A stretch of 64,000 bases of DNA from Thiocapsa bogorovii. GTDB lineage: Bacteria; Pseudomonadota; Gammaproteobacteria; Chromatiales; Chromatiaceae. The stretch spans positions 4,461,501-4,525,500 of the forward strand of contig NZ_CP089309.1 in the NCBI RefSeq assembly GCF_021228795.1, in the 5' to 3' direction. The notes beneath the pieces are model-generated. The model did not search any database. It was not told the DNA's origin and was given only the letters and a program-made list of their open reading frames with translations. Shown here piece after piece: positions 1 to 64,000 of this stretch (the first letter of the stretch is position 1; each line of letters opens with the position of its first letter). The position numbers and the translations under genes were made by a program.

Positions 1-72
1 GGGCACGCGAACGGGGAGCAGTTGCGCGACTGGATTCCGTCGACGGATGAACCGTGTCCGATTCGGGGATAA
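1..72 (+). CDS. 3' end of an upstream reading frame (partial)
   Basis: The frame is open from base 1 to a TAA at 70-72 and would encode the last 23 residues of a protein, ending DEPCPIRG. Nothing identifies the family from so short a tail, and it may be chance. No gene is visible between this stop and 264. Confidence 0.3.
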   Translation, partial: GHANGEQLRDWIPSTDEPCPIRG

Positions 73-263
73 TTTACCTCGTTGTCCCAGGTCCCCGGTC
101 GTGGGGCGCTGGACTGGTCCTGCCCAAGCCTAGCCTGCAGGAAACGCTGGAATGGCTGCGATGCGAGGTCTGCCCCGTCCTGGATCGGCGCTGCATCGAC
201 ACCGTAGACTACGAGGCGTAGGCTACGGTAAAGCGACCCAACTGCCAGCTTCCGGGATGAAAC

Positions 264-602
264 ATGCACGCCACGAATGTCAGAAATCTGAAAAAGAACC
301 CCTCTCTCGCGCTGCGCCAGGCAGAAGAGTCGCCTGTGCTGGTGCTGAAAGGCGATGAACCCAACGCGCTGATCGTGCACCTCGACAAGTCGGTTGCCGA
401 GGGGGAGCAGTCGGTGAGACCAGCCTTGGCTGCGGCACTCTTCAAAGACGGTACACTGTCTTTGGGCGGGGCCGTCCGGCTGAGTGGTATGGTCACGCAG
501 GCGTTTCTTCAGTACCTCGGTGAATTGGGTATCGACGTTGTCCGCTTCGACGAAACCACTAGGCACGAAGCCGCGGACCTGGATCGATGGCTCGCGTCGT
601 AA
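264..602 (+). CDS. Antitoxin, Phd/YefM-like N-terminus plus UPF0175-like C-terminus
   Basis: A 112-residue protein. Residues 1-45 (VRNLKKNPSLALRQAEE, then VLVLKGDEPNALIVHLD) resemble the Phd/YefM antitoxin fold. Residues 52-95 (RPALAAALFKDGTLSLGGAV, LSGMVTQAFLQYLGELGI) resemble UPF0175, a helix-turn-helix-like family usually paired with DUF3368 proteins. The next gene starts 16 bp before this one ends, the usual layout of a toxin-antitoxin operon. I infer that the protein binds and neutralises the following PIN-like protein and represses the operon. The family assignment rests on motif memory. Confidence 0.7.
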   Translation: MHATNVRNLKKNPSLALRQAEESPVLVLKGDEPNALIVHLDKSVAEGEQSVRPALAAALFKDGTLSLGGAVRLSGMVTQAFLQYLGELGIDVVRFDETTRHEAADLDRWLAS

Positions 603-1066
603 TCGCCGACGCTGGGCCACTCATCGCATTTGCTGGAATCGACGGACTTTTTGTCCTGCGGGTGTTGTTTTCACGGATCCGGATCACCGCGTCGGTGCGG
701 AACGAATGCTTGGTGACCGAGGGATTGGACGCTCAACGGATCGCTGCATCCATCCGGGACGGCTGGCTGATTGTCGAGGCCCATGCAAGGGAATCGGCTC
801 CCTTGACCCCGAGCCTGGGGCTCGGTGAAAGCGATTCGATCCGACTGGCCCTGGAGGACCGGGCGCGTTCACTGCTGATCGTAGACGACCGGCTGGCGAG
901 GCGCTATGCGCTGCGCAAGGGGCTCAACATCGTCGGATCGGTTCGGCTGCTCGATATGGCGGAACGGCGAGGGCTGATCCAGAGTGCGGAGAGGTGCATT
1001 CGGCAGATGTCGAATTTCGGCTACCGAGTCTCCGTTGACCTGTTGGAGCAGATCCGATCCAGTTAG
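587..1066 (+). CDS. DUF3368 PIN-like protein, putative toxin
   Basis: A 159-residue protein beginning MARVVIADAGPLIAFAGID, the typical opening of DUF3368 PIN-like domains, with an acidic residue in VIADAGP. A second acidic cluster (LGLGESDSIRLALE) and a third (LLIVDDRLARRYALRKGL) match PIN metal-site positions; PIN domains are usually Mg-dependent RNases. The GLNIVGSVRLLDMAERRGLI segment is common in the family. It overlaps the antitoxin gene by 16 bp, so translation is probably coupled. Toxicity is inferred from the pairing. The stop codon lies only a few bases before the group II intron remnant. Confidence 0.75.
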   Translation: MARVVIADAGPLIAFAGIDGLFVLRVLFSRIRITASVRNECLVTEGLDAQRIAASIRDGWLIVEAHARESAPLTPSLGLGESDSIRLALEDRARSLLIVDDRLARRYALRKGLNIVGSVRLLDMAERRGLIQSAERCIRQMSNFGYRVSVDLLEQIRSS

Positions 1067-1069
1067 GAG

Positions 1070-1840
1070 TGGCGTGGGATGTTCCAGGAGGAAACCGGGG
1101 ACGGTGCGGCCTGGCAAGGCCGCGTGTTCTAGCGGGTGGAACTCCCGCCCGGGTAATCGTGCGCCGCGAGCCCGGTATCGAGCCTTGCGGCGCGACTGGT
1201 CACAGGCGCGTCGATGCGTAGGCACGACAGCAGGCGAGGTGCAAAGGTAACGGGTGATGCCGACCCTGAAGGTGTGAGCCCCGAAAATTTTGGTTGGTGA
1301 GTGCCGACGGCTTCGTCCCGCCGGTAGGCAACAATCCGTGTCGCGCTCTGGCGAGCGGCACGGATACTCCCGGGTCAGAGACCGTATCGAGCCTGACATT
1401 GAGACTCCGCGGTAACCAGGGAGATCCGCGCATCGGTCCGCAGGAAGCGGGCACCCGCGAACAAGTGTCAAAAGCGAGGACGCGGGCGGGGATGCGTGGA
1501 AGTCGGAGCCACCCATAGGAGCTGTGACGCCCGGTCATGCGGGTCGAGCAAAGGGGTGGCGGCCCAGGACAATGCGCGGGTAAAGCACGGCCCTCCACCG
1601 AGAGGATTCTGTCCGTGACAACCATGCTCGCGCGTTTCACGCCGTCGGCGTGCCCGCCCTTGTGGCGGTGCGCGGAACGCTCGGCGCGGCGGCGGGAGCC
1701 GCACGCGCGGAGTCGACAGGGCGCTGGACTCGCTCCCCTGTTCCACGGCGGAAGACTCGGGCCGGGAGCCGGATGGTGTAACACTCCACGTCCGGTTCTG
1801 CGAGGAGTCGGGCGCCGAATCGTCGCATGGCGGAGATATC
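1070..1840 (+). mobile_element. Group II intron remnant lacking its reverse transcriptase
   Basis: The stretch has the look of the 5' half of a bacterial group II intron: GC hairpins at 1104-1160, the CACCCATAGGAGCTGTGACG block near 1510 that precedes the intron-encoded protein, and GTGACAACCATGCTCGCGCG at 1614, where such a protein normally starts (VTTMLAR). The reading frame is then lost. A 33-nt catalytic domain V hairpin, starting GAGCCGGATGG and ending CGTCCGGTTC, sits at 1766-1798. The whole coding part of domain IV is therefore missing. The exact 5' (near 1070) and 3' (about 1830-1845) ends are uncertain. A further GC hairpin (GCCCCGG/CCGGGGC, 1905-1935) lies beyond the 3' end. Confidence 0.7.
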
Positions 1841-1982
1841 GCGGCACCGCCGGGAAACCAGGCGGCAAACAGATCAAGCGAACATCTGCCTAAACGACGG
1901 CAAGGCCCCGGCTTACTCTCCTGGAGAACCGGGGCAGTACCACGCTCATCGCGATCGGCGACTGAGGGGGAGTCCATCGGGG

Positions 1983-2642
1983 GGGCCTTCGAGTGTGTCG
2001 CGCGCCGCGGTCGGGTGGAGGTCGTGGTGGAGAAGACCTGCGCCAATTCCTTGCGGATGCCGTTCGTCGATGCCGTGGTGTCCGAGGCGCGTGACATCTT
2101 CAACCGTCGCGACGGTCTCGATACCTTGGGCTCGGCGATGCGTCGTTGGACGGCTCCGCTGGACATTCCCGATTCGGCCCGCAAGGCACGCTTTGTCCCG
2201 CCGTCGGATTTGCCTGACTACGCTGGCCGCTATCTTTGGAACCGGTTGTATCGGCTGGTCTCCCGGCAGAGAACGGCTGGCGTTCCGGGGGCCTCGGATG
2301 GCGGATATGAATCAGTTGTTGGCCGCACATCCGCTCGACGAGGTCTGCGCCATTCCATGGCAATGCGGCGTCGAGCACGCCTACGACGCACTTCAGGCCA
2401 TGCTTCGTTCGCGCTGGCTCGAGGTGGTTTACGCGGATTTCGTCGCCGATCCCGGGCATGAGCTGGAGCGCGTCCTGGCGTTCCTTGGCCTCGAAGCGGA
2501 TCGCCACGCGCAGGAGTCTGCCGTTCGGGCTGTTCACGGCGGCAGCGTCGGCAAGGGAAGCGCCGCCTTGGATGAGGAGACGGTCGCACGGTTGACGGCG
2601 CTGGTCGGGGGGGTTTGGGGCGGTTGGGTTATGGTTGATTGG
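1983..2642 (+). pseudogene. Sulfotransferase remnant, 5'-truncated and frameshifted
   Basis: Two forward frames join into one sulfotransferase-like protein. The first, about 2015-2260, reads VVEKTCANSLRMPFVDAVV, then a degraded RDIFNRRDGLDTLGSAMRRW (functional relatives have a VRDGRD core). It switches near 2260-2275 to the second, with RERLAFRGPRMADMNQLLAA, HPLDEVCAIPWQCGVEHAY and WLEVVYADFVADPGHELERV. The last part is the usual C-terminal helix, where the PAPS-binding residues lie. The N-terminal P-loop half is absent. It lies between the intron remnant and the polysaccharide genes and is presumably dead. Confidence 0.65.
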
Positions 2643-2660
2643 CGGGCTGCGGGGCGTAGT

Positions 2661-2736
2661 GTAGGGGCGACGTCAGTCGCCCCATCCGATTTCGGCCGCT
2701 TCGGTCAAAACACTGGGCGACTGAAGTCGCCCCTAC
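2661..2736. repeat. GTAGGGGCGA palindromic repeat, copy 1
   Basis: The left arm GTAGGGGCGAC followed by GTCAGTCGCCC is matched at the other end by GGGCGACTGAAGTCGCCCCTAC, so the 76-bp unit folds on itself. Other copies lie at 32948-33022 and, as a half unit, at 39161-39182. It fills the gap before the dehydratase gene. Confidence 0.7.
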
Positions 2737-2846
2737 GTCGCCGCGACGTGGCCGCTGCGCGGGCTCTAGGCAGGCTGTACGCCGCATCGCATCGGCATGC
2801 ACGGCGTGGTTCGCCCGAATCGACCGTACTTTAAGGAGCTTGCAAA

Positions 2847-4034
2847 ATGAATGTTTTGGAACTGATCGGGCGTGATCAGCCGCTGTTTGATGCGGATATC
2901 GCCGGGTTCGAGGGCGAGTTGTCTGCCCGTGTGGCCGAGGGGCGGTTTCTGGTGATCGGCGGGGCGGGGTCGATCGGGAAGGCGGTGGTGCGCGAGATCT
3001 TCAAACGTGGCCCGCGCGCGCTGCATGTGGTGGATATCAGCGAGAACAACATGGTCGAGCTGGTGCGTGATCTGCGCAGTACGCTTGGCTACATCGACGG
3101 GGACTTTCGCACCTTCGCGATCGACTGCGGATCGGTGGAGTTCGATGCGCTGATGCGCTGGAGCGGCGGCTACGACTATGTGCTGAACCTCTCCGCGCTC
3201 AAGCATGTGCGCAGCGAGAAGGATCCCTTCACCCTGATGCGGATGGTGGATGTCAACATCCTCAACACGATCGCGACCATTACGCAAGCGCAGGCCGGCG
3301 GGGCGCGGAAATATTTTTGCGTCTCGACCGACAAGGCGGCGAACCCGGTCAACATGATGGGCGCGAGCAAGCGGATCATGGAGATGTTCCTGATGCGGGC
3401 CAGTCTGGAGCTGCCGATCTCTACGGCGCGCTTCGCCAATGTCGCCTTCTCGGACGGCTCGCTGCTGCACGGGTTCAACCAGCGCTTCGCCAAGCGCCAG
3501 CCGTTCGCGGCGCCCAGCGACGTGCGCCGCTATTTCGTGACCCCCCAGGAGTCGGGCGAGCTGTGTCTGATGTCCTGCCTGCTCGGGAAGAACCGCGACA
3601 TCTTCTTCCCTAAGCTCAGCGAGCGGCTGCATCTCATCACCTTTGCCGAGATCGCCGAGCGTTACTTGGCGGCTCGGGGCTACGAGGCATTTCCTTGCGC
3701 CACCGAGGACGAGGCGCGGGCCTGCATCGACGAGCGCCTGGCGCGACAACAATGGCCCTGCTGCTTCTTCGCGAGCGACACGAGCGGTGAAAAGGACTTC
3801 GAGGAGTTTTTTACGGACCGGGAGACCTTGGATATGGCTCGGTTCGAGAGCATCGGGGTGATCCGGAACGAACCGCGCTTCGACGCCGCTAGGTTGGAAT
3901 TTTTCCTGGCAAGCGTCGATGCCCTGAAGGCACGCGGCGAGTGGGGCCGCGCCGAGTTGGTCGAGTTGTTCCATGCCATGTTGCCCGATTTCAGACACAA
4001 GGACACCGGCAAGTATCTGGATGAGAAGATGTAA
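2847..4034 (+). CDS. CapD-like nucleotide-sugar 4,6-dehydratase, soluble form
   Basis: A 395-residue soluble short-chain dehydrogenase/reductase of the polysaccharide biosynthesis family (UDP-GlcNAc 4,6-dehydratase-like). The NAD-binding loop GGAGSIGKAVVREIF is at residues 34-49, NLSALKHVRSEKDPF follows at about 112, and STDKAANPVNMMGASKR near 155 has the Ser/Met/Lys arrangement of inverting dehydratases, with Met in place of Tyr. The C-terminal third (residues 270-395) is longer than in the simplest members. RBS AAGGAG precedes the ATG. It is followed by a LegC-type aminotransferase, so the pair probably makes a 4-amino-4,6-dideoxy or related UDP-sugar for the surface polysaccharide. The exact substrate cannot be read from sequence. 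Confidence 0.8.
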   Translation: MNVLELIGRDQPLFDADIAGFEGELSARVAEGRFLVIGGAGSIGKAVVREIFKRGPRALHVVDISENNMVELVRDLRSTLGYIDGDFRTFAIDCGSVEFDALMRWSGGYDYVLNLSALKHVRSEKDPFTLMRMVDVNILNTIATITQAQAGGARKYFCVSTDKAANPVNMMGASKRIMEMFLMRASLELPISTARFANVAFSDGSLLHGFNQRFAKRQPFAAPSDVRRYFVTPQESGELCLMSCLLGKNRDIFFPKLSERLHLITFAEIAERYLAARGYEAFPCATEDEARACIDERLARQQWPCCFFASDTSGEKDFEEFFTDRETLDMARFESIGVIRNEPRFDAARLEFFLASVDALKARGEWGRAELVELFHAMLPDFRHKDTGKYLDEKM

Positions 4035-4066
4035 AATTCCCGGTGTTAGGGTTAGGATGCGGGCCC

Positions 4067-4119
4067 CGTGACGCAGAACGCCACCGGGCATGGATAACAC
4101 CGCTGGGCGGATGTCACGA
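4067..4119 (-). repeat. CGTGACATCCGC repeat, copy 1 (reverse)
   Basis: On the reverse strand it reads CGTGACATCCGCCCAGCGG, then a TGGCGTTCTGCGTCACG end. The ends are complementary (CGTGAC/GTCACG). It matches the units at 7880-7931, 21924-21986 and 50488-50575, and partial ones at 20709-20745 and 13788-13806. Confidence 0.65.
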
Positions 4120-4253
4120 GCCCTGAGGGTTTCGTCCGCGGCACGTCGAGAAAGGACACAGGCCCGACAATCGGTCGAGACACCTGCCGATCGTTCCGGC
4201 ATGATGTGCAAAGGAGAGGGTCTAGTCATGGTGACACGAGGCAGGTCGACAAG

Positions 4254-5444
4254 ATGACCGGAGATGTGGAGCATTTCGCGCGGGGGCTCGTCGACACCGT
4301 TCGCACCCGGTACAGAACGGATGATTTCATACCGCTGCATGCGCCGCAGTTTGCGGGCAGGGACCGCGATTACCTGCTTGAGGCCATCGACAGCGGTTTT
4401 GTGTCGTCGGTGGGACGCCACGTCGATGCCTTCGAAACCGCGCTGCGCGCCTTCACCGGCGCGGGCTTTGCCGTGGCAACCGTCAACGGCACTGCGGCGC
4501 TGCATACCGCACTGTTGCTCGCTGGCGTGGGGACCGGCGACGAAGTGGTCACCCAGTCGATCACGTTCGTGGCGACCTGCAACGCAATCCGTTACTGCAG
4601 CGCGCATCCGCTGTTCGTGGATGTCGATCGCGAGACCTTGGGACTGTCGCCCGAAAGTCTCGCCGACTTTCTGGACGAGCATGCCGAAATTCGCAACGAC
4701 GGTTCTTGCTGGAATCGGGACACGGGTCGGATCATCCGCGCCTGCGTACCCATGCACACCTGCGGCCACCCGGCGCGGATCGAGCGCATCGCCGAGGTCT
4801 GTGCGGACTGGAATATCCTGTTGGTCGAGGATGCAGCCGAGTCGCTCGGGAGCTTCTATCGAGGGCGGCACACCGGGCTGTTCGGGAAGATCGCCGCACT
4901 CAGCTTCAACGGCAACAAGATCATCACCACCGGCGGCGGCGGGATGATCCTGACCGACGACGAGGCCCTCGCCCGCCGCGCGAAGCACCTGACGACCACG
5001 GCCAAGCAGCCTCACCCGTATCTCTTCATCCATGACGAGGTCGGCTTCAACTATCGGCTGCCGGCCCTGAATGCCGCCCTCGGCTGCGCGCAGGTGGAGG
5101 TGTTGCCTGACTACCTCATCCGCAAACGGGCCTTGGCAGGGTACTATGCGGACTGGTTTGACGAGACGGATCGTATCTTTATGCACGAACCCGATGAAGC
5201 AACCTCCAATTTCTGGCTCAACGCCTTCTTTGCACGCGACCGCGAGGAGCGGGACCTCGTTCTGGAATATACTAACGCTCACGGCGTGATGACGCGGCCA
5301 CTCTGGAACCCCATGCACACTCTGGCACCTTTTCGGGATTGCCCGCGCGCCGAGTTGCCGAACAGCGAATGGGTCGAAGCACGGCTTGTAAAGCTGCCGT
5401 CGAGCGTACCGCCGGACGGCGTTGACGCTATTTCTGGTCGGTAG
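4254..5444 (+). CDS. LegC-family PLP-dependent sugar aminotransferase
   Basis: A 396-residue member of the DegT/DnrJ/EryC1/StrS aminotransferases, closest to the LegC group. IPLHAPQFAGRDRDYLLEAI is at residue 25, VATVNGTAALHTALLLAGV binds the cofactor phosphate, LLVEDAAESLGSFY carries the PLP-contacting Asp, and LSFNGNKIITTGGGGMI carries the Lys that forms the Schiff base. It should transfer an amino group, usually from glutamate, to a 4-keto sugar made by the preceding dehydratase. The ATG at 4254 is chosen because MTGDVEHF matches the usual start; an in-frame GTG at 4206 would add 16 unlikely residues. The other legionaminic acid genes are not in the window, so the final sugar may be something else. 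Confidence 0.85.
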   Translation: MTGDVEHFARGLVDTVRTRYRTDDFIPLHAPQFAGRDRDYLLEAIDSGFVSSVGRHVDAFETALRAFTGAGFAVATVNGTAALHTALLLAGVGTGDEVVTQSITFVATCNAIRYCSAHPLFVDVDRETLGLSPESLADFLDEHAEIRNDGSCWNRDTGRIIRACVPMHTCGHPARIERIAEVCADWNILLVEDAAESLGSFYRGRHTGLFGKIAALSFNGNKIITTGGGGMILTDDEALARRAKHLTTTAKQPHPYLFIHDEVGFNYRLPALNAALGCAQVEVLPDYLIRKRALAGYYADWFDETDRIFMHEPDEATSNFWLNAFFARDREERDLVLEYTNAHGVMTRPLWNPMHTLAPFRDCPRAELPNSEWVEARLVKLPSSVPPDGVDAISGR

Positions 5445-5619
5445 GGCGGACTGCACTGTATTTGTTCACCCTACGACCATTGTCCACCTAACGGCGCTTG
5501 TAGAGCCGAATGCTCCGATGACCGACGAGTCGGAGTGACCAAGGAGACCGTAAATCGGGCGCATCGGCTCGATTGGAAAAAACATCGCATTGAATGGGAT
5601 TTCGATCAGGGAGCACTTC

Positions 5620-6330
5620 ATGAAAGCAGTGATTCAAGCGGGCGGTCGGGGCACACGACTCAAACCCTATACACTGATCCTTCCGAAACCGATGATGCCC
5701 GTCGGCGAGCTTCCGGTCATCGAGATACTGCTGCGTTGGCTGCGTCGCAATGGGGTGCATGAGGTCCATGTGACCACGGGCTATCTGGGACATTTGCTGC
5801 GGCTGCTGTGCGGCGACGGCAGCCGCTGGGACATGCACATCGACTATACCGAGGAGAAGGAACCGCTGGGCACGGTGGGTGCTCTTGATCTCTTGCGCGA
5901 CCGGCTGGACGAGACCTTCCTGGTGCTCAACGGCGATATGATCACCGACCTGGACCTGCGTGCCATGCTCCGTTTTCACCGCGAGCACGGAGACGCCTTG
6001 ACGATCGCGGTTACCGAGACCTTGGTACCTGTCAACATGGGCGTGTTTGAATACGAAAAGAATGGCGTCGTATCCGAGTTTCGCGAAAAGCCGACACTCA
6101 GTTATTCGGCGAATATGGGGATTTATTGCATGGAGCCCGAGATCTTGGATTTCATCCCCAAAGGCGTACCGTACGGCTTCGACGATCTGATGTATCGTAT
6201 GCTGGATGAAGGGCGTTCTGCGCGGGTCTATCGACATGTGGGTCAATTTATGGACATCGGCCGACCGGAAGACTTTGCGCGCGCACAGGAATTGGCCGAG
6301 CGCGGCGAGCTCCCGATGCAGAGTCATTGA
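5620..6330 (+). CDS. Sugar-1-phosphate nucleotidyltransferase
   Basis: A 236-residue NTP_transferase-family protein. It begins MKAVIQAGGRGTRLKPYTL, with the nucleotide-binding GGxGTRLxP signature, then PKPMMPVGELPVIE, followed by LVLNGDMITDLD with the metal-binding Asp. The C-terminus is a plain Rossmann-type end without the left-handed beta-helix acyltransferase domain found in GlmU-like proteins. RBS CAGGGAG lies just upstream of the ATG; a TTG at 5590 would extend it without need. It should activate a sugar phosphate for the polysaccharide. The nucleotide and sugar are unknown. Two bases separate its TGA from the next ATG, so the two are an operon. Confidence 0.8.
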   Translation: MKAVIQAGGRGTRLKPYTLILPKPMMPVGELPVIEILLRWLRRNGVHEVHVTTGYLGHLLRLLCGDGSRWDMHIDYTEEKEPLGTVGALDLLRDRLDETFLVLNGDMITDLDLRAMLRFHREHGDALTIAVTETLVPVNMGVFEYEKNGVVSEFREKPTLSYSANMGIYCMEPEILDFIPKGVPYGFDDLMYRMLDEGRSARVYRHVGQFMDIGRPEDFARAQELAERGELPMQSH

Positions 6331-6332
6331 TC

Positions 6333-7817
6333 ATGAATGGATCTCTCAAGCGCGCAATGGATGTTGTACTGGCCCTGCTAGGGCTCATCGTGAGCGCACC
6401 CTTGATGTTGCTCGTTGCACTGCTGATTCGGCTGGACTCGCCCGGCAAGGTGATTTTCTCTCAGCCGCGTCTGGGACTGAACGGACGCCTGTTCTTGATG
6501 CATAAGTTCCGCAAGTTCCCTGACAACTGGGGCACTAAGGGCGCCGCCGTCACAGTGGCTTCGGACGCGCGCATGACCCGTCTAGGACGAGTACTGGAGC
6601 GGACCAAGCTCGACGAGCTCCCGCAGCTTTGGAATATCCTGATCGGGGAGATGTCGTTTGTCGGCCCGCGACCGGAAACCGAGCGGTTCAAGGATCTCTT
6701 CACCGGCGAATTCGCGCGTGTGCATGATTACCTTCCCGGGATCTTCGGCCCGAATCAGGTGGCTTTTCGCAACGAGTCGCATCTCTACCCGCCGGATCAG
6801 GATCCGGAGGTCTTTTACCGGGAGCAACTGTTTCCGCAGAAAGCACGGAACGATCTCGACTATTTCAGCCGCGCGACGGTCCTCTCGGATGCGCATTGGA
6901 TCGTACGCGGCCTGTGGTGCAGCATTGTCGGCGCGATCGACTGGAACAAGCTGGGGCGGCGAGCCGGCAAGGCGTTCGTGGCCGATCTCGTGATCTTGGA
7001 GCTGGCCTGGCTGGGGGCGAACATCCTGCGCTTCGACGGTCTGCCGACGCGCCACTTATGGGATGTCTATGTCATGGGCATCTGGCTCATTCCGCTGGTG
7101 GTCTTACCCGTGCTGATCCTGGGTGGCAATTACCGCGGCATGGTGAGGCATTTTGCAGCAACCGATGCCATCCGCTTGGCCGTTTCTGTCTTTGTCGGCT
7201 GGACAATCGCCTATCTTCTCGTGCTGGTCGGAGGCGAGCGCAATGCCTCGATCGGGGTTGGAATGATCGCCGTTATGCTGACTCTGATGCAGATGGGTGC
7301 TGCGCGCGTCTTCTATCGCGAGCGATTCAGGCGCGCGAACAACCTCAAGCGCGAAGCCGAAGCGCGTCGGGCGCACGGAGGCGACCCCAGGTCGGTCGTT
7401 GCGCTTTACGGCGCCGGACACCGCGGCCTGGCGGTGGCCAGTTTGCTGAACCACGGTTTCCCCGATGCCCGGGTGGCGGGCTTTTTGGACGACAATGATC
7501 GCGATCTCGTCGGCCGCCACATCGCCGGCTACCCGATCCTGGGCTCGGAGCGGGATCTCGACACCGTACATGCGGTCCATCGTATCGATCAGCTCTGGAC
7601 GACGTTTGAGCCAAATCGGTTCAAATATGAGCGCCTACGGGACTGGTGTCGGCAGAACGAGGTACGCCTCGTCGTGCTGCCCGTCACCGAACCTTTCCTG
7701 TCGCTCAACATGACCGGCGACGGCGATTCGTCCTTTGCGGCGGATCGGGAGGCCGCGGCCTACCGGCAAAGACCGCCCGAGCGCCTGCAACCGGCGACCT
7801 CCCCGCAGAGAGGCTGA
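6333..7817 (+). CDS. Initiating sugar-phosphate transferase fused to a WbpM-N-terminus-like module
   Basis: A 494-residue protein. Residues 1-215 are a bacterial sugar transferase: one membrane helix (VVLALLGLIVSAPLMLLVAL), a cytosolic part with MHKFRKFPDN, then the catalytic block DELPQLWNILIGEMSFVGPR. Such enzymes place a sugar phosphate on undecaprenyl phosphate to start a repeat unit. Residues 220-330 hold about four hydrophobic segments, and residues 360-465 form a Rossmann-like unit (VALYGAGHRGLAVASLL, VAGFLDDNDRDLVG) resembling the N-terminal half of CapD/WbpM membrane dehydratases, the next gene. The usual enzyme ends near residue 200, so this is a fusion. The extra module may bind a nucleotide sugar or be regulatory; its role is unknown. 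An in-frame TTG at 6327 is also possible. Confidence 0.75.
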   Translation: MNGSLKRAMDVVLALLGLIVSAPLMLLVALLIRLDSPGKVIFSQPRLGLNGRLFLMHKFRKFPDNWGTKGAAVTVASDARMTRLGRVLERTKLDELPQLWNILIGEMSFVGPRPETERFKDLFTGEFARVHDYLPGIFGPNQVAFRNESHLYPPDQDPEVFYREQLFPQKARNDLDYFSRATVLSDAHWIVRGLWCSIVGAIDWNKLGRRAGKAFVADLVILELAWLGANILRFDGLPTRHLWDVYVMGIWLIPLVVLPVLILGGNYRGMVRHFAATDAIRLAVSVFVGWTIAYLLVLVGGERNASIGVGMIAVMLTLMQMGAARVFYRERFRRANNLKREAEARRAHGGDPRSVVALYGAGHRGLAVASLLNHGFPDARVAGFLDDNDRDLVGRHIAGYPILGSERDLDTVHAVHRIDQLWTTFEPNRFKYERLRDWCRQNEVRLVVLPVTEPFLSLNMTGDGDSSFAADREAAAYRQRPPERLQPATSPQRG

Positions 7818-8336
7818 CGCGTCTCGGGGTGCAGAACCCGACGCGATCTCCAAGGCAGGCGGGCCGACCTTCAAGGCCCCGTGACAGCCGCTTTGCGGTG
7901 TCACGCCTGCCCCATGGCGCTCTGCGTCACGAGCAGGCTCGGCGCGGGTTGGCAGTGTTTGATGACTCACCGGCAGCTGCCATGGATCCGGACGTGCCCC
8001 CCACACGGATATCCGGCTTCTCGGTCGAACCAGGTGCTCAGCCCCGCCACAGTGGTTCGCCCGGTAAACCAGCGCCGGGTGTCGCGCTTGCGGGCATTCA
8101 TCGTATGCTGCCGGTCTCGTGCCGAGAGTTCGAGGCGGCTCAATGCCCGCATCCTCGTTCACTCCGGAAGCTCCTTACATCCGCCGCAATTGAACCCGAG
8201 ACCGTAGTGTTAACATAGGGGTCATCGCCGACGCCCCTGCCGGAGTAACCGTGGAAAGCCCGTTCGCGACGCCCCCTGACCCGCCGGGCCCGACCTTTGC
8301 TCTCATGTCCCCGCTCCAGAGCGTCGGCCAACCGTG
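7818..8336. other. Gene-free gap with one CGTGACATCCGC-type repeat
   Basis: No supported gene lies between the sugar transferase and the membrane dehydratase. The only recognisable feature is a CGTGAC-type repeat at 7880-7931, ending TGGCGCTCTGCGTCACG. Open frames here lack protein-like composition. Confidence 0.6.
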
Positions 8337-10268
8337 ATGAAGATCTGGTTCCAGCGCGCACGCTCGCGCCTCTTGGTCTTCCTGCACGACTTGCTGATGA
8401 TCCCTATGGCGTGGGGGTTGGCGTATTGGATGCGGTTCAATCTCGCGTATGTTCCTCCGGAATTCATCGACGAGGCGATCGACACGCTCCCGCTGGTTGT
8501 GCTGGTGATCGGCTCGGTCTACTGGATGTTCGGGCTTTATCGAGGAGTATGGCGCTTTGCGTCGATGGACGATCTCGTGCGGATCGCGCAAGCCGTCCTC
8601 GTCGGCACCACCCTGCTCTTGTTCTTGCTCTTCGCCTTAAATCGGATGGCCTATATCCCGCGGTCATTGCCCGCACTGTTCGTGATCTTCCAGCTCATGC
8701 TTCTTGTCGGGCCGCGGCTTCTCTATCGCTGGATGAAAGACCGACGACTGGATTTCAGCGGGGGAAAGCGGGTCTTGATCGTCGGGGCCGGGCGCGCGGG
8801 CGAAATGCTCGTCCGTGACTTGTTGCGCGATCCCAAGTCGGGCTACGTCCCGGTCGCATTTGTCGACGACAAGCCGCATCGGCAGGGAGGCGTCGTGCAC
8901 GGCGTGCCGATCCGAGGCACAACCAACGACATTCCGCAACTGGCCGAGAACTTCGGGATCGACGTCGTCCTCTTAGCCGCACCGAGCGCATCCACACAGG
9001 AAATGCGGCGGCTGGTCGGACTCTGCGAGTCCGCCGGGCGGCCCTTCCGCACGGTGCCCCGGATCAAAGAGTTGATGGACGGTCAGGTCAGCGTGAATCA
9101 ACTGCGCTCCGTCTCGATCGAGGATCTGCTCGGGCGAGAGCCGGTGACCTTGGATTGGGACGGCATTCGGCGCGGCCTGGCGGATCGCCTCGTGATGGTC
9201 AGCGGTGCGGGCGGCTCGATCGGCTCGGAGCTCTGTCGCCAGTTGCGCAGTTGCGGGCTGCGGCGGCTGATCCTGCTCGATCATGGCGAGTACAACCTCT
9301 ACCAGATCGAAACCGAGTTGCTCGACAGCCCGAGTCCGCGGATCTTTGCCCGCTATCTGGTGGATATTACCAACGCGGTCGCGGTCAACGACCTCTTCAA
9401 CCAACTACGACCGGATGTCGTCTTCCACGCCGCAGCTTACAAACACGTCCCTCTCTTGGAGGATCAGATCCAGGCGGCGCTGCACAACAACGTGATCGGG
9501 ACCCGGATCATCGCCTCCGCGGCGGATCGGTGCGGCTGCGAGCGCTTCGTGCTGATCTCGACCGATAAGGCGGTCAACCCCTCTAATGTCATGGGGGCCA
9601 GCAAACGTTTTGCGGAGCTACTCTGTCAAGACATTCAGAGCCGCTCCGCCTGTCGCTTTATGACGGTGCGCTTCGGCAATGTGTTGGGATCGGCCGGCAG
9701 CGTCGTACCGCGCTTCCGACAACAGATCGAGCGTGGCGGACCCGTGACGGTCACCCATCCCGACATCGAGCGCTTCTTCATGACGATCCCCGAGGCATGC
9801 CAGCTCATCATGCAGGCCGCAGTCATCGGAAAAGGCGGCGAAACCTTCGTCCTCGACATGGGCACGCCGGTAAAGATCCACTATCTGGCCGAGCAAATGA
9901 TCCGGCTTTCCGGGCTGGTACCAGACCGTGATATCAAGATCGAGTTCACCGGGCTGCGCCCCGGCGAAAAATTGTTCGAGGAGCTCTTCTATCCCTCTGA
10001 AGGTTTTGCCGAGACCCCCCATCCACGCATCCACATCGCGCGCCGGACGGAAGCACCCGGCGCCGACCTGCTCCGCTCCGCCTTGAGCGATCTCGTCCAA
10101 GCCCTTTCCGATCGCGACGACGAGGCAGCCCGGTCAGTTCTCGGTCGTGTTGTACCCGACTGGAATGCCGAGCAGGGGAAAGAGGCCGGCTTCTCCCTGC
10201 GAGCCTTTCATGGAATAGGTCGTGCCGGACAGGAAAGCCGGTTTTTCCCGGTCGCACCCACATCCTGA
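8337..10268 (+). CDS. WbpM/CapD-type membrane nucleotide-sugar dehydratase
   Basis: A 643-residue inner-membrane protein. Four hydrophobic segments occupy residues 12-120. A first Rossmann unit follows (KRVLIVGAGRAGEMLVRDLL, residue about 142). The catalytic SDR domain starts at about 285 with VMVSGAGGSIGSELCRQL, has VFHAAAYKHVPLLEDQ, and STDKAVNPSNVMGASKR, the Ser-Met-Lys arrangement of UDP-GlcNAc 4,6-dehydratases. LRPGEKLFEELFY is the usual C-terminal motif. It should make UDP-4-keto-6-deoxy-HexNAc. GTG at 8334 directly precedes the ATG; either could serve. It is the second dehydratase in this cluster, so two different keto sugars may be formed. Confidence 0.85.
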   Translation: MKIWFQRARSRLLVFLHDLLMIPMAWGLAYWMRFNLAYVPPEFIDEAIDTLPLVVLVIGSVYWMFGLYRGVWRFASMDDLVRIAQAVLVGTTLLLFLLFALNRMAYIPRSLPALFVIFQLMLLVGPRLLYRWMKDRRLDFSGGKRVLIVGAGRAGEMLVRDLLRDPKSGYVPVAFVDDKPHRQGGVVHGVPIRGTTNDIPQLAENFGIDVVLLAAPSASTQEMRRLVGLCESAGRPFRTVPRIKELMDGQVSVNQLRSVSIEDLLGREPVTLDWDGIRRGLADRLVMVSGAGGSIGSELCRQLRSCGLRRLILLDHGEYNLYQIETELLDSPSPRIFARYLVDITNAVAVNDLFNQLRPDVVFHAAAYKHVPLLEDQIQAALHNNVIGTRIIASAADRCGCERFVLISTDKAVNPSNVMGASKRFAELLCQDIQSRSACRFMTVRFGNVLGSAGSVVPRFRQQIERGGPVTVTHPDIERFFMTIPEACQLIMQAAVIGKGGETFVLDMGTPVKIHYLAEQMIRLSGLVPDRDIKIEFTGLRPGEKLFEELFYPSEGFAETPHPRIHIARRTEAPGADLLRSALSDLVQALSDRDDEAARSVLGRVVPDWNAEQGKEAGFSLRAFHGIGRAGQESRFFPVAPTS

Positions 10269-10337
10269 TAGGTGAGGTTCCCCCGAAATTTAGTCTTCCA
10301 AGGGTGACGTAGACTGTCTGTCACGCTGAAGACGATA

Positions 10338-10445
10338 ATGCAGAAGATTCCGAAGCAAGAGTACACCGCCGAGTTCAAGGAACAGGCGGTGAAGCGGGTG
10401 AAGGACGGCAAGCCCTTGAGCGCGGTGGCCAAGGAGATGGGACCA
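10338..10445 (+). pseudogene. IS3-type transposase OrfA, N-terminal fragment
   Basis: Codons 1-35 (EYTAEFKEQAVKRVKDGKPL, SAVAKEMG) are the helix-turn-helix start of an IS3-family OrfA. Similarity stops abruptly at about 10445, where Rpn-like sequence begins on the other strand. Roughly 60 residues of OrfA and all of OrfB are missing. Confidence 0.7.
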
Positions 10446-10463
10446 GCTCTGACGACGGGTGCC

Positions 10464-11140
10464 TCAAACATAGTAGCGCAGGAACGATTCCAGGATATCG
10501 AGCGCCGTGGGCTGGTCGATGAGGGTATCGATCAGGTCCAGCAGCTCGCGCAGGCGCTCGCGCGGTTCGTCGCTGTAGATGTTGCACGGCCAGTTGAATC
10601 AGGCTGGTGAGGATCTCGCCGTTGATTTCTGCGACTTTGCGGGCGGAGATCTCATGCAGGTCATAGCGGAACTGGGGCACGCGGGGTGCCAACGCCTCGG
10701 GAAGCGGGCTGACCAGATCGTGGAAAAATTCACGAACCCGCCAAGGACGTTGACGGTGATAGAGCACGAGGTTGTAAACCGAGAGTAAACGGCGTGCCTT
10801 GGGGTGCTGTTTTCGGTACGCCTCGCCGCTGGCGAGGATGTAGCGCAGCAGTTGCAGCATGACCCAGCCATCCGGTGGGCTCTTGTGCTCGAAGAGCAGG
10901 TAAAGGCTGAGTGTCTTGCCGTGATGCTTGCCGCGATAACCGACATGACAAACCAGATCGGAATAGATCTGACGCAGTTCCGGGGCGAAATAGCTGTCTT
11001 TCGGCATGGTCAGGGTGCCGAGATCGATCTCGGCCAACATCTTGGCAGGGAGGTCGTGTTGCAGGAAATCCTCGGCAATCGCGGGGCGCCCGAAGTTCTC
11101 CCGAGAGAAGCAGTAGTCGTGTGGGATCGGGGTCGGCTGG
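10464..11140 (-). pseudogene. Rpn-family nuclease/transposase-like protein, frameshifted
   Basis: The reverse strand encodes an Rpn-type PD-(D/E)XK protein: PHDYCFSRENFGRPAIAEDF, KDSYFAPELRQIYSDLVCHV, LYLLFEHKSPPDGWVMLQLL and KARRLLSVYNLVLYHR. The E in FEHKS fits the nuclease core. After TSLIQLAVQ, near 10600, the frame shifts by one base and continues IYSDEPRERLRELLDLIDTL to FLRYYV and a stop at 10464. No good start codon is seen near 11140. One base change would restore the long frame, so this is a recent pseudogene or a sequencing error. Family members promote RecA-independent recombination. Confidence 0.7.
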
Positions 11141-11208
11141 CTCCATGCAGGGTGTCGTCTCAGGCCCGAATCGACGCGGTGGGTCTCATGGAAAACAAGG
11201 CGATAGAT

Positions 11209-11345
11209 TTACTTTCGCTCACGGCGTTGGATCCCACGCACTCGAAATTCGTCGCCGAAACGGTAGATCCGCCAGCACCGGCTCACCCTGGGGGACGTGG
11301 GTATGAAGCACCCGTCCATGAGGTGGTCAAGCCAAAACGGATACC
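11209..11345 (-). pseudogene. FkbM-type methyltransferase, 3' fragment (copy 1)
   Basis: The reverse strand gives HTHVPQGEPV and, one frame later, RFGDEFRVRGIQRRERK followed by a stop. This matches the end of the second copy at 13299 (NTHVHQGEPVQAWL, FGAEFRVYANQHREPK). At DNA level the two tails also align over about 130 bp. Only the last 40 or so codons survive, with a frameshift. Confidence 0.6.
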
Positions 11346-11432
11346 CCGTTAAGCCGCATCGGCCGATCGGCCGTTTCTTTCGGACCCATCTGGACTCTCG
11401 TCGCCCAGATACGAATGCAGGCGCCGGCTGTT

Positions 11433-12244
11433 TTAGAACATCGTGATGGACTCGACGATGTCGGCCCAGGCCTCCCGGCGGGCCCGGTAGGTACGCCAGT
11501 AAACCCGCTCGGACTTCAAAGATCCGAAAAAGCTCTCGACCACCGCGTGATCCCAGCAGTCCCCTTTGCGACTCATACGGCCCTCAATGCCATGCGCCTT
11601 GAGCAGTGTGCGGAAGGCCCGGCTGGCGTACTGCACGCCCCGATCCGAATGATGGGTCAGTTGCCCTTTGGGCGGCCGGCGCTGCCACAGCGCCATCTGC
11701 AGGGCGCCATAGACCAAGGTGCTGGCCAGACGCCGCTCCATCGACCAGCCAACGACCTTGCGCGAATACAGGTCGATGACCACAGCCAGGTATAACCATC
11801 CCTGTTGCGTCCACGCATCGGTAATAGCACCGGCGTAGACATGATCAGGGGCCTCCACTGCAAAGTCCCGCTGCAAACGATTTTCAAACACCGGCCGGCA
11901 ATGCTTGCTCCTGGTGGTCGCTCGGTACCGGCGCCGATCACGCACCCGGACGCCCGCTTCACGCATCAGACGACGCGCCTGATGTCGCCCGACCCGATAG
12001 CCCAACACGCGCAACGCCTTGGCCACGCGCTGGGAGCCGTACGTGTTGTCCGACCCCTCGGCCAGCTCCTTGACCCATTCGAGTCTCTCCTCATGCTCCG
12101 GGTCTGGATCCCGGTCCTGGCCCCTCAGATCGTCATAGAATCCGCTGCGGCTCACGCCCATCAATCGGCACAGCCGCTTCACCGGATGCGCCTTCTTCTC
12201 TTGGGCGATTAACTGAAACCTCAGCTCGACTCTTTTGCGAAGAA
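11433..12244 (-). pseudogene. IS3 OrfB, DDE integrase core, truncated by a nonsense codon
   Basis: The frame runs KRVELRFQLIAQEKKAHPVK, RLCRLMGVSRSGFYDDLRG and on through the rve integrase core. The three acidic residues are in AITDAWTQQGW (D), HHSDRGVQYAS (D) and HAVVESFFGSLKSE (E). It ends at ESITMF followed by TAA at 11433. Read past the stop, the frame gives NSRRLHSYLGDESPD, the normal IS3 tail, where F-Y-N-S-R-R is expected. A single TAC-to-TAA change therefore removed the last 28 residues; the original stop is at 11349. OrfB is entered from OrfA by slippage at AAAAGA near 12240. Confidence 0.8.
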
Positions 12245-12514
12245 GGCTGCCGCCTTTTTGAACACTTCTCGCTCCGTCTTCAGGCGCCGAGTCTCTTCGC
12301 GCAGGCGCCGCAACTCCTCGCCCTCAGGGATGAGCTTCCCATGTCCACGGAAGGCCTCGCCCTCATCCTGCTGGAGCTCCTTGATCCAGCGGCCAAGCAT
12401 TCCCCGATCAATGCCGAGATTCCTCGCCGCCTCCGAGGGGTTGTAGCCCTGCTCCGTGACCAGTCTCACCGCGTCCTGCTTGAACTCCCTCGTGTACGTC
12501 TTTCGTATCGCCAT
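12221..12514 (-). CDS. IS3-family transposase OrfA
   Basis: A 97-residue protein: helix-turn-helix MAIRKTYTREFKQDAVRLV and NPSEAARNLGIDRGMLGRWI, then a leucine-zipper-like coiled coil EELRRLREETRRLKTEREVF, ending AAAFFAKESS. It binds the IS ends and is joined to OrfB by -1 slippage on the A-rich run near the 3' end. Confidence 0.85.
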   Translation of the reverse strand: MAIRKTYTREFKQDAVRLVTEQGYNPSEAARNLGIDRGMLGRWIKELQQDEGEAFRGHGKLIPEGEELRRLREETRRLKTEREVFKKAAAFFAKESS

Positions 12515-12641
12515 TTTTCACCTCAGTTTCAGGACGGTGCCTTAACTGAGGTGTCCGTTGCCATTAGACCACCTCACGTTGCTCTCTTGCCGTTGAAGTC
12601 CTACGCAAACGTCGGCGTCGATCTTGGGGGCTGGCATGAGG

Positions 12642-13079
12642 TTAAAGCAGCTTGACCAAGGCGGCGATGGCCGCGACCTGGGCGAGCATGAGCGGCACGA
12701 GCCATTTGAGCAGGTCGATCTTGCTGCGGGCGACGTCGCCGCGCAGTTGTTCGATTTTCAACGTCAAGTCGGCTCGGACGTGTTCGATATCGGCTTTTAG
12801 GTCGGCTCGGACTTGCTCGATCTCTTTTTGGAGTCGCAGCTCTGTCGCGCGCAGGTCGGCGCGGACTTGCTCGATATCGGCTTTTAGCTCGGCGCGCACC
12901 TGCTCGATCTCTTTCTGCAGCCGCAGCTCGGTCTCCCGCACATGGGCTTGCGTGGCCAAATCCGGCAGGTGCGGATAGCGAGCTTCCAGACCCTCGAAGG
13001 CTTCGGCGATGACGCGAGCTCGACTGCGATCGTCGGGGGCCGTGGTCAAGGCCTCGTAGAGTGCGACAACGGATGTCAT
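12642..13079 (-). CDS. Coiled-coil protein with C-terminal membrane anchor (DUF1640-like)
   Basis: A 145-residue protein. The N-terminus (MTSVVALYEALTTAPDDRSR, AEAFEGLEARYPHLPDL) is globular. Residues 52-120 are an amphipathic coiled coil with an internal repeat of about 22 residues (LRLQKEIEQVRADLKADIEQ type, three times). The C-terminus (LLKWLVPLMLAQVAAIAALV) is a single membrane helix. The layout resembles DUF1640/CCDC90-like proteins common in Chromatiaceae. The function is unknown. The ATG at 13079 is preferred over one 8 codons upstream. It is the only gene in the 10.3-15.1 kb debris that looks intact apart from the IS3 OrfA. Confidence 0.7.
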   Translation of the reverse strand: MTSVVALYEALTTAPDDRSRARVIAEAFEGLEARYPHLPDLATQAHVRETELRLQKEIEQVRAELKADIEQVRADLRATELRLQKEIEQVRADLKADIEHVRADLTLKIEQLRGDVARSKIDLLKWLVPLMLAQVAAIAALVKLL

Positions 13080-13298
13080 GGCAATGCTTGAGCTCTCACG
13101 CACGATGGTCTTGACCGCTCCGTGCGGAGCGGGCTGTCCGGGCCGACGGCATCGAGGATGTCGTCGAGCCAGACGTCCGGTTGCTCGGTCTTAAGGATCG
13201 GTCGATGTTGCGCCGGATTCTAACATGCAATCGGAAAACACGCGGGCGACGGCCCCTTCGGGCTGCCAAATCAGGGGACCCCCAGGAAAGGGGCCTAT

Positions 13299-13735
13299 TC
13301 ATTTTGGCTCACGGTGTTGGTTCGCATACACCCGAAATTCAGCCCCGAAACAGCCGAGCCACGCCTGCACCGGCTCGCCCTGGTGGACGTGGGTATTGAA
13401 GCGTGCGTCCAGTCTGACGCCGGCTTCGATCAGAAAGTGTGCGATCTCCTCGTGCAGGACCAGTCCCTCGTAGAAATCGAGATCGGAGGCCTCGACTTCG
13501 ACCGCGTTGATCTTCGGTGGCAGATCGGTGGTGCCCTTGAGCACTTCCTGCTCGAAGCCTTGGATGTCGATCTTCAGCAGCACGGCCGCGGCAGGGGTGC
13601 CGAGAAGCAGGCATCGCGACGCTTGAACGCGACCCGCAGCGCCCCGGACTCTTCCGTCCCGTAGGCCGATCGAGGCCACTGTTTGGCTTTCGCCATAGGG
13701 GTAAGAATGGCGGGGCGTTGTTGGAAGGTGCTCGT
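13299..13735 (-). pseudogene. FkbM-type methyltransferase, truncated and frameshifted (copy 2)
   Basis: The reverse strand reads AAAVLLKIDIQGFEQEVLKG, the core motif of FkbM SAM-dependent methyltransferases, then INAVEVEASDLDFYEGLVLH, NTHVHQGEPVQAWL and EFRVYANQHREPK with a stop at 13299. Upstream of the motif, family-like pieces (APSNNAP, GLRDG, VQASRC) are spread over different frames, and the N-terminal SAM-binding loop is missing. It is probably the remnant of a sugar or lipid O-methyltransferase of the polysaccharide cluster. Confidence 0.65.
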
Positions 13736-13974
13736 AAGGGGCTTCGTTGGTCGCTTTGGCCATGGTGGCAGTTGGCGCGGATCGTCTCGGCATGCGTGAC
13801 ACCGCTCCGAGACCGGGCAAGTATTCCGCGGCCGCCCGTCGACCCGTGCAAGCACTCGCCTGGGCGGCGGGCGGTACCGCAAAGGCGCCGCGGCGGCGGT
13901 GGCGAATCGGCGCCGCGAGGCGGACCGGCGCGCGAGGCGCCCTTGCAGGCGCCCCCATGAGCTGCAGACGATGA

Positions 13975-14283
13975 AAAATGACGCTTCGAGTTGGCCTTGC
14001 CCGCCCGAGCGGCGGCGCGCTTCACAGGCCGCCCGGAATCCGTCGAGTCCGAGGATGCTCAAGACCCGTCGGAAGTTGTAGCAGTGGACCACAAGGGCCG
14101 GTTCTCCCTGGACCTTCTCCAGGCCGCGGACCAGGAAGTGGTCCCAGCCCATCCAGCGCTTGAGGGTGCCGAAGGTGTGCTCGCAGAGCGCCGCTCGCGC
14201 GCGCATTGCCTCGGGGTGCTCGGCCATGCGCGCGCGATGGCCTGCGACCACATCGGCCAGCTCCGAGCGGTCGATCTGCCGGT
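13975..14283 (-). pseudogene. IS1182-type transposase, C-terminal fragment
   Basis: The reverse strand encodes VVAGHRARMAEHPEAMRARA, LCEHTFGTLKRWMGWDHFLV and VVHCYNFRRVLSILGLDGFR. These match the end of IS1182-type DDE transposases, in which the final acidic residue lies in the EHxFGTLKRWMG motif. The N-terminal two thirds are absent. It is joined directly to the preceding hypothetical gene. Confidence 0.7.
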
Positions 14284-14942
14284 AGGGGGACCGTCGCCTC
14301 GTTCAGGTCATCGAGGATGCGTTGCGCGAGGGCCGGATCGGCGCAGGCGAGCAGCCCGTTGTCCAGCGCCTCGAAGGCAATGCCCGCCTTGGCCGACTGG
14401 CGTTTGACGTACTCATGACCGTTGAGGCAAACCCGCGCGGTGTAGGGAAAGTAGGAACAGAATTTGATGAACAGGGGACCGAAGTCCGCGTCGACCAAAT
14501 AAAAGTAGTCATGGTTGCACATCACCGTCCCGCGGGTGAACCAAGGGTACGGCTGACCGGTGTGGGCGCTGATCTTCTTGATCATGCGAAAACTGGCAAA
14601 CCGCTCCTGGGCCTTGCCGATGTACAGGACACCCTCCGGTTGAGCGAAGTCGCGGAGCCGCTCGCGGGTCATGTCGTCTTTGCGCTGTACCTTGGCGAAG
14701 GTCACGATCTCCACGCCCTCGCGTTGCGCAAACCGATCGATCGCCTTGACGAAGGCGCGGCTGATCGGGGCCATCAGCACCGTGGAGGCGACCTTGGCAC
14801 CGCGATGGACCTTGAAGAAGTTGGCGACCCCGCCGCCGGTCTGCAGCCGCGGTTGATACAGGTTGAGATACAGCCGATCGATTCCTTCGAGCTCCAGCGT
14901 GACCCGATCGTTCAGCAACTCTGCGACGGTTTGGACTAACAT
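14237..14942 (-). pseudogene. Conserved hypothetical protein, 3'-truncated at an IS1182 remnant
   Basis: About 235 codons from ATG at 14942 form a coherent protein: MLVQTVAELLNDRVTLELEG, LYLNLYQPRLQTGGGVANFF, FVKAIDRFAQREGVEIVTFA, FTRGTVMCNHDYFYLVDADF and YFPYTARVCLNGHEYVKRQS. I recognise a widespread family of longer uncharacterised proteins with this opening, but no function. After LDDLNEATVPLP the sequence becomes out-of-frame transposase DNA, so the open frame down to 14022 is an artificial fusion. The C-terminal half of the protein is lost. Confidence 0.6.
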
Positions 14943-14949
14943 GACGGCA

Positions 14950-15040
14950 GGCCCCGGTTGACATCTTGGCCACGCGCCACACGCCGCTACGTGCGGCTAC
15001 TATCGGAAGTTTAGTCTTCCGTTGCTCAACCGGGGCCGCC
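14950..15040. repeat. Inverted pair GGCCCCGGTTGA/TCAACCGGGGCC
   Basis: A 12-bp sequence at about 14950-14961 is exactly complementary to one at about 15027-15038. A smaller hairpin GGAAGTTTAGTCTTCC lies between. The pair may be the end of a mobile element or a terminator-like structure; no T-run follows. Confidence 0.5.
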
Positions 15041-15775
15041 CCACGCCGGAGCCTGCACCATGACTCGTCGGTCTGAGGCGAAGCCTCGCTAGGGTCTTGA
15101 TGTGCGACATCTATCTTGACACCTGCGGGTGCGCGGCGTTTTCAGAGACGTCCGTCGACGGCATCGACCGGGAGGACGGATTTGACGTCGTACAGGATCG
15201 ACTTAGGTTTGGCCCAGCGGCGGATTCCTGACGTGCCAAGGTCGATGAAGTCGCGGTGGGCGAGGGCGAGGATGACGGCGTCGTAGCTGCCGGGCGGCGG
15301 GGGCTCGGGAAGACAGTCGAGCCCGTATTCATGCTCGGCCTCGGCGCGGTCGATCCAGGGGTCGTAGCAGTCCACGGCGATGTTGTATTCGCGCAGCGAC
15401 TGGATGATGTCGATCACGCGGGTGTTGCGCACGTCCGGGCAGTTCTCTTTGAACGCGAATCCCAGGACCAGCACGCGGCTGTTGCAGACGCCGATGCCGC
15501 CTTTGAGCATGAGTTTGACGACGGTCGAGGCGACATGGGCGCCCATGCGGTCGTTGATGCGTCGCCCGGCGAGGATGACCTCGGGGTGGTAGCCAATGGC
15601 GACGGCCTTATGGGTCAGATAGTAGGGGTCGACGCCGATGCAGTGCCCGCCGACGAGGCCGGGGCGAAAGGGGAGGAAGTTCCACTTGCTGCCGGCCGCT
15701 TCCAAGACCTCCAGGGTGTCGATGCCGAGCTTGCCGAAGATCAGGGCGAGCTCGTTCATGAGGGCGATGTTGAGA

Positions 15776-15816
<41 letters not shown>

Positions 15817-16109
15817 GCGGATGCTGCTGGCGGGGTGGGTGCCGGCGACGATGATCTCGTTGTAGAGGGCATCGACGATGGCGGCGATCTCGGGGGTGGA
15901 GCCGCTGGTGACCTTTTTGATGGTGGTGAGGCGGTGCTCGTGGTCGCCGGGGTTGATGCGCTCGGGGGAGTAGCCGAGGTGGAAGGTGTTGGTTTGATGC
16001 CCCCTCTCCCCCGGCCCCTCTCCCGCGAGGGGGGAGGGGAGGTCAGCTCCCTCGCCCCTGGCGGTGGAGGTTTGGGGAGAGGAAGTGTGGGCTCCCTCCT
16101 CCCTCGCGG

Positions 16110-18483
16110 GCTATCTATTGCCCACACTGGACACAGCCCTCAGGGCCCAGCCGGGATCGAGGGGTAGAAGATGGCGAAGGTCTCGGTGATGTCGGTAAGC
16201 CGGTTCAGGCCACGCCACAGCACGGTGGCCCCGGGATCGCCGTCGCCGTTGCGCCCGAGAAAGCCGCCGAGCCGGGCGACCATGCGCATGGCCTCGCCGA
16301 GGCTCGGCGGGGTCTGCGGCGGGGTGGGCGAGCGCTGATGATGGCAGGCCAGGGCCTGCCACTCGGCCTCCTCGAAGAAGACCGTGCAGGGGATGTCCGG
16401 GGTCTCGCGCCCGCGTTTGGCCAGATCCATCACCCGCCAGGCGACGACCAGATCGATGGCCAGACACGCCTGCAGGCTGTCGGCATCGCCGAGGCGGCGA
16501 TCCTCGATGCGGCAGCCGCTTTTGAGGGTGCGGTGAAACACCTCGATGTTCCAGCGCGCGGCGTACCAGCGCAGGCGCTCGAGCGCCTCCTCCAGGGTCG
16601 TGGTCGGCACCGTGGTGAGCAACAGCCACTCGATGGGCTCTTGGTCCTGCGGCGGGTTGATCTCTCGGGCATCAATGGCCCACAGCCTCAGGGGTGCCGC
16701 GCCCTTGAGCCGCTTGGGCGGTTGCAGTTCGATCGGGACGGCGCGCAGCTCCAACGCCGCGGTGCGCGCGGGTCGGCCGCCGCGCCCGGGGATGTGCAGC
16801 ACACAGCCGCCGAGCACCGGTTGGCGGGGCAACAGCTCCCACAGCGGCTGGATCTCGTCCTCGGCGTCGACCTGGCGCTGGGTGGTGCGGCTGGCGCGCA
16901 CCAGCAGATGCGTCCCGGCCGGATCGGCGCTGGCGGCCTGAAACAGCTCATGGATGTCCGCCTCGCGATCGGCGATGTTGACCAGGCGGGTCTGCGGGCA
17001 CAGCGTCTGGACCTCGGCGGTGCGTTGGAAACTCTTCAACCAGCGGTGGCTTTCCTTCTCGGCGATGGGTCGCTCCTTGCGTGCCTTGGCCTGCCCGGTC
17101 TGCTGTGGGTCACGCGCCCAGACCTGGATGTCGATCAGGCCCAGCGGGATGCCCTCGGGGGTGAGCGCCAGGCTGTCGTGCAGCTTCAGCCCTTGGGCGC
17201 CGTCGCGGCGGGTGTTGATCGGCCCCAGTCCGGTGGTGGCGGCATGGGCATCGTAATTGAGGCTGGTGGTGTCCTGGGCGATCAGCACCAGCGACTGCGC
17301 GGCGATGCGCGCCGCGGTGGCTTCGTAATGGGGATGGAGGAGCGTCTGCAGGTCCACTTGAGGATTGTGCAAAAATCGATACGCCGCTTTGACCTGATGG
17401 GGGGCGCCATCCAACGCCGTGGCGAGGGTGGCGGTGGGATGGGCGCCGAACGCCTCGGCCAAGCCGATCAGGCGCGGGCGCAACCGTGCATCGGGGAAGT
17501 CCACCCGGGCGAACTCCTGCTCCGCCCAGGAGCCCGTCGGCGCCGCCGGTGGCGCCAGCCGCAGCACGGGCGCCGGGCGCCGACACAACGGCGCGCGCCA
17601 CTCACGCGTGAGCGCCAGCACGTAGACGGCCTTGTGGGCGCGCCCGCCGCTGTTGGTGCGATCCTCGCGGCCGCGTCCGGTCGTCTCCCCCAGACGCTGC
17701 CAGTTGGCCGCCTTGTAGACCGTGCCGGCATGCTGCGCCTCGTCCACGAAGGTCTCGAGCACCAGCGGGGTGATGCCGTAGCGCACCGGCCAGTCGGCCT
17801 GTACCCGCGCCGCGGCCAGCCCCAGCACGTGCGAGCCCAGATTGGGCACCGCGATGCTCGGCAGGATGAGAAACCGGCTATTGGCCACCACCCGGTTGAG
17901 GTTCGCGCGCCGTGCATGCGCACACCAGCCGATCCACTCATCGCGTGCGGCCAGCTGCCAGGCCGCCGCGCTGAACGCCAAGGCCCCGAGCCAGCCGACC
18001 ACCGGGGAGCGGATCAGATAGCGTTGTTGCGCGCCGCACAACGGACCGCCACCCAACGGATGGTACGACGTGAGCATGCGCCGGTACAGCAGGGCGTGTT
18101 CTCGATCCTCCACCGCGACCAGCTCGATCGGGCCGAGCGCCTCCAGCGGACCACTGAAGACCGGCGCCTCGAACGGCTCGAGCACCGCGACCGGGCGCGC
18201 CTGCGGCGCCGCGCGGCGGGCCGCGGGGAGTACCACCAGCGCGCGTCGCTCCAGCTCCACCAACGCCTTGCGGCAACTGACCTCCTGCGCCCGCCCGTCG
18301 GCACCGAACCACTCCAGCCACCCGCAGACTTGGCGCGACAGCGCGCTGCGCGTCACGCCGGGCTCGGCTGCCGCGGCTCGGATGCGCGCGATGATCGCGC
18401 CGGTGAATGTCCGCCCGAAGAGGTGCATGGGGGCGGACGATACCCGTAATCAGATACAGTGTCCAGTGTGGGTAAAAGATAGC
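16110..18483 (-). mobile_element. IS4-type insertion sequence, intact, 2,374 bp
   Basis: The terminal inverted repeats are GCTATCTATTGCCCACACTG at 16110 and, on the reverse strand at 18483, GCTATCTTTTACCCACACTG, with matches continuing through GACAC. They are flanked by a 7-bp direct repeat CTCGCGG at 16103-16109 and 18484-18490, the target duplication. One transposase gene fills the element. Clean ends and duplication indicate a recent insertion. Confidence 0.9.
16140..18428 (-). CDS. IS4-family transposase with N-terminal DUF4338 (DruA-like) domain
   Basis: A 762-residue protein. Residues 1-290 are DUF4338: FGRTFTGAIIARIRAAAAEP, SRQVCGWLEWFGADG, VVGWLGALAFSAAAWQLAAR, VVANSRFLILPSIAVPNLGS and GITPLVLETFVDEAQHAGTV, then YKAANWQRLGETTGRGREDR. 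This domain is known as DruA of the Druantia phage-defence system and also occurs with transposases. Residues 320-762 are an IS4 transposase: LVLIAQDTTSLNYD (D), RLVNIADREADIHELF (D) and the Y-R-E-K signature RWNIEVFHRTLKSGCRIEDR. It should move the element by cut-and-paste. The DUF4338 part may bind DNA; its job here is unknown. The frame is intact. Confidence 0.85.
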   Translation of the reverse strand: MHLFGRTFTGAIIARIRAAAAEPGVTRSALSRQVCGWLEWFGADGRAQEVSCRKALVELERRALVVLPAARRAAPQARPVAVLEPFEAPVFSGPLEALGPIELVAVEDREHALLYRRMLTSYHPLGGGPLCGAQQRYLIRSPVVGWLGALAFSAAAWQLAARDEWIGWCAHARRANLNRVVANSRFLILPSIAVPNLGSHVLGLAAARVQADWPVRYGITPLVLETFVDEAQHAGTVYKAANWQRLGETTGRGREDRTNSGGRAHKAVYVLALTREWRAPLCRRPAPVLRLAPPAAPTGSWAEQEFARVDFPDARLRPRLIGLAEAFGAHPTATLATALDGAPHQVKAAYRFLHNPQVDLQTLLHPHYEATAARIAAQSLVLIAQDTTSLNYDAHAATTGLGPINTRRDGAQGLKLHDSLALTPEGIPLGLIDIQVWARDPQQTGQAKARKERPIAEKESHRWLKSFQRTAEVQTLCPQTRLVNIADREADIHELFQAASADPAGTHLLVRASRTTQRQVDAEDEIQPLWELLPRQPVLGGCVLHIPGRGGRPARTAALELRAVPIELQPPKRLKGAAPLRLWAIDAREINPPQDQEPIEWLLLTTVPTTTLEEALERLRWYAARWNIEVFHRTLKSGCRIEDRRLGDADSLQACLAIDLVVAWRVMDLAKRGRETPDIPCTVFFEEAEWQALACHHQRSPTPPQTPPSLGEAMRMVARLGGFLGRNGDGDPGATVLWRGLNRLTDITETFAIFYPSIPAGP

Positions 18484-19010
18484 CTCGCGGGGGAGGGCCG
18501 GGGAGAGGGGGATGACAGGTACCGAAGCCCGGAATGCCGCTCCAAGACCGGGGCGCAGTCCTCCTCCGTGCAGCCGGGGTAGACGGTGGATTCGTAGATG
18601 ACCAGGTCGCCGGGTTTGAGGACCTGGCCGACGGTCTCGGAGGCTTTGAGCAGGGGCGTCAGGTCGGGCCGCTTGTAGTCGTCGACCGGGGTGGGCACGG
18701 TGACAATGAAGATGCGACAGGGGCGCAGGGCGTCGCGGTCGCCGGTGTAGGTGAGATGTCGCGCGGCGGCCAGATCCTCGGAGGAGGTTTCGCGGGTGCC
18801 GTCGTGACCGGCTTGCAGCTCGGCGATACGGGCTCGGTTGATGTCGAACCCGATCACGGGGCGATGTTTGGCGAACTCCACCGCAAGCGGCAGGCCGACA
18901 TAGCCGAGGCCGATGATGGCGATGGGGGTGTCGGGGTCCGTGAGATGGGCGAGGTTCTGGTCCATTGGATCTCGGGTCCGTACGTCTTGGACTGCCTTCC
19001 GGATTGGTGT

Positions 19011-20531
19011 TCAGGCGTCCTTAAATGGGTTCTCGATTTGGTCCGTCGGCAGACCGGTGGCTTGGATCCGCGGTGTCGGGGTGGGCTCCAAATCGGGTGT
19101 GCGGCGTCGCTTGCTGCGGTGCTCGGATGCGCTGTCGAGTCGCTCGGGCGGAATAAAGAAGACACCGGCCAGGAAGGCGAGCACGGCCTGGTTTGCCGGG
19201 ATGGCGAGGTTGTAGTCAACGAACTCGTGTAGGCCCAAGACGAGCAGGCCCACGCCGGCGCCGGCCTGGATGAAGCGCGAGCGGGGCCATCCGCCACGCA
19301 AGTAGACGCGTGTCCACTGATAGAGATAGACGGCGATGCCGGCGAGGATCAGGAGGACCGCGATAAGCCCGGCGTCGGAGATCCACTCGAGGTAGTCGTT
19401 GTGTGCGTGGTTGGGGAATCGTCCGCCGAACAGCATCGGCTGTACGGGTGGGAAGGCGCTTGAAAAGGTGCCCGGACCGCTGCCGAACGGAAAGAGCTCG
19501 GCGATGCGCAGAAGGGTCGCGGAGAAGAGCTCGACGCGACCATCCTCGACGACGTCCGAAACCGAGAACCGATCCAGAACGGGGGCCAACCCGATCGCGA
19601 TGCCGAAGCTGAGCGCGACTGCGACGATGGTGCCGGTGAGGCCGAAGGTATTGGTTCCGCCGATGCGGCGTGAGAACAGCAGCGTGGTCATGATCAGACC
19701 GATGATACCCATCGCGATGCCCATGCGGGAGCGCGTGAAGACCACACCCACCAGGATGATCAAGACGACGACGCCGTAAAGGAGGGCAGCGTTGCCGTGG
19801 GTCGAGCCGAGAAAGACGGCGCGTCGTCGCCAAGTGCTCTGGCGGGTGCTGTCGGTCGATCCTTCGCGACCCACGTTGTAGTAGAGAAGCGCAAGCGCGA
19901 GCGGCAGGATCATGACCAGAAGGCCGGCGAGATGGTTGCGGTTGGCATAGGTGCCGACGGCAGAGCCCATGTTGGCCCCGCTCACTGTCAGGATGACCGC
20001 TCCGTTCTGGCCGGCGCCGTACTGGACGAGGCCTAGGATGGCCTGTACTGCGGCAACGGCGAGCAGAATCTTCACCAGGAGCAGCAGTCCGCGGCTGTCC
20101 AGCGATCGCGTGCCGACGAAGATGGCGACGGGTAGAAGCAGGCTCAGGCCGGCGGAGAACGTGAGGTCCGGGTGAATGGATAGGGACTTCCAAGCGGGGG
20201 CCGTGTCGATTGAGAGGAGGGCCTCGCCCGCGGCGTAGAGATCCCGGCCCGGAAGGCCGTTGACGAACGCGCTGGGCAGCGGGATGAGATAGAGAATCGG
20301 GACGGCGGCGACGAGCATGAGGATCCCGATTTCGACGCGGGACAGGGGAACCGCACGGGGCGTCCAGAGGGTCCCAACCAGGATGACAATCCCGAGCCAT
20401 TGCAGCATCAACGACGCCAGAGGGGTGTTGCCGGCGCGAAATAACGGGGCTAGAACCAGCGTCACGATCAGTAAGGCGATGATCGCTTTGGAAAACGGGT
20501 GGCGCGAGCTGGCCGGGTTTGTGTACTGCAT
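19011..20531 (-). CDS. O-antigen ligase / Wzy-type polymerase family protein
   Basis: A 506-residue inner-membrane protein with about 10-12 hydrophobic segments (for example AIIALLIVTLVLAPLFRAGN and VVLIILVGVVFTRSRMGIAM). A large periplasmic loop ends in FPFGSGPGTFSSAFP and FPNHAHNDYLEWISDAGLIA; the H-N-D-Y-L-E motif is the hallmark of the Wzy_C/WaaL family. It should polymerise repeat units or ligate glycan to a carrier. The last 50 residues are a basic, proline-rich cytosolic tail. ATG 20531 is given; a TTG at 20540, 11 nt after AAGGAA, is an equally possible start. It lies upstream of and is probably co-transcribed with the split dehydrogenase. Confidence 0.85.
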   Translation of the reverse strand: MQYTNPASSRHPFSKAIIALLIVTLVLAPLFRAGNTPLASLMLQWLGIVILVGTLWTPRAVPLSRVEIGILMLVAAVPILYLIPLPSAFVNGLPGRDLYAAGEALLSIDTAPAWKSLSIHPDLTFSAGLSLLLPVAIFVGTRSLDSRGLLLLVKILLAVAAVQAILGLVQYGAGQNGAVILTVSGANMGSAVGTYANRNHLAGLLVMILPLALALLYYNVGREGSTDSTRQSTWRRRAVFLGSTHGNAALLYGVVVLIILVGVVFTRSRMGIAMGIIGLIMTTLLFSRRIGGTNTFGLTGTIVAVALSFGIAIGLAPVLDRFSVSDVVEDGRVELFSATLLRIAELFPFGSGPGTFSSAFPPVQPMLFGGRFPNHAHNDYLEWISDAGLIAVLLILAGIAVYLYQWTRVYLRGGWPRSRFIQAGAGVGLLVLGLHEFVDYNLAIPANQAVLAFLAGVFFIPPERLDSASEHRSKRRRTPDLEPTPTPRIQATGLPTDQIENPFKDA

Positions 20532-20809
20532 CGGGTTCAATCGGGTGTCCGTTCCTTATTGAGATCGCAACTCTAACACCGCAACGGGGCGTCTGGTAAA
20601 GGGGATTCGTGGTGGGTGCGGAGAGGTCTCGTGCGAGGCGCGGGTGGGGTGTGGGCCAGCGCCCGTCTTTTTTCTCGCGGCTTCGCGTGATCGGCTGTCT
20701 CGTTCGAGCCGTGGCGCGAAACGCAAGGGGCATGCGTGACGCCGTTGAGAGGTGTCCCGCGGCGAGAAGTCGAGGTGTCGCGGGAAGACGACTCGGCAGG
20801 GTTATCCTA

Positions 20810-20838
20810 TAGATCCGGCCGTTCAACCGCCGGATCTA
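20810..20838 (-). terminator. Perfect 10-bp hairpin after the PHP phosphatase gene
   Basis: TAGATCCGGC and GCCGGATCTA are separated by 9 nt and lie 11 bp past the stop of the phosphatase gene. No T-run follows on the reverse strand, so it may be a transcript-end stabiliser rather than a true Rho-independent terminator. Confidence 0.45.
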
Positions 20839-20848
20839 GGGTAATGGT

Positions 20849-21688
20849 TTATTTGAACTTTGGGGCGTCTTGAGACGAGCCGAGCAGGCGGGAGAGCCAG
20901 CCTTTCTTCGGTTGGTGGCGCGGGTGCGGGACATGGTCGGGATCGAGCATCGGCGGCGGCGGGATGTCCGCGGGCACGCGGTTGTCGATGATGGCTTGCG
21001 GTCGGTCGTTGACCAGGCGCTCGGCCTCCGCGTCGCCGACCCAGCGGGCGGCGGCATCGCGTCCTTCGGCGAGGAGCGGGGGGCGATGGCGGGTGTCGTG
21101 CGAGTCGGTGGCGAGGATGTGGACGAGGCCCTCGTCGAGCATTCGCTCGCCCCAGTACTTGGGTGTTCGCCCGAATCGCCCGGTGAGGGCGCCGGCGGTG
21201 ACCTGTATCCAGGCACCCTGTCGGGCCGCTTGGACGAACCAGGGGTAGTGCTCGTCGTCGAGCCAGGTGAGGCGCTCGGGGTGGGTGATCACCGGGACAT
21301 AGCCCGAGGAGAGGCTGTCGTGAATCATCTCCTGAAACCGCACGGGCACGGTGTGGTGAGGCGGCTCGAACAGGAAGTAGCGTGTGCGGTGCAGGGTCGG
21401 ATGGGTGCCGCTTCGCAGCCCCTCGATCAACTCGGGGACGAGCTGGATGTCTGCGCCTTCGGTGAGGACGAGCGGCAGGTCGGCTTCGGCGAGTGCTCGG
21501 CGCAGGCCTTCGATGGCCTTTCGGATGCCGTCGGCGCGGTTTTCGAACAGACCGGGGTAGATGTGCGGGGTGCAGGCCGTCATCGTGATGCCGTCGGCCA
21601 GGGCGATCCGTGCCATTTCCAGCGAGATCGGCAGATCCGGCGCGCCATCGTCGATGCCGGGAAGGATGTGGCAGTGTAGGTCGATCAT
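20849..21688 (-). CDS. CpsB/CapC-type tyrosine-protein phosphatase (PHP family)
   Basis: A 279-residue metal-dependent phosphatase of the PHP superfamily. Metal-binding motifs are IDLHCHILPGIDDGAPD at the N-terminus, CTPHIYPGLF, TEGADIQLVPELIEGLR, VITHPERLTWL and ILATDSHDTRHRPP. Such enzymes dephosphorylate the C-terminal tyrosine cluster of bacterial autokinases that control capsule length, and a Wzc-like kinase lies at 23418. AGGAG 9 nt before ATG 21688 fixes the start over a longer frame with 16 extra residues. The C-terminal 40 residues are proline-rich and basic. It is transcribed away from the export genes, with a shared 800-bp control region between. Confidence 0.85.
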   Translation of the reverse strand: MIDLHCHILPGIDDGAPDLPISLEMARIALADGITMTACTPHIYPGLFENRADGIRKAIEGLRRALAEADLPLVLTEGADIQLVPELIEGLRSGTHPTLHRTRYFLFEPPHHTVPVRFQEMIHDSLSSGYVPVITHPERLTWLDDEHYPWFVQAARQGAWIQVTAGALTGRFGRTPKYWGERMLDEGLVHILATDSHDTRHRPPLLAEGRDAAARWVGDAEAERLVNDRPQAIIDNRVPADIPPPPMLDPDHVPHPRHQPKKGWLSRLLGSSQDAPKFK

Positions 21689-21736
21689 CGTGTGCTGCTC
21701 CTGGACTTCGTGACAGGCGCTCCGAAACCCGGCCAC

Positions 21737-22507
21737 CGAAGCTTGGCTCGAGACGTCGGACGTCCGCGACGATCGGGCGACATCCCTGAGGGCCGACTAT
21801 CGGTTTGGATCATTTGCCAAAGTTCGGCGCTAGGAGATTAGGATACGTCAGCCGACGCTTGTCGGTCTCGCTCGTTCGACCAGCCGCCCAAACTTGAGGC
21901 CCTCGTACACCTTCAGAATCACACGACCTCGTGACATCCGCACCGCGGTGCCACGCTTGCCCCCGGCGCTCCGCGCCCGGTGTTACTTCGGTCGGGGTCA
22001 ACAACGAGACCCCTCGCATTGAGCACGGAGGGCCGTGTCTTGCAGCGAGTGACCCCTTCAGGAACGGCCTCGGGTAGAATCCGGTACCGGAGGATCAGGG
22101 ACATTTTGTCGTCGTGACCATCTTGAGATAGCCTAATGCCGGCCGAGGTTCCCATCGACGCAACGGTTATGCCGAAGCCGTCGATCGGGCAATGCTCCGC
22201 TCGGTTTCAAGAAGGTGTAGGGTGCGGCAGAGCAGCGCGATTGACCTGAGTGCGCTGGAACAGTACCGGTGATCGTGATGTCGACTCGGCCTCGTGGGTC
22301 ATTTTGACCATTGCGGCACTTGGCGCAGAGCGGTGTCACGCGTTTCTCGAAGGTTCTTATGCGTGACCCCGCGGAATGGGTGTCGGGAGCTCCCCAGGGG
22401 GCGGTTTCATGATCGGCTGAATATTTGGGTGGCCAGTCCAAGAGGCGGTGTCCATCAAGCCCGCTGCGGTGAATGTTCACACGACGATGGATGGAAGAGA
22501 TTCAACA
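21737..22507. other. Divergent control region between phosphatase and export genes
   Basis: No coding sequence is supported. It holds a CGTGACATCCGC-type repeat at 21924-21986 and a weaker relative near 22330-22395. Promoters for both directions must lie here, but I cannot point to convincing -35/-10 boxes. Confidence 0.5.
21924..21986 (+). repeat. CGTGACATCCGC repeat, copy 3
   Basis: It reads CGTGACATCCGCACCGCGG, then TGCCACGCTTGCCCCCGGCG. It matches the units at 4067, 7880 and 50488. Confidence 0.65.
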
Positions 22508-23281
22508 ATGCTGAAGTCTGTTTGGCTTGCGCTCGCGGTCCTGGTGTTTGTCGGTGGTTGTTCGTCCGGGTCTTCTCCGTCGGGTTCCGCAATGGCCGGT
22601 TCCGGAATGGGGGCGCTCCCTGCCTCGGGGACAGCACAACCGGCACCGACTGTGCCGCCGCAGGACGGGACGCTGGTGCCTGCGGTGGTGGGTCTTCCGC
22701 CGGCGACGAGCAGCTCAGCGGCGACCTACCTGATCGGCGCGGGCGATCTGATCCAGGTGGATGTCTTCAAGGTCGCTGAATTGTCGACGAAGGAGCGCGT
22801 GAACGAGGCCGGGGTGATTGTCATGCCCCTGATCGGTCCGGTGGCGGTCGGTGGATTGACGCCGGAGCAGGCCGGGCGGGTCATCGCGGCTGAATTAGGT
22901 AAAGATCATTTGCAGAATCCGCAGGTGAACGTGCTCGTCCTCGAGTACGCGAACATGAACATCACGGTCGGCGGTGCGGTGAAGAAGCCGGGTGTGTTCC
23001 CGATTAAGGGCCAGACCACACTGCTTCAGGCGATCTCATTGGCCGAGGGGGTCAATGAGGTGGCGAAACCCGAGCAGGTCGTCGTCTTCAGATCGTTGCC
23101 CGGGCAGGCCGTGAGTGCCTACGTGGTCGATCTGAAGAAGGTTCAGCGCGGTGATCTTGTCGATCCTGTGCTCGCCGTCAACGACAAGGTGATGGTGCCG
23201 GAGTCAGGGTCGGCGGTGTTCGTGAAGAATATGACCGGAGCCTTGCGCGGGTTCGTTTCGCTCAATCCGCTTTACTATTGA
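22508..23281 (+). CDS. Wza-type polysaccharide export lipoprotein
   Basis: A 257-residue outer-membrane export protein. The start at 22508 gives a lipoprotein signal peptide (MLKSVWLALAVLVFVGGC) with Cys18 as the lipidation site; GGAAGAG lies 8 nt upstream. After a Ser/Pro-rich linker, residues 80-165 are the Poly_export domain (TYLIGAGDLIQVDVFKVAEL), followed by a SLBB-type beta-grasp unit (MNITVGGAVKKPGVFPIKGQ). It should form the outer-membrane channel through which the glycan leaves. It is followed 137 bp later by the autokinase. Confidence 0.85.
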   Translation: MLKSVWLALAVLVFVGGCSSGSSPSGSAMAGSGMGALPASGTAQPAPTVPPQDGTLVPAVVGLPPATSSSAATYLIGAGDLIQVDVFKVAELSTKERVNEAGVIVMPLIGPVAVGGLTPEQAGRVIAAELGKDHLQNPQVNVLVLEYANMNITVGGAVKKPGVFPIKGQTTLLQAISLAEGVNEVAKPEQVVVFRSLPGQAVSAYVVDLKKVQRGDLVDPVLAVNDKVMVPESGSAVFVKNMTGALRGFVSLNPLYY

Positions 23282-23417
23282 GCCGACCTGTCGCGACGAT
23301 GGTCGATGCGCCGCGTGCATCTAACCTCCGGTCTCGCGTGGTGGTTCAGGTGTGTTTCCGCTGGACTTGGGCGGTTGCCCGAAAGGCCGTGAATGGGCCG
23401 GTACAACGTCGTTCTCG

Positions 23418-25754
23418 ATGGACATGGACTCGATGAATAGCCCGAATCAATCGCTCACCCCCGAAGGTCCTCGCCAACCGCTGCAGTCCGCCGAGCGTTC
23501 GCGCCTGCCGAGCGTGGCCGTCCGACTGCCCGAGCCGCCCGCCCGCGACGAAGATGTCATCGACCTTCGCGAACTCTGGGCCGTGCTCATGCGGCGCCGC
23601 TGGTTGATCATCTCGGCGGTTGGCTTGGCGGCGATCTTGGCCCTGGTCGCGACCTTTGTCATGACGCCGGTCTACCGCAGCACCTTGCTCCTGCAGATCG
23701 AGACCGAGGGCAATCGCGTGGTGGACTACGGCAGCGTGACGCCCGAGGAGGCAACGGGCTATCGGGCCAATATGGACTTCTATCGGACTCAATACGAGCT
23801 GCTCAAGAGCAACACCCTTGCGCGTCGGGTCATCGACCAGCTCGGCTTGGTGCCGATGGATGAGGATGAGCAGGGTCAGTCCTTCTTCGCGGATCTGGTT
23901 GCGATGGCCAAGGCATGGACGTCTTCCATGTCCGGGGCTTCCGGAACGGACGATGCACTTTCGGGGGTCGACCCCGAGCAAGCGAAGCGGATGAACGAGG
24001 AGATCGCGTTGCTCGGGCAGTTGACGATCGAGCCGGTGCGCGACTCGCGTCTGGTGCGGATCCACTACGACAGTCCCAGTCCGGTCGAGGCGGCGGAAGT
24101 GGCCAACGCGGTCGCAGCGAATTTCATCAACCTCAACCTCGAGCGGCGCTACGACGCGTCCTCCTTCGCGAAGCGCTTTCTCGAGGAGCAGCTCGCGCAG
24201 GCGCGGGCGACCTTGGAAGAATCGGAGAAGCGGTTCGTCGCCTACGCGCGTGAGCGCGAAATTGTCGATACCGACAAACGATTGCAGATCACGCTCGACA
24301 AGTTGCGCGAGATGAATGCCCAGCTGATCAAGGCCGAGGGGGCGCGCATCGAGGCGGAGGCGGAGTACCTCGGCATCGTGGATGCAGGCGGAGCCGGCAG
24401 CGCGGCCGGGGTGCTTGAGAGCCAGCTGATTCAGAGCCTGAAGGAGCGGCGCGGCACCATGGAAGCGGACTACCGCGACCAGTTGCAGATCTACAAGCCC
24501 AATTACCCGAGCATGCGGCAACTCAAGCAGCAGATCGGGGAGCTGGACCAGCAGATCGCCCGCGAGACTGCGGCGATCGCCGGCGGCGTGAAGGCGAAGT
24601 ACGAGGCCAAGTCGCTCGAGGAGGCCAAGCTCGCCAAACGCATCAGCGAGCTGAACGAGGAGGCGCTGGCGCTGCAGGATCGCAGCACCGACTTCGAGAC
24701 CTTGAAACGCGAGGTCACCACCAACCGCGAGCTTTACGACGGGTTGCTCCAGCGGGTGAAGGAGGTCGGCGTCGCCGCAGGGATCGGGGAAAACAATATC
24801 TCGATCGTGGATGCGGCGCGGGTGCCGATCCACCCGTACAAGCCGAGTCTGAAGCTGAATCTGGCCATCGCGATCGCGCTGGGAGGCTTCATCGGTGTGC
24901 TCGCGGCCTTCCTGCTTGAAGCACTCGACGATACGGTCAGGGGCGCCGAGGACGTCGAGGGGCTGGTTGGTGCACCTGTGCTGACCGTCATCCCCAAGGT
25001 CAATTCGCGTGAACTGGGTTTGCCGGACCAGGAGCTCGGCCTGCTCGCCTTCCGGGATCCGAAGAGTGCAGTCGCCGAGTCGGTGCGCTCGCTGCGCACT
25101 CAGCTATTGTTCTCGACCTCCGACGGCGCCCCCGACATCCTGCACTTTACGAGCGGGGGGCCTGGCGAAGGCAAGACGACGACTGCCATCAACACGGCGA
25201 TTGCGTTTGCACAGGCGGGGAACACCGTTCTCTTGATCGACTGTGACTTGCGCAACCCCTCGTTGCAAAAAGTCTTTTCCTTGCCCAACACGATCGGCCT
25301 GACGAACTATCTGGCCGGCACAGCGCAGCCGCTCGAGATCTCGCAGGCGACCATGGTGACGCGTCTCTTTACCATCACCAGCGGGCCGCTGCCGCCGAAC
25401 CCGGTCGAGCTGCTCGCGAGCGCGAAAATGCTCGATCTTCTGAGTGTCGCGGCCGAGCGTTTCGACATCGTCATCATCGACGGGCCGCCCGTGATTGGGC
25501 TCGCGGATGCGCTCATCCTCGCGAATCTGGCGAAGGCGACGATTTTCATCGTGGACGCCCAAGCGACCCACCGGCGCGAGATCGCAAATTCCGTGAAACG
25601 CCTGAGACAGGCGAATGCGCACCTGATCGGGGCCGTGCTCGCGAAGGCCGGGCGTGCAGGCAAGGGCTATGGCTACGGTTACGGCTATGACTACATGTAT
25701 AGCTACGGCGGTCGGGGCGATCAGGCGAACCTGCCGCAGCAGAGTCCGGCGTAG
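23418..25754 (+). CDS. Polysaccharide copolymerase with tyrosine autokinase domain (Wzc/GumC type)
   Basis: A 778-residue inner-membrane protein. The first membrane helix (WLIISAVGLAAILALVATFV) is near residue 60, a Wzz domain and long periplasmic coiled coil follow (LEEQLAQARATLEESEKRFV), and the second helix (LNLAIAIALGGFIGVLAAFL) is near 480. The cytosolic BY-kinase has Walker A GGPGEGKTTTAINTA, Walker A' LLIDCDLRNPS and Walker B IVIIDGPPVIG. The C-terminal tyrosine cluster YGYGYGYDYMYSYGG is the autophosphorylation site. It should control chain length and export with the Wza-type channel; the PHP phosphatase is the likely antagonist. ATG 23418 is chosen; a GTG at 23352 would add 22 unlikely residues. 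Confidence 0.9.
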   Translation: MDMDSMNSPNQSLTPEGPRQPLQSAERSRLPSVAVRLPEPPARDEDVIDLRELWAVLMRRRWLIISAVGLAAILALVATFVMTPVYRSTLLLQIETEGNRVVDYGSVTPEEATGYRANMDFYRTQYELLKSNTLARRVIDQLGLVPMDEDEQGQSFFADLVAMAKAWTSSMSGASGTDDALSGVDPEQAKRMNEEIALLGQLTIEPVRDSRLVRIHYDSPSPVEAAEVANAVAANFINLNLERRYDASSFAKRFLEEQLAQARATLEESEKRFVAYAREREIVDTDKRLQITLDKLREMNAQLIKAEGARIEAEAEYLGIVDAGGAGSAAGVLESQLIQSLKERRGTMEADYRDQLQIYKPNYPSMRQLKQQIGELDQQIARETAAIAGGVKAKYEAKSLEEAKLAKRISELNEEALALQDRSTDFETLKREVTTNRELYDGLLQRVKEVGVAAGIGENNISIVDAARVPIHPYKPSLKLNLAIAIALGGFIGVLAAFLLEALDDTVRGAEDVEGLVGAPVLTVIPKVNSRELGLPDQELGLLAFRDPKSAVAESVRSLRTQLLFSTSDGAPDILHFTSGGPGEGKTTTAINTAIAFAQAGNTVLLIDCDLRNPSLQKVFSLPNTIGLTNYLAGTAQPLEISQATMVTRLFTITSGPLPPNPVELLASAKMLDLLSVAAERFDIVIIDGPPVIGLADALILANLAKATIFIVDAQATHRREIANSVKRLRQANAHLIGAVLAKAGRAGKGYGYGYGYDYMYSYGGRGDQANLPQQSPA

Positions 25755-25767
25755 CCCCGAGTCGATC

Positions 25768-27678
25768 ATGGCTGCCCCGCTGGTCGAGCTCGCGCTCGAC
25801 TACTATCGAGATCCGCTTACGTATCGTCATCTTGCCGAGGCCGAGCGTCGTTTGCCGCAAGGATTCGGCGCCCTGCTGGCGGAGTTCTGCACGGCACTCT
25901 CATCGGCGCGGATTGCGCAGACCTCCGCGCAGCTCGGAGCCGATGCCGCGGAAATGGAAGAAGCTGCACGGTTCTTCGTGAGACACGCCCTGCTGAATCC
26001 GGAAGGTGATTATTATCGACACCTGGGGCTGAACCGAGATGCGCCTCAAGAGTCGATCCGGCATCACTATCAACTCTTGATCCGGATGTTCCACCCGGAT
26101 CGGGTCGAGGCCTCGACCGAGTTCGGGGCTTTTTACGCGACGCGCATCAATCAGGCCTATCAGACGCTGCGTGACCCCGAGACCCGCGCGGCCTACGATC
26201 GCGGTTTGCCGGACCTCCCCGCCGGCTTCACCGAGACGGATCCCGCATGGTTCTTTCGACCGAGTCTGCCGGTGCTTGCCGGGAAGCGTCCGGGTCGGGC
26301 CCCGCTCTTAGGGGGTGCGCGCGGGCGCACCCGACGTGTCGGCGCCATGGCGGTTGGTGCGGTTATGCTCGGTGCACTGGTGCTCGGAACGGGCCATGTT
26401 CTGATTCATGCCAACAAGAAGCCGGCGCTGCGTTTGGCGGCGAGCGGGAGCGGCGAGACCTCGGCGCCACTTCCGAGCTATCTCGCGCCTGCGGCGCGGA
26501 TTTCGGGGTCCGACGGTCGGGCCGCGGACGCACCCTTGCCGCCGCTCGAACCTGCCCCTGTTGCCGGAGTGTTGACCGAGCAGGATCGCGCCGGCATCCG
26601 TGCGCTCGAGGACGCGCCGATGCGTTTGGCCCCGGTGCCGCCGCGCGTTGCGGTCTCTCCAATCGAACCACCGATCCCGACCCCAACCTCGAGCGCGACC
26701 TCGAGCAGGGCGACGCCGGAGGAGCAGGCGAGCGATGCGGGTCCGCTCGGAGTCGATCGGCTCGAGGTCGGACGATCGGAGTCGGTTCGGGTCGTGCGGG
26801 CGGTCCCGCGTGGGGATCTCGCCAAGGCGCGTGAACCCGAGGCGTTGATGATTCCGCCCGTTTCGGCCGCGAGTGTGCGGCCCCCTGCGGGTGGAGACGT
26901 CCCACCACCGAACGCGATCGAGACGCAGAGGCCGGCGGAGCCGATGCGCTTGTCGGCCGCGCCGACCCAAACGGTGGATCCGACACCCGCGCCGCCGGAG
27001 ACGGGTCAGGCCGTAACGCTCAAGTCGGAGCCGGCAACGCAGCCGAAAGCGGAGCTGCCGGAGCTGCCGAAGCTGCAGCCGAACGCGCAGCCGAGATTCG
27101 AGCCGCCGGCGCCGCCGAAGGCCGCCCCGAAAGCGATGCCGCCGGAGGCACTCGCCAAATCCGCTTCGCGGCGATCCGAGGAGCCGCAAGCGGATACATC
27201 TACGCCGAAGGGCGCTGCACCGGCGCCGACGCCGGCCGCGCCGGTCCAGCCCGTCCCCTCGGGCGCCGGTGCAGCAGGGCGAGGGCCGAGCATTGTCGCC
27301 GGTCGCCCTGCCGCGACGCCCGAGAAGGATGCCGCAAACCTGGTCGCGCGTCTCGAGAGTGCTTACGCGGCGATGAACGCCGACGGCTTTGCGGCGCTCT
27401 TTACGTCAAGCGCGCGGGTCAACGAAGGCAGTGGGAGGAAGCTGATCCGCTCGAAGTATGCGGATTTGTTCCAACGCACCACCGGGGCGAAGCTCTCGAT
27501 CAGCACGGTACGCTGGCGCTCGATGCCGGATGGTCGCATCAGCGGGTCCGGGGTGATCTCGGTCGGGAACCAATATCGCGGCGGCGGATGGCGCTACGCC
27601 AAAGGTGCTGTCGATCTCGAACTGGTTCGTGACGGAGGAGGATACCGGATTGCGAGAATGATCTACCGTTTGAACTGA
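25768..27678 (+). CDS. Membrane-anchored J-domain protein with C-terminal SnoaL/NTF2-like domain
   Basis: A 636-residue protein starting 13 bp after the autokinase stop. Residues 75-145 form a J domain: DYYRHLGLNRDAPQESIRHH, then the HPD motif in LIRMFHPDRVEA and INQAYQTLRDPETRAAYDRG. Residues 195-220 are a membrane helix (MAVGAVMLGALVLGTGHVLI). Residues 225-520 are a low-complexity Pro/Ala/Glu linker. Residues 525-636 (LVARLESAYAAMNADGFAAL, YADLFQRTTGAKLSIS, ELVRDGGGYRIARMIYRL) look like a SnoaL/NTF2-type fold. It would place a DnaK-recruiting domain in the cytosol and the C-terminal domain in the periplasm. A J protein in a capsule-export operon is unusual; its function is unknown. Confidence 0.75.
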   Translation: MAAPLVELALDYYRDPLTYRHLAEAERRLPQGFGALLAEFCTALSSARIAQTSAQLGADAAEMEEAARFFVRHALLNPEGDYYRHLGLNRDAPQESIRHHYQLLIRMFHPDRVEASTEFGAFYATRINQAYQTLRDPETRAAYDRGLPDLPAGFTETDPAWFFRPSLPVLAGKRPGRAPLLGGARGRTRRVGAMAVGAVMLGALVLGTGHVLIHANKKPALRLAASGSGETSAPLPSYLAPAARISGSDGRAADAPLPPLEPAPVAGVLTEQDRAGIRALEDAPMRLAPVPPRVAVSPIEPPIPTPTSSATSSRATPEEQASDAGPLGVDRLEVGRSESVRVVRAVPRGDLAKAREPEALMIPPVSAASVRPPAGGDVPPPNAIETQRPAEPMRLSAAPTQTVDPTPAPPETGQAVTLKSEPATQPKAELPELPKLQPNAQPRFEPPAPPKAAPKAMPPEALAKSASRRSEEPQADTSTPKGAAPAPTPAAPVQPVPSGAGAAGRGPSIVAGRPAATPEKDAANLVARLESAYAAMNADGFAALFTSSARVNEGSGRKLIRSKYADLFQRTTGAKLSISTVRWRSMPDGRISGSGVISVGNQYRGGGWRYAKGAVDLELVRDGGGYRIARMIYRLN

Positions 27679-27719
27679 CGCGCTCGGTATAAGCTGCTGT
27701 ATTGGGAAGGGATGTGAGC

Positions 27720-29060
27720 ATGCGGATCTATTGGTGGCGAGGGCTGTTGGTGCTCGGAGCGCTCGGATTGGCGTGGGCCAGTCTGGTGAACGGCCTCGCC
27801 GGCTACTATGCCGATCGCGTCGCGGCGGGCGACACCGCCATGATCGATCACGCGCTCGGGTGGCGATCGGATCAGTCGGCGACCTTGTTCCTGAAGGCAC
27901 TACAGGTTCTGCCCGACGATCCGGCGGCTGGCGCTCGTCTGCTGGAGGCCGCCTATCGGGCAAACCCGGCCGACCCACGTCCGCTGATCGCGCTTGCCGC
28001 TCGTTCGCTCGAGGACGGCGATGTCGAGCGCAGCGAAGCCTTGATCGAGCTCGCGGGGCGGCTTGCGCCGGTCGATCCGCGCGTGCAGCTCGCGGTGGCG
28101 GCGTACTGGGGGCAACGTGGGCGCTATGACCGGATGCTCGTGCACTGGTCGACCACACTCGAAGCCGACAGCTCGCAGCGCAAGCTCTTGTTTCCGGATC
28201 TGCTGAAGATCGCGGAGAGCCTCGAGTATCGTGCGCTCTTGGGGTCTATGGCCTTGTCTCCGCCACCGTGGTGGACAGACTACTTTCGTTATGTGGCGCG
28301 CACTGCAGTGGACACCGATACCGTGCGCTTTCTCTATACCTCGCGGCGTCAGTCGGCGAGCGCGCCTCCGACGCCGGACGAGCGTGCGGCCTATGTCGAA
28401 CGACTCCAGAAGGACGGGGCGATCGCCGAGGCGTACGTCGTTTGGGTGAGCGGGCTGGACGATACCAAACGTCGACAATTGGGTTTGCTCTACGACGGTG
28501 GCTTCGAGCTGCCGATCGAGGGTCGTGGATTTGACTGGCGCCTTGTCTCGAACGCGCATTTCTCAGCCGGGCCGGTCGCCACGCGTGGCTCGAACGGTCG
28601 AGCCGCCTTGCGGTTGAGCTTTCGCGCCTTCGAAGGGCCGTTTCGGCATCTGTCTCAGCCGCTGTTTCTCGATGCGGGTCGTTATCGCTTGTCGGGGCGG
28701 GTTCGGGTCGACAGCCTGACCTCACAAGGCGGCGTGAAGTGGACCATCCGTTGCGTCTTGCCGGATTCCGCGATCCTCGGCGAGGGGGCGCGCTTTCTGG
28801 GCTCTTCGGATTGGCGGGACTTCGATCTGTATTTCGAGGTCCCCGAGACCTGCTTCTATCAACAGCTGACGTTGGTCTCGGGCGGAAGCCGAGCGTTCGA
28901 GCAAAAGCTCGACGGCACCCTTTGGTTCGACGACCTGAAGATTGTCCGGGCTGCGGCGCTTGATGCGGCGGCCCGCGTTGATGCGCTCATGCGGGATCTC
29001 GCCGAGCCCGCGTCGTCTTCGGGCAATGTCGGAGCGGACGTCAAGGAGAATTCTGAATGA
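27720..29060 (+). CDS. Helical-repeat protein with C-terminal jelly-roll-like domain
   Basis: A 446-residue exported or membrane-anchored protein. The N-terminal helix (LLVLGALGLAWASLVNGLAG) is followed by TPR-like helical pairs at residues 35-190 (ALQVLPDDPAAGARLLEAAY, FLKALQVL). From residue 255 the sequence is beta-rich (LLYDGGFELPIEGRGFDWRL, LDAGRYRLSGRVRVDSLTSQ, FYQQLTLVSGG), resembling carbohydrate-binding-module-like jelly rolls seen in TPR proteins of exopolysaccharide operons. AAGGGA lies about 8 nt before the ATG. It is 41 bp after the J-domain gene. I infer a role in assembling or holding the glycan; no enzyme motif is visible. Confidence 0.65.
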   Translation: MRIYWWRGLLVLGALGLAWASLVNGLAGYYADRVAAGDTAMIDHALGWRSDQSATLFLKALQVLPDDPAAGARLLEAAYRANPADPRPLIALAARSLEDGDVERSEALIELAGRLAPVDPRVQLAVAAYWGQRGRYDRMLVHWSTTLEADSSQRKLLFPDLLKIAESLEYRALLGSMALSPPPWWTDYFRYVARTAVDTDTVRFLYTSRRQSASAPPTPDERAAYVERLQKDGAIAEAYVVWVSGLDDTKRRQLGLLYDGGFELPIEGRGFDWRLVSNAHFSAGPVATRGSNGRAALRLSFRAFEGPFRHLSQPLFLDAGRYRLSGRVRVDSLTSQGGVKWTIRCVLPDSAILGEGARFLGSSDWRDFDLYFEVPETCFYQQLTLVSGGSRAFEQKLDGTLWFDDLKIVRAAALDAAARVDALMRDLAEPASSSGNVGADVKENSE

Positions 29061-29285
29061 CGACTCGGATCAAAGGCGGCGGGATCGGGCTTGATTCGGG
29101 CCGGGTGCCACCTCGGTCGCCGGGCAGGTTGTCCGGTTCCCGAGCATCTTCTCGGCGAGCTTCGTGACCTGGATTTTCCCGGTTGAAACGGCTAACCTTC
29201 TGACAGGGTCGACACGGATGGTCTACGATGGCGAGTGTTCGGCAAAAGGGTTTCCAAGGCTTCGGTGTACATAAGGGGTAACAGG

Positions 29286-29804
29286 ATGATGCGCAAAGAA
29301 TTTTTTTTGGTCGTGGCGGGTGCAGCCTTGAGTGTTGGCTTTGTTCAGGCGATGGCGGCCGACACGATCGGTGAAATCAAGCGGGTCGACGGGGCTGCGA
29401 TGATCAGCAAGGGCGAACATTTCGTCGCCGCTCAACAAGGAATGAAGCTACAGGCGCTCGATCGCTTGATCGTCCTTGAGCAGAGCGAGGCATTACTCGA
29501 GTTCGATGATGGCTGCCGGCACCTGATGAAGGAGAAGGAGCTGTTGACCGTCGGCGCGACGAGCGTCTGCGCTGATCATCCGGCAGAGGTGACCGAGGTG
29601 GAGGGTACGGTCGTCGAGACGGCGCCGACCGATGTTGCAGCCGCTCAGCGGACGGCAACCTCGCAGCTTGAGGCCGGCGCGGGCGCCGCCGGCGGAGCGT
29701 TACTGTTCGGTGGCGTGGCTGCGGCCGGCTTCATCGCAGCGTTGGCAGCCGGGTCCGGGAGTAATCCGCCCGCCCCGCCGCCTCGTCCGATCAGTCCGCA
29801 ATAG
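29286..29804 (+). CDS. FecR-like periplasmic protein
   Basis: A 172-residue protein with a signal peptide (MRKEFFLVVAGAALSVGFVQ then AMAA) and a compact beta domain: IGEIKRVDGAAMISKGEHFV, GMKLQALDRLIVLEQSEALL and EFDDGCRHLMKEKELLTV, like the FecR/ferri-siderophore-sensor fold that often closes exopolysaccharide operons. A glycine/alanine-rich hydrophobic stretch (GAGAAGGALLFGGVAAAGFI) and a proline tail end it. AAGGGG 7 nt upstream fixes ATG 29286. Two Cys (in DDGCRHL and TSVCADH) could form a disulfide. It is 225 bp from the previous gene, so it may have its own promoter. Confidence 0.6.
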   Translation: MMRKEFFLVVAGAALSVGFVQAMAADTIGEIKRVDGAAMISKGEHFVAAQQGMKLQALDRLIVLEQSEALLEFDDGCRHLMKEKELLTVGATSVCADHPAEVTEVEGTVVETAPTDVAAAQRTATSQLEAGAGAAGGALLFGGVAAAGFIAALAAGSGSNPPAPPPRPISPQ

Positions 29805-30086
29805 TCTCTTAGACCTCCGAAGCGGCTCGGCCCAACTAGCGCCCGCGACAGGCTGATCTGCTGCTCGGCGAGCAACGACTCGCCAAGAGCGGTAGGCCTG
29901 TCCGGGCGCAAACGCTGTGCGGCGCTGTTTCGGCTCGAGGCCAGCCGCGGCGCCAGCGAAGCTCTTTACATTCTGCGCACCCTGCTCGACTCCGGCGCGT
30001 CGACCTGGCGGCAGGGGCGCAGAGCGTTCCGAGGAGGCTCCCGCGCAGCGGTCAAGGCGTCCGAAAGCAAGGAGTGGTGCGCGTCC

Positions 30087-30524
30087 TCATCCGAGTGGAT
30101 CGGGGAGGAACATCGATTCCAGTCCGAGTATGCGGGCCGCTTTCTGCAAGTGCCGGGCGAAACCGCCGAACTGGACCTGCTCGCGACTGGCCTGATCCAG
30201 CGTGCGCGCAGCGGCGAGTGGGACGCTGTCGTAGCCCCTCCGTGCAAAGGTGTCCGCATCGTCGCCAGCGAGCTCGACCATCGCTTGGCTGATCTCAACG
30301 ATTGCGCAGTCGTTCCAATCGTCGTGCAGACGACACCTGACCGTATCGATTGCACCGGCATCGGCTGGATTGTCGCGCGAGCGTCTTGCCAGCGCGGCCA
30401 TCGCCTCTCCCTCCGCGATCCGACACACGGCAGTCGCCGAAGCCGTCTCCGCCGCTGCCAGCATCCTGTCGGTGAAGTCCTCCCGAACGTATACCGAGCA
30501 CACGTTGGTTTTCCCCCATTGCAC
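30087..30524 (-). pseudogene. VapC-like PIN protein lacking its N-terminus
   Basis: The reverse frame gives VREDFTDRMLAAAETASATA, EGEAMAALARRSRDNP, WNDCAIVEISQAMVELA and ADTFARRGYDSVPLAAARTL, the middle and end of a VapC PIN domain, including the central E. The usual first strand with its catalytic Asp (M-x-x-Y/V-D-S/T-S) is missing: upstream sequence is frame-disrupted and GC-skewed. Without that Asp no RNase activity is expected. It lies 98 bp from an intact VapC gene of a different type. Confidence 0.5.
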
Positions 30525-30622
30525 GCCCCGCGCACGCCGGGCGGCGCTGCGCCTATTCGCCTTAGGGGTCGCTGCGCCTCGTCGGCGCGCCTTGGCCCGA
30601 CGTTTGCATAAAGCGCCATTGT

Positions 30623-31051
30623 TCAGGTCGGCGAGGATGTCAACAACTGATTGTCGAACGGGGCGTGACGCTTCCAGCGATCGGTGTGAAAGTCACGCTC
30701 GTCGGTGGACAGGATGCGGCCGTGTCCGAGTGCTTCGGCCAGCACGACAAGCGATGCATCGGCCAGGTCCATTGGCAGATCGGAATACTTGTGCATCAGT
30801 TCCGCGACGCGTGGCAGGTGGCTGCAGTCGATAGCGAACAGCTCCGCGGCACCGTCGCGCAAGCTGTCGATAAATGCCTGCTGGGCGTGCTCGCCAACCC
30901 GGCTCAGCAACAGATGGCAGGTTTCGGTGGCGACCGGCCAGGTGGTGATCAGTCCTTCGGTTGACTGGGTCAGCCAAGCGGTTGCCGCCTGGTGCCAGTG
31001 GTCGCGCCTGTTTGCCAGAGCGAGCCAGAAACCGGTGTCAGCGATGATCAT
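30623..31051 (-). CDS. VapC-type PIN-domain toxin
   Basis: A 142-residue PIN protein. Catalytic acidic residues: D5 in MIIADTGFWLAL, E43 in TTWPVATETCHLLL, and the pair in DLPMDLADASLVVLAE and ILSTDERDFHTDRW. Members cleave RNA, often tRNA or rRNA. It overlaps the antitoxin gene by 14 bp and is translated after it, the normal VapBC order. Confidence 0.8.
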   Translation of the reverse strand: MIIADTGFWLALANRRDHWHQAATAWLTQSTEGLITTWPVATETCHLLLSRVGEHAQQAFIDSLRDGAAELFAIDCSHLPRVAELMHKYSDLPMDLADASLVVLAEALGHGRILSTDERDFHTDRWKRHAPFDNQLLTSSPT

Positions 31052-31301
31052 CCGTCTTCTTGGCCAGGGACTCGGTCAGGTGTTGTTTGTAGTCCCGAGA
31101 GAGCTCGGTGTCGGCCTCTCCGCAGCCAATGAAGGCGTTTCGGCGCAGGATGTCGGCTGGACATGGGGGCTCGACGGCCTCTTGTGCGTAGTAACGATCG
31201 ATGGCGGCTCGCAGCACATCGGTGCGACTGCGGCCGGTGCGCCGACAGAGCTCATCGAGTTTTCTGGCGCGTGCATCGTCGAGCCTGGCGTTGACTCGCA
31301 T
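31038..31301 (-). CDS. Ribbon-helix-helix antitoxin of the VapC-type toxin
   Basis: An 87-residue protein whose first 45 residues (MRVNARLDDARARKLDELCR, TGRSRTDVLRAAIDRYY) form a ribbon-helix-helix DNA-binding domain. The rest is a flexible tail that would wrap the toxin. It overlaps the toxin gene by 14 bp. It should repress its own promoter, located near 31310-31340. Confidence 0.8.
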   Translation of the reverse strand: MRVNARLDDARARKLDELCRRTGRSRTDVLRAAIDRYYAQEAVEPPCPADILRRNAFIGCGEADTELSRDYKQHLTESLAKKTDDHR

Positions 31302-31500
31302 CTCGTCCCTCCGGCGCGATTGTATGACGCAGCGTATGACGCGTTTGGTCGGGTGTCAGTCGGAGGTCGGGGCGGCTTCAATCGCCCGTACAGGGCCGGG
31401 GATGGGGCGTGGCTTTTATGGCCGACTGAGGTCGCCTCTACCCAATGGGTTATGCCGGGCTCCGACGGTCGTCCGGCCTGCGGTTCCGAGAGGCTTGGGC

Positions 31501-32910
31501 TCAGGGAATGCGGACGTTGATGCCGGGGAAGCGCTGCAGCACGGCGGCTCGGAGGGCGGCCTTGGCGCCGTGCTCGCCGTGGACGAGGATCACCTCCCCG
31601 GGTGGAGTAGACATGGCGCCGACGAAGTCGAGCAGATCCTGTTGGTCGGCATGGGCGGAGTAGCCGCCGATGGTGTGGACGCGGGCGCGGATGTCGTAGC
31701 GGCGGCCGTCGAGCTGGACATAGCCGCCGCGGGGTCCGTAGCGCTGGATGTCTCGGCCCGGGGTGCCGGCGGCTTGATAGCCGACGAAGAGCACGTCGTG
31801 GCGTGGGTCGCCGAGCATGGCCTTGAGGTAATTGACGATCCGCCCGCCGGCGCACATGCCGCTCGCGGCGACCACGATGGCGGGACGATGCTCGCGCGCG
31901 AGGTACTCGACCATGCGCAGATGTGCGGCGTGGTCGTCGACGGTGAGCATCCGATCGAAGGCGAGCGGGTGGCGACCGGCTGCAACCCTGGCCTTGGCCT
32001 CGCGGTCCCAGTGCGCGCGCAGTCGGCGGTAGCCGGCGGTCAGGTCCGCCGCCAGCGGTGAGTCCAGCACCACCGCGAGATCATCCCAGCGCCATTTGCC
32101 GCCGGTGTCTTGGGTGCCTCGGTTCTCGTGCACCAAGGTCTCAAGCTCGTAGAGCAACTCCTGCGTCCGCCCGATGCTGAAGGCCGGGATCAAGAGGGTG
32201 CCGCCGTCTTCGAAGGCGTGCTCGACCATGGCCCGCAGCCGCTGTCGACGTGTGCTGCGGTCCTCGTGGATGCGGTCGCCGTAGGTGCTTTCGAGCACGA
32301 CGATGTCGGCGGATTCCGGCGGGGTCGGGTCCGGCAGCAGCGGGGTGTGGGGTGCGCCGAGGTCTCCCGAGAAGAGCACGCGGGTGGTGGTCCCGGCGCG
32401 GGTGAGGTCACAGTCGACATAGGCGGAGCCGAGGATGTGTCCGGCTTGCTGCAAACGGACGCGCAGCCCGGGATCGCCCGTGATCAAGGGGTACCAGTCC
32501 CCGTACCGCAGCGGGACCAGGCGTGCCTGTAGACCGCGCAGGACGGCCTCGATGAGCGCGGCATTGCGTGTGACGCCGACCTTCAGGGCGTCTTCCAAGA
32601 CCAGGGGGAGAAGCTCCGCCGAGGCCTCGCTACAGAGGATGGGCCCCCGAAAGCCGGCGGCCAGAAGATGGGGCAGGCGCCCGAAGTGGTCGATGTGCAC
32701 ATGGGTCAGGATCAGCGCCTGGATCCGATCGACCGAAAAGCCGATGCCGGGGCGTTCGGCACCCGAGCCGTCGGAGGCGGTCTCCGCACCTTGAAACAGC
32801 CCGCAGTCGATCAGGACGGAGCGTCCGTCGCCGAGCATCAGTTCATGGCAGGAGCCGGTGACGCCGTCGACGGCGCCGTGGTGTTGGATCAATGGTGTTG
32901 TGTTGGTCAT
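31501..32910 (-). CDS. Metallo-beta-lactamase/beta-CASP RNA hydrolase
   Basis: A 469-residue protein of the CPSF73/Ysh1-like MBL family. The metal ligands are in LILTHVHIDHFGRLPHL, QAGHILGSAYVDC and VLFSGDLGAPHTPLL. The beta-CASP part has the acidic VVLESTYGDRIHEDR, PAFSIGRTQELLYEL and IVVAASGMCAGGRIVNYLK; the final His lies in HTIGGYSAHADQQDLLDFV. These enzymes cut or trim RNA. ATG 32910 has AAGGA only about 2-3 nt away; an in-frame ATG at 32928 is an alternative. It follows nrdA on the same strand after a palindromic repeat, so it may be a separate unit. Confidence 0.85.
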   Translation of the reverse strand: MTNTTPLIQHHGAVDGVTGSCHELMLGDGRSVLIDCGLFQGAETASDGSGAERPGIGFSVDRIQALILTHVHIDHFGRLPHLLAAGFRGPILCSEASAELLPLVLEDALKVGVTRNAALIEAVLRGLQARLVPLRYGDWYPLITGDPGLRVRLQQAGHILGSAYVDCDLTRAGTTTRVLFSGDLGAPHTPLLPDPTPPESADIVVLESTYGDRIHEDRSTRRQRLRAMVEHAFEDGGTLLIPAFSIGRTQELLYELETLVHENRGTQDTGGKWRWDDLAVVLDSPLAADLTAGYRRLRAHWDREAKARVAAGRHPLAFDRMLTVDDHAAHLRMVEYLAREHRPAIVVAASGMCAGGRIVNYLKAMLGDPRHDVLFVGYQAAGTPGRDIQRYGPRGGYVQLDGRRYDIRARVHTIGGYSAHADQQDLLDFVGAMSTPPGEVILVHGEHGAKAALRAAVLQRFPGINVRIP

Positions 32911-32947
32911 TCCTTTTCCATCGTCCATGTCGCCGCCGCGCAGGGGC

Positions 32948-33022
32948 GTAGGGGCGAATTCATTCGCCCTTTCCAAAACAAGCGTTGATCCGGGACCACG
33001 GGGCGACTGAAGTCGCCCCTAC
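32948..33022. repeat. GTAGGGGCGA palindromic repeat, copy 2
   Basis: GTAGGGGCGAATTCATTCGC at one end and GGGCGACTGAAGTCGCCCCT plus AC at the other. The same layout and size as at 2661-2736. It lies between the stop of nrdA and the hydrolase start. Confidence 0.7.
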
Positions 33023-33038
33023 ATGACCCTACACGCCC

Positions 33039-36000
33039 CTATTGGCAGGCTTCGCACTCGGGGTCGAGGATGGAGCAGGCGGCGGGTGCGGCGGCTCCGT
33101 TGCCTTTTCCGTTGCCTTTGGTCTTGTCGAGCGAGAGATAGTTACCGCCGACCGCGCTGAGGCGGTTGGCCTTGCCGGCGTCGTCCATCGTGGACTTCTC
33201 CACATGGGTCGCGCCCATGGAGCGGAGATAGTAGGTCGTCTTCAGGCCCCGCACCCATGCCAGCTTGTAGAGGTTGTCGAGCTTCTTGCCGCTGGGCTCG
33301 CGCATGTAGAGGTTGAGGCTCTGGGCCTGGTCGAGCCATTTCTGACGGCGGCTGCCGGCCTCGATCAGCCAGCGGGCGTCGACCTCGAAGGCGGTGGCGT
33401 AGAGCGCCTTGAGATCCTCCGGGATGCGGTCGATCTGCTGGATCGAGCCGTCGTAGTATTTGAGATCGTTGACCATCACCGAGTCCCAAAGGCCGCGTTC
33501 CTTCAGATCGACCACCAGGTACGGGTTGACGACGGTGAACTCGCCCGAGAGGTTGGATTTGACGAAGAGGTTCTGGTAGGTCGGCTCGATCGACTGACTG
33601 ACCCCGACGATGTTGCTGATGGTCGCGGTCGGGGCGATGGCCATGCAGTTGGAGTTGCGCATGCCGACGGTGCGCACGCGCTCCCGCAGGGCATCCCAGT
33701 CCAGCGTGGTGCCCGCGTCCATCTGCAGGTAGCTGCCGCGTGCCTCCGCGAGCAGCTTGATGCTGTCGACCGGCAGGATCCCGCGGCTCCAGAGCGAGCC
33801 CTCGAAGCTCTGATAGCGCCCGCGCTCTTGGGCGAGATCCGTGCTGGCCTGGATCGCGTAGTAGCTGAACGCCTCCATGCTGTGGTCGGCGAACTGCACG
33901 GCTTCGAGGCTCGCGTAGGGGATACGCAGCCGATAGAGGGCGTCCTGGAAGCCCATGATGCCGAGCCCGACCGGACGGTGCCGCAGGTTGGAGTTGCGCG
34001 CCTGCGGGACGTTGTAGAAGTTGTAGTCGATGACATTGTCGAGCATCCGCATGGCGGTGCTGACCGTCTTGCGCAGACGCTTGGTGTCGAGGCCCTTCTC
34101 GGTGACGTGCGCGGCCAGATTCACACTGCCGAGATTGCAGACGGCGATCTCCAAGTCATTGGTATGTAAGGTTATCTCCGTGCAGAGGTTAGAGCTGTGC
34201 ACGGTCCCGACATGCTGATTGGTGTAACGCAGGTTGCACGGATCCTTGAAGGCGATCCAGGGATGCCCGGTCTCGAAGAGCATGGCGAGCATCTTGCGCC
34301 AGAGGTCGACGGCCTTAATCCGCTTGGCGACCTTGAGCTCGCCGCGCGCCGCACGTTCCTCGTACCCGACATAAGCCTGCTCGAACGCCAGCCCGGTCAG
34401 GTCATGCAGGTCCGGGGTCTCGTCGGGCGAGAAGAGGGTCCAGTGTCCGTCCTCGGCGACCCGCTTCATGAAGAGGTCCGGCACCCAGTTGGCGGTGTTC
34501 ATGTCGTGGGTGCGGCGGCGGTCGTCGCCCGTGTTCTTGCGCAGGTCGAGGAATTCTTCGACGTCGATGTGCCAGGTTTCGAGATAGGCGCAGACCGCAC
34601 CCTTGCGCTTCCCGCCGTTGTGGACCAGCGCCGCGGCGGTCATGTAGGTCTCGTCGCCCTCGACCTTGAGGTCGTGGACCTTGGCGACCGGCGCGATGGG
34701 CACGACCGATTTGACCCGCGTGAAGATCCAATTGCCCAAGCGGAACCAGTTCCGCTTGGTGCGCGCCGGGACGCCGACCAGCTCGGCGATCTCGGGTAGG
34801 GCCGGGATGCGCAGATCGAAAGCGCGGGTGATGCCCGTGAAGGAGACCAACGAGCCGTCACCACGCGTGCCGGTGTGGGCAGTGTCGCGCTCGCGATACT
34901 GCCCGGCGCAGGGGATGCCGAGTCGCAGGAGCTGATAACGCAAGCCTTCGGCGAGGGCGGCGGAGGTGTTGGTGAAGTAGATCTCTTTGCCGCGGCTGAC
35001 CCCGCCATCGGTCTCCAGAAGACCCTGAATCAGCGCGAGCGCCTGATCGTGCGGCAGATGGCTGAAGCGCCGGGCGATGCGTTTCTTGCCGCGTGCGTCG
35101 TAGAGGTCCTCGTAGGTGAAGGGGAGATGGGCCTCGTCCAGTCCGACATAGCGGCCGGTCGTCGCGCAACGGGCTAAGCCCCGGCCGACGGCCCACTTGA
35201 TCTGGATGTATTCATTGCCCCGCCCGCTCTCCCAAAAGTGGATCCCGCGCTCCGTGAGGTAGTCGCGGACGAATTGCAGATGACCGTCGTCGCAGCCCGG
35301 GTTGCCGGAGACACCGCACTCGTGACCGCGCGTGAGGTGCCCGTCGCCGAGCAGGATGCCGTAGAGCCGAGCATCCGCTTGGGTGAGTTCCGGGACCGGG
35401 ACCACCTCGGCGGGGATGACCTGAGCCACGTAGTCTCCGCGCGTCAGCTGGCCGGCCTCGACCCACTCCGGACGGAAACGGGCGTGCTCGATCTGGCCGA
35501 GGGTGCGCTCGATGGATTGCTCCATCGGTACGCCCTGGATGGCCCAGAAGGGGTGGCCGGCGGTGACGTCCAAGTCATTGACCGAATGCTTGACCGCCAC
35601 CCGGACCATGGGGGCGTCCTTCTGGTCGTAGACAAAGTGCTCCGTGACCTCGCGATAGCGTCCGCGCTGACCCAGCACCAGATCGCCGACCCGCACGTCG
35701 GCGATCGGCTTGGGGCCGTCGGCAGTAAAAACGGTGGTCTGCGGTGCGAAGCACTGGTTGACCGCGACCGCTGTATCGTTGGCCACCTTCAGGAAGGGCA
35801 CCACGCCCTGGCTCTTGCCGTTGGTCCCCTTGATGTGGGCGCCCATGCCGCGCACCCGGGTCCAGTCGTTGCCGAGTCCGCCGGCGAATTTCGACAGGAG
35901 GGCGTTGTCCTTGATGGCGCCGTAGATGCCGTCCAGATCGTCCGGGACGGTAGTGAGGTAGCAGGAGCTGAGCTGGGGGCGCAGGGTGCCGGAGTTGAAG

Positions 36001-37154
36001 AGGGTCGGGGTCGAGCTCATGAAGTCGAAGCTCGAGAGCAGCTCGTAGAACTCGATGGCGCGGGTCTCGCGGTCGATCTCGTTGATGGCCAGACCCATGG
36101 CGACGCGCATGAAGAAGGCCTGGGGCAGCTCGAAGCGGATGCCGTCGGCGGTGTGAATGAAATAGCGGTCGTAGAGGGTCTGCAGGCCGAGATAGGTGAA
36201 CTGCAGATCGCGCTCGGGTTTGAGCGCGGCGCCGAGTCGGGCCAGATCGTAGCGGGCGAGCTGCGGGTCGAGATGCTCCAGATCGGCGGCGCGCTTGATA
36301 TAGGCCGCCAGATAGTCGCTGTAGCGCTCGGCGAGATCGGCTTGGGTCTCGACGCCGCCGGCGAGTCCCAAGAAGCCGAGCGCCTCGCGGCGCAGTACGT
36401 CGAGCAGCAGCCGGGCGGCGACCTGGCTGTATTGAGGGTCTTTTTCGATCCGCGCCCGGGCGGACATCACCAGCGCCTGTCCGACGTCGGCTTCGCGCAC
36501 GCCGTCGAAGAGGTTGCGCAGGGTGTCGGTGAGGATGGCTTGTGCATCCACGGCGTCGAGGTCTCTGCAGGCCTCGTCGAGTAGACGGGTCAGGCGCGGG
36601 ACATCCAGCGGGCGGGTGCTGCCGTCGGCGAGCGTGACCGAGAGCGGGTGTGCGGCCTCGGCGGGTGTGCTCGCCGCCGCACGCTCGGCACGCTCGCGGG
36701 CGCGGGCCTCGCGGTAGAGGACGTAATCGCGCGCGACCTTGTGCTCGCCGGCCCGCATCAGCGCCAGCTCCACCTGGTCCTGGATGTCCTCGATATGGAC
36801 GGTGCCGCCGCCGGGCAAGCGGCGGGTGAGGGCCGAGGTGACCTGCTCGGCGAGCTCGCGCACCCGGTCGTGGACGCGGCTGGAGGCCGCCGCCGAGCCG
36901 CCTTCCACCGCGAGGAACGCCTTGGTCATGGCGACCATGATCTTGTTCGGGTCGAAGTGGGTGACCTTGCCGTTGCGCCGGATGACCTGGACCTTGCCCG
37001 GGGTGTGGGCGGTGATCTCGGGAGCCGAGTCGTTGTGCCGGGCTTGGTTCGGGCTCGGGCTCGGGCTCGGGGTCGGCTTCGCGGACTGTCCGGGGCGGGC
37101 AACGGCGTCTTCGGCGGGCGTGGATTCGACCAACGACGGGCTCTCGGTGGACAT
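33039..37154 (-). CDS. nrdA: Class I ribonucleotide reductase alpha subunit, intein-containing
   Basis: A 1,371-residue precursor, 992 after removal of the intein (residues 468-846). It reduces ribonucleoside diphosphates to deoxy forms. An ATP-cone (VQVIRRNGKVTHFDPNKIMV) is at residues 54-145, and a second, weaker cone-like stretch follows. Catalytic parts: STPTLFNSGTLRPQLSSCYL, GGKRKGAVCAYLETWH, SSNLCTEITLHTNDLEIAVC with the N-x-C-x-E site, and NSNCMAIAPTATISNIVG. The C-terminal redox Cys pair is PECEACQ. AGGAGG lies 5 nt before the ATG. Residues 10-40 are a Pro/Ser-rich extension. Two NrdR-type boxes lie upstream. The beta subunit gene is not in the window. Confidence 0.95.
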   Translation of the reverse strand: MSTESPSLVESTPAEDAVARPGQSAKPTPSPSPSPNQARHNDSAPEITAHTPGKVQVIRRNGKVTHFDPNKIMVAMTKAFLAVEGGSAAASSRVHDRVRELAEQVTSALTRRLPGGGTVHIEDIQDQVELALMRAGEHKVARDYVLYREARARERAERAAASTPAEAAHPLSVTLADGSTRPLDVPRLTRLLDEACRDLDAVDAQAILTDTLRNLFDGVREADVGQALVMSARARIEKDPQYSQVAARLLLDVLRREALGFLGLAGGVETQADLAERYSDYLAAYIKRAADLEHLDPQLARYDLARLGAALKPERDLQFTYLGLQTLYDRYFIHTADGIRFELPQAFFMRVAMGLAINEIDRETRAIEFYELLSSFDFMSSTPTLFNSGTLRPQLSSCYLTTVPDDLDGIYGAIKDNALLSKFAGGLGNDWTRVRGMGAHIKGTNGKSQGVVPFLKVANDTAVAVNQCFAPQTTVFTADGPKPIADVRVGDLVLGQRGRYREVTEHFVYDQKDAPMVRVAVKHSVNDLDVTAGHPFWAIQGVPMEQSIERTLGQIEHARFRPEWVEAGQLTRGDYVAQVIPAEVVPVPELTQADARLYGILLGDGHLTRGHECGVSGNPGCDDGHLQFVRDYLTERGIHFWESGRGNEYIQIKWAVGRGLARCATTGRYVGLDEAHLPFTYEDLYDARGKKRIARRFSHLPHDQALALIQGLLETDGGVSRGKEIYFTNTSAALAEGLRYQLLRLGIPCAGQYRERDTAHTGTRGDGSLVSFTGITRAFDLRIPALPEIAELVGVPARTKRNWFRLGNWIFTRVKSVVPIAPVAKVHDLKVEGDETYMTAAALVHNGGKRKGAVCAYLETWHIDVEEFLDLRKNTGDDRRRTHDMNTANWVPDLFMKRVAEDGHWTLFSPDETPDLHDLTGLAFEQAYVGYEERAARGELKVAKRIKAVDLWRKMLAMLFETGHPWIAFKDPCNLRYTNQHVGTVHSSNLCTEITLHTNDLEIAVCNLGSVNLAAHVTEKGLDTKRLRKTVSTAMRMLDNVIDYNFYNVPQARNSNLRHRPVGLGIMGFQDALYRLRIPYASLEAVQFADHSMEAFSYYAIQASTDLAQERGRYQSFEGSLWSRGILPVDSIKLLAEARGSYLQMDAGTTLDWDALRERVRTVGMRNSNCMAIAPTATISNIVGVSQSIEPTYQNLFVKSNLSGEFTVVNPYLVVDLKERGLWDSVMVNDLKYYDGSIQQIDRIPEDLKALYATAFEVDARWLIEAGSRRQKWLDQAQSLNLYMREPSGKKLDNLYKLAWVRGLKTTYYLRSMGATHVEKSTMDDAGKANRLSAVGGNYLSLDKTKGNGKGNGAAAPAACSILDPECEACQ
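34617..35753 (-). other. Intein with LAGLIDADG endonuclease inside NrdA
   Basis: 379 residues inserted between VNQ and GGKRKG of NrdA. Block A starts CFAPQTTVFTADG, block B is VTAGHPFWAI (T-x-x-H), the two LAGLIDADG-like motifs are RLYGILLGDGHL and ALIQGLLETDGG, and block F is KVHDLKVEGDETYM with the end AAALVHN (penultimate His, final Asn). The reading frame is continuous. The residue just after the intein is Gly, whereas standard protein splicing uses Cys, Ser or Thr there. The endonuclease acidic residues (GDG, TDG) look intact, so homing could still work. Confidence 0.9.
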
Positions 37155-37238
37155 GGCTCCTCCTGGGTGCGGTGTGACGGCGGGGTAGGTCTAATGGGTG
37201 TCCGCGGCCCGGACGGCCGCGCGGGTGCTGCGCTACAG

Positions 37239-37286
37239 GCACAATATATGTCGTTTTCGAAATCCGTCAACCACAATATCTTGTGT
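37239..37286 (-). promoter_or_regulatory. Two NrdR-type boxes upstream of nrdA
   Basis: GCACAATATATGTCGT at 37239-37254 and CCACAATATCTTGTGT at 37271-37286 both resemble the ACACWATATWTTGTGT-like NrdR box. Their centres are 32 bp apart, about three helical turns, as in known NrdR-regulated promoters. They lie 85-132 bp before the nrdA ATG. NrdR itself is not in the window. Confidence 0.75.
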
Positions 37287-37458
37287 AAAAGCGGTGGATC
37301 AGGCTGTGGGCGCCCTGTGGATAGAAGCGCTGGCGCCAGGCCCGGCGGGGGTTCCGAGGCGGGCTTGCGGGTGTCGGCAGGGACTCGGCGCGGTACGACG
37401 AGCGGGCGTCGGTGTCCGCGCCGCCGCCTCGCCGATCGGAGCCGGTGGACAAGCCCGC

Positions 37459-37537
37459 GTAGGGTGGACGAGCGCAGCGCAGTCCACCAGCGCCGGCGAG
37501 GGATTCGGTGGACTTCGCTCTCGCTCGTCCACCCTAC
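37459..37537. repeat. GTAGGGTGGAC palindromic repeat, copy 1
   Basis: GTAGGGTGGACGAGCGCAGC and AGTCCACC on the left are mirrored by GGTGGACTTCGC and GCTCGTCCACCCTAC on the right, forming a 79-bp nested palindrome. Related units lie at 52920-53010 and 57935-58020, and a degenerate one at about 5441-5495. Confidence 0.7.
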
Positions 37538-37674
37538 GGGCCGGTCTTGTAAGCGAGGCGCCCGGACGGCGATGATCGGCGTGGACCTGTCTATAATGCG
37601 CGGACGGTCGTCGCGAGACGTGCGTCTCTGTCTCGCGACTGCGGCCGACAACAACACAACGGAGGATGGCCTAG

Positions 37675-38139
37675 ATGAAAGTCAAAGATGTGATGAGTCG
37701 ATCGGTCCGCTCGGTGAATCCCGATACCCGGATCGTCGAGGTGGCGTCCTTGATGTGTCTCTATCGTTTTCACGGCCTGCCCGTGGTCGACAGCGATGAA
37801 AAGTTGGTCGGTATCATCGCCGAGCGGGATCTGCTTCATAGTCTATTTCCGAAGCTCGACAAGCTGATCGCCGAGGGGATGCATTCGGTGGACCTCGACA
37901 AGGAGATGGCACGCTACTCCGAGGTCCTGGGCTTGAAGACCGAGGAGCTGATGACACCCAATCCGGTGACGGTCGATCCCGAGATGCATGTGCTGCGCGC
38001 GGCGACCATCATGGTGCGCCACAACTTCCGGCGTATCCCGGTTGCGGACGAGGGGCGTCTGGTCGGTATGCTGAGTATCGGCGACGTGCACAAGGCGATC
38101 TTCCAGGCCAATGTGACCGGTGGATTGAAGGGGCTCTGA
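37675..38139 (+). CDS. CBS-domain pair protein
   Basis: A 154-residue protein made of two CBS motifs: KVKDVMSRSVRSVNPDTRIV to LVGIIAERDLLHSLF, and LKTEELMTPNPVTVDPEMHV to LVGMLSIGDVHKAIFQ. Such pairs bind adenine nucleotides and act as sensors. GGAGG lies about 8 nt before the ATG. It is a single gene with a terminator directly behind. The target is not evident. Confidence 0.85.
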   Translation: MKVKDVMSRSVRSVNPDTRIVEVASLMCLYRFHGLPVVDSDEKLVGIIAERDLLHSLFPKLDKLIAEGMHSVDLDKEMARYSEVLGLKTEELMTPNPVTVDPEMHVLRAATIMVRHNFRRIPVADEGRLVGMLSIGDVHKAIFQANVTGGLKGL

Positions 38140-38166
38140 GGCTGCTTCGTTCGGTCATCGTCTTGC

Positions 38167-38193
38167 CGGGCCGTCGTGATGAGGCCCGTTTTT
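38167..38193 (+). terminator. Rho-independent terminator after the CBS gene
   Basis: The stem CGGGCC/GGCCCG at 38167-38172 and 38183-38188, with a 10-nt loop, is followed by five T. It lies 27 bp after the CBS stop. Confidence 0.75.
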
Positions 38194-38315
38194 GCACGGC
38201 TCATGCCGGACCCGTGCCGGGTTGCCGGCCCCGCGGCGTGTCGAAGGTTCATGTCGTGCGGGGGCGAGCATCCTGCGGCCGGTCCGGTCCCGGTCTCTTC
38301 AGTTTGGAGGTCAAG

Positions 38316-39164
38316 ATGTCTCGACCCGCATTTGCGATCGGCCTGTCCATCGCCCTCTCGGGCATCATCGCGACGGCGGCCTATGCTCAAGAATCGGGTG
38401 AAAACCCGGCCCTAACGCCTGCCGAGATCGCCCAAATCGAATACGAGCAGGTGATGGCGCTGACACCCGACCCGGAGAACGGACGCCGGGTCTATCTGAC
38501 CTGTGCGGTCTGTCATCGGCCGGAAGGTTGGGGTGCGCCCGACGGGACCTATCCCCAGATTGCCGGGCAGTTGCGTCCGGTCATCATCAAGCAGCTTGCG
38601 GACATCCGGGCGCGCAATCGCGACAATCCGCTCATGTATCCATTCTCGGTCCCGCGTATCTTGGGCGGTCCTCAGAGTGTCGCCGACGTGGCGGCCTATG
38701 TGGCGCAGCTTCCCATGACACCGCAGAACGGGGTCGGGCCCGGGGTGGATTTGGCGTTGGGCCAGGAGGTCTACGCGGAGCACTGCTCCAAGTGTCACGG
38801 CGAGAACGGGGAAGGCAACGAGGCGGAGCATATCCCCGCGATCGCGGGTCAGCACTATCTCTATCTGATGCGTCAGTTCGATGCGATCCGCACGGGTCGA
38901 CGCAAGAACTCCGACCCCAAGATGGTCAAGCAGATCGACGGCTTTACCCCGCGTCACGAGGCGGCCGTGCTCGATTACACCTCGCGACTGCGTCCGCCCG
39001 AGAGCAAACTGGCCGAAGCGGGCTGGACCAATCCGGATTTTCCGTCCTACGTGCGCGACCCGATGGGCATGCCGCCCGTGCCGCCGATGCCCGCGGGATT
39101 GATGGACGCCCCCACGCCACCCGAGCCGCCCGCGTATCCCTCGGTCCCGCCCGCCCCGAGGTAG
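38316..39164 (+). CDS. Di-haem cytochrome c, periplasmic
   Basis: A 282-residue protein with a Sec signal peptide (FAIGLSIALSGIIATAAYA). Two class I cytochrome c domains carry CAVCH (residue about 67) and CSKCH (about 160). Candidate distal Met ligands are in NPLMYPFSVP and DPKMVKQID. The last 50 residues are Pro-rich. It resembles the cytochrome c4/c553 group that carries electrons in the periplasm. TTTGGAGG 6 nt upstream fixes the ATG at 38316 over a longer frame. Its TAG stop is the first bases of a GTAGGGGCGA repeat. Confidence 0.85.
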   Translation: MSRPAFAIGLSIALSGIIATAAYAQESGENPALTPAEIAQIEYEQVMALTPDPENGRRVYLTCAVCHRPEGWGAPDGTYPQIAGQLRPVIIKQLADIRARNRDNPLMYPFSVPRILGGPQSVADVAAYVAQLPMTPQNGVGPGVDLALGQEVYAEHCSKCHGENGEGNEAEHIPAIAGQHYLYLMRQFDAIRTGRRKNSDPKMVKQIDGFTPRHEAAVLDYTSRLRPPESKLAEAGWTNPDFPSYVRDPMGMPPVPPMPAGLMDAPTPPEPPAYPSVPPAPR

Positions 39165-39182
39165 GGGCGAATTCATTCGCCC
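39161..39182. repeat. GTAGGGGCGA repeat, half unit at a gene junction
   Basis: GTAGGGGCGAATTCATTCGC plus CC. It is one arm of the units at 2661 and 32948. Its TAG ends the cytochrome gene, and on the reverse strand its TGA (in GGCGAATGA) ends the short open frame that follows. Confidence 0.65.
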
Positions 39183-39485
39183 ATGCGGCGACCGAGGCAT
39201 TGCCCGTAACTGCGGTCGTCGTGGGCCATCGCGGGATCGTCGCGATGGCGGGCTAGCCACTGTGCGCGCGTCAAGCCCAGGATCGCGGAGATCGCCCCGG
39301 GCGGCTCGACCTTAAAACCCGAGTAACGGGTCTGGTGCGAGAGGGTCAGGATCGCGCCGTCGTCCAGCCTGGCGTAGTAATCGATGCCCTCGACCGGAAG
39401 GTTGCGCGCGACGACCTCACGTGGCACTGGAAGACGTCGTCGGGCAAGACATGGCCGATCCACCAGACACGGGGGGCGATCACCG
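39173..39485 (-). pseudogene. Short unknown reading frame, probably frameshifted
   Basis: The reverse strand encodes PVEGIDYYARLDDGAILTLS, HQTRYSGFKVEPPGAISAIL and GLTRAQWLARHRDDPAM, which look protein-like. Upstream, the protein-like part (VIAPRVWWIGHVLPDDVFQC) is in another frame that overlaps the end of the RND permease gene. A one-base shift near 39420 would join them. I do not recognise the family. Confidence 0.35.
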
Positions 39486-42400
39486 CGAAGCCTTCGATGC
39501 GAGGTCCACCGAGCCTGTCGGGGTCTCCGCCGTTGTCGGAGCGGCCAGGACCTGATAGACCAGGGGCACCAGCACAAGGGAGACCAGAGTGGAGAAGGAT
39601 AGACCCGAGACGATGGTCACGGCGAGCGGTTGCAGCATTTCGGAGCCCTCGCCGAGGGCGAGCGCGAGCGGGAGCATGCCCACGACGGTGGTGAGCGTGG
39701 TCATGAGGATGGGGCGCAGACGCAGGCGTGCGGCCTCCAGGATGGCCGTGCGCGCATCCAAACCGTCACGGCGCTCGAGCTCGATGAACTCCACCAGCAC
39801 GATCGCGTTGTTCACCACGATCCCGGCCAGCATGATGAGTCCGAGCCAGACCGGCATGGAGACCGGCAGCTCGGTCCATTGCAGGCCGAGCACCACGCCG
39901 ATCAAGGCGAAGGGCACCGAGATCAGGATGATGAAGGGATTGCGCACCGACTCGTATTGGACCGCCATCACGACCAAGACCAGAAAGAGCGCGAGCCCGA
40001 GCAGGATCCGGCTCATGTCCTGGCCCTCCTTGAGCGTCTCCAGACCGCCGGCCTCGTAGAGCCGATAGCCCGGCGGCAGCGGGATCTCTGCCGCTGCGGC
40101 CAGCGCCGACTCGATCGCCTGCTGCAGGGTCAGCTCCTCGCCGATCGAGGCGGTGACCTCGACGATCCGTTGCTGGCGGTCGCGCAGGATGGTCGAGGGC
40201 TGGGCCAGGATCTCGACGGTCGCGACATCGCCGAGTCGCAAGGCGCGTCGCGGCTCGGTCTTGCTGAACAGCACGATGGAATCCAGGTCGCCCGGCGCGG
40301 CGATGTCCACCCGATCGAGCCGCAGCAGCAGATCGACCGCGCTGTCGCCGTCGATCAGCTCGGTGACGATACGGCCTTCCAGGGCGAACCGCAGCACGGC
40401 ACCGACGTCCTCGATGGTCAGACCGAAGCTCGCGGCGCGTTGCGGGTCGAGCCGGATGGAGATCTCGCGGGTGACGTCCTGACTGCTGTGCTGGATGTTG
40501 CTCAGACCCTCGACGGTGGCGAGGCGCTCCACGACCCGGTCGGCGAGATCGGCGAGTGTGTCGAGATCCTCCCCGGCGATGCGCAGACTGACGTCGTCGT
40601 CGCCCTCGTTGAAGCGGATGCCGCGAATCCCGCGCGTAAAGAGCCAGGCCCGCAGGCCCGGGATCTCGAGCGCGCGGATCAGGCCTTTGACCCGGTCGAT
40701 CCATTCCTTGCTGCCCACGTCGCGTTGCGCGGCCGGCTTGAGCAGGACCTGCAGGCTTGCGCGGTTGGCGCTCTCGAAGGACGAGCGCCCGAACACGAAG
40801 CCGCCGACGGTCGTAAAGATCGCCTCGACCTCCGGTTGCTCGGAGACGAGCGCCTCGATCCGGCGGGCCAGGCGGTCCATCTCCTCGAGGTCGACACCGG
40901 CGTCTGCGGTCAGGCTGATGCGCACGTCGCCCTCGTCGAACGCGGGCAGGAACTCCTGCTTGGCGCCGATGAGCCAAGGCACCGACCAGGCCAGACCGGC
41001 CACGAAGGCCAGGATGACGAGCCAGCGGATCCGCAGGAGCCGCTCGAGCAACCGCGCATAGCCGTCCTGCAGGGCCTGCATCGCGCGATTGACCAGCCCC
41101 CGCAGGGCACCCTCGCGGCCCGCCGGCACCCGGCCCGCGAGCGCCGGGACCAGGGTCAAGGCGACCACCATGGAGGCGAGAATGGCCGCCGAAATGGTGA
41201 AGATCAGCTCTTGAAAGAGCAGCCCGACGAGCCCGCCGATAAAGAGGAAGGGCAGGACGGCGGCCAGGTTGGTCGAGGTCGAGGCGATGACGGCGCCCGT
41301 GACCTCGCGGCTCGCGGCATCCGCCGCGACGACCGTGGTTTGCCCCATGCGCTGGTGACGATAGATGTTCTCGAGCATGACGATGGTGCTGTCGACCAGC
41401 ATGCCGATGCCGAGCGCGAGCCCCCCGAGGGTCATGATGTTGAAGGTCAGGCCGTTGGCGGCCATGAGGATGAAGGTGACCAGGACGGCGATCGGGATCG
41501 CGGCGCCGATGATCAGGGTCCGCCGCAGGCTCCCGAGAAAGATGTAGACCACGGCCATGGCGAGCAGGGCGCCGCTGAGTGCGGCGTTGACGGCGTTGTC
41601 GAGCGAGTGACGGATGTAGCGCGCTTGGTCGTCGACGCGCTGGATCTGGATGTCCTCGGGGAGCTGGCCTTGCTCGGCGAGCCGCGTGAGCTCGCGGTCC
41701 ACGGTCTCGACGACCGCGACGGTGTTGCTGAGCGGCTGCTTCTGGATCGAGAGCTTGATCCCCGGCTGGTCGTCGAGGCGGATGCGCAGACGCTCCTCGC
41801 TCGCCCCGTCGATGACCTGCGCGATCTCTCCGATGCGCATCTGGGCCATCGGGTTGTCGCCGGCCTCGGGGTTGAGGGGCAGGTCGATGATCTCCTGCAC
41901 GTTTCTGAAACGCCCTTCCGTGCGACCCCCGATCTCCCCCTCGGGCATGCGCAGCCGCCCGGCCGCGACATCTTGATTGGCGGTGCGCAGGCGTGTCTCC
42001 AGATCCAGGATGTCGATCCCCAACCCGGCCAACCGGAACTGGTTGGCGACGACCTGTACCTCGCGCTCCAGTCCGCCGCCGACCTCGACCGAGGCGACGC
42101 CCGGGAGGGTCACGAGCGAGCGGCCCAAGGTGTAGTCGGCCCAGGTGCGCAGCTCCACCGGGTCGCGCAACGCCGAGCTGACGACATACTCGGCGACCGG
42201 GTGCTGGAAGGGGTCGCGCTTGTAGATGATGGGCGGGTCGTCGGTTTCCGGCAGGAAACGCTTGGCGCGGTCCAGGCGGGAGCTCGCGTCGCGCAGGGCT
42301 TCATCGATGTCCTCGCCGTAGCGGAAGGACAGATCGATGGCGCTGCGGCCCTCGGTGGTGCGCGACTGGATGGCGACGACGCCTTCGGTGATGGCGAGCT

Positions 42401-42614
42401 GCTCCTCGAGGTCGCGAGTGAACTCGTTCTCCATGACCTCCGCGGGGACGCCGGGGTCCAGGATGCGGACCTGGATGTCCGGATAGATGATGCTCGGCAG
42501 CAGATCGATGTTGAGCCGGGTGAGCGAGACTCCCCCGAGGACCATGACGGCGAGCGTCAGCGCGACGACGCCGACGGGGTGGCGGACCGACCAGGTCGAG
42601 ATGTTGGTCAACAT
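39480..42614 (-). CDS. RND-family efflux transporter permease
   Basis: A 1,044-residue inner-membrane pump, the normal length for the AcrB/MexB/CzcA superfamily. It starts MLTNISTWSVRHPVGVVALT (first membrane helix) and has the periplasmic loop with GVPAEVMENEFTRDLEEQL, then a helix bundle with TFNIMTLGGLALGIGMLVDS (TM4, with Asp of the proton relay) and ENIYRHQRMG. The second half repeats the plan (PVWLGLIMLAGIVVNNAIVL, LRPILMTTLTTVVGMLPLAL). Substrates cannot be told. It is the last gene of a four-gene unit with an S24-like protein, an adaptor and a hypothetical protein. No outer-membrane partner is encoded here. Confidence 0.9.
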   Translation of the reverse strand: MLTNISTWSVRHPVGVVALTLAVMVLGGVSLTRLNIDLLPSIIYPDIQVRILDPGVPAEVMENEFTRDLEEQLAITEGVVAIQSRTTEGRSAIDLSFRYGEDIDEALRDASSRLDRAKRFLPETDDPPIIYKRDPFQHPVAEYVVSSALRDPVELRTWADYTLGRSLVTLPGVASVEVGGGLEREVQVVANQFRLAGLGIDILDLETRLRTANQDVAAGRLRMPEGEIGGRTEGRFRNVQEIIDLPLNPEAGDNPMAQMRIGEIAQVIDGASEERLRIRLDDQPGIKLSIQKQPLSNTVAVVETVDRELTRLAEQGQLPEDIQIQRVDDQARYIRHSLDNAVNAALSGALLAMAVVYIFLGSLRRTLIIGAAIPIAVLVTFILMAANGLTFNIMTLGGLALGIGMLVDSTIVMLENIYRHQRMGQTTVVAADAASREVTGAVIASTSTNLAAVLPFLFIGGLVGLLFQELIFTISAAILASMVVALTLVPALAGRVPAGREGALRGLVNRAMQALQDGYARLLERLLRIRWLVILAFVAGLAWSVPWLIGAKQEFLPAFDEGDVRISLTADAGVDLEEMDRLARRIEALVSEQPEVEAIFTTVGGFVFGRSSFESANRASLQVLLKPAAQRDVGSKEWIDRVKGLIRALEIPGLRAWLFTRGIRGIRFNEGDDDVSLRIAGEDLDTLADLADRVVERLATVEGLSNIQHSSQDVTREISIRLDPQRAASFGLTIEDVGAVLRFALEGRIVTELIDGDSAVDLLLRLDRVDIAAPGDLDSIVLFSKTEPRRALRLGDVATVEILAQPSTILRDRQQRIVEVTASIGEELTLQQAIESALAAAAEIPLPPGYRLYEAGGLETLKEGQDMSRILLGLALFLVLVVMAVQYESVRNPFIILISVPFALIGVVLGLQWTELPVSMPVWLGLIMLAGIVVNNAIVLVEFIELERRDGLDARTAILEAARLRLRPILMTTLTTVVGMLPLALALGEGSEMLQPLAVTIVSGLSFSTLVSLVLVPLVYQVLAAPTTAETPTGSVDLASKASR

Positions 42615-42738
42615 AAGGTCATTCCCGGAAAGCGCTCTACCCGCCGACGCTCGGTGGTGCTCCAGCCCCGTTGTCGTGATCGATTACGACAACGACAACG
42701 ACGTCGGTTCGGTGATCAACGTGTTTCCGACACGTGAC

Positions 42739-43395
42739 CTACTCGCCCGCCAGCTCCGTGATCGCCTCTTCCACGACCTTGGGTTCGGTCAGTGGATAGG
42801 GCGAGATGCGCAAGCGTTGCAGGCGCGCCTGGTAGGCGGTGCAGAAGTCGTTGTGGAAGGTCAGGAAGAGCGGGTGTGCGGTGAGGTCGCGAATCTCGTT
42901 CATGAAGTCGAGATAGTGACGGGCCTGGCCCATGTGGTAGGGCGACGGCTCTTCGCCCAGGCGAAAGCGCTCGATGCGCTCGTCCCAGATCGGGAAGATG
43001 CCGGGCGCGGCGAGGTGGAGCACCATCGAAGCCCCGACGACCGAGCTGAGGCTGGCGGCGATGGCGTCGATACTGCGCTCGCGCAGTGCGGCGCGCGCCG
43101 GATCCGGTCCGACCTCCGATCCGACGTCCGGGTCGCTCTGCGCGTCGGCGCGCGCGGCCTCGAAGGCGGCGACCGCGGACGCCAGCTCGCTCTGCGCGAT
43201 CCGCACCCGCTGGGGCATCCAGGCGTAGGCGAGACAGGCCGCACGCAGGAAGGCCTCCGTCGGGCTCGTCGCCGGCGCGGCGGCGCTTGCAAGCATGACC
43301 GGGTAGGTGCTTAGACGCGTCGACTCGCGCGGATTGTCGCGATAGCAGCCGCTGCGCACTAGCTCGACGGCCGTGTAGAGGTGTTCGAGATTCAT
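42739..43395 (-). CDS. Hypothetical protein coupled to the efflux adaptor
   Basis: A 218-residue mostly helical, soluble protein: MNLEHLYTAVELVRSGCYRD, AFLRAACLAYAWMPQRVRIA, AASLSSVVGASMVLHLAAPG, IFPIWDERIERFRLGEEPSP and EIRDLTAHPLFLTFHNDFC. No signal peptide or clear domain is recognised. Its ATG overlaps the stop of the adaptor gene (ATGA), so it is translated with the efflux system. The gap of 124 bp to the permease carries a small palindrome (GTTGTCGTGATCGATTACGA). Confidence 0.6.
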   Translation of the reverse strand: MNLEHLYTAVELVRSGCYRDNPRESTRLSTYPVMLASAAAPATSPTEAFLRAACLAYAWMPQRVRIAQSELASAVAAFEAARADAQSDPDVGSEVGPDPARAALRERSIDAIAASLSSVVGASMVLHLAAPGIFPIWDERIERFRLGEEPSPYHMGQARHYLDFMNEIRDLTAHPLFLTFHNDFCTAYQARLQRLRISPYPLTEPKVVEEAITELAGE

Positions 43396-44543
43396 TCCGG
43401 GACCACCTTGACTGTTTTACCCTCGCTCAGGCCGAGAAATCCACGCGTGATAATGCGGTCGCCGGGTGCAAGGCCCTCGAGGATCTCGATGCGATCGGTG
43501 CTCTGCAGACCGCTCCTGACCTTTCGTCGGGAGGCCTGGCCTTGGTCCGTGATCAGCCAGACGAACTCGCCGTCGCGATCGCGGCGCAGGGCGCGAAAGG
43601 GGATCAGCAGACGCTCCACAGAGGCGGTCTCCAGCGTGACCCGCACGAACTGTCCGGCCTTCACGCCCTCGGGCGGATCCTCCAGCGTCAGTTCCACGAT
43701 CCCCTGTCGACTGGTCTCCTCCAGGCTCGGATGAATGCGCAGGATCCGGGCGGGGAACGCCACCGCGCCGAGAGCGTCGATGCGCAATTGTGCCGGGTCG
43801 CCGACTCTGATCCGCGGCAGGATGAGCTCCGAGGCATACACCTCGGCGACCAGGGATTGCGGATCGGCGACCGTGAGAAGGTGGGTATTCTTCGAGACGA
43901 AATCACCCGGCTCGACCAACCGCTCGGTCACGACGCCGTCGAACGGGGCCCGAATCCGGGTGAAGGCCAGTCGGGTCTCCAGGAGTCTGACGTCGCCTCG
44001 GGCCACCGCGACGGCGGTGCGGGCCTGCGAGAGCTCCGCGTCCGAGGCGGCGCGCTTGCTGACGAGATCCTCGAGCCGCCGCACGTCGAGCTCCGCTTGC
44101 GCCAGCGTCGCACGCGCCTTGTCGAGCTCGGCCTGCAGGAGGTCGTCATCGAGCGCCACCAGGACCTCGCCCTCCCGAACCATGTCGCCCTCGAAGACGT
44201 CCAGCGAGGTGATCCGACCTTCTTCCTGACTGAAGAGGCGCACCTGGCGACGAAAACGCAGCGAGCCCGGCCGCTCGTGGCTGCTGGTCGTTGCGGCACG
44301 CTCCACGTCCACCGCGGCAACCAGGTGCTCGAGCGCCCCGCGGTCCGGGCCCGTGCTCGCCGGCGGGTCGCCTCCGGGCGAGCAGGCGATCACGGTCGCG
44401 GCCAGGAGCGCGGCCCCGATCGCGCGCGGGATCCTTTCGGGCCAACACGGCTTGCGCAGCCGGGCGCGGCGGGGACGCGCGGGCCGGGAGCGGCCGAGCG
44501 TGCCTTCGGCGCGCGGCGGCTTGTGTACGGCCTGGCCGATCAT
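43392..44543 (-). CDS. RND efflux periplasmic adaptor (membrane fusion protein)
   Basis: A 383-residue adaptor of the HlyD/AcrA type. The N-terminal basic stretch is followed by a lipoprotein-type signal (AIGAALLAATVIAC) with Cys near residue 53. A biotinyl-lipoyl-like half (ITSLDVFEGDMVREGEVLVA), a coiled-coil hairpin (LDKARATLAQAELDVRRLED), the second half (LAFTRIRAPFDGVVTERLVE), a beta-barrel and the C-terminal membrane-proximal domain (GLAPGDRIITRGFLGLSEGK) follow in the usual order. It would link the permease to an outer-membrane channel. Start and stop overlap both neighbours (TGATG and ATGA), so the unit is translationally coupled. Confidence 0.9.
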   Translation of the reverse strand: MIGQAVHKPPRAEGTLGRSRPARPRRARLRKPCWPERIPRAIGAALLAATVIACSPGGDPPASTGPDRGALEHLVAAVDVERAATTSSHERPGSLRFRRQVRLFSQEEGRITSLDVFEGDMVREGEVLVALDDDLLQAELDKARATLAQAELDVRRLEDLVSKRAASDAELSQARTAVAVARGDVRLLETRLAFTRIRAPFDGVVTERLVEPGDFVSKNTHLLTVADPQSLVAEVYASELILPRIRVGDPAQLRIDALGAVAFPARILRIHPSLEETSRQGIVELTLEDPPEGVKAGQFVRVTLETASVERLLIPFRALRRDRDGEFVWLITDQGQASRRKVRSGLQSTDRIEILEGLAPGDRIITRGFLGLSEGKTVKVVPE

Positions 44544-44929
44544 CACCGGCCGGTCAGATCCGTGATGGCCACCGTCGGCGAGGTCTCGGGCTCTTGCGAG
44601 TAGTCGTAGTGTTTGATCTTACGACGGATGTTGCGTTGAATGATGACCCCCAGGACGTGCCACTCCAGCCCGTCGAGCTCGATGTCGGGATAGATCCGGT
44701 TGACGGCGACGAGCCGCTCCGAGCCGTCGTCGCTACGGACATATTTGCGAAACCAGCGCACGCCTTCGACCTCGGCGAACACGAAGCTGTTGTTCGTGCG
44801 GTTGTCCGTCGGCTCGACGACGACGACGCAGCGATCGGGGAACTCGGGCTCCATCTGGTCGCCGAGCACCTGCAAGGCGTAGGGCTCGTGCATGCTGCAA
44901 CCCGTGCTGTCCATTGTGGGATCTGCCAT
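44543..44929 (-). CDS. S24/LexA-like domain protein lacking the catalytic serine
   Basis: A 128-residue protein that is only the S24 peptidase-like fold: EPYALQVLGDQMEPEFPDRC, VVVVEPTDNRTNNSFVFAEV and GVRWFRKYVRSDDGSERLVA, then GLEWHVLGVIIQRNIRRKI. In LexA, UmuD and S24 repressors the first motif is GDSM, with Ser as the nucleophile; here Gln replaces it (GDQM). The conserved Lys position may be kept in FRKYV. There is no N-terminal DNA-binding domain. It is the first gene of the efflux operon and overlaps the adaptor. A sensor or binding role is more likely than proteolysis. Confidence 0.7.
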   Translation of the reverse strand: MADPTMDSTGCSMHEPYALQVLGDQMEPEFPDRCVVVVEPTDNRTNNSFVFAEVEGVRWFRKYVRSDDGSERLVAVNRIYPDIELDGLEWHVLGVIIQRNIRRKIKHYDYSQEPETSPTVAITDLTGR

Positions 44930-45025
44930 GATGCGTCCTCATTTATATCGGTTTGGTCGGTAGGCTCGCCGCGGCGAGCCGTTCGGATCACGAACAGGCG
45001 ACACCTAATGAATCGCCCCCAGGAT

Positions 45026-45218
45026 GAATCGCGTCCGAGGCGACCCGTGTTGCTGCCATGTTGTACTCGGCCATGGGGATTTCACCGTCCTTGGTGGAGT
45101 GGAAGCTTAAAATTTTATATGTTTTAAGAACTTAAACCGCGCCAGCTCCAGCAGTCGTCGAGTCTGCCGGGGCCGATCCCATCCAAAACCATCACATCCC
45201 GCGCCGGGCGCGGTTTAA
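45026..45218 (+). repeat. TTAAACCGCG composite repeat, copy 1 (upstream of ABC exporter)
   Basis: A degenerate module H1 (about 45026-45110, CTCGGCCATGGGGATTTCAC and TTGGTGGAG preserved), a 21-bp T-rich spacer (45111-45131) and module H2 (45132-45218). H2 is bounded by TTAAACCGCGCC and GGGCGCGGTTTAA and holds GCCGGGGCCGATCCCATCCA. H2 ends 10 bp before the ATG of the ABC exporter; the AAGG ribosome site directly adjoins the repeat. Confidence 0.8.
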
Positions 45219-45228
45219 TAAGGCTCGC

Positions 45229-47085
45229 ATGAACCGAATTTCCGCCACCGAGCGCATCCATGCCGACCGTCGAGATTGGCACAATCTGCGCGGAATGCTG
45301 CCCTATCTGTGGGAGTTCCGCGGGCGTGCCATGCTCGCGCTCGCCTGTCTGATCGCGGCGAAGGTGGCCAATGTCGGTGTGCCCCTGGTGCTGCGCGACA
45401 TCGTGGATGCCTTCGAGGCCACGCCGAATCAGGTGCTGGTGCTGCCGATCTCGCTCCTGGTCGCCTACGGGGCGCTCAAGCTCAGTGCCTCGCTCTTCAA
45501 CGAGCTGCGCGACGTGGTCTTTGCCCGAGTGCGCTATCGCGCGATGCGCCGGCTGTCGACCAAGGTGCTCGATCACCTGCATCGGCTCTCGCTGCGCTAC
45601 CACCTGGGGCGCCAGAGCGGTGCGATCAGCCGTGATCTGGAGCGCGGGACCCGTTCGGTGTCGACCATTCTGAACTATGTCGCCTTCAGCGTCCTGCCGG
45701 TGCTGGTCGAGTTCACCTTGGTGGCGGTGATCCTCTTCAAGCAATACACCCCGGCCTTCGCGCTGGTCGTCTTCGGGACGGTCGCGGTCTATTTCACCTT
45801 CACCTTCGCCATCACCGAATGGCGCATGGACTATCGGCACCGGATGAACCGCTTGGACTCGGAGGCCAATAATCAGGCCTTCGACAGCCTCATCAACTAC
45901 GAGACGGTCAAATATTTCGGCAACGAGCGGATGGAGCTCGAGCGCTACGACGGGACCCTGGCCGAGTGGGAGGAGATGGCGGTCAAGAGTCAGACCTCCA
46001 TGTCGCTGCTGAATTTCGGGCAGGGCGCGATCATTGCGATCGGCGTCACCCTGATCATGGCCTTCGCGGCCAACGGCGTGGTCAAAGGCGAGATGAGTGT
46101 CGGCGACCTGGTCTTGGTCAACGCGCTCATGCTGCAGTTGTTCATCCCGCTGGGCTTTCTCGGGATCGTCTATCGGCAGATCAAGTATGCGCTCGCGGAC
46201 ATGGATCTGGTCTTCAAGTTGCTCGAGCGTCGCCCCGAGATCCAGGACGCCCCGGGCACCAAGGCGTTGCGCCTGCGCGAGGGCGACATCCGCTTCGAGC
46301 ACGTCGACTTTCACTACCAGCACGAACGGGCGATCCTGCAGGACGTCGATTTTCGGATCGCGCCTGGCCAGACCCTCGCCGTTGTCGGCCACAGCGGCGC
46401 CGGCAAGTCGACCCTGGCGCGCCTGCTGTTTCGCTTCTACGACGTCACCGCCGGCCGGATCCTGATCGACGGACAGGATCTGCGCGAGGTCACCCAGGAG
46501 AGCCTGCGCGCAGCCATCGGCATCGTTCCCCAGGACACCGTGCTGTTCAACGACACCATCTACTACAACTTAGCCTACGGACGGCCCGAAGCGACCCGCG
46601 CCGAGGTGGAGCGCTGCGCCGAGATGGCCCACATCCGCACCTTTATCGAGAGCCTGCCGGACGGTTGGGAGACCATGGTCGGGGAGCGCGGCCTGAAGCT
46701 CTCGGGCGGGGAGAAACAGCGTGTGGCGATCGCGCGGGCGATCTTGAAGCAGCCGCGGATCCTGGTCTTCGACGAGGCGACCTCCTCGCTGGACAGCCAC
46801 ACCGAGCAGGCGATCCAGCAAACGCTCTCGGAGGTCGCGGAGAACCATACCACCCTGGTGATCGCGCACCGTCTCTCCACGGTGGTGGACGCGGATCGGA
46901 TCCTCGTGCTGGAGCAGGGCCGCATCCGCGAGCAGGGGACGCACCGCGCGCTCTTGGAGGCCGGCGGTCACTATGCCGCCATGTGGGATCTGCAGCAGCG
47001 CGAGGGGCCGGACGCGTCGGCGCCGGGCACGATTGCCTCGGAGATGCGCGACGTGATGCCCGCGGATCCGGAGAAGTCGCCGTGA
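45229..47085 (+). CDS. Atm1/HMT1-type ABC exporter (permease-ATPase)
   Basis: A 618-residue half-transporter. Residues 35-320 contain six membrane helices (MLALACLIAAKVANVGVPLV and on), with NYETVKYFGNERMELERYD, a motif of the Atm1/HMT subfamily that exports glutathione-linked metal or sulfur compounds. The ATPase has Walker A VVGHSGAGKST, signature LSGGEKQRVAIARA and Walker B ILVFDEATSSLDS. TAAGG lies about 6 nt before the ATG. Its stop overlaps the GTG of the sensor kinase (GTGA), so export and signalling genes are one unit. Confidence 0.9.
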   Translation: MNRISATERIHADRRDWHNLRGMLPYLWEFRGRAMLALACLIAAKVANVGVPLVLRDIVDAFEATPNQVLVLPISLLVAYGALKLSASLFNELRDVVFARVRYRAMRRLSTKVLDHLHRLSLRYHLGRQSGAISRDLERGTRSVSTILNYVAFSVLPVLVEFTLVAVILFKQYTPAFALVVFGTVAVYFTFTFAITEWRMDYRHRMNRLDSEANNQAFDSLINYETVKYFGNERMELERYDGTLAEWEEMAVKSQTSMSLLNFGQGAIIAIGVTLIMAFAANGVVKGEMSVGDLVLVNALMLQLFIPLGFLGIVYRQIKYALADMDLVFKLLERRPEIQDAPGTKALRLREGDIRFEHVDFHYQHERAILQDVDFRIAPGQTLAVVGHSGAGKSTLARLLFRFYDVTAGRILIDGQDLREVTQESLRAAIGIVPQDTVLFNDTIYYNLAYGRPEATRAEVERCAEMAHIRTFIESLPDGWETMVGERGLKLSGGEKQRVAIARAILKQPRILVFDEATSSLDSHTEQAIQQTLSEVAENHTTLVIAHRLSTVVDADRILVLEQGRIREQGTHRALLEAGGHYAAMWDLQQREGPDASAPGTIASEMRDVMPADPEKSP

Positions 47086-48698
47086 GCGTGCGTCAAGCGC
47101 GGATCGTCGCCGAGCGGGGCGAGGAGATCGAGGCGTCGCGGATCCGCGAGGTTCTGCGTGCGGCCGGTCTTGCCGTGCCCTCGGTCGTGGTCGGGGCGAC
47201 GCTCGCCGCGGCGCTTTTTTTATTGACCCTGCAGGATGCGCGCCCGCATTTGGAGTGGGCGGCGCCGCTCGCGATGGCCGCACTCGTCGCCGCCGCGCTG
47301 GCCGTACTGCTGTTTTGGAGCCGGTTGCGCAGCCAACTGCTGCTGCCTCTGGTGCGCCTGGAATATTCGCTCTCGCGGGTCTGTCAGGGCGAGCCGGGCG
47401 CGAGCGACTCCCTGGACGATGCCGGTGTGCTGGCGCAGGTGGCGAGCGATATCCGCAGCCTGAACGAGGAGCTGACCGACCTGTACGAGGAGATGGACAA
47501 CCGGGTCGCGCGCCAGACCATGCGGCTTGCGCAGAAGACGGCCTCGCTGAAGATCCTCTACGACGTGGCCGCCGGGATCCATCAAGCGGAGAGTGTCGAC
47601 GAGCTGTTGCTGCGCTTCCTGCGGGTGTTGAAGGAGATGATCAACGGCCGAGCCGCCACCGTGCGTCTGGTCATGCCGGACGGTTCGCGGCGTCTAGTCG
47701 GCGCGATCGGTTTGGACGACGACCTGGTGCGCGAGCAGGATATCGGACCGGTGGATCTGTGTCTGTGCGGGAGTGTCCTCACACCGGGCGAGATCGTCTG
47801 CGGAAACGACGCGCGCTATTGCTCCAGGATCTACGGGCGGCGGATGTTCGCCAGCAGCGAGATGGAGGTCGTCACCGTGCCGTTGGAGCATCGCGACGAG
47901 CTCCTGGGCGTCTACACCGTCTTCGTCGACCGGCCCGGCTTGCGGGCCCGCGAGGACATCCTGGACCTGCTGGCGACCGTCGGGCATCACCTCGGGGTCG
48001 CCATCGCCAAGCAGCGCTCGGACGCCGACGCGCGGCGTCTTTCGATCGTCGAAGAGCGCAACTCGCTCGCGCACGAGCTGCACGACTCGCTCGCTCAGAC
48101 CTTGGCGAGCCTGCGTTTTCAGTGTCGCATGCTGACCGACTCGCTGCGCGGGAGTGCGATCTCGCTCGAGGCGCGCAACGATCTGAGCCGGATCCGCAAC
48201 GGGCTCGACGAGGCCCACACCGAGCTGCGCGAGCTGCTCGCGAGCTTCCGTGCGCCCTTGGACCGACGCGGTCTGGTGCCGGCGCTCGAGAAGCTCACCC
48301 GCCGATTCGGTCAAGAGACAGGCGCACATGTGCTGTTCCAAAACGACTGTCGTCCATTCGAGCTCTCGGCGAGCGAAGAGCTGCAGATCTTGAGGATTGT
48401 CCAGGAAACACTGGCCAATATCCGCAAACATTCAAAAGCGCATACGGTGCGCGTCCTGCTCACCCGCGAGCCGAGCGGTCAGCACGTGCTGTTGATCGAA
48501 GACGACGGCGTGGGCTTCACGACCCCGGCGGCGGGATCCAATCCGGGCGAGCACATCGGCCTGACCATCATGGAGGAGCGTGCGCGGCGCATCGGTGCTG
48601 AGCTGCGCATCGAGAGCGAGGCCGGGGAGGGCACGCGGGTGGAGGTGATCTTCGACGGCAATCGGCGCACCCCGCGCCAGGGGCGGGAGGCAGCCTGA
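47082..48698 (+). CDS. NarX-type sensor histidine kinase with GAF domain
   Basis: A 538-residue membrane kinase. Two helices (AAGLAVPSVVVGATLAAALF and APLAMAALVAAALAVLLFW) lie near residues 25 and 60 with little periplasmic sequence between. A HAMP-like linker, a GAF-type domain (residues 165-320, with several Cys: VDLCLCGSVL, EIVCGNDARYCS), the HisKA_3 phosphoacceptor ERNSLAHELHDSLAQTLASL and an HATPase domain (RIVQETLANIRKHSKAH, IEDDGVGF) follow. The Cys cluster resembles that of the NarX/NarQ central module and could sense redox or bind a metal. GTG 47082 overlaps the ABC gene stop. The partner is the next gene. Confidence 0.85.
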   Translation: MSVRQARIVAERGEEIEASRIREVLRAAGLAVPSVVVGATLAAALFLLTLQDARPHLEWAAPLAMAALVAAALAVLLFWSRLRSQLLLPLVRLEYSLSRVCQGEPGASDSLDDAGVLAQVASDIRSLNEELTDLYEEMDNRVARQTMRLAQKTASLKILYDVAAGIHQAESVDELLLRFLRVLKEMINGRAATVRLVMPDGSRRLVGAIGLDDDLVREQDIGPVDLCLCGSVLTPGEIVCGNDARYCSRIYGRRMFASSEMEVVTVPLEHRDELLGVYTVFVDRPGLRAREDILDLLATVGHHLGVAIAKQRSDADARRLSIVEERNSLAHELHDSLAQTLASLRFQCRMLTDSLRGSAISLEARNDLSRIRNGLDEAHTELRELLASFRAPLDRRGLVPALEKLTRRFGQETGAHVLFQNDCRPFELSASEELQILRIVQETLANIRKHSKAHTVRVLLTREPSGQHVLLIEDDGVGFTTPAAGSNPGEHIGLTIMEERARRIGAELRIESEAGEGTRVEVIFDGNRRTPRQGREAA

Positions 48699-49360
48699 TG
48701 CGCGTGTTGCTGATCGACGACCATGCCCTGTTCCGCTTCGGGCTACAGGAGTTGTTGGAACGCCGAGGTATCCAGGTGGTCGCGGCGGTTGGCGACACCG
48801 CGATGGGCCTGCAGCGGGTCGCCGAGACCCTGCCCGACGTGGTCCTGCTGGACATGCGCATGCCGCATCTGGACGGGCTTGAGATGCTGCGTCGGTTGCG
48901 TGCGGCCCATCCGGCCATGCCGATCGCGATGCTGACGACCAGCGCGGAGGAGCGCGACGTGATCGAGTCGCTGCAGGGCGGCGCGCAGGGCTATCTGCTC
49001 AAGGATATGGAGCCGGATGCCTTGATCGCGGCGCTGGGCGAGATCGTCCAAGGCCGCACGGTGGTGGCGCCCGAGCTGGCTATCGTCCTGGCTAAGGCGG
49101 TCCAGGGCGAGGCTGCGGGTGTGGCCGCCGAGGGTCGCATCGCCGACCTGACGCCGCGCGAGCATGAGATCCTCTGCCATCTTGCCGAGGGTCAGAGCAA
49201 CAAGGCGATCGCCCGGTGTCTGAATATTTCGGACGGGACGGTGAAGCTCCACGTGAAGGCGATCCTGCGCAAGCTCGACGTGCACTCGCGGGTGGAGGCG
49301 GCGGTGATTGCGGTCGAGCGCGGCCTGTGCGAGCGCAGGTCGAGCCGGGAGAACGGATGA
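48698..49360 (+). CDS. NarL/LuxR-type response regulator
   Basis: A 220-residue regulator. The receiver domain has acidic pair IDDHALFRFGLQELLERRG, phosphoacceptor Asp in VVLLDMRMPHLDGLEMLRRL and the Lys of GYLLKDMEPDALIAAL. The C-terminal LuxR-type helix-turn-helix is LTPREHEILCHLAEGQSNKA and LNISDGTVKLHVKAILRKL. TGATG overlap with the kinase gene shows coupling. It probably controls genes linked to the exporter; the direct targets cannot be told. Confidence 0.9.
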   Translation: MRVLLIDDHALFRFGLQELLERRGIQVVAAVGDTAMGLQRVAETLPDVVLLDMRMPHLDGLEMLRRLRAAHPAMPIAMLTTSAEERDVIESLQGGAQGYLLKDMEPDALIAALGEIVQGRTVVAPELAIVLAKAVQGEAAGVAAEGRIADLTPREHEILCHLAEGQSNKAIARCLNISDGTVKLHVKAILRKLDVHSRVEAAVIAVERGLCERRSSRENG

Positions 49361-49409
49361 GTCCGCGTCTGCCTCAATCCGAATTGAACGCATACCACTC
49401 CGGACGCGG

Positions 49410-49603
49410 TTGAGCCGCGCCCAGCGTGGCGTGCGATAGTGTTGGATGGGGTCGGCCCCGGCCGACTTGACGACGATTGGAGCCGGCGTGGTTTAAGATG
49501 TTGTAAAAATGACCTTTTTAAACCGCGTCCCCGCTAAGGGCCGTGGATGTACCAAACGTCAAACTCACTCGAAAACGAGCAACTCGCTCTGGACGCGGTT
49601 TAA
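49410..49603 (-). repeat. TTAAACCGCG composite repeat, copy 2 (reverse)
   Basis: On the reverse strand: H1 49603-49518 (starts TTAAACCGCGTCCAGAGCGA, contains ACGTTTGGTACATCCACGG), a 21-bp spacer and H2 49496-49410 (contains CCGGGGCCGACCCCATCCAA). The H1 edge lies 4 bp before the ATG of the rhodanese gene on the other strand, and H2 faces the end of the regulator gene. Confidence 0.85.
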
Positions 49604-49607
49604 AGCG

Positions 49608-50078
49608 ATGAAGAAGTTTTTAGAGCTCATCAAAGACTGTTTGAGCGATGTCAGAGAGATCATGCCCTGGGATCTCGAGGAGCGGCTTGAGGCAAACCCG
49701 GATCTGCTGCTGGTCGATGTCCGCGAGCCGGATGAGTTCGCGGCGATGCATATCGACGGATCGCTGAACGTCCCGCGCGGTATCCTCGAGTCCGCCTGCG
49801 AATGGGACTACGAGGAGACCGTCCCCGACCTCGTGCGCGCGCGCGACCGGGAGGTCGTGGTAGTCTGTCGATCGGGGTACCGCAGCATCATGGCGGCCCA
49901 CGCGATGAACCTGCTCGGCTACCAAGACGTGTCCTCCTTGCAGACGGGACTGCGTGGCTGGAAGGACTACGAGCAGCCGCTGGTCGACGCAGCCGGAAAG
50001 GCGGTCGATTTGGACGACGCCGACCGCTATTTTACGCCCCGCTTGAGGCCGGATCAGATGCGGCCGGCAGACTCATGA
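49608..50078 (+). CDS. Rhodanese-like sulfurtransferase
   Basis: A 156-residue single-domain rhodanese. The active-site loop is VVVVCRSGYRSIMAAHAM, with Cys as the sulfane-sulfur carrier; LLLVDVREPDEFAAMHIDGS is the CH2A-type motif. ATG 49608 lies 4 bp after the composite repeat; a longer frame from 49509 would translate the repeat and is rejected. No strong RBS is visible, because the repeat occupies the leader. It may carry sulfur in a sulfur-oxidising cell; that is inference. Confidence 0.85.
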   Translation: MKKFLELIKDCLSDVREIMPWDLEERLEANPDLLLVDVREPDEFAAMHIDGSLNVPRGILESACEWDYEETVPDLVRARDREVVVVCRSGYRSIMAAHAMNLLGYQDVSSLQTGLRGWKDYEQPLVDAAGKAVDLDDADRYFTPRLRPDQMRPADS

Positions 50079-50099
50079 CCCTTTCGGAAGATTTTTCGG

Positions 50100-50399
50100 A
50101 TGTTGAATAAAACCAAGCGCCTGTTCACATCGCTCCTGCCGGTCGACCCCGATCGAACGGGCGCATGCAACCGCTGCGGTGCCTGCTGCAAGCTGCCCTA
50201 TCCCTGCCCGTTTCTGCGCTTCGACGACCAGGGTTTGAGCAGCTGCGCGGTCTACGCGTTGCGGCCGCCGAGCTGCCGGAAATATCCGCGTGTGGCCTCC
50301 GAACAGATGACGCCGCAGGAATGCGGCTTCAGCTTCCCCGCGGTGGAAGAAGACGTGCAGGACGTGATCGGACTGGATCCGGCGACCGATTCCCGCTGA
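50100..50399 (+). CDS. YkgJ-family cysteine-cluster protein
   Basis: A 99-residue small protein with the Zn- or Fe-S-binding Cys pattern of the YkgJ/UPF0153 family: CNRCGACCKLPYPCPFL, SSCAVYALRPPSCRKYPR, and a further Cys in QECGFSF. It lies 21 bp after the rhodanese gene and is probably co-transcribed. The function is unknown. Confidence 0.8.
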   Translation: MLNKTKRLFTSLLPVDPDRTGACNRCGACCKLPYPCPFLRFDDQGLSSCAVYALRPPSCRKYPRVASEQMTPQECGFSFPAVEEDVQDVIGLDPATDSR

Positions 50400-50487
50400 C
50401 AGGGTCGAGTCGGCCCGAGGCGAGCGCAGGGTCTCTTCGCAGCCGGGCTTCGCTCATGAGATGGGCTAGCCCCAAACCCCAAGGATC

Positions 50488-50575
50488 TCGTGATACCCGC
50501 TCCACGGTGTCACGCATGCACCCCAAGGATCTCGTGACATCCGCCCCGCGGTGTCACGCATGCCCCTGGCGCTCT
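50488..50575 (+). repeat. CGTGACATCCGC repeat, tandem pair
   Basis: Two partly overlapping units: CGTGATACCCGCTCCACGG with TGTCACGCATGCACCCC, then CGTGACATCCGCCCCGCGG with TGTCACGCATGCCCCTGGCG and a GCGCCACG end. They match copies at 4067, 7880 and 21924. Confidence 0.7.
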
Positions 50576-50722
50576 GCGCCACGTACCGAAATGGCCGGAG
50601 TCCCGGAAGAGACCTGCGGACATTGTCGGGGATTCCGAAAATTAGTATCCCGACTGCGCATGCCCGCACAACCTGAAGGAGCCTGAGATGCGCCTGAATG
50701 CGCATCGACACGTCTTTGTTCC

Positions 50723-51046
50723 GTGCAAAACCGATTGGCCGGAAGCAACGTCGCGAAGCGGCGTGCCCCCAGGATCGACGACTTGCAGTCGTCCTCTTCC
50801 ACGGGCGTTGCTCGCACGACCATCAGGTTAGGCAACGCCTGGAAGGGGCGGACGATCGCGAACGGACCAGCACAGCGGAAAACGGTGCCAAAGCGCGTTC
50901 AGCTCGGTTCCCGAGTGCGTCGCGTTGACCGCGACCTCCCGGGCCGTCTGGCCGGCTGAAGAGGACGACTGCAAGGCGTCGATCCCGGGGGATGTCGCCG
51001 CTTCGCGATGACCGTCGGCATCACTTCCGGCGAATCCGATGTGCAG
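50723..51046. repeat. Large inverted repeat, about 75-90 bp arms
   Basis: Arms at about 50723-50799 and 50958-51046 are complementary with some gaps. The best part (50772-50799 against 50958-50985) matches at 27 of 28 positions: GGATCGACG.CTTGCAGTCG then TCCTCTTC. A unique 158-bp core lies between. It looks like a small non-autonomous element. Confidence 0.65.
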
Positions 51047-51318
51047 TTGGGTTGCCGATTCCCGGAAGACATCCAGCACCTGACGTCGCAAGTGTCGAGC
51101 AAACCGCCGCGGACTTTCTTTCGTTGTCGTGGTCGTAATCGGATTCCGGACGACAACGACAACGAGCAGAGCCCTCGAGCGCTTTTTGGTTCGGCTCTGC
51201 CGGTAGATCCTTTCCCCGAAATCACCTTAGGCGCCGCGCGTCGGGCAGCTCACTGTGATGCCGGTGCGGGTTGGGCACGCTGCGCTTTGCCCAACCTACC
51301 GCCGACATCTCGGCCGAT

Positions 51319-52056
51319 TCAAGGCAGTACGGCCTCGCGCCGCCACCCCGAGGTGTCGTGGATCAGCATTTCGCCCCGGTCCGGATGCCATTCGGCCAGG
51401 ACCGAGCGTACGGCCTCTCGGCCGTCGACCTGGACGCGATGATCGCCCGGACGGTGGGTATGCCCGTGGATCAGACGCGCGGCACCGTAGCGGCGAAGGT
51501 AGCGTTCGACCGTCTCCTGGTTGACGTCCATGATGTCCAGGGTCTTCTCGGCGGTCGCGGCTCCGCTCTTGCGGCGGTAGTCGGCGGCGACCTTGCGACG
51601 CGCCGCGAGTGATCGCCACAGGAAGAGGCGTTGGACCAACGGGTTGCGGATGCGGCGGCGAAACCGCTGATAAGCGACGTCGTCGGTGCAGAGCAGGTCG
51701 CCGTGCATGAGGAGCATGGGCTCGCCTGCGAACCGGGCGATGGTCGGGTCGCGCAGAAGCCGACAGCCGGTCTCGCGGCAAAAGGCGCGACCGATCAGGA
51801 AATCCCGGTTGCCGTGCATCAGATGACAGCGGACCCCGGAGGCCGTGACCGCGGCGAGTGCCGCCTTGACCTCCGCGTTGGGCGTGCCGTCGTCGTCGTC
51901 GCCGATCCAGGCGTCGAAGATGTCGCCGAGGAGATAGAGCTGGTCTGCCTCGCGTGCGCGACCCGCGAGGAAGTCGAGGAAGAGGCTCACCGTCGCCGGT
52001 CGATCCGGCGACAGATGCAGATCGGAGACGAAGATGCTGACGCCCGAGGTCTTCAA
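51319..52056 (-). CDS. lpxH: UDP-2,3-diacylglucosamine diphosphatase
   Basis: A 245-residue metallophosphoesterase of lipid A synthesis; it cuts UDP-2,3-diacylglucosamine to lipid X and UMP at the inner membrane. Motifs: IFVSDLHLSPDRP, YLLGDIFDAWIGDD, CHLMHGNRDFLIG, LLMHGDLLCTDD and LIHGHTHRPGDH, all metal ligands present. The only nearby start is TTG 52056; no ATG or GTG exists before the in-frame stop, which is the stop of the cyclophilin gene. The two genes are 48 bp apart on the same strand, a common arrangement (ppiB-lpxH). Confidence 0.9.
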   Translation of the reverse strand: MKTSGVSIFVSDLHLSPDRPATVSLFLDFLAGRAREADQLYLLGDIFDAWIGDDDDGTPNAEVKAALAAVTASGVRCHLMHGNRDFLIGRAFCRETGCRLLRDPTIARFAGEPMLLMHGDLLCTDDVAYQRFRRRIRNPLVQRLFLWRSLAARRKVAADYRRKSGAATAEKTLDIMDVNQETVERYLRRYGAARLIHGHTHRPGDHRVQVDGREAVRSVLAEWHPDRGEMLIHDTSGWRREAVLP

Positions 52057-52104
52057 GAAACGGTCTTCAAGGGTCGCTCTTCGCTCCGGACCTGGCTCCG
52101 GGCG

Positions 52105-52593
52105 CTACTCGACGACGATCGCCTGCTCGAGGATGACATCCTCGACCGGGACATCCTGGTGCCCGTGGCGCGTGCCGGTCTGCACGCCGCGGATGGCATT
52201 TACGACATCCATACCCTCGACGACGTGTCCGAAGACACAGTAGCCCCAGCCGTCCTGCCCCGGATAATCCAGAAAGCCGTTGTCGGCGACATTGATGAAG
52301 AACTGCGATGTGGCTGAATGCGGATCCATGGTGCGTGCCATGGCGAGCGTGCCGTTCAGATTTTTCAGTCCGTTCTTCGCTTCGTTCTCGACCGGAGCGC
52401 GGGTCGGCTTGGGGGTAAAGTCCGGCGCCATCCCGCCGCCTTGGATCATGAAGCCGTCGATGACGCGGTGAAACAGCGTCCCGTCGTAGTGACCGTCGCG
52501 GACATATTGCTCGAAGTTCGCACAGGTCTTGGGCGCCTTCTCGGCATCCAGCTCGACGAGGATGTCGCCGTGATTGGTCGTGAGCTTGATCAT
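52105..52593 (-). CDS. ppiB: Cytoplasmic-type cyclophilin peptidyl-prolyl isomerase
   Basis: A 162-residue cyclophilin. Active-site residues lie in [18 protein letters not shown] (His, Arg, Phe and Gln), [17 protein letters not shown] and [18 protein letters not shown]. There is no signal peptide, so it acts in the cytosol. GGAG about 8 nt before ATG 52593 fixes the start; a longer frame to 52746 would translate a composite repeat and is rejected. H2 of that repeat ends 47 bp upstream. Confidence 0.9.
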
Positions 52594-52640
52594 CGGGGAT
52601 CTCCGCAGGCAATACTGGCGCGCCGGCGGCGCACTCGGGG

Positions 52641-52831
52641 TTAAACCGCGCCCGGCGCGGTATGCGTCGCTTGTTGGGTTGGCTTGGCCGCGCCGGCTCC
52701 GACACATGTCGGAGTCGGCGCGGTTTAAAGTCTTCAAGAAGATCAATTGTTAAACCGCGCCATTAAGGGCCGTGGACGCGCCAAACGTTGAACTCACTGG
52801 AAAGTGCGCATCTCGCTCTGGACGCGGTTTA
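52641..52831 (-). repeat. TTAAACCGCG composite repeat, copy 3 (reverse, upstream of cyclophilin)
   Basis: On the reverse strand: H1 52831-52750 (CTAAACCGCGTCCAGAGCGA, ACGTTTGGCGCGTCCACGG), a 21-bp spacer and H2 52728-52641 (TTAAACCGCGCCGACTCCGA to GGCGCGGTTTAA). The core of this H2 has diverged from the CCGGGGCCG type but keeps the ends and size. H2 points at the cyclophilin gene. Confidence 0.85.
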
Positions 52832-52919
52832 GGTCGAATGGTACGGGCTTTACGCGCTCGGGGAAAGGCTGGTCGGGCGCTGCTGGTCATGCACCCGGTC
52901 CCGTCGCCTAGCGAATCGG

Positions 52920-53010
52920 TCCGGTGGACAAACGCCGCGAAGTCCACCAGCTCAGACCACCGGCGCCGCAGGTTCGGTGGACTTCCCCTCTCGCTCGTCC
53001 ATCCCGGGCG
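52920..53010. repeat. GTAGGGTGGAC-type repeat, copy 2
   Basis: CGGTGGACAAACGCCGCGAA and AGTCCACC are mirrored by GGTGGACTTCCCCTCTCGCT and CGTCCATCC. It lies in the 300-bp gap before cysS, which holds no other feature. Confidence 0.55.
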
Positions 53011-53133
53011 GCCTGTTGAACACGTCCGAAGGTTCACGCGCGCATCCTCGGCTTTGTTACCATGCCGCCCTTGCCGGAGCCTTGGCTCCGGGGGCCGTTG
53101 CGGCCCGGACCAACCCAATCGCGAGTGCATTCC

Positions 53134-54534
53134 ATGTTGCAGATCCACAATAGCCTCACCCGCCGCAAAGAGCCCTTTCAGCCGATCGAGCCCGGCAAGG
53201 TGCGCATGTATGTCTGCGGGATGACCGTGTACGACTACTGCCATCTCGGCCATGCGCGCGTGATGGTCGTCTTCGATGTCGTCTATCGTTATCTGCGCGC
53301 GCTCGGGTACGAGGTGATCTATATCCGCAACATCACGGACATCGACGACAAGATCATCCGCCGTGCCGCAGAGGCCGGCGAGCCGATGCAGGCGCTGACC
53401 GATCGCTTTATTCAGGCGATGCACGAGGATTCAGATGCCCTCGGTATCCTGCCGCCGACCGACGAGCCGCGTGCCACTGCCCACATGGACGAGATCCTCG
53501 CCATGATCGAAACCCTGATCGAGAAGGGGCTCGCCTATGTCGCCGAGAACGGCGATGTCTACTACGCGGTGGCGCGTTTTGCGGGCTACGGGAAGCTCTC
53601 GGGCAAGGACCCGCAGGACCTGCGCGCGGGTGCTCGTGTGGAGGTCGACGAGGCCAAACGCGATCCGCTGGACTTCGCGCTCTGGAAGTCCGCCAAGCCC
53701 GGCGAGCCGGCCTGGGACTCGCCCTGGGGGCCGGGACGGCCCGGTTGGCATATCGAGTGCTCGGCCATGAGCACCTGCGCCCTGGGCCATCATTTCGACA
53801 TCCACGGCGGCGGGGCGGATCTGCAGTTCCCGCATCACGAGAACGAGATCGCCCAGTCCGAGGGCGCCACCGGCGAGACCTTCGTGAATGTCTGGATGCA
53901 CAACGGGTTCGTGCGCGTGAACGAAGAGAAGATGTCCAAGTCGCTCGGCAACTTCTTCACCGTGCGCGAGATCCTACAGCGCTTTCGTCCCGAGGAGGTG
54001 CGGTACTTTATTCTGACGAGCCAGTATCGCAGCCCGCTCAACTACGACGACGAGCACCTCGAGCAGGCCCGTGCGGCCTTGACCCGACTCTACACGGCGT
54101 TGCGCGGCGTGCCGGACGTCGCCCCCGACGCGGTGGATGCGTCCGTTGCCGCGCCCTTCGCCGAGCGTTTTCATGCCGCGATGGACGACGACTTCAACAC
54201 GCCCGAGGCGCTTGCCGTCCTATTCGATCTGGTGCGCGAGGTGAATCGCATCCGAGCGGATGATCCCGGCGCCGCCGCCGGCCCGGCGTCCGTGCTGCGG
54301 CGACTCGGCGGCATCCTGGGCATCCTGCAGGAGGATCCGGATCTGTATCTGCGCGGACGCGCGGACGACGGCGGACTGTCGGATACGGAGATCGAGAACC
54401 TGGTTCAGGCGCGTATCGCCGCCCGCGCCGCCAAGGATTGGGCGGAAGCCGATCGTCTGCGCACGCTGCTCACGGAGGCGGGCATCGGTCTCGAGGATGG
54501 ACCGAGCGGGACCGCTTGGCGCCGCGGCGCCTGA
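53134..54534 (+). CDS. cysS: Cysteinyl-tRNA synthetase
   Basis: A 466-residue class I synthetase of normal length. The HIGH box is [15 protein letters not shown] and the KMSKS box is [12 protein letters not shown]. Zn ligands fit Cys in [10 protein letters not shown], Cys in [11 protein letters not shown], and His/Glu in [12 protein letters not shown]. The DALR domain occupies residues 340-400. ATG 53134 ([15 protein letters not shown]) matches the family start; the longer frame is not needed. It charges tRNA-Cys and is essential unless another copy exists. Confidence 0.95.
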
Positions 54535-54547
54535 CCGATCGGGCTAG

Positions 54548-54618
54548 GTGGGTCCGGCTTCAGCCCGACGCCGCCCCCGAGCCCAACGCCACCGTCGTGT
54601 CGGACTCAAGTCCGACCC
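54548..54618. repeat. GTGGGTCGGACT-type palindromic repeat
   Basis: GTGGGTCCGGCTTCAGCCCG and AC at one end pair with GTCGGACTCAAGTCCGACCC and AC at the other. Each arm is itself a short hairpin (GGCTTCAGCC, GGACTCAAGTCC). Only one copy is seen in the window. Confidence 0.55.
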
Positions 54619-54661
54619 ACAGGTGGACTCAAATCCAGCCTGTACCATGGATTTCGGCGAG

Positions 54662-55138
54662 TCAGGTCGCTGGATGATTCGGTTGTTTTGACGTGCTCTG
54701 CGTCGTCGATGCGTGCGGGGGCGATGCCTGCGGGCGACAGGCTTGCTCGCACTCGGCTGCGCGATTGGCGCAATAGCCGTAGAGATTCTCCGCACAGGGC
54801 CACCAGGGGTAACCGCATTCGGAGCGCTCGAAGGCCGAGGCCAGACACCAGCGGTAGTCGACGAACGCCTCGCTGTAGCCCGCCTGACATTGGCGATAGT
54901 CGTAGCGCGCATCGGCGTTGCATCGGTCTCGCGCGCCCTGGCAAGCGCCGATACAGCTGAGCTCGGCGAGTTGCCCGGGTAAGCCCGGTGCTTGGGCGCA
55001 GCCGCCCGACAGTGCGGCGAGGAGCAGGCCCGAGATTACAACGGAGAGGAGAGGCGTGCGAGATCGGGAGCCGAGCCGAGTCGGCTCGGGCGGCACCTTG
55101 CCTGGATCGGCTTCGCGCCTGGATGGCCTGTTTTGCAT
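54662..55138 (-). CDS. Hypothetical Cys-rich lipoprotein
   Basis: A 158-residue protein with a basic N-terminus, a hydrophobic segment (PLLSVVISGLLLAALSGGC) and lipidation Cys near residue 48. The mature part has about eight Cys (LSCIGACQGARDRCN, YRQCQAGYSEAF, RWCLASAFERSECGYPWWPC, YGYCANRAAECEQAC), probably disulfide-bonded. No family is recognised. The start at 55138 is preferred over one 58 codons upstream that would overlap a composite repeat. It may be convergent with cysS transcription. Confidence 0.6.
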   Translation of the reverse strand: MQNRPSRREADPGKVPPEPTRLGSRSRTPLLSVVISGLLLAALSGGCAQAPGLPGQLAELSCIGACQGARDRCNADARYDYRQCQAGYSEAFVDYRWCLASAFERSECGYPWWPCAENLYGYCANRAAECEQACRPQASPPHASTTQSTSKQPNHPAT

Positions 55139-55369
55139 CCCTGAGTCGCTCCGTGTCGGGTTGATTCGAGATCGGGGGCGGGCGCGGGCGCATCCGCATC
55201 CGAGGCTCGCCGTCTCGGCAACTGTAGTCCGAAAGCGCCCTGCTGTGCAGGGTGCGCCGCTCGCGTTTCCTGCGCGCTCGGTATTAAACCGCGTCCAGAG
55301 CGAGATGCTCACTTTCGAGTGAGCTCGACGTTTGGTGCATCCACGGTCCTTAGCGGAGACGCGTTTTAG

Positions 55370-57104
55370 CCCGAATATTTCATAAAAAAGGGCGACTCTC
55401 GTTCAACCCATTGATAAAATGGCTGTTCCGCCAAGAACGCTTCGGAAGAAGCTAAACGAGGTCGCCCATGCCCGAGTCTACCCCGGAACAGCTGCGTTTT
55501 CCCCCGGTCGCCGGTTTCACGGTCCGCGGCGACTTCGACGGCGGCGCCATGTCGTCTGACTTTGGCCCCATGATTCTGCGCGGGGTTGATCGGCAGATCG
55601 GCCTGACCGAGCGGTTGAGCGCAGCGATCGATGATTGGCGCCATCCGTCCTACACCACCCATCCGATGCGTGAGCTGATCGCGCAACGGGTCTACCAGAT
55701 CGCCTGTGCTTACGAAGACGGCAACGACGCCAATGCGCTGCGCCGTGATGCGCTGTTCAAGCTGGGGCTGGAGCGCAAGCCGCTGGATGCGACGACGGAC
55801 CTGGCCAGCGGGCCGACCTTCTCGCGTTTGGAGAATGGGGTCGGCGCGCGCGACCTCTACCGCATGGCGCAGGCCTTCGTCGAGGCCTTCATCGCCAGCT
55901 ACCCGAAGGCGCCGCAGGTGATCGTGCTCGATATGGACCACTCCGAAGACGCCACCCATGGCCAGCAGGAGTTCGCGTTCTACAATCATCACTACGGCAA
56001 CCATTGCTACTTGCCGCTGTTTCTCTTCGAGGGCCTCTCGGGGAAGTTCATCACCGCGGTGCTGCGTCCCGGCAAGCGCCCCACCGGCGCCGAGAACGCG
56101 ATGATCCTCAAGCGCGTGCTCAAGCGGCTGCGGGCCGCGTGGCCACGCACACGCATCATCCTGCGCGGCGACGGACACTTCTCCAACCCCGAGTTGATGG
56201 CCTTGGCGATGGCCGATCCGTTGACGGATTTCATCTTCGGCCTGGCGGGTAACCGGGCTCTCACGCCACGGGCCGAGCCGTTCTTGGCCGACGCCCGCAA
56301 GCTCCATGCGCTGCGCATCGAGAACGCCCGGCGCGCCGACGCCGACGTACCCGAGCGGACCCGCACCTACCACGAGGTTGACTACCGTGCCGGTTCCTGG
56401 CCCGGCGCGTGTCGGACCATCCTCAAAGCCGAGGTGACGGCGCGCGGCGACAACCTCCGCTTCGTCGTCACCTCCTTGGACTTGCCCAGTCCCGAGTGCG
56501 TCTACCGCGATCTGTACTGCGCGCGCGGCCAGGACGAGAACTTCATCAAAATGATCAAGAACGATCTGGCCAGCGATCGCACTTCCGACAGCACCTTCTT
56601 GGCCAATCAGATGCGCTTGTTCTTCTCCTGCGCCGCTTACGTCTTGCACCAAACGCTGCGCACCGAGGTCCTCGTCGGCACGGAACTGGCCAACGCCCAG
56701 CCTGCCACCGTGATCATCAAACTGTTCAAGCTCGCCGTGCGCGTGGTGCAGTACAAAGACCGCGTGCGCCTGCACCTGCCCTCGAGCTGTCCGGTCAAGA
56801 CGCTGTTGCAGCAGGTCACCGAGAGGCTCTTCAACGCGCAGCCCCGGGCGGCGCCCGCCTAGACGCACATACATCCCCGCACGGGGATTTCAGCACGCGC
56901 ACGACGACTATGCCCACCTCGGGCAGGGCATCGTACGCCTGCGCGGCGACAAAACTACTCGTGCCCCGTTGATCAAGCCCGTTGCCGCTCGGTATTTCCA
57001 CCATTCAACCCCCGCGGCGTCCCGGTCATCGCCCTCGGTGACGCCCAGCGCCGCGCAAATCCGCGAGGCCAGTGTCGGCTGTGTCGGTTTATGAAACATC
57101 CGGG
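55370..57104 (+). mobile_element. IS1380-family insertion sequence, 1,735 bp
   Basis: The terminal inverted repeats are CCCGAATATTTCATAAA at the left and, on the reverse strand, CCCGGATGTTTCATAAA at the right. TTAG is duplicated at 55366-55369 and 57105-57108. One intact transposase gene is present. The 240 bp behind it hold no further gene. Clean ends suggest recent activity. Confidence 0.9.
55468..56862 (+). CDS. IS1380-family transposase
   Basis: A 464-residue DDE transposase of normal length. Acidic residues lie in QVIVLDMDHSEDATHGQ, ILRGDGHFSNPELMALAM and CARGQDENFIKMIKNDLASD. LFKLGLERKPLDATTDLASG with TFSRLEN is the conserved N-terminal block. The frame is intact, so the element is probably autonomous. 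Confidence 0.9.
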   Translation: MPESTPEQLRFPPVAGFTVRGDFDGGAMSSDFGPMILRGVDRQIGLTERLSAAIDDWRHPSYTTHPMRELIAQRVYQIACAYEDGNDANALRRDALFKLGLERKPLDATTDLASGPTFSRLENGVGARDLYRMAQAFVEAFIASYPKAPQVIVLDMDHSEDATHGQQEFAFYNHHYGNHCYLPLFLFEGLSGKFITAVLRPGKRPTGAENAMILKRVLKRLRAAWPRTRIILRGDGHFSNPELMALAMADPLTDFIFGLAGNRALTPRAEPFLADARKLHALRIENARRADADVPERTRTYHEVDYRAGSWPGACRTILKAEVTARGDNLRFVVTSLDLPSPECVYRDLYCARGQDENFIKMIKNDLASDRTSDSTFLANQMRLFFSCAAYVLHQTLRTEVLVGTELANAQPATVIIKLFKLAVRVVQYKDRVRLHLPSSCPVKTLLQQVTERLFNAQPRAAPA

Positions 57105-57369
57105 TTAGAATTTTATCATTTTTAATCTCTTGAACCGTGCCGTCTCCAGTGGTTGTTAAATCCGCCGGGGCCGATCCCATCCAAAAACATCGCATACCGC
57201 GCTGGGCGCGGTTTAATGCTCCCCGACCGGCGCGATTGTGCCTAAACTGACGGTGTGCTCACCGGGCAAGGAATAGGAATCGACGTCGTCTTGACCGGCA
57301 CCGATCATTTGGTCCGGCTCAACCGTTCGGTCCGCTCGGTTTAGCGGTCGTCTTGCGCGGAGAACGCTT

Positions 57370-57912
57370 ATGACCCCACGCCATCTCGTCGCCCTGTTGC
57401 CGATCTTGATCGGGGCCTGCGGACTCGTGCCGCCGAATCATCTCGGCGGGATCGGCGCGACCGTTTCGCCGATGGACTATGGTCGGCGTCTCTGCGCGCA
57501 CCTGGATCCGGAGTCTTATTCCTCCTGCGTGAGCCAGGTGTTGGACGAGATCGACCGCGGCCAACCGAGTCCGCTGCCGCCGGGCTACTCGACCTCCGGC
57601 CCCTTCGCCGTCATCATGGACGGCGAGGTCTACGTCGGTGACTACCGCTCCTCGCCCTTTATGGCCGATTTCCGTGTCTCCAGCAGCCGGAACGGCTGCC
57701 GCGGCAGCTACAACGCCTTTACGGGCTCGGCCGACGCCATCTTCGACGTCTATTGCACCGACGGGCGCAGCGGCTGGGCCGACATCATCCGCGCAAGCGA
57801 CGGCCGCAACGGCATCGGCAAGATCGCCCTCGACGACGGAACCGAGGGCAGTATCGTCTTCGGTCATTTGCCGCTCGGCGGTGTGGATCAGGCGCGGAAC
57901 GACCCGCTGTAG
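57370..57912 (+). CDS. Hypothetical lipoprotein
   Basis: A 180-residue protein with a short signal peptide MTPRHLVALLPILIGAC and Cys17 as lipidation site. The mature part (YGRRLCAHLDPESYSSCVSQ, FRVSSSRNGCRGSYNAFTGS, IFDVYCTDGRSGWADIIRA) has four Cys and a beta-rich C-terminus. No known family is recognised. It lies 154 bp downstream of the composite repeat copy 4 and is a single gene. Confidence 0.65.
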   Translation: MTPRHLVALLPILIGACGLVPPNHLGGIGATVSPMDYGRRLCAHLDPESYSSCVSQVLDEIDRGQPSPLPPGYSTSGPFAVIMDGEVYVGDYRSSPFMADFRVSSSRNGCRGSYNAFTGSADAIFDVYCTDGRSGWADIIRASDGRNGIGKIALDDGTEGSIVFGHLPLGGVDQARNDPL

Positions 57913-57934
57913 GGCCTCCTACCCCAGCCGGGAG

Positions 57935-58020
57935 GGTGGACGAGCGAGAGCGAAGTCCACCGAACCTGCGCCGGCGTTGGTGGACCGGGCTGCGCTTGTA
58001 CACCCTACGGCGCTTGTGCA
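57935..58020. repeat. GTAGGGTGGAC-type repeat, copy 3
   Basis: GGGTGGACGAGCGAGAGCGA and AGTCCACC are followed by GGTGGACCGGGCTGCGCTTG and two CACCCTACGGCGCTTG-like ends. It lies between the lipoprotein and FAH genes, which converge. Confidence 0.6.
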
Positions 58021-58085
58021 CCCTACAGCTCTCGTAAGCTGCCGAATCTGCGGCCGAAAACCGAGATCCAGTAACCAACCTTCCC

Positions 58086-58901
58086 TCAGGCGAGGCTCTG
58101 CGCCTGCACCACTGGGTTCTCCAGCGCACCGATCCGCTCGATCTCGACCGTGACCCGGTCCCCTGCGCTCAGAAACAGCGGCGGGGTGCGTGCGAAGCCG
58201 ACACCGGGCGGGGTGCCCGTGATGATGACCGTGCCCGGCAGGAGTGTGGTGTCGCGGCTGAGGAATGCGATCAGCTCGGCGATGGTGAAGATCATGTCGC
58301 TGGTATGGCCAGTCTGGACCCGCTCTCCGTTGAGCGTGCAAGTGACGTTCAATGCCTGGGGGTCCGGAATCTCGTCGGCGGTGACCAGGACCGGTCCCAG
58401 GGGGCAGAAGCTGTCGAAGCTCTTGCCGCGAATCCATTGGCCGGCGCCGCCTTCCTTTTGCCAGCGCCGTGCCGAGATGTCGTTGGCGCAGGTGTATCCC
58501 AGCACGTAATCGAGCGCGGACGCGAAGGAGACGTCGCGCGCCGTGCGACCGATGACCACGGCCAGCTCGGCCTCGTAGTCGACCTCGGGGCCTTGCTCGC
58601 AGGCATTCGGGAGGATGATGGGCTCGCCCGGATCCGTGATCGCCGTGGTGGGTTTCATGAAGACGACCGGGGTGGACGGAATGGCGGCCCCGGTCTCCTC
58701 GGCGTGGGCGCGATAGTTCAGGCCGATACCGTAGACGTTGACGGGTGTGACCGGCGCCAGCCAGCGCGCCACCGCGATCTCGTCGGTAGTCTCGGTCAGG
58801 CCCTCGTAGAGGTGACCGCCGAGCCGGACGGCATGCGAGGTGTCGATCGGGGTGCCGAAATGGACGGTGCCGTGGGTGTCGAGAAAGCGGGCGATCTTCA
58901 T
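58086..58901 (-). CDS. Fumarylacetoacetate hydrolase-family protein
   Basis: A 271-residue FAH-fold enzyme. Metal-binding acidic residues lie in EVDYEAELAVVIG, and YVLGYTCANDISARRWQ with RGKSFDSFCPLGPVLVT form the active site. VVFMKPTTAITDPGEPIILP and GDRVTVEIERIG complete the family plan. Members cleave or isomerise C-C bonds in 2-keto acids or fumarylpyruvate-type compounds; the substrate is unknown. ATG 58901 is the family start; the open frame continues upstream through the next gene but is antisense-type noise. It lies 41 bp after the coiled-coil gene. Confidence 0.85.
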   Translation of the reverse strand: MKIARFLDTHGTVHFGTPIDTSHAVRLGGHLYEGLTETTDEIAVARWLAPVTPVNVYGIGLNYRAHAEETGAAIPSTPVVFMKPTTAITDPGEPIILPNACEQGPEVDYEAELAVVIGRTARDVSFASALDYVLGYTCANDISARRWQKEGGAGQWIRGKSFDSFCPLGPVLVTADEIPDPQALNVTCTLNGERVQTGHTSDMIFTIAELIAFLSRDTTLLPGTVIITGTPPGVGFARTPPLFLSAGDRVTVEIERIGALENPVVQAQSLA

Positions 58902-58942
58902 GGTCTCGGGTTCCCGTCTAGGGCGGATGGTGGATGTGGGTC

Positions 58943-60217
58943 TCAGCCGGCGCTGCGGGTCCGCAGCTGCTCGGTGAGTTTCTGGAATTCGCGCTGCATC
59001 TCCAGGTTCTCGAAGGGACGCAGTGTCGGGACCTGCCGATTCATCAGGCCGTCGAGAAGCTGTTGGCTGGATCGCACCAGGTTCACCAGCTCGCCGGAGA
59101 CCCGGACGGTCTCGTAGGTGTTCCAGGCGGCGGCAATATCCTTCTCGAGCTCCCGTCTGGCTTGCTTCACCTGGGTGGCCTGCTCCCTGAGATAGCGGCG
59201 ATAGATCTCGGCGGCCTGCACGGTCAACTGCTGTGCCTCCAGGTTGGCCGCGAGCACGTCCCGGCGCCCCGGCGACTCGCGCTGGAGTTGTCGGGTCTCG
59301 CCGGAGAGCTCCTGAGCACGCGCGATGATGGCGTCGATCTGCGGGATGTACTGCTCCCCGATCGCCTCCTCGATCTGCAGGTGCATGCGGTTGAGCGCCT
59401 GCAGCAGGACGACATAGAGGCCGTAATAGCGTCGCGCGCTCTGCAGGTCCTCGCCGCTTTGGGCGACCAGGACCTCCAGCTGAGCGGTGACCGCCTTGAC
59501 GTTGTCGAAGAGGATGCCGAGGTCGATCATGTTGTCGCCGACGACGGTCGAGAGCAGCAGCTCGAGTTGATCGTCGGCCAGGACGAGCCCCATTACGCGC
59601 AGCTCGTCGGAAAACTCCCGCTTCACCGCGGCCAGCTCGCCGTTGCGACGATCGATGTCGTCCTCCAGCGATTGGATCAGTCGATCGTAATCGGCGACCG
59701 TCTTCTTGAGGGTGGACTCCGCCGGGGCAGCGATGCGTTTCTGTCGGGCGTCGGCGATCTCGGCACGGTCCTTCTCGATCTCGCTTTGGAGGATCCGGAT
59801 CCGCTCGCGGTAGTTTTGGACCGGCGAGGTGGAGAGGATCTCCACCGCGGTGTCGAGCAGGGCATTGATCTCCTCGCGATTGGAGCGCTGGTCGGTCCCG
59901 AACCAGGTCTTCTCGGGCAGCTCGCCGTGTCGCTCTTCCAGGGCCAGCGCCGAATCCAGTGTCGGGACGACCGAACCCCAGACTTGGGCGAAGTCCTGAT
60001 CGTCGGCGAAGAGTCCTTTGGCATCGGCGACCGCTCGGTCGGCAAAGTCGCGCGAGCGTTGCCACCAGTCGGTCGCGGTCTCGAGGGTTCTGTTCCAGAC
60101 GTCCGGTTGGGTGTCGGAGGGCGCGGCTGCGGGGAGCTCGGTCTCGGCGGCGAGATTGCCGTCGGCGCCGATGACCAGCGTCCCGAGTAGAAGGATGAGT
60201 GGAGCGTTAGCACGCAT
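58943..60217 (-). CDS. Periplasmic coiled-coil protein of unknown function
   Basis: A 424-residue protein with a signal peptide (MRANAPLILLLGTLVIGADG) and then almost wholly helical sequence: RIRILQSEIEKDRAEIADAR, LIQSLEDDIDRRNGELAAVK, LRREQ-type repeats such as YRRYLREQATQVKQARREL. It resembles the periplasmic helical domains of large MscK/MscM-type mechanosensitive proteins, but no channel part is encoded. ATG 60217 gives the signal peptide; the longer frame is rejected. The C-terminus (LTEQLRTRSAG) is charged. The role is unknown. Confidence 0.6.
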   Translation of the reverse strand: MRANAPLILLLGTLVIGADGNLAAETELPAAAPSDTQPDVWNRTLETATDWWQRSRDFADRAVADAKGLFADDQDFAQVWGSVVPTLDSALALEERHGELPEKTWFGTDQRSNREEINALLDTAVEILSTSPVQNYRERIRILQSEIEKDRAEIADARQKRIAAPAESTLKKTVADYDRLIQSLEDDIDRRNGELAAVKREFSDELRVMGLVLADDQLELLLSTVVGDNMIDLGILFDNVKAVTAQLEVLVAQSGEDLQSARRYYGLYVVLLQALNRMHLQIEEAIGEQYIPQIDAIIARAQELSGETRQLQRESPGRRDVLAANLEAQQLTVQAAEIYRRYLREQATQVKQARRELEKDIAAAWNTYETVRVSGELVNLVRSSQQLLDGLMNRQVPTLRPFENLEMQREFQKLTEQLRTRSAG

Positions 60218-60430
60218 GGGGATCAGGATGCCTCGGCGGGTCTGTTTGCACGGGTCCCGAGTCGGCGGGTTCCGCCGTGTCGGATGCTCGGACCCGGCCA
60301 CGGGTCGGACACCACAAGTCTGCCATGCCCGGGCGGTCGGGTCGATTCGGGTGTCGGGCGTTTGTCTTCGCTCTCGGGCTTTGTTAACCTTGCGCGTCGA
60401 TTCGGGGCTTGGCCTCGGTTCGGATGTCAT

Positions 60431-60543
60431 GGTGGCTTGCGCCGGTCCCCTCGCAACGCGAAACCGTGAACCCGGTCAGGCCCGGAAGGGAGCAGCCGCA
60501 GCGGTTGAAGCGTGTGCCGGGGTGTGGCTGGCGTCGGCCGCCG
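60431..60543 (+). ncRNA. ffs: Signal recognition particle 4.5S RNA
   Basis: The universal SRP core is present: GGTCAGGCCCGGAAGGGAGC then AGCC (the GGAA tetraloop and symmetric loop), followed by CGTGTGCCGGGGTGTGGCTG, which matches the 3' strand of the bacterial small SRP RNA. The outer strands GGTGGC and GCCGCC can pair. It binds Ffh and targets inner-membrane proteins. It lies just upstream of dnaX, a common gammaproteobacterial neighbourhood. The ends are set by the pairing and may be off by a few bases. Confidence 0.9.
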
Positions 60544-60778
60544 CCCCGTCCCTAAGGTCCAAAGGGGCCTCGATTCCCGTTCGATCGGGGACGGACGAGC
60601 GAAGGACGCCGCGCATGTCATGAGGATCGACGGCCGTCGCCTACACGGCGCCCGAGGTCGCGCGGTCAAAGCCGGATGGACGACGCGGTGGCCACCGGGA
60701 AGATCCGGCGCCGGGAATGAGCGTTTCTATCCACCTCAGCCTCTGCCCCACACGGAATTCGTCCGACTCGAACTACGC

Positions 60779-62506
60779 ATGTCCTACCAGGTGCTCGCCC
60801 GCAAATGGCGCCCCAAGAGCTTCGATGATCTGGTCGGACAATCGCATGTGGTCCGCGCACTCTCCAATGCGCTCGATCGCGACCAGCTCCATCACGCCTA
60901 TCTCTTTACCGGCACCCGCGGTGTCGGCAAGACCACGCTCGCCCGTATCCTCGCCAAGGCGCTGAACTGCGAGGAGGGTGTGAGCGCGCGCCCCTGCGGG
61001 GTCTGCTCGGCCTGTCGAGAGATCGACGGCGGGCGTTTCGTTGATCTCATCGAGGTCGATGCCGCCTCGCGCACCAAGGTCGATCAGACCCGCGAGCTTC
61101 TGGACAACGTCCCCTATGCCCCGGCCCGTGCACGCTACAAGGTCTATTTGATCGACGAGGTGCACATGTTCTCCAACCATAGCTTCAACGCCCTGTTGAA
61201 GACCTTGGAGGAGCCGCCGCCGCATGTGAAGTTTCTGCTCGCGACGACCGACCCGCAGAAGGTCCCGATCACGGTGCTCTCGCGGTGTCTGCAGTTGAAT
61301 CTGCGCCGTCTCTTGCCCGAGGAGATCCGCGCCAGACTCCAGCATGTCTTGGAGGCCGAGGGGCTCGAGTTTCAGGCCACCGCGCTGCCGTTGCTGGCGC
61401 GCGGGGCCGACGGCAGTATGCGCGACGGCTTGAGCCTGCTCGATCAGGCGATCGCCTTCGGCGGCGGGCGGGTCGAGGAATCGGGCGTGCGCACCATGCT
61501 CGGAACCCTACCCGGCGATCTGACGCTGGACCTGCTCGATGCGCTGGCGGCAGGCGACGGCGCGCGTGTCTTGTCCGAGGTCGAACGCGTGGCCTCGCTG
61601 ACCCCGGATTTCGAAGAGCTGCTGCGCGAGCTGATCGCGCTGCTGCACCGCTTGGCACTGGTTCAGCAGGTGCCCGAGACGCTGGCCCCGGACGATCCGG
61701 ATGCCGCGCGTTTGACGGCGCTGGCGGACCGGCTCCCGGCCGAGGATCTGCAGCTTTATTATCAGGTGGCGCTGACCGGGCAGGGCGACCTCTCGCTCGC
61801 CCCGGATCCGCGTGCCGGTTTCGAGATGGTCCTGCTGCGCGCCCTAGCGTTTCGACCGGCCTCCAACCGCGGCGAGCCGACGCGAGCGCCGGTGCGCCCC
61901 TCGACCTTGCGGGAGATCCCAGACGGCGGTCCGACCCGCCCGGCCGACTCCGCCGGCGCTGCGACCGGATCGCCTGCTTCCTCGCCAGGTTCCTCACCGG
62001 TCGCGATGCTGAGGCCCGTTGCCGAGTCGCGCGTCGCCGAGCCTGCGCCCGCACAGCATGCGAGGGCCGCCGCGCACGCGCCGACCGAGACCTCGCGCGC
62101 CGCGGTTCAGGTCACGCTCGGGTCACACGCGGATTGGCTGCATCTCGTCGATCGTCTGGAATTGGGCGGGATCGCGAGCCAGATCGCCCATCATTGCGAT
62201 CTGAAAGGCTGGGCGGACGGGCGACTCTCGCTCGGCTTGGACCCGGCCGCGGAACATCTGCGCTCGCCGGGTGCGGAATCGCGCCTGCATGCTGCCTTGG
62301 AAAAGACCATGGGTACTGCGGTGAAGCTCGACATCCAGGTCGCGCGGCCGCAGCGCGAGACGCTCGCCCAGCGGCGCGAGCGCGAGACCGGCGAACGCCG
62401 CCAGGCGGCGGTCTCTGCGATGGAGGAGGATCCGGTTGCGCGCGCGATGCAGGACGAGCTCGATGCGAGCTGGATCGCCGGGAGTATCGAGCCGGCCGAT
62501 CGATAG
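60779..62506 (+). CDS. dnaX: DNA polymerase III gamma/tau subunit (clamp loader)
   Basis: A 575-residue AAA+ protein. Residues 1-370: MSYQVLARKWRPKSFDDLVG, Walker A GTRGVGKTTLARILAKAL, Zn finger Cys in LNCEEG and CGVCSAC, Walker B VYLIDEVHMFS and the SRC motif VLSRCLQL. Residues 380-490 are a Pro/Ala-rich linker; the last 110 residues (VQVTLGSHADWLHLVDRLEL) are the tau-type C-terminal domain that binds the polymerase alpha subunit. No run of A for a gamma frameshift is evident. ATG 60779 matches the family start. ebfC and recR follow, as usual. Confidence 0.95.
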   Translation: MSYQVLARKWRPKSFDDLVGQSHVVRALSNALDRDQLHHAYLFTGTRGVGKTTLARILAKALNCEEGVSARPCGVCSACREIDGGRFVDLIEVDAASRTKVDQTRELLDNVPYAPARARYKVYLIDEVHMFSNHSFNALLKTLEEPPPHVKFLLATTDPQKVPITVLSRCLQLNLRRLLPEEIRARLQHVLEAEGLEFQATALPLLARGADGSMRDGLSLLDQAIAFGGGRVEESGVRTMLGTLPGDLTLDLLDALAAGDGARVLSEVERVASLTPDFEELLRELIALLHRLALVQQVPETLAPDDPDAARLTALADRLPAEDLQLYYQVALTGQGDLSLAPDPRAGFEMVLLRALAFRPASNRGEPTRAPVRPSTLREIPDGGPTRPADSAGAATGSPASSPGSSPVAMLRPVAESRVAEPAPAQHARAAAHAPTETSRAAVQVTLGSHADWLHLVDRLELGGIASQIAHHCDLKGWADGRLSLGLDPAAEHLRSPGAESRLHAALEKTMGTAVKLDIQVARPQRETLAQRRERETGERRQAAVSAMEEDPVARAMQDELDASWIAGSIEPADR

Positions 62507-62528
62507 GCGTTTTTCGCGGATATTAGGT

Positions 62529-62550
62529 CGGTTCTCCGCTCGGAGAACCG
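62529..62550. terminator. Perfect 9-bp hairpin after dnaX
   Basis: CGGTTCTCC and GGAGAACCG with a 4-nt loop, 22 bp after the dnaX stop. No T-run follows, so this is either a weak terminator or a short hairpin repeat. Confidence 0.4.
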
Positions 62551-62689
62551 GATGGTCCGATGTCGCATAGCGACGGATTCTTTGTGAAGAGATAGCCAAC
62601 CGAGAAGAGAGGATGCGGGAGATGGACGGCGTTCGGCGCCGTGCGCTATCCCGCCTCGGCCATCCGGTCGGGGTTTCCCGCGACACAGC

Positions 62690-63016
62690 ATGATGAAAGG
62701 CGGAATCGGCAACTTGCTCAAGCAAGCGCAGAAGATGCAGGAAGACATGAAGCTGGCCCAAGAACGGCTCGCCTTGGAAGAGGTCGTCGGCGAGTCCGGC
62801 GGCGGCATGGTCAAGGTGACCATGAACGGCCGCTATCAGGTCAGTCGGGTGGAGATCGACCCCGGTGTGATGGGCGACGACAAAGAGATGCTCGAGGATC
62901 TCATCACCGCTGCCGTGAACGGTGCAAGCCAGCGCGTGGCCGAGAAGGCCAAGGAGAACATGGCCGAGCTGACCGCCGGGTTGCCTTTGCCGCCCGGGAT
63001 GAAGCTGCCCTTCTAG
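62690..63016 (+). CDS. YbaB/EbfC nucleoid-associated protein
   Basis: A 108-residue DNA-binding protein: [40 protein letters not shown] and [18 protein letters not shown] are typical of the family. It binds DNA as a dimer and lies between dnaX and recR as in many bacteria. Two ATG codons open the frame; either may start. Confidence 0.95.
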
Positions 63017-63031
63017 GCGCGGTCCGTCGCC

Positions 63032-63628
63032 GTGTCCGAGCGCCCGCTTCTCGGTCAATTGATCGATGCCTTGCGGTGCCTGCCGGGGGTCGGGCCGAAG
63101 TCGGCGCAGCGGATCGCCTTCCACCTGCTCGAGCGCGATCGCGAGGGCGGGGTTCGTTTGGCGCGGATCATGGCCGATGCCATGACCCGGATCCGGCGCT
63201 GTCGTCGCTGTCGCACCCTGACCGAGCAGGAGCTGTGCGGGTTGTGCACCAACCCGCATCGCGACGGCGGACTCTTGTGCGTGGTCGAGCAGCCCTCCGA
63301 GATCCTGGCCATCGAGCAGGCCACGGACTTTCGCGGACTCTATTTCGTGCTCGGCGGGAGGCTCTCGCCGCTCGAAGGGATCGGCCCGCAGGAGCTGGGC
63401 CTGGACCTGCTCGATGCCCGTCTGCAGGGCGGGGAGGTGCGCGAGGTGATCCTCGCCATCAGTCCGACCGTGGAGGGGAGTGCGACGGCGCACTTCATTG
63501 CCGAGTCCGCCGATCGGTACGGGGTGAGTGCGACCCGTATCGCCCACGGTGTGCCGCTGGGCGGAGAGCTTGAGTATCTGGACGGCGGAACGCTGGCGCT
63601 GGCCTTCAACGGCCGGCGCCGACTCTGA
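63032..63628 (+). CDS. recR: Recombination protein RecR
   Basis: A 198-residue protein of normal length. The helix-hairpin-helix [20 protein letters not shown] is at the N-terminus, the Cys4 zinc finger is in [18 protein letters not shown], and the Toprim domain is [20 protein letters not shown]. It works with RecF/RecO to load RecA at gaps. GTG 63032, 16 bp after ebfC, is the start. A composite repeat follows 13 bp after the stop. Confidence 0.95.
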
Positions 63629-63641
63629 CACCACTGGCCTC

Positions 63642-63835
63642 TTAAACCGCGTCTAGAGCGACATGCGTCATTTTCATCATGTATTCGGCCTTGGGGGCTT
63701 CACCACCTTTGGTGGAGACGCGGTTTAATATTTTTACTTTTCAAAACGCTAAACCGCGCCGGCGTCAACAATCCTCAAATCTGCCGGGGCCGGTCCCATC
63801 CAAAAACATCACATACCGCGCTGGGCGCGGTTTAA
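63642..63835 (+). repeat. TTAAACCGCG composite repeat, copy 5 (upstream of HIT gene)
   Basis: H1 63642-63728 (TTAAACCGCGTCTAGAGCGA, TTGGGGGCTTCACCACC), a 21-bp T-rich spacer 63729-63749 and H2 63750-63835 (CCGGGGCCGGTCCCATCCAA, ending GGGCGCGGTTTAA). H2 ends 17 bp before the HIT gene ATG. It is the best-preserved copy and shows both H1 ends intact. Confidence 0.9.
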
Positions 63836-63852
63836 CGGAGCGGATCGCAACG

Positions 63853-64000
63853 ATGTCTGATACCATTTTCGGCAAGATCGCCACCGGCGAAGTCTCGGCC
63901 GACATCGTCTATCAAGACGATGACCTGGTCGCTTTCCGAGACCTCCATCCGCAAGCGCCGACACATATCCTGGTGATCCCGCGCAAGCCGATTCCGACCC
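63853..64000 (+). CDS. HIT-family nucleotide-binding protein, 5' part
   Basis: The first 49 codons: [40 protein letters not shown]. These match the start of HinT-type histidine-triad hydrolases, which cut AMP-amino bonds. The catalytic H-x-H-x-H lies beyond the window. The leader is occupied by a composite repeat up to 17 bp before the ATG. Confidence 0.85.

Follow-up and report, generated by a model that had tools for sequence, protein, structure and literature searches.

The 64,000-nucleotide stretch of Thiocapsa bogorovii DNA analysed here (the window) carries a transposase gene whose N-terminal part resembles DruA of the Druantia phage-defence system, and this raises the question of what such a domain does in an insertion sequence. 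An earlier note on this DNA had proposed that about 290 N-terminal residues are of the DUF4338/DruA kind, that such domains travel in insertion sequences, that they could be the source of the defence protein, and that the domain may bind the element's ends or a target structure. We have examined these proposals by using profile, structure and tree comparisons together with an analysis of element ends and promoters.

The insertion sequence and its fusion protein

The window contains a complete IS50/Tn5-like insertion sequence of the IS4 family, 2372 bp in length (16111-18482); the coordinates proposed earlier (16110-18483) were thus right to one base per end. It is flanked by the 9-bp direct repeat CCTCGCGGG on the forward strand (16102-16110 on the left and 18483-18491 on the right), which is the target-site duplication, and it is bounded by terminal inverted repeats matching at 22 of 24 positions (left, 16111-16134, forward strand; right, 18459-18482, reverse strand). 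Exact matches to CCCACACTGGACAC in the genome are the four ends of two element copies, and it is found nowhere else. The second copy (G000:C1:4681208-4683579) has 100% identity to the first across all 2372 bp and is flanked by its own, different 9-bp repeat, GGAAAACGC. Because an identical copy has a different repeat, the window element has moved recently. Inverted repeats with a 9-bp target duplication, seen here for two copies and two 9-bp repeats, are of the IS50/Tn5 type. The window element sits in an interrupted gene and has one gene only.

This gene (16140-18428, reverse strand) encodes a 762-aa protein with an ATG start and no stops, in which a GNAT domain of the DruA/Mom type is fused to a Tn5-type transposase. 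Its parts, all on the reverse strand, are a three-helix, winged-helix-like piece (residues 1-90, 18159-18428), inferred from the predicted secondary structure of an AlphaFold2 model (mean pLDDT 92.6 for residues 1-296); the GNAT domain (residues 97-285, 17574-18140); a Tn5-type end-binding domain (residues 300-358, 17355-17531; Pfam Tnp_DNA_bind, E 2.3e-16); the DDE core (residues 359-660, 16449-17354), with D386, D487 and E629 as its acidic triad; and a Tn5-type dimerisation domain (residues 661-748, 16185-16448; Pfam Dimer_Tnp_Tn5, E 6.9e-18). The IS4 family is recognised by the signature Y-x2-R-x3-E-x6-K, which is present as Y622, R625, E629 and K636, and these residues together with D386 and D487 are invariant in all 17 aligned fused proteins. 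The claim of an intact IS4-type transposase with a full D-D-E core is therefore borne out (NCBIfam NF033590, E 6.1e-123); this part begins at about residue 299, as judged also by the match to the Tn5 transposase 1muh (E 1e-37, query 299-690).

The window protein shares with Tn5/IS50 (1muh, 4dm0) the end-binding domain, the DDE core with YREK, the C-terminal dimerisation domain and the 9-bp target duplication, and its model gave target TM-scores of 0.83-0.85 against Tn5 transposase structures. It differs from Tn5/IS50 in having about 298 extra N-terminal residues and different terminal repeats. The profile search that had been proposed for these extra residues found the expected similarity, since Pfam DruA (PF14236) matched residues 96-260 with E 5.5e-33 and 114.8 bits (cut-off 27; profile positions 45-228 of 297), while residues 1-90, which had been counted within the same domain, form a separate winged-helix-like piece. 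Chance or mis-assembly has been rejected as an origin of the fusion, because the same fusion is found as one long ORF in 16 of the 80 related loci of our genome sample (34-51% identity to the window protein) and because the identical second copy exists.

Relation of the GNAT domain to Mom and DruA

GNAT folds modify mostly proteins and small molecules. The structurally closest characterised protein is Mom of phage Mu, a DNA-adenine acyltransferase: the top PDB match of the GNAT domain is 8bv8_B with Z 15.0 (rmsd 3.4, 163 aligned residues), followed by an entry with Z 12.9, a gap of 2.1. In profile-profile comparisons, the domain of the insertion sequences (the IS form) matched Mom with E 1.1e-9 over 170 columns and DruA with E 2.1e-10 over 136 columns, and the value for Mom against DruA was E 0.075; at the level of sequence profiles the IS form thus connects to both families, which fail to match each other. 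The single-sequence comparison of the window domain with Mu Mom is weak (E 0.048, probability 1.1); the link to Mom is visible only with profiles. The Pfam Mom model scored 15.3 bits on the window protein (E 0.016), under its cut-off of 27.1, the PHROG Mom-like family gave E 4.2e-5, and the domain profile found no credible match among PDB sequences (best E 0.8).

All nine conserved Mom residues are found in the window domain, namely H123, R185, N196, S199, D229, G235, Y238, N242 and G247 (H48, R101, N111, S114, D139, G146, Y149, N153 and G158 in the numbering of the Mom record). Among 72 IS-type domains, which have only 33-49% identity to the window domain (of the 80 loci, 7 with incomplete domains were not taken into the alignment, and L225 and L264 were removed when it was made), H123, R185, Y238, N242 and G247 are each present in 72 and S199 in 71, and position 229 is acidic in 70; the position of Mom N111 is N in only 46, and the full set of nine is found together in 31. 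S199 aligns with the Mom serine changed to Ala in 8bv8, an entry titled inactive mutant S124A. The IS form thus retains most of the conserved Mom residues, among them the serine that Mom needs for its activity, and Mom-type DNA modification is a candidate activity of this domain. Besides the GNAT fold, the two share the H, R, S, acidic, G, Y, N and G positions; the IS form differs from Mu Mom in its RD..IGW segment, in a usually present N-terminal helical piece and in its score under the Pfam Mom cut-off.

The resemblance to Druantia DruA is real but partial. The window protein matches PF14236, and the G..RYL(V/I) and RD..IGW region is common to it and to DruA of Druantia type I (E. coli druABCDE, L270). 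The PADLOC Druantia DruA model PDLC00002, on the other hand, matched only 49 residues of the window protein (E 0.0083, 13.3 bits), as against 1e-92 to 1.2e-196 for the stand-alone DruA proteins L069, L070 and L071, and type I DruA, about 400 aa long, has a gene of its own in the druABCDE operon, whereas the window element is a single-gene insertion sequence in which no druB-druE operon is found. The equivalents of the His and the Ser are missing from all eight aligned DruA-type proteins. The window gene is not a Druantia gene: of the DruA likeness proposed earlier, the match to a DruA model stands, but the closest characterised structure is Mu Mom, whose His and Ser have no counterpart in the aligned DruA of the defence system. 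In the literature, DUF4338 is described as a GNAT domain, and it is also fused to DndF, a likeness to the window protein, although the partner there is a defence ATPase and no transposase; insertion sequences are not mentioned beside this fusion in the portion of that paper concerned with it (PMC10853773).

As for the direction of descent, fused forms nested inside defence forms were not seen in our trees. In the trees with Mom as outgroup, the eight DruA rows form one clade (100/100) placed among the IS rows, with long branches flagged; three longer DruA-annotated proteins (L273-L275) were left out, since their core was not found by the motif search. A single clade of IS rows was not rejected (p-AU 0.353). 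The idea that the IS form is the source of DruA is accordingly allowed by the trees but not shown by them.

Transposase partners and element architecture

The view that DruA-type domains travel in insertion sequences has been widened by our samples: DDE transposases of eight types have the domain as a partner, which is either part of the transposase itself or encoded by an adjacent gene, namely IS4, ISAs1, ISKra4, IS66, IS701, IS1634, IS1182 and the DDE_Tnp_1_assoc group (IS1634 and IS1182 at one locus each). The genome sample consists of the 80 top-scoring loci among at least 567 that were confirmed, and it was obtained with patterns from an alignment of IS4-, ISAs1- and ISKra4-type and solo domains, so that partner frequencies are no census; family models were run on part of the neighbours at the 34 loci with no IS4, IS66 or ISKra4 match. 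Transposases lacking the DruA domain exist in the same families, and the domain is therefore dispensable for the cut-and-paste chemistry. ISAs1 fusions have no N-terminal helical piece.

In the window and at L081, L074, L216 and L266, the domain is enclosed by terminal repeats that are flanked by a target duplication. The last three were obtained by an end scan of 39 loci (types IS4, IS66, ISKra4, IS701, IS1634, IS1182 and DDE_Tnp_1_assoc), which also gave shorter or less clear repeats with a duplication at L208, L239, L223 and L250 and repeats alone at some loci (e.g., L259 and L211); duplications at L236, L253 and L229 were not counted, being partly terminal repeat extending outward, and the remaining loci were no better than shuffles. 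Among 28 DruA-only loci, which have no recognised transposase nearby, L220 has terminal repeats and a 9-bp duplication, and L217 and L267 have repeats matching at 19 and 18 of 20 positions with no duplication. The rest gave nothing over the shuffled maximum, several of their contigs ending too early to judge. Where the two genes are split, coupling by reinitiation is preferred over a programmed frameshift, because among 19 chosen overlaps the upstream stop carries the downstream ATG in 10 and a crude slippery-like string is found in only 3.

A promoter box shared among elements

In the window element, the predicted promoter of the fusion gene has the -35 box CTGGACA (18460-18466, reverse strand) within the right terminal repeat and, 17 bp from it, the -10 box TATCGT (18437-18442, reverse strand), 8 nt before the ATG; CTGGACA is also found within the left repeat (16127-16133). 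Of the 73 domain loci of the discovery set (80 loci, less 8 with the contig start too close, plus the window, itself box-positive), 28 have the same -35 box at their element promoter and 45 lack it, whereas TTGACA is found in 3 of the same 73. CTGGACA occurs at other offsets in only 0-2 of 39-79 loci and on the opposite strand in none of the 73, and the -35/-10 spacing is 17 in 23 of the 28 box loci. Among 13 elements that begin with IS66, 7 have the box upstream of this gene and 6 lack it, only 4 of the 7 having TAnnnT at 16-18 bases. Among loci beyond the discovery set, the box was found in 8 of 21 and missing in 13 (shuffled mean 0.54, maximum 3).

Elements without the DruA domain were used as controls, counted on the correct strand. 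Of 30 IS66 controls, 1 has the box in the first 300 upstream bases and 3 have it in the first 1500, the longer count allowing for extra genes possibly in front, with which 300 bases may miss the promoter; for IS4, the respective numbers were 0 and 1 of 10, and no control box was followed by a suitably spaced -10. Fisher tests against these controls gave p values of 0.0004 and 0.004 for IS66 and 0.001 for IS4, where the controls are from the window's phylum and the DruA-carrying loci from many phyla, and where L314 and L326 among the 30 and 10 controls are broken or partial genes. At L318, the box lies 866 bases upstream, ahead of its DruA gene. Since unrelated elements carry the domain, often with the same box, an action of the domain on the element's own switch is suggested.

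The box also bears on the proposed binding of the element's ends. As a main role this is not supported, because the transposase has a separate, complete Tn5-type end-binding domain and the only DNA site tied to the N-terminal domain is the -35 box; since this box lies inside the terminal repeat in the window element, the N-terminal domain may still bind the end here.

Possible roles of the domain

Our tentative preference, quite possible but short of probable, is that the Mom-type domain acts on the promoter of its own element and tunes it, both the activity and the target being inferred. The GNAT domain would be an active Mom-type acyltransferase modifying DNA, most likely at an adenine of CTGGACA, by which the element would mark and tune its own promoter. 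A fresh, unmarked copy would have its transcription on and be able to jump; as the protein builds up, the promoter would become marked and transposition would drop. In fused forms the mark would be coupled to every transposase molecule, and in split forms the stop-start overlap would often couple the output of both proteins. The domain would thus probably limit transposition, while the box could perhaps be just an unusual, good promoter. A wider proposal, which is doubtful, is that eight or more DDE types share one module of a Mom-type enzyme and its CTGGACA target as their own -35 box, a self-marking switch that frees a fresh copy and then silences it, and that DruA is a derivative minus the Mom residues, turned to defence.

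A different use of the same chemistry would be anti-restriction as in phage Mu, where the domain broadly modifies the DNA of the element or the cell to survive restriction in a new host and the box is merely a promoter. The closeness of Mu Mom in structure speaks for this, as do passages in PMC7824862 and PMC6483171, in which Mom-family GNATs have adenine N6 as their target and are thought to protect phage DNA. We nevertheless hold it unlikely, since the domain looks rare or absent where the benefit should be greatest (2 of 72,556 plasmid records match the L236 domain query at E 1e-5, and two queries did not find it in the phage set), and since one -35 box across transposase families and gene orders is left unexplained. 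In viral contigs, no match to the whole protein was found; the alignment search kept 80 of 109 confirmed places, and the five best loci (L109-L113, on four contigs) have no box.

GNATs commonly acetylate proteins, and the domain could tune the transposase or a host factor in this way. NatF (Z 12.9) and RimI (Z 12.6) are among the structural matches, and in fused forms the attached transposase is a possible substrate. The lead of Mom over the next entry and a conserved set that is mostly Mom's make this rather improbable; moreover, the partner transposases are unrelated, and a common substrate would therefore need to be a host protein.

Of similarly small probability is a non-catalytic binding or targeting module, in which the winged helix and a dead GNAT recognise the promoter or a target structure. 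The predicted helical piece, the tie to one DNA motif and the lack of the His and Ser in the related Druantia DruA by alignment are consistent with it, but catalytic-type residues nearly invariant across 72 such diverged domains would be needless in a dead enzyme. ISAs1 fusions, which lack the helical piece, still have the motif in 3 of 4 tested (3 of 5 counting L093), so that the GNAT core is implicated. Least probable is that the box is the DruA gene's own promoter, travelling with the gene on its capture by a new element. In loci of the IS4, ISKra4, ISAs1 and other types, the box is indeed near the start of DruA, but it stands ahead of IS66 in IS66-first elements and ahead of DruA in only 1 of 18 IS66 loci, and its flanks are unrelated beyond the box and the -10 (median identity 0.29).

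Implications

The IS form connects three things that have been studied separately, namely a transposon part, the DNA-modifying enzyme Mom of phage Mu and the unexplained DruA of Druantia. It suggests that DUF4338 may be catalytic and names the residues that would be involved, and a DUF4338 or "DruA" label can flag an insertion sequence, not a defence system. Since the box is common to unrelated elements, the model in which transposition regulates itself is directly testable.

The insertion sequence and its transposase

The window contains a complete insertion sequence of 2372 bp at 16111-18482, flanked on both sides by a 9-bp direct repeat (CCTCGCGGG) and ending in terminal repeats in which 22 of the first 24 bases agree, and a sole gene (16140-18428, minus strand, 762 aa) fills it. 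The second copy in the same genome is identical over 2372/2372 bp and has its own 9-bp repeat, GGAAAACGC, which differs from that of the first copy; the presence of two identical copies at two sites, each with a separate duplication, shows that the element has moved recently. The interrupted gene, on the minus strand at window 15142-16000 and 18450-18965, reads like a nucleotide-sugar dehydrogenase, judging by eye from its translation, and a diverged stretch similar to it lies at G000:C1:5385628-5385944. The target (window 15999-16110) is GC-rich repeated DNA, of which about 40 bases are found again at no fewer than 10 genomic places with 87-98% identity among the matches listed (40 of 181 candidates scored). 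ORFs adjoining the interrupted gene (window 13574-14942) include a transposase-like stretch, seen by eye, and are perhaps another broken insertion sequence.

Tn5 transposase (1muh) matches residues 299-690 by sequence (E 1e-37), and modelling the entire protein (mean pLDDT 86.0) gave target TM-scores of 0.83-0.85 against Tn5 transposase structures. A Tn5-type end-binding domain (residues 300-358) and a Tn5 dimerisation domain (residues 661-748) are recognized by Pfam, and D386, D487 and E629, together with Y622/R625/E629/K636, are invariant across 17 fused proteins. Because end-binding domain, core and dimerisation domain thus form a whole Tn5-type protein from residue 299 on, the 298 residues ahead of it have been added. 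The earlier note had described a transposase with a DruA-like N-terminal domain, and this was borne out, since residues 96-260 match the Pfam DruA model (E 5.5e-33) and the Tn5-type remainder is intact.

In an AlphaFold2 model of the added part, built from an alignment of 72 sequences (mean pLDDT 92.6), a three-helix, winged-helix-like piece is followed by an alpha/beta domain. The best match among solved structures is the phage Mu protein Mom (8bv8; Z 15.0, rmsd 3.4, 163 residues), followed by an entry with Z 12.9; the matches listed span residues 97-277 and hardly cover the helical piece. The PHROG family of Mom-like DNA modification proteins is matched by the window protein (4.2e-5), by an ISAs1 fusion (L092, 1.2e-6) and by the domain of an ISKra4 element (L259, 1.9e-6). 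Passages of a review state that Mom-family GNATs move an acyl group onto adenine N6 (PMC7824862), and DUF4338 is already termed a GNAT domain in a passage of another paper (PMC10853773).

Position of the domain between Mom and DruA

The profile built on 72 IS-type domains matched both a profile of nine Mom proteins (E 1.1e-9, 170 columns) and one of eight DruA proteins (E 2.1e-10, 136 columns), and no match was found between the Mom and DruA profiles themselves (E 0.075). H123, R185, Y238, N242 and G247 are invariant in the 72 IS-type domains, 71 of which have Ser at 199 and 70 an acidic residue (Asp or Glu) at 229; in the hhalign alignment all seven positions correspond to Mom residues conserved in 9/9 or 8/9 proteins, and S199 to the serine replaced by Ala in an entry whose title reads inactive mutant S124A (position 114 by the GenBank numbers applied here). 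While the IS type has these H, R, S, acidic, Y, N and G residues in common with Mom, it adds an RD..IGW segment, which is absent from Mom and is shared with DruA. In contrast, all eight DruA proteins are without His and Ser at the positions aligned with H123 and S199, in an alignment that is unsure toward the C-terminal end, where the Tyr and Asn positions fall.

The link to Mom is weakened because the full set of nine Mom positions is present in only 31 of the 72 IS-type domains, mainly since N196 and D229 vary, and because the Pfam Mom model scores the window protein under its cut-off. The DruA label in the earlier note is correct at the Pfam level but misleading on function, for which Mom is the better guide. 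Many viral contigs (L115-L188) encode more distant relatives. Of four viral loci tested, L144 resembles Mom clearly (PHROG E 6.8e-23) and L109, L115 and L131 more weakly. Viral proteins of this sort could bridge Mom and the IS form.

Transposase partners and element ends

PF14236 was found in 17 of 369 genomes of the window's class, and a match to the whole protein was present in 33 of 398 genomes sampled across the phylum, in many cases owing solely to the transposase half. Scanning GTDB genomes yielded at least 567 related places, the best 80 of which were retained. Among these, with IS4, IS66 and ISKra4 labels assigned by similarity to exemplar loci, an IS4 transposase is beside or fused to the domain in 22 loci (16 as one long ORF), IS66 is the partner in 20 and ISKra4 in 4. 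In the other 34 loci, family models gave IS701 for L260 (above the cut-off) and L255 (under it), IS1634 for L231 and IS1182 for L223 (under its cut-off); five related ORFs that cluster together are assigned to the DDE_Tnp_1_assoc kind from two members tested, and no transposase was recognized in the 25 remaining loci among the neighbours compared with family models. The domain is also fused to ISAs1 transposases in L081, L084, L086 and L092, and its gene adjoins an ISKra4 gene in L091 and an IS66 gene in L085. In all, it accompanies eight transposase types in the sampled loci. On a tree of 87 domains, some rows of which have partner labels from similarity alone, the label switches 14 times against a minimum of 7 and a shuffled mean of 33.0, indicating that partners have been held long, yet exchanged repeatedly.

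The domain lies within terminal repeats and target duplication in the window element, and inside the ends, with 8-bp duplication, of an ISAs1 fusion element in three copies (the others 98.2 and 99.7% identical to L081). The same was found for a split IS4 element (L074; repeats of 20/20, 9-bp duplication) and two IS66 elements (L216 and L266; terminal repeats, 8-bp duplications). The ISKra4 element L259 has repeats of 20/20 but no duplication. The domain is thus part of the element; for IS701, IS1634, IS1182 and DDE_Tnp_1_assoc, the association rests on adjacency rather than on secure element ends. In 10 of 19 overlapping gene pairs the upstream gene's stop codon coincides with an ATG, which suggests coupled translation.

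A DruA-type gene is alone inside a small element with terminal repeats and a 9-bp duplication at L220:4498-5796, and it is likewise the sole gene in small elements with terminal repeats at L217:4158-5304 and L267:2724-3865. On a Thiodictyon plasmid (L283:4986-9758), genes for an IS91-family transposase and an integrase separate DUF4338 from its IS4 transposase neighbour, an arrangement that would be expected after invasion of a split element. Stand-alone DruA genes in L071 (3269-7397), L072 and L073 are each followed by two further genes, the second of which is HerA-like by PADLOC in L071, the one locus tested; this gene order is unlike druABCDE.

A promoter box shared among elements

The heptamer CTGGACA is found upstream of the domain gene in 28 of 73 loci, as against 6/73 for the next 7-mer of equal composition (one-base shifts set aside), 0/73 on the opposite strand and 0-2 of 39-79 loci when eight other offsets were examined. 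A -10-like hexamer follows it, at a spacing of 17 in 23/28, so CTGGACA is a -35 box; TTGACA, the usual form, was found in 3/73. By partner, the counts are 12/19 for IS4, 4/4 for ISKra4, 1/2 for IS701, 1/1 each for IS1634 and IS1182, 1/5 for DDE_Tnp_1_assoc, 7/23 for no known partner and 1/18 for IS66. In the window, the box (18460-18466) falls within the right terminal repeat; TATCGT comes 17 bases after it and the ATG 8 bases beyond TATCGT. The next ATG is just 6-8 nt past the -10 in the window (18426-18442) and, as a putative start codon, in seven other loci (L189, L192, L204, L208, L215, L229 and L260), so the mRNA may be leaderless.

The box was noticed post hoc and had not been predicted; it was subsequently tested on further loci, by IS66 gene order and with DruA-less controls. 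In 21 further loci, including L074, whose box had been seen by eye beforehand, CTGGACA was present in 8 when a longer stretch was searched (shuffled mean 0.54, maximum 3). In IS66-first elements it stands ahead of the IS66 gene in 7/13, and four of these seven have TAnnnT at 16-18 bases. DruA-less elements of the window's phylum had the box in 1/30 (IS66) and 0/10 (IS4) within 300 bases and in 3/30 and 1/10 within 1500, none with a -10 in place behind it; it was also absent from five DruA-less IS4 loci, partly overlapping the ten, and from six stand-alone DruA genes. With loci treated as independent, Fisher p against DruA-less elements was 0.0004 (300 bases) and 0.004 (1500) for IS66 and 0.001 for IS4. 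Common DNA descent does not explain the shared box, since the median identity of its flanks is only 0.29.

Proposed mechanism

The fold (as a prediction), the residues, the partners, the element ends and the promoter association are established by the analysis; we infer that the GNAT domain would act as an enzyme on DNA, that CTGGACA would be its target and that the element would thereby limit itself. DNA would be a better candidate for the substrate than protein, because Mom is the nearest structure and unrelated partner proteins have one DNA box in common. The GNAT core, rather than the helical piece, would be linked to the box, because ISAs1 fusions are without that piece and have the box in 3/4 (3/5 when L093, which the tree places among them, is included). 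For Mom, a target of (C/G)A(C/G)N(C/T) has been described; C or T follows CTGGACA in 22/28, and GACAC or GACAT within CTGGACA(C/T) would fit that target, a fit to which we give little weight. Dam adenine methylation controls IS10 and IS50, which provides a precedent for control through a base mark.

The portions of the open literature consulted gave no account of insertion sequences that carry a domain of the DruA or Mom type, and subscription papers, preprints, ISfinder or Pfam architectures may list such fusions. As an element with a fused domain, this one represents a variant of a type already known; what surprises is the promoter box shared among elements.
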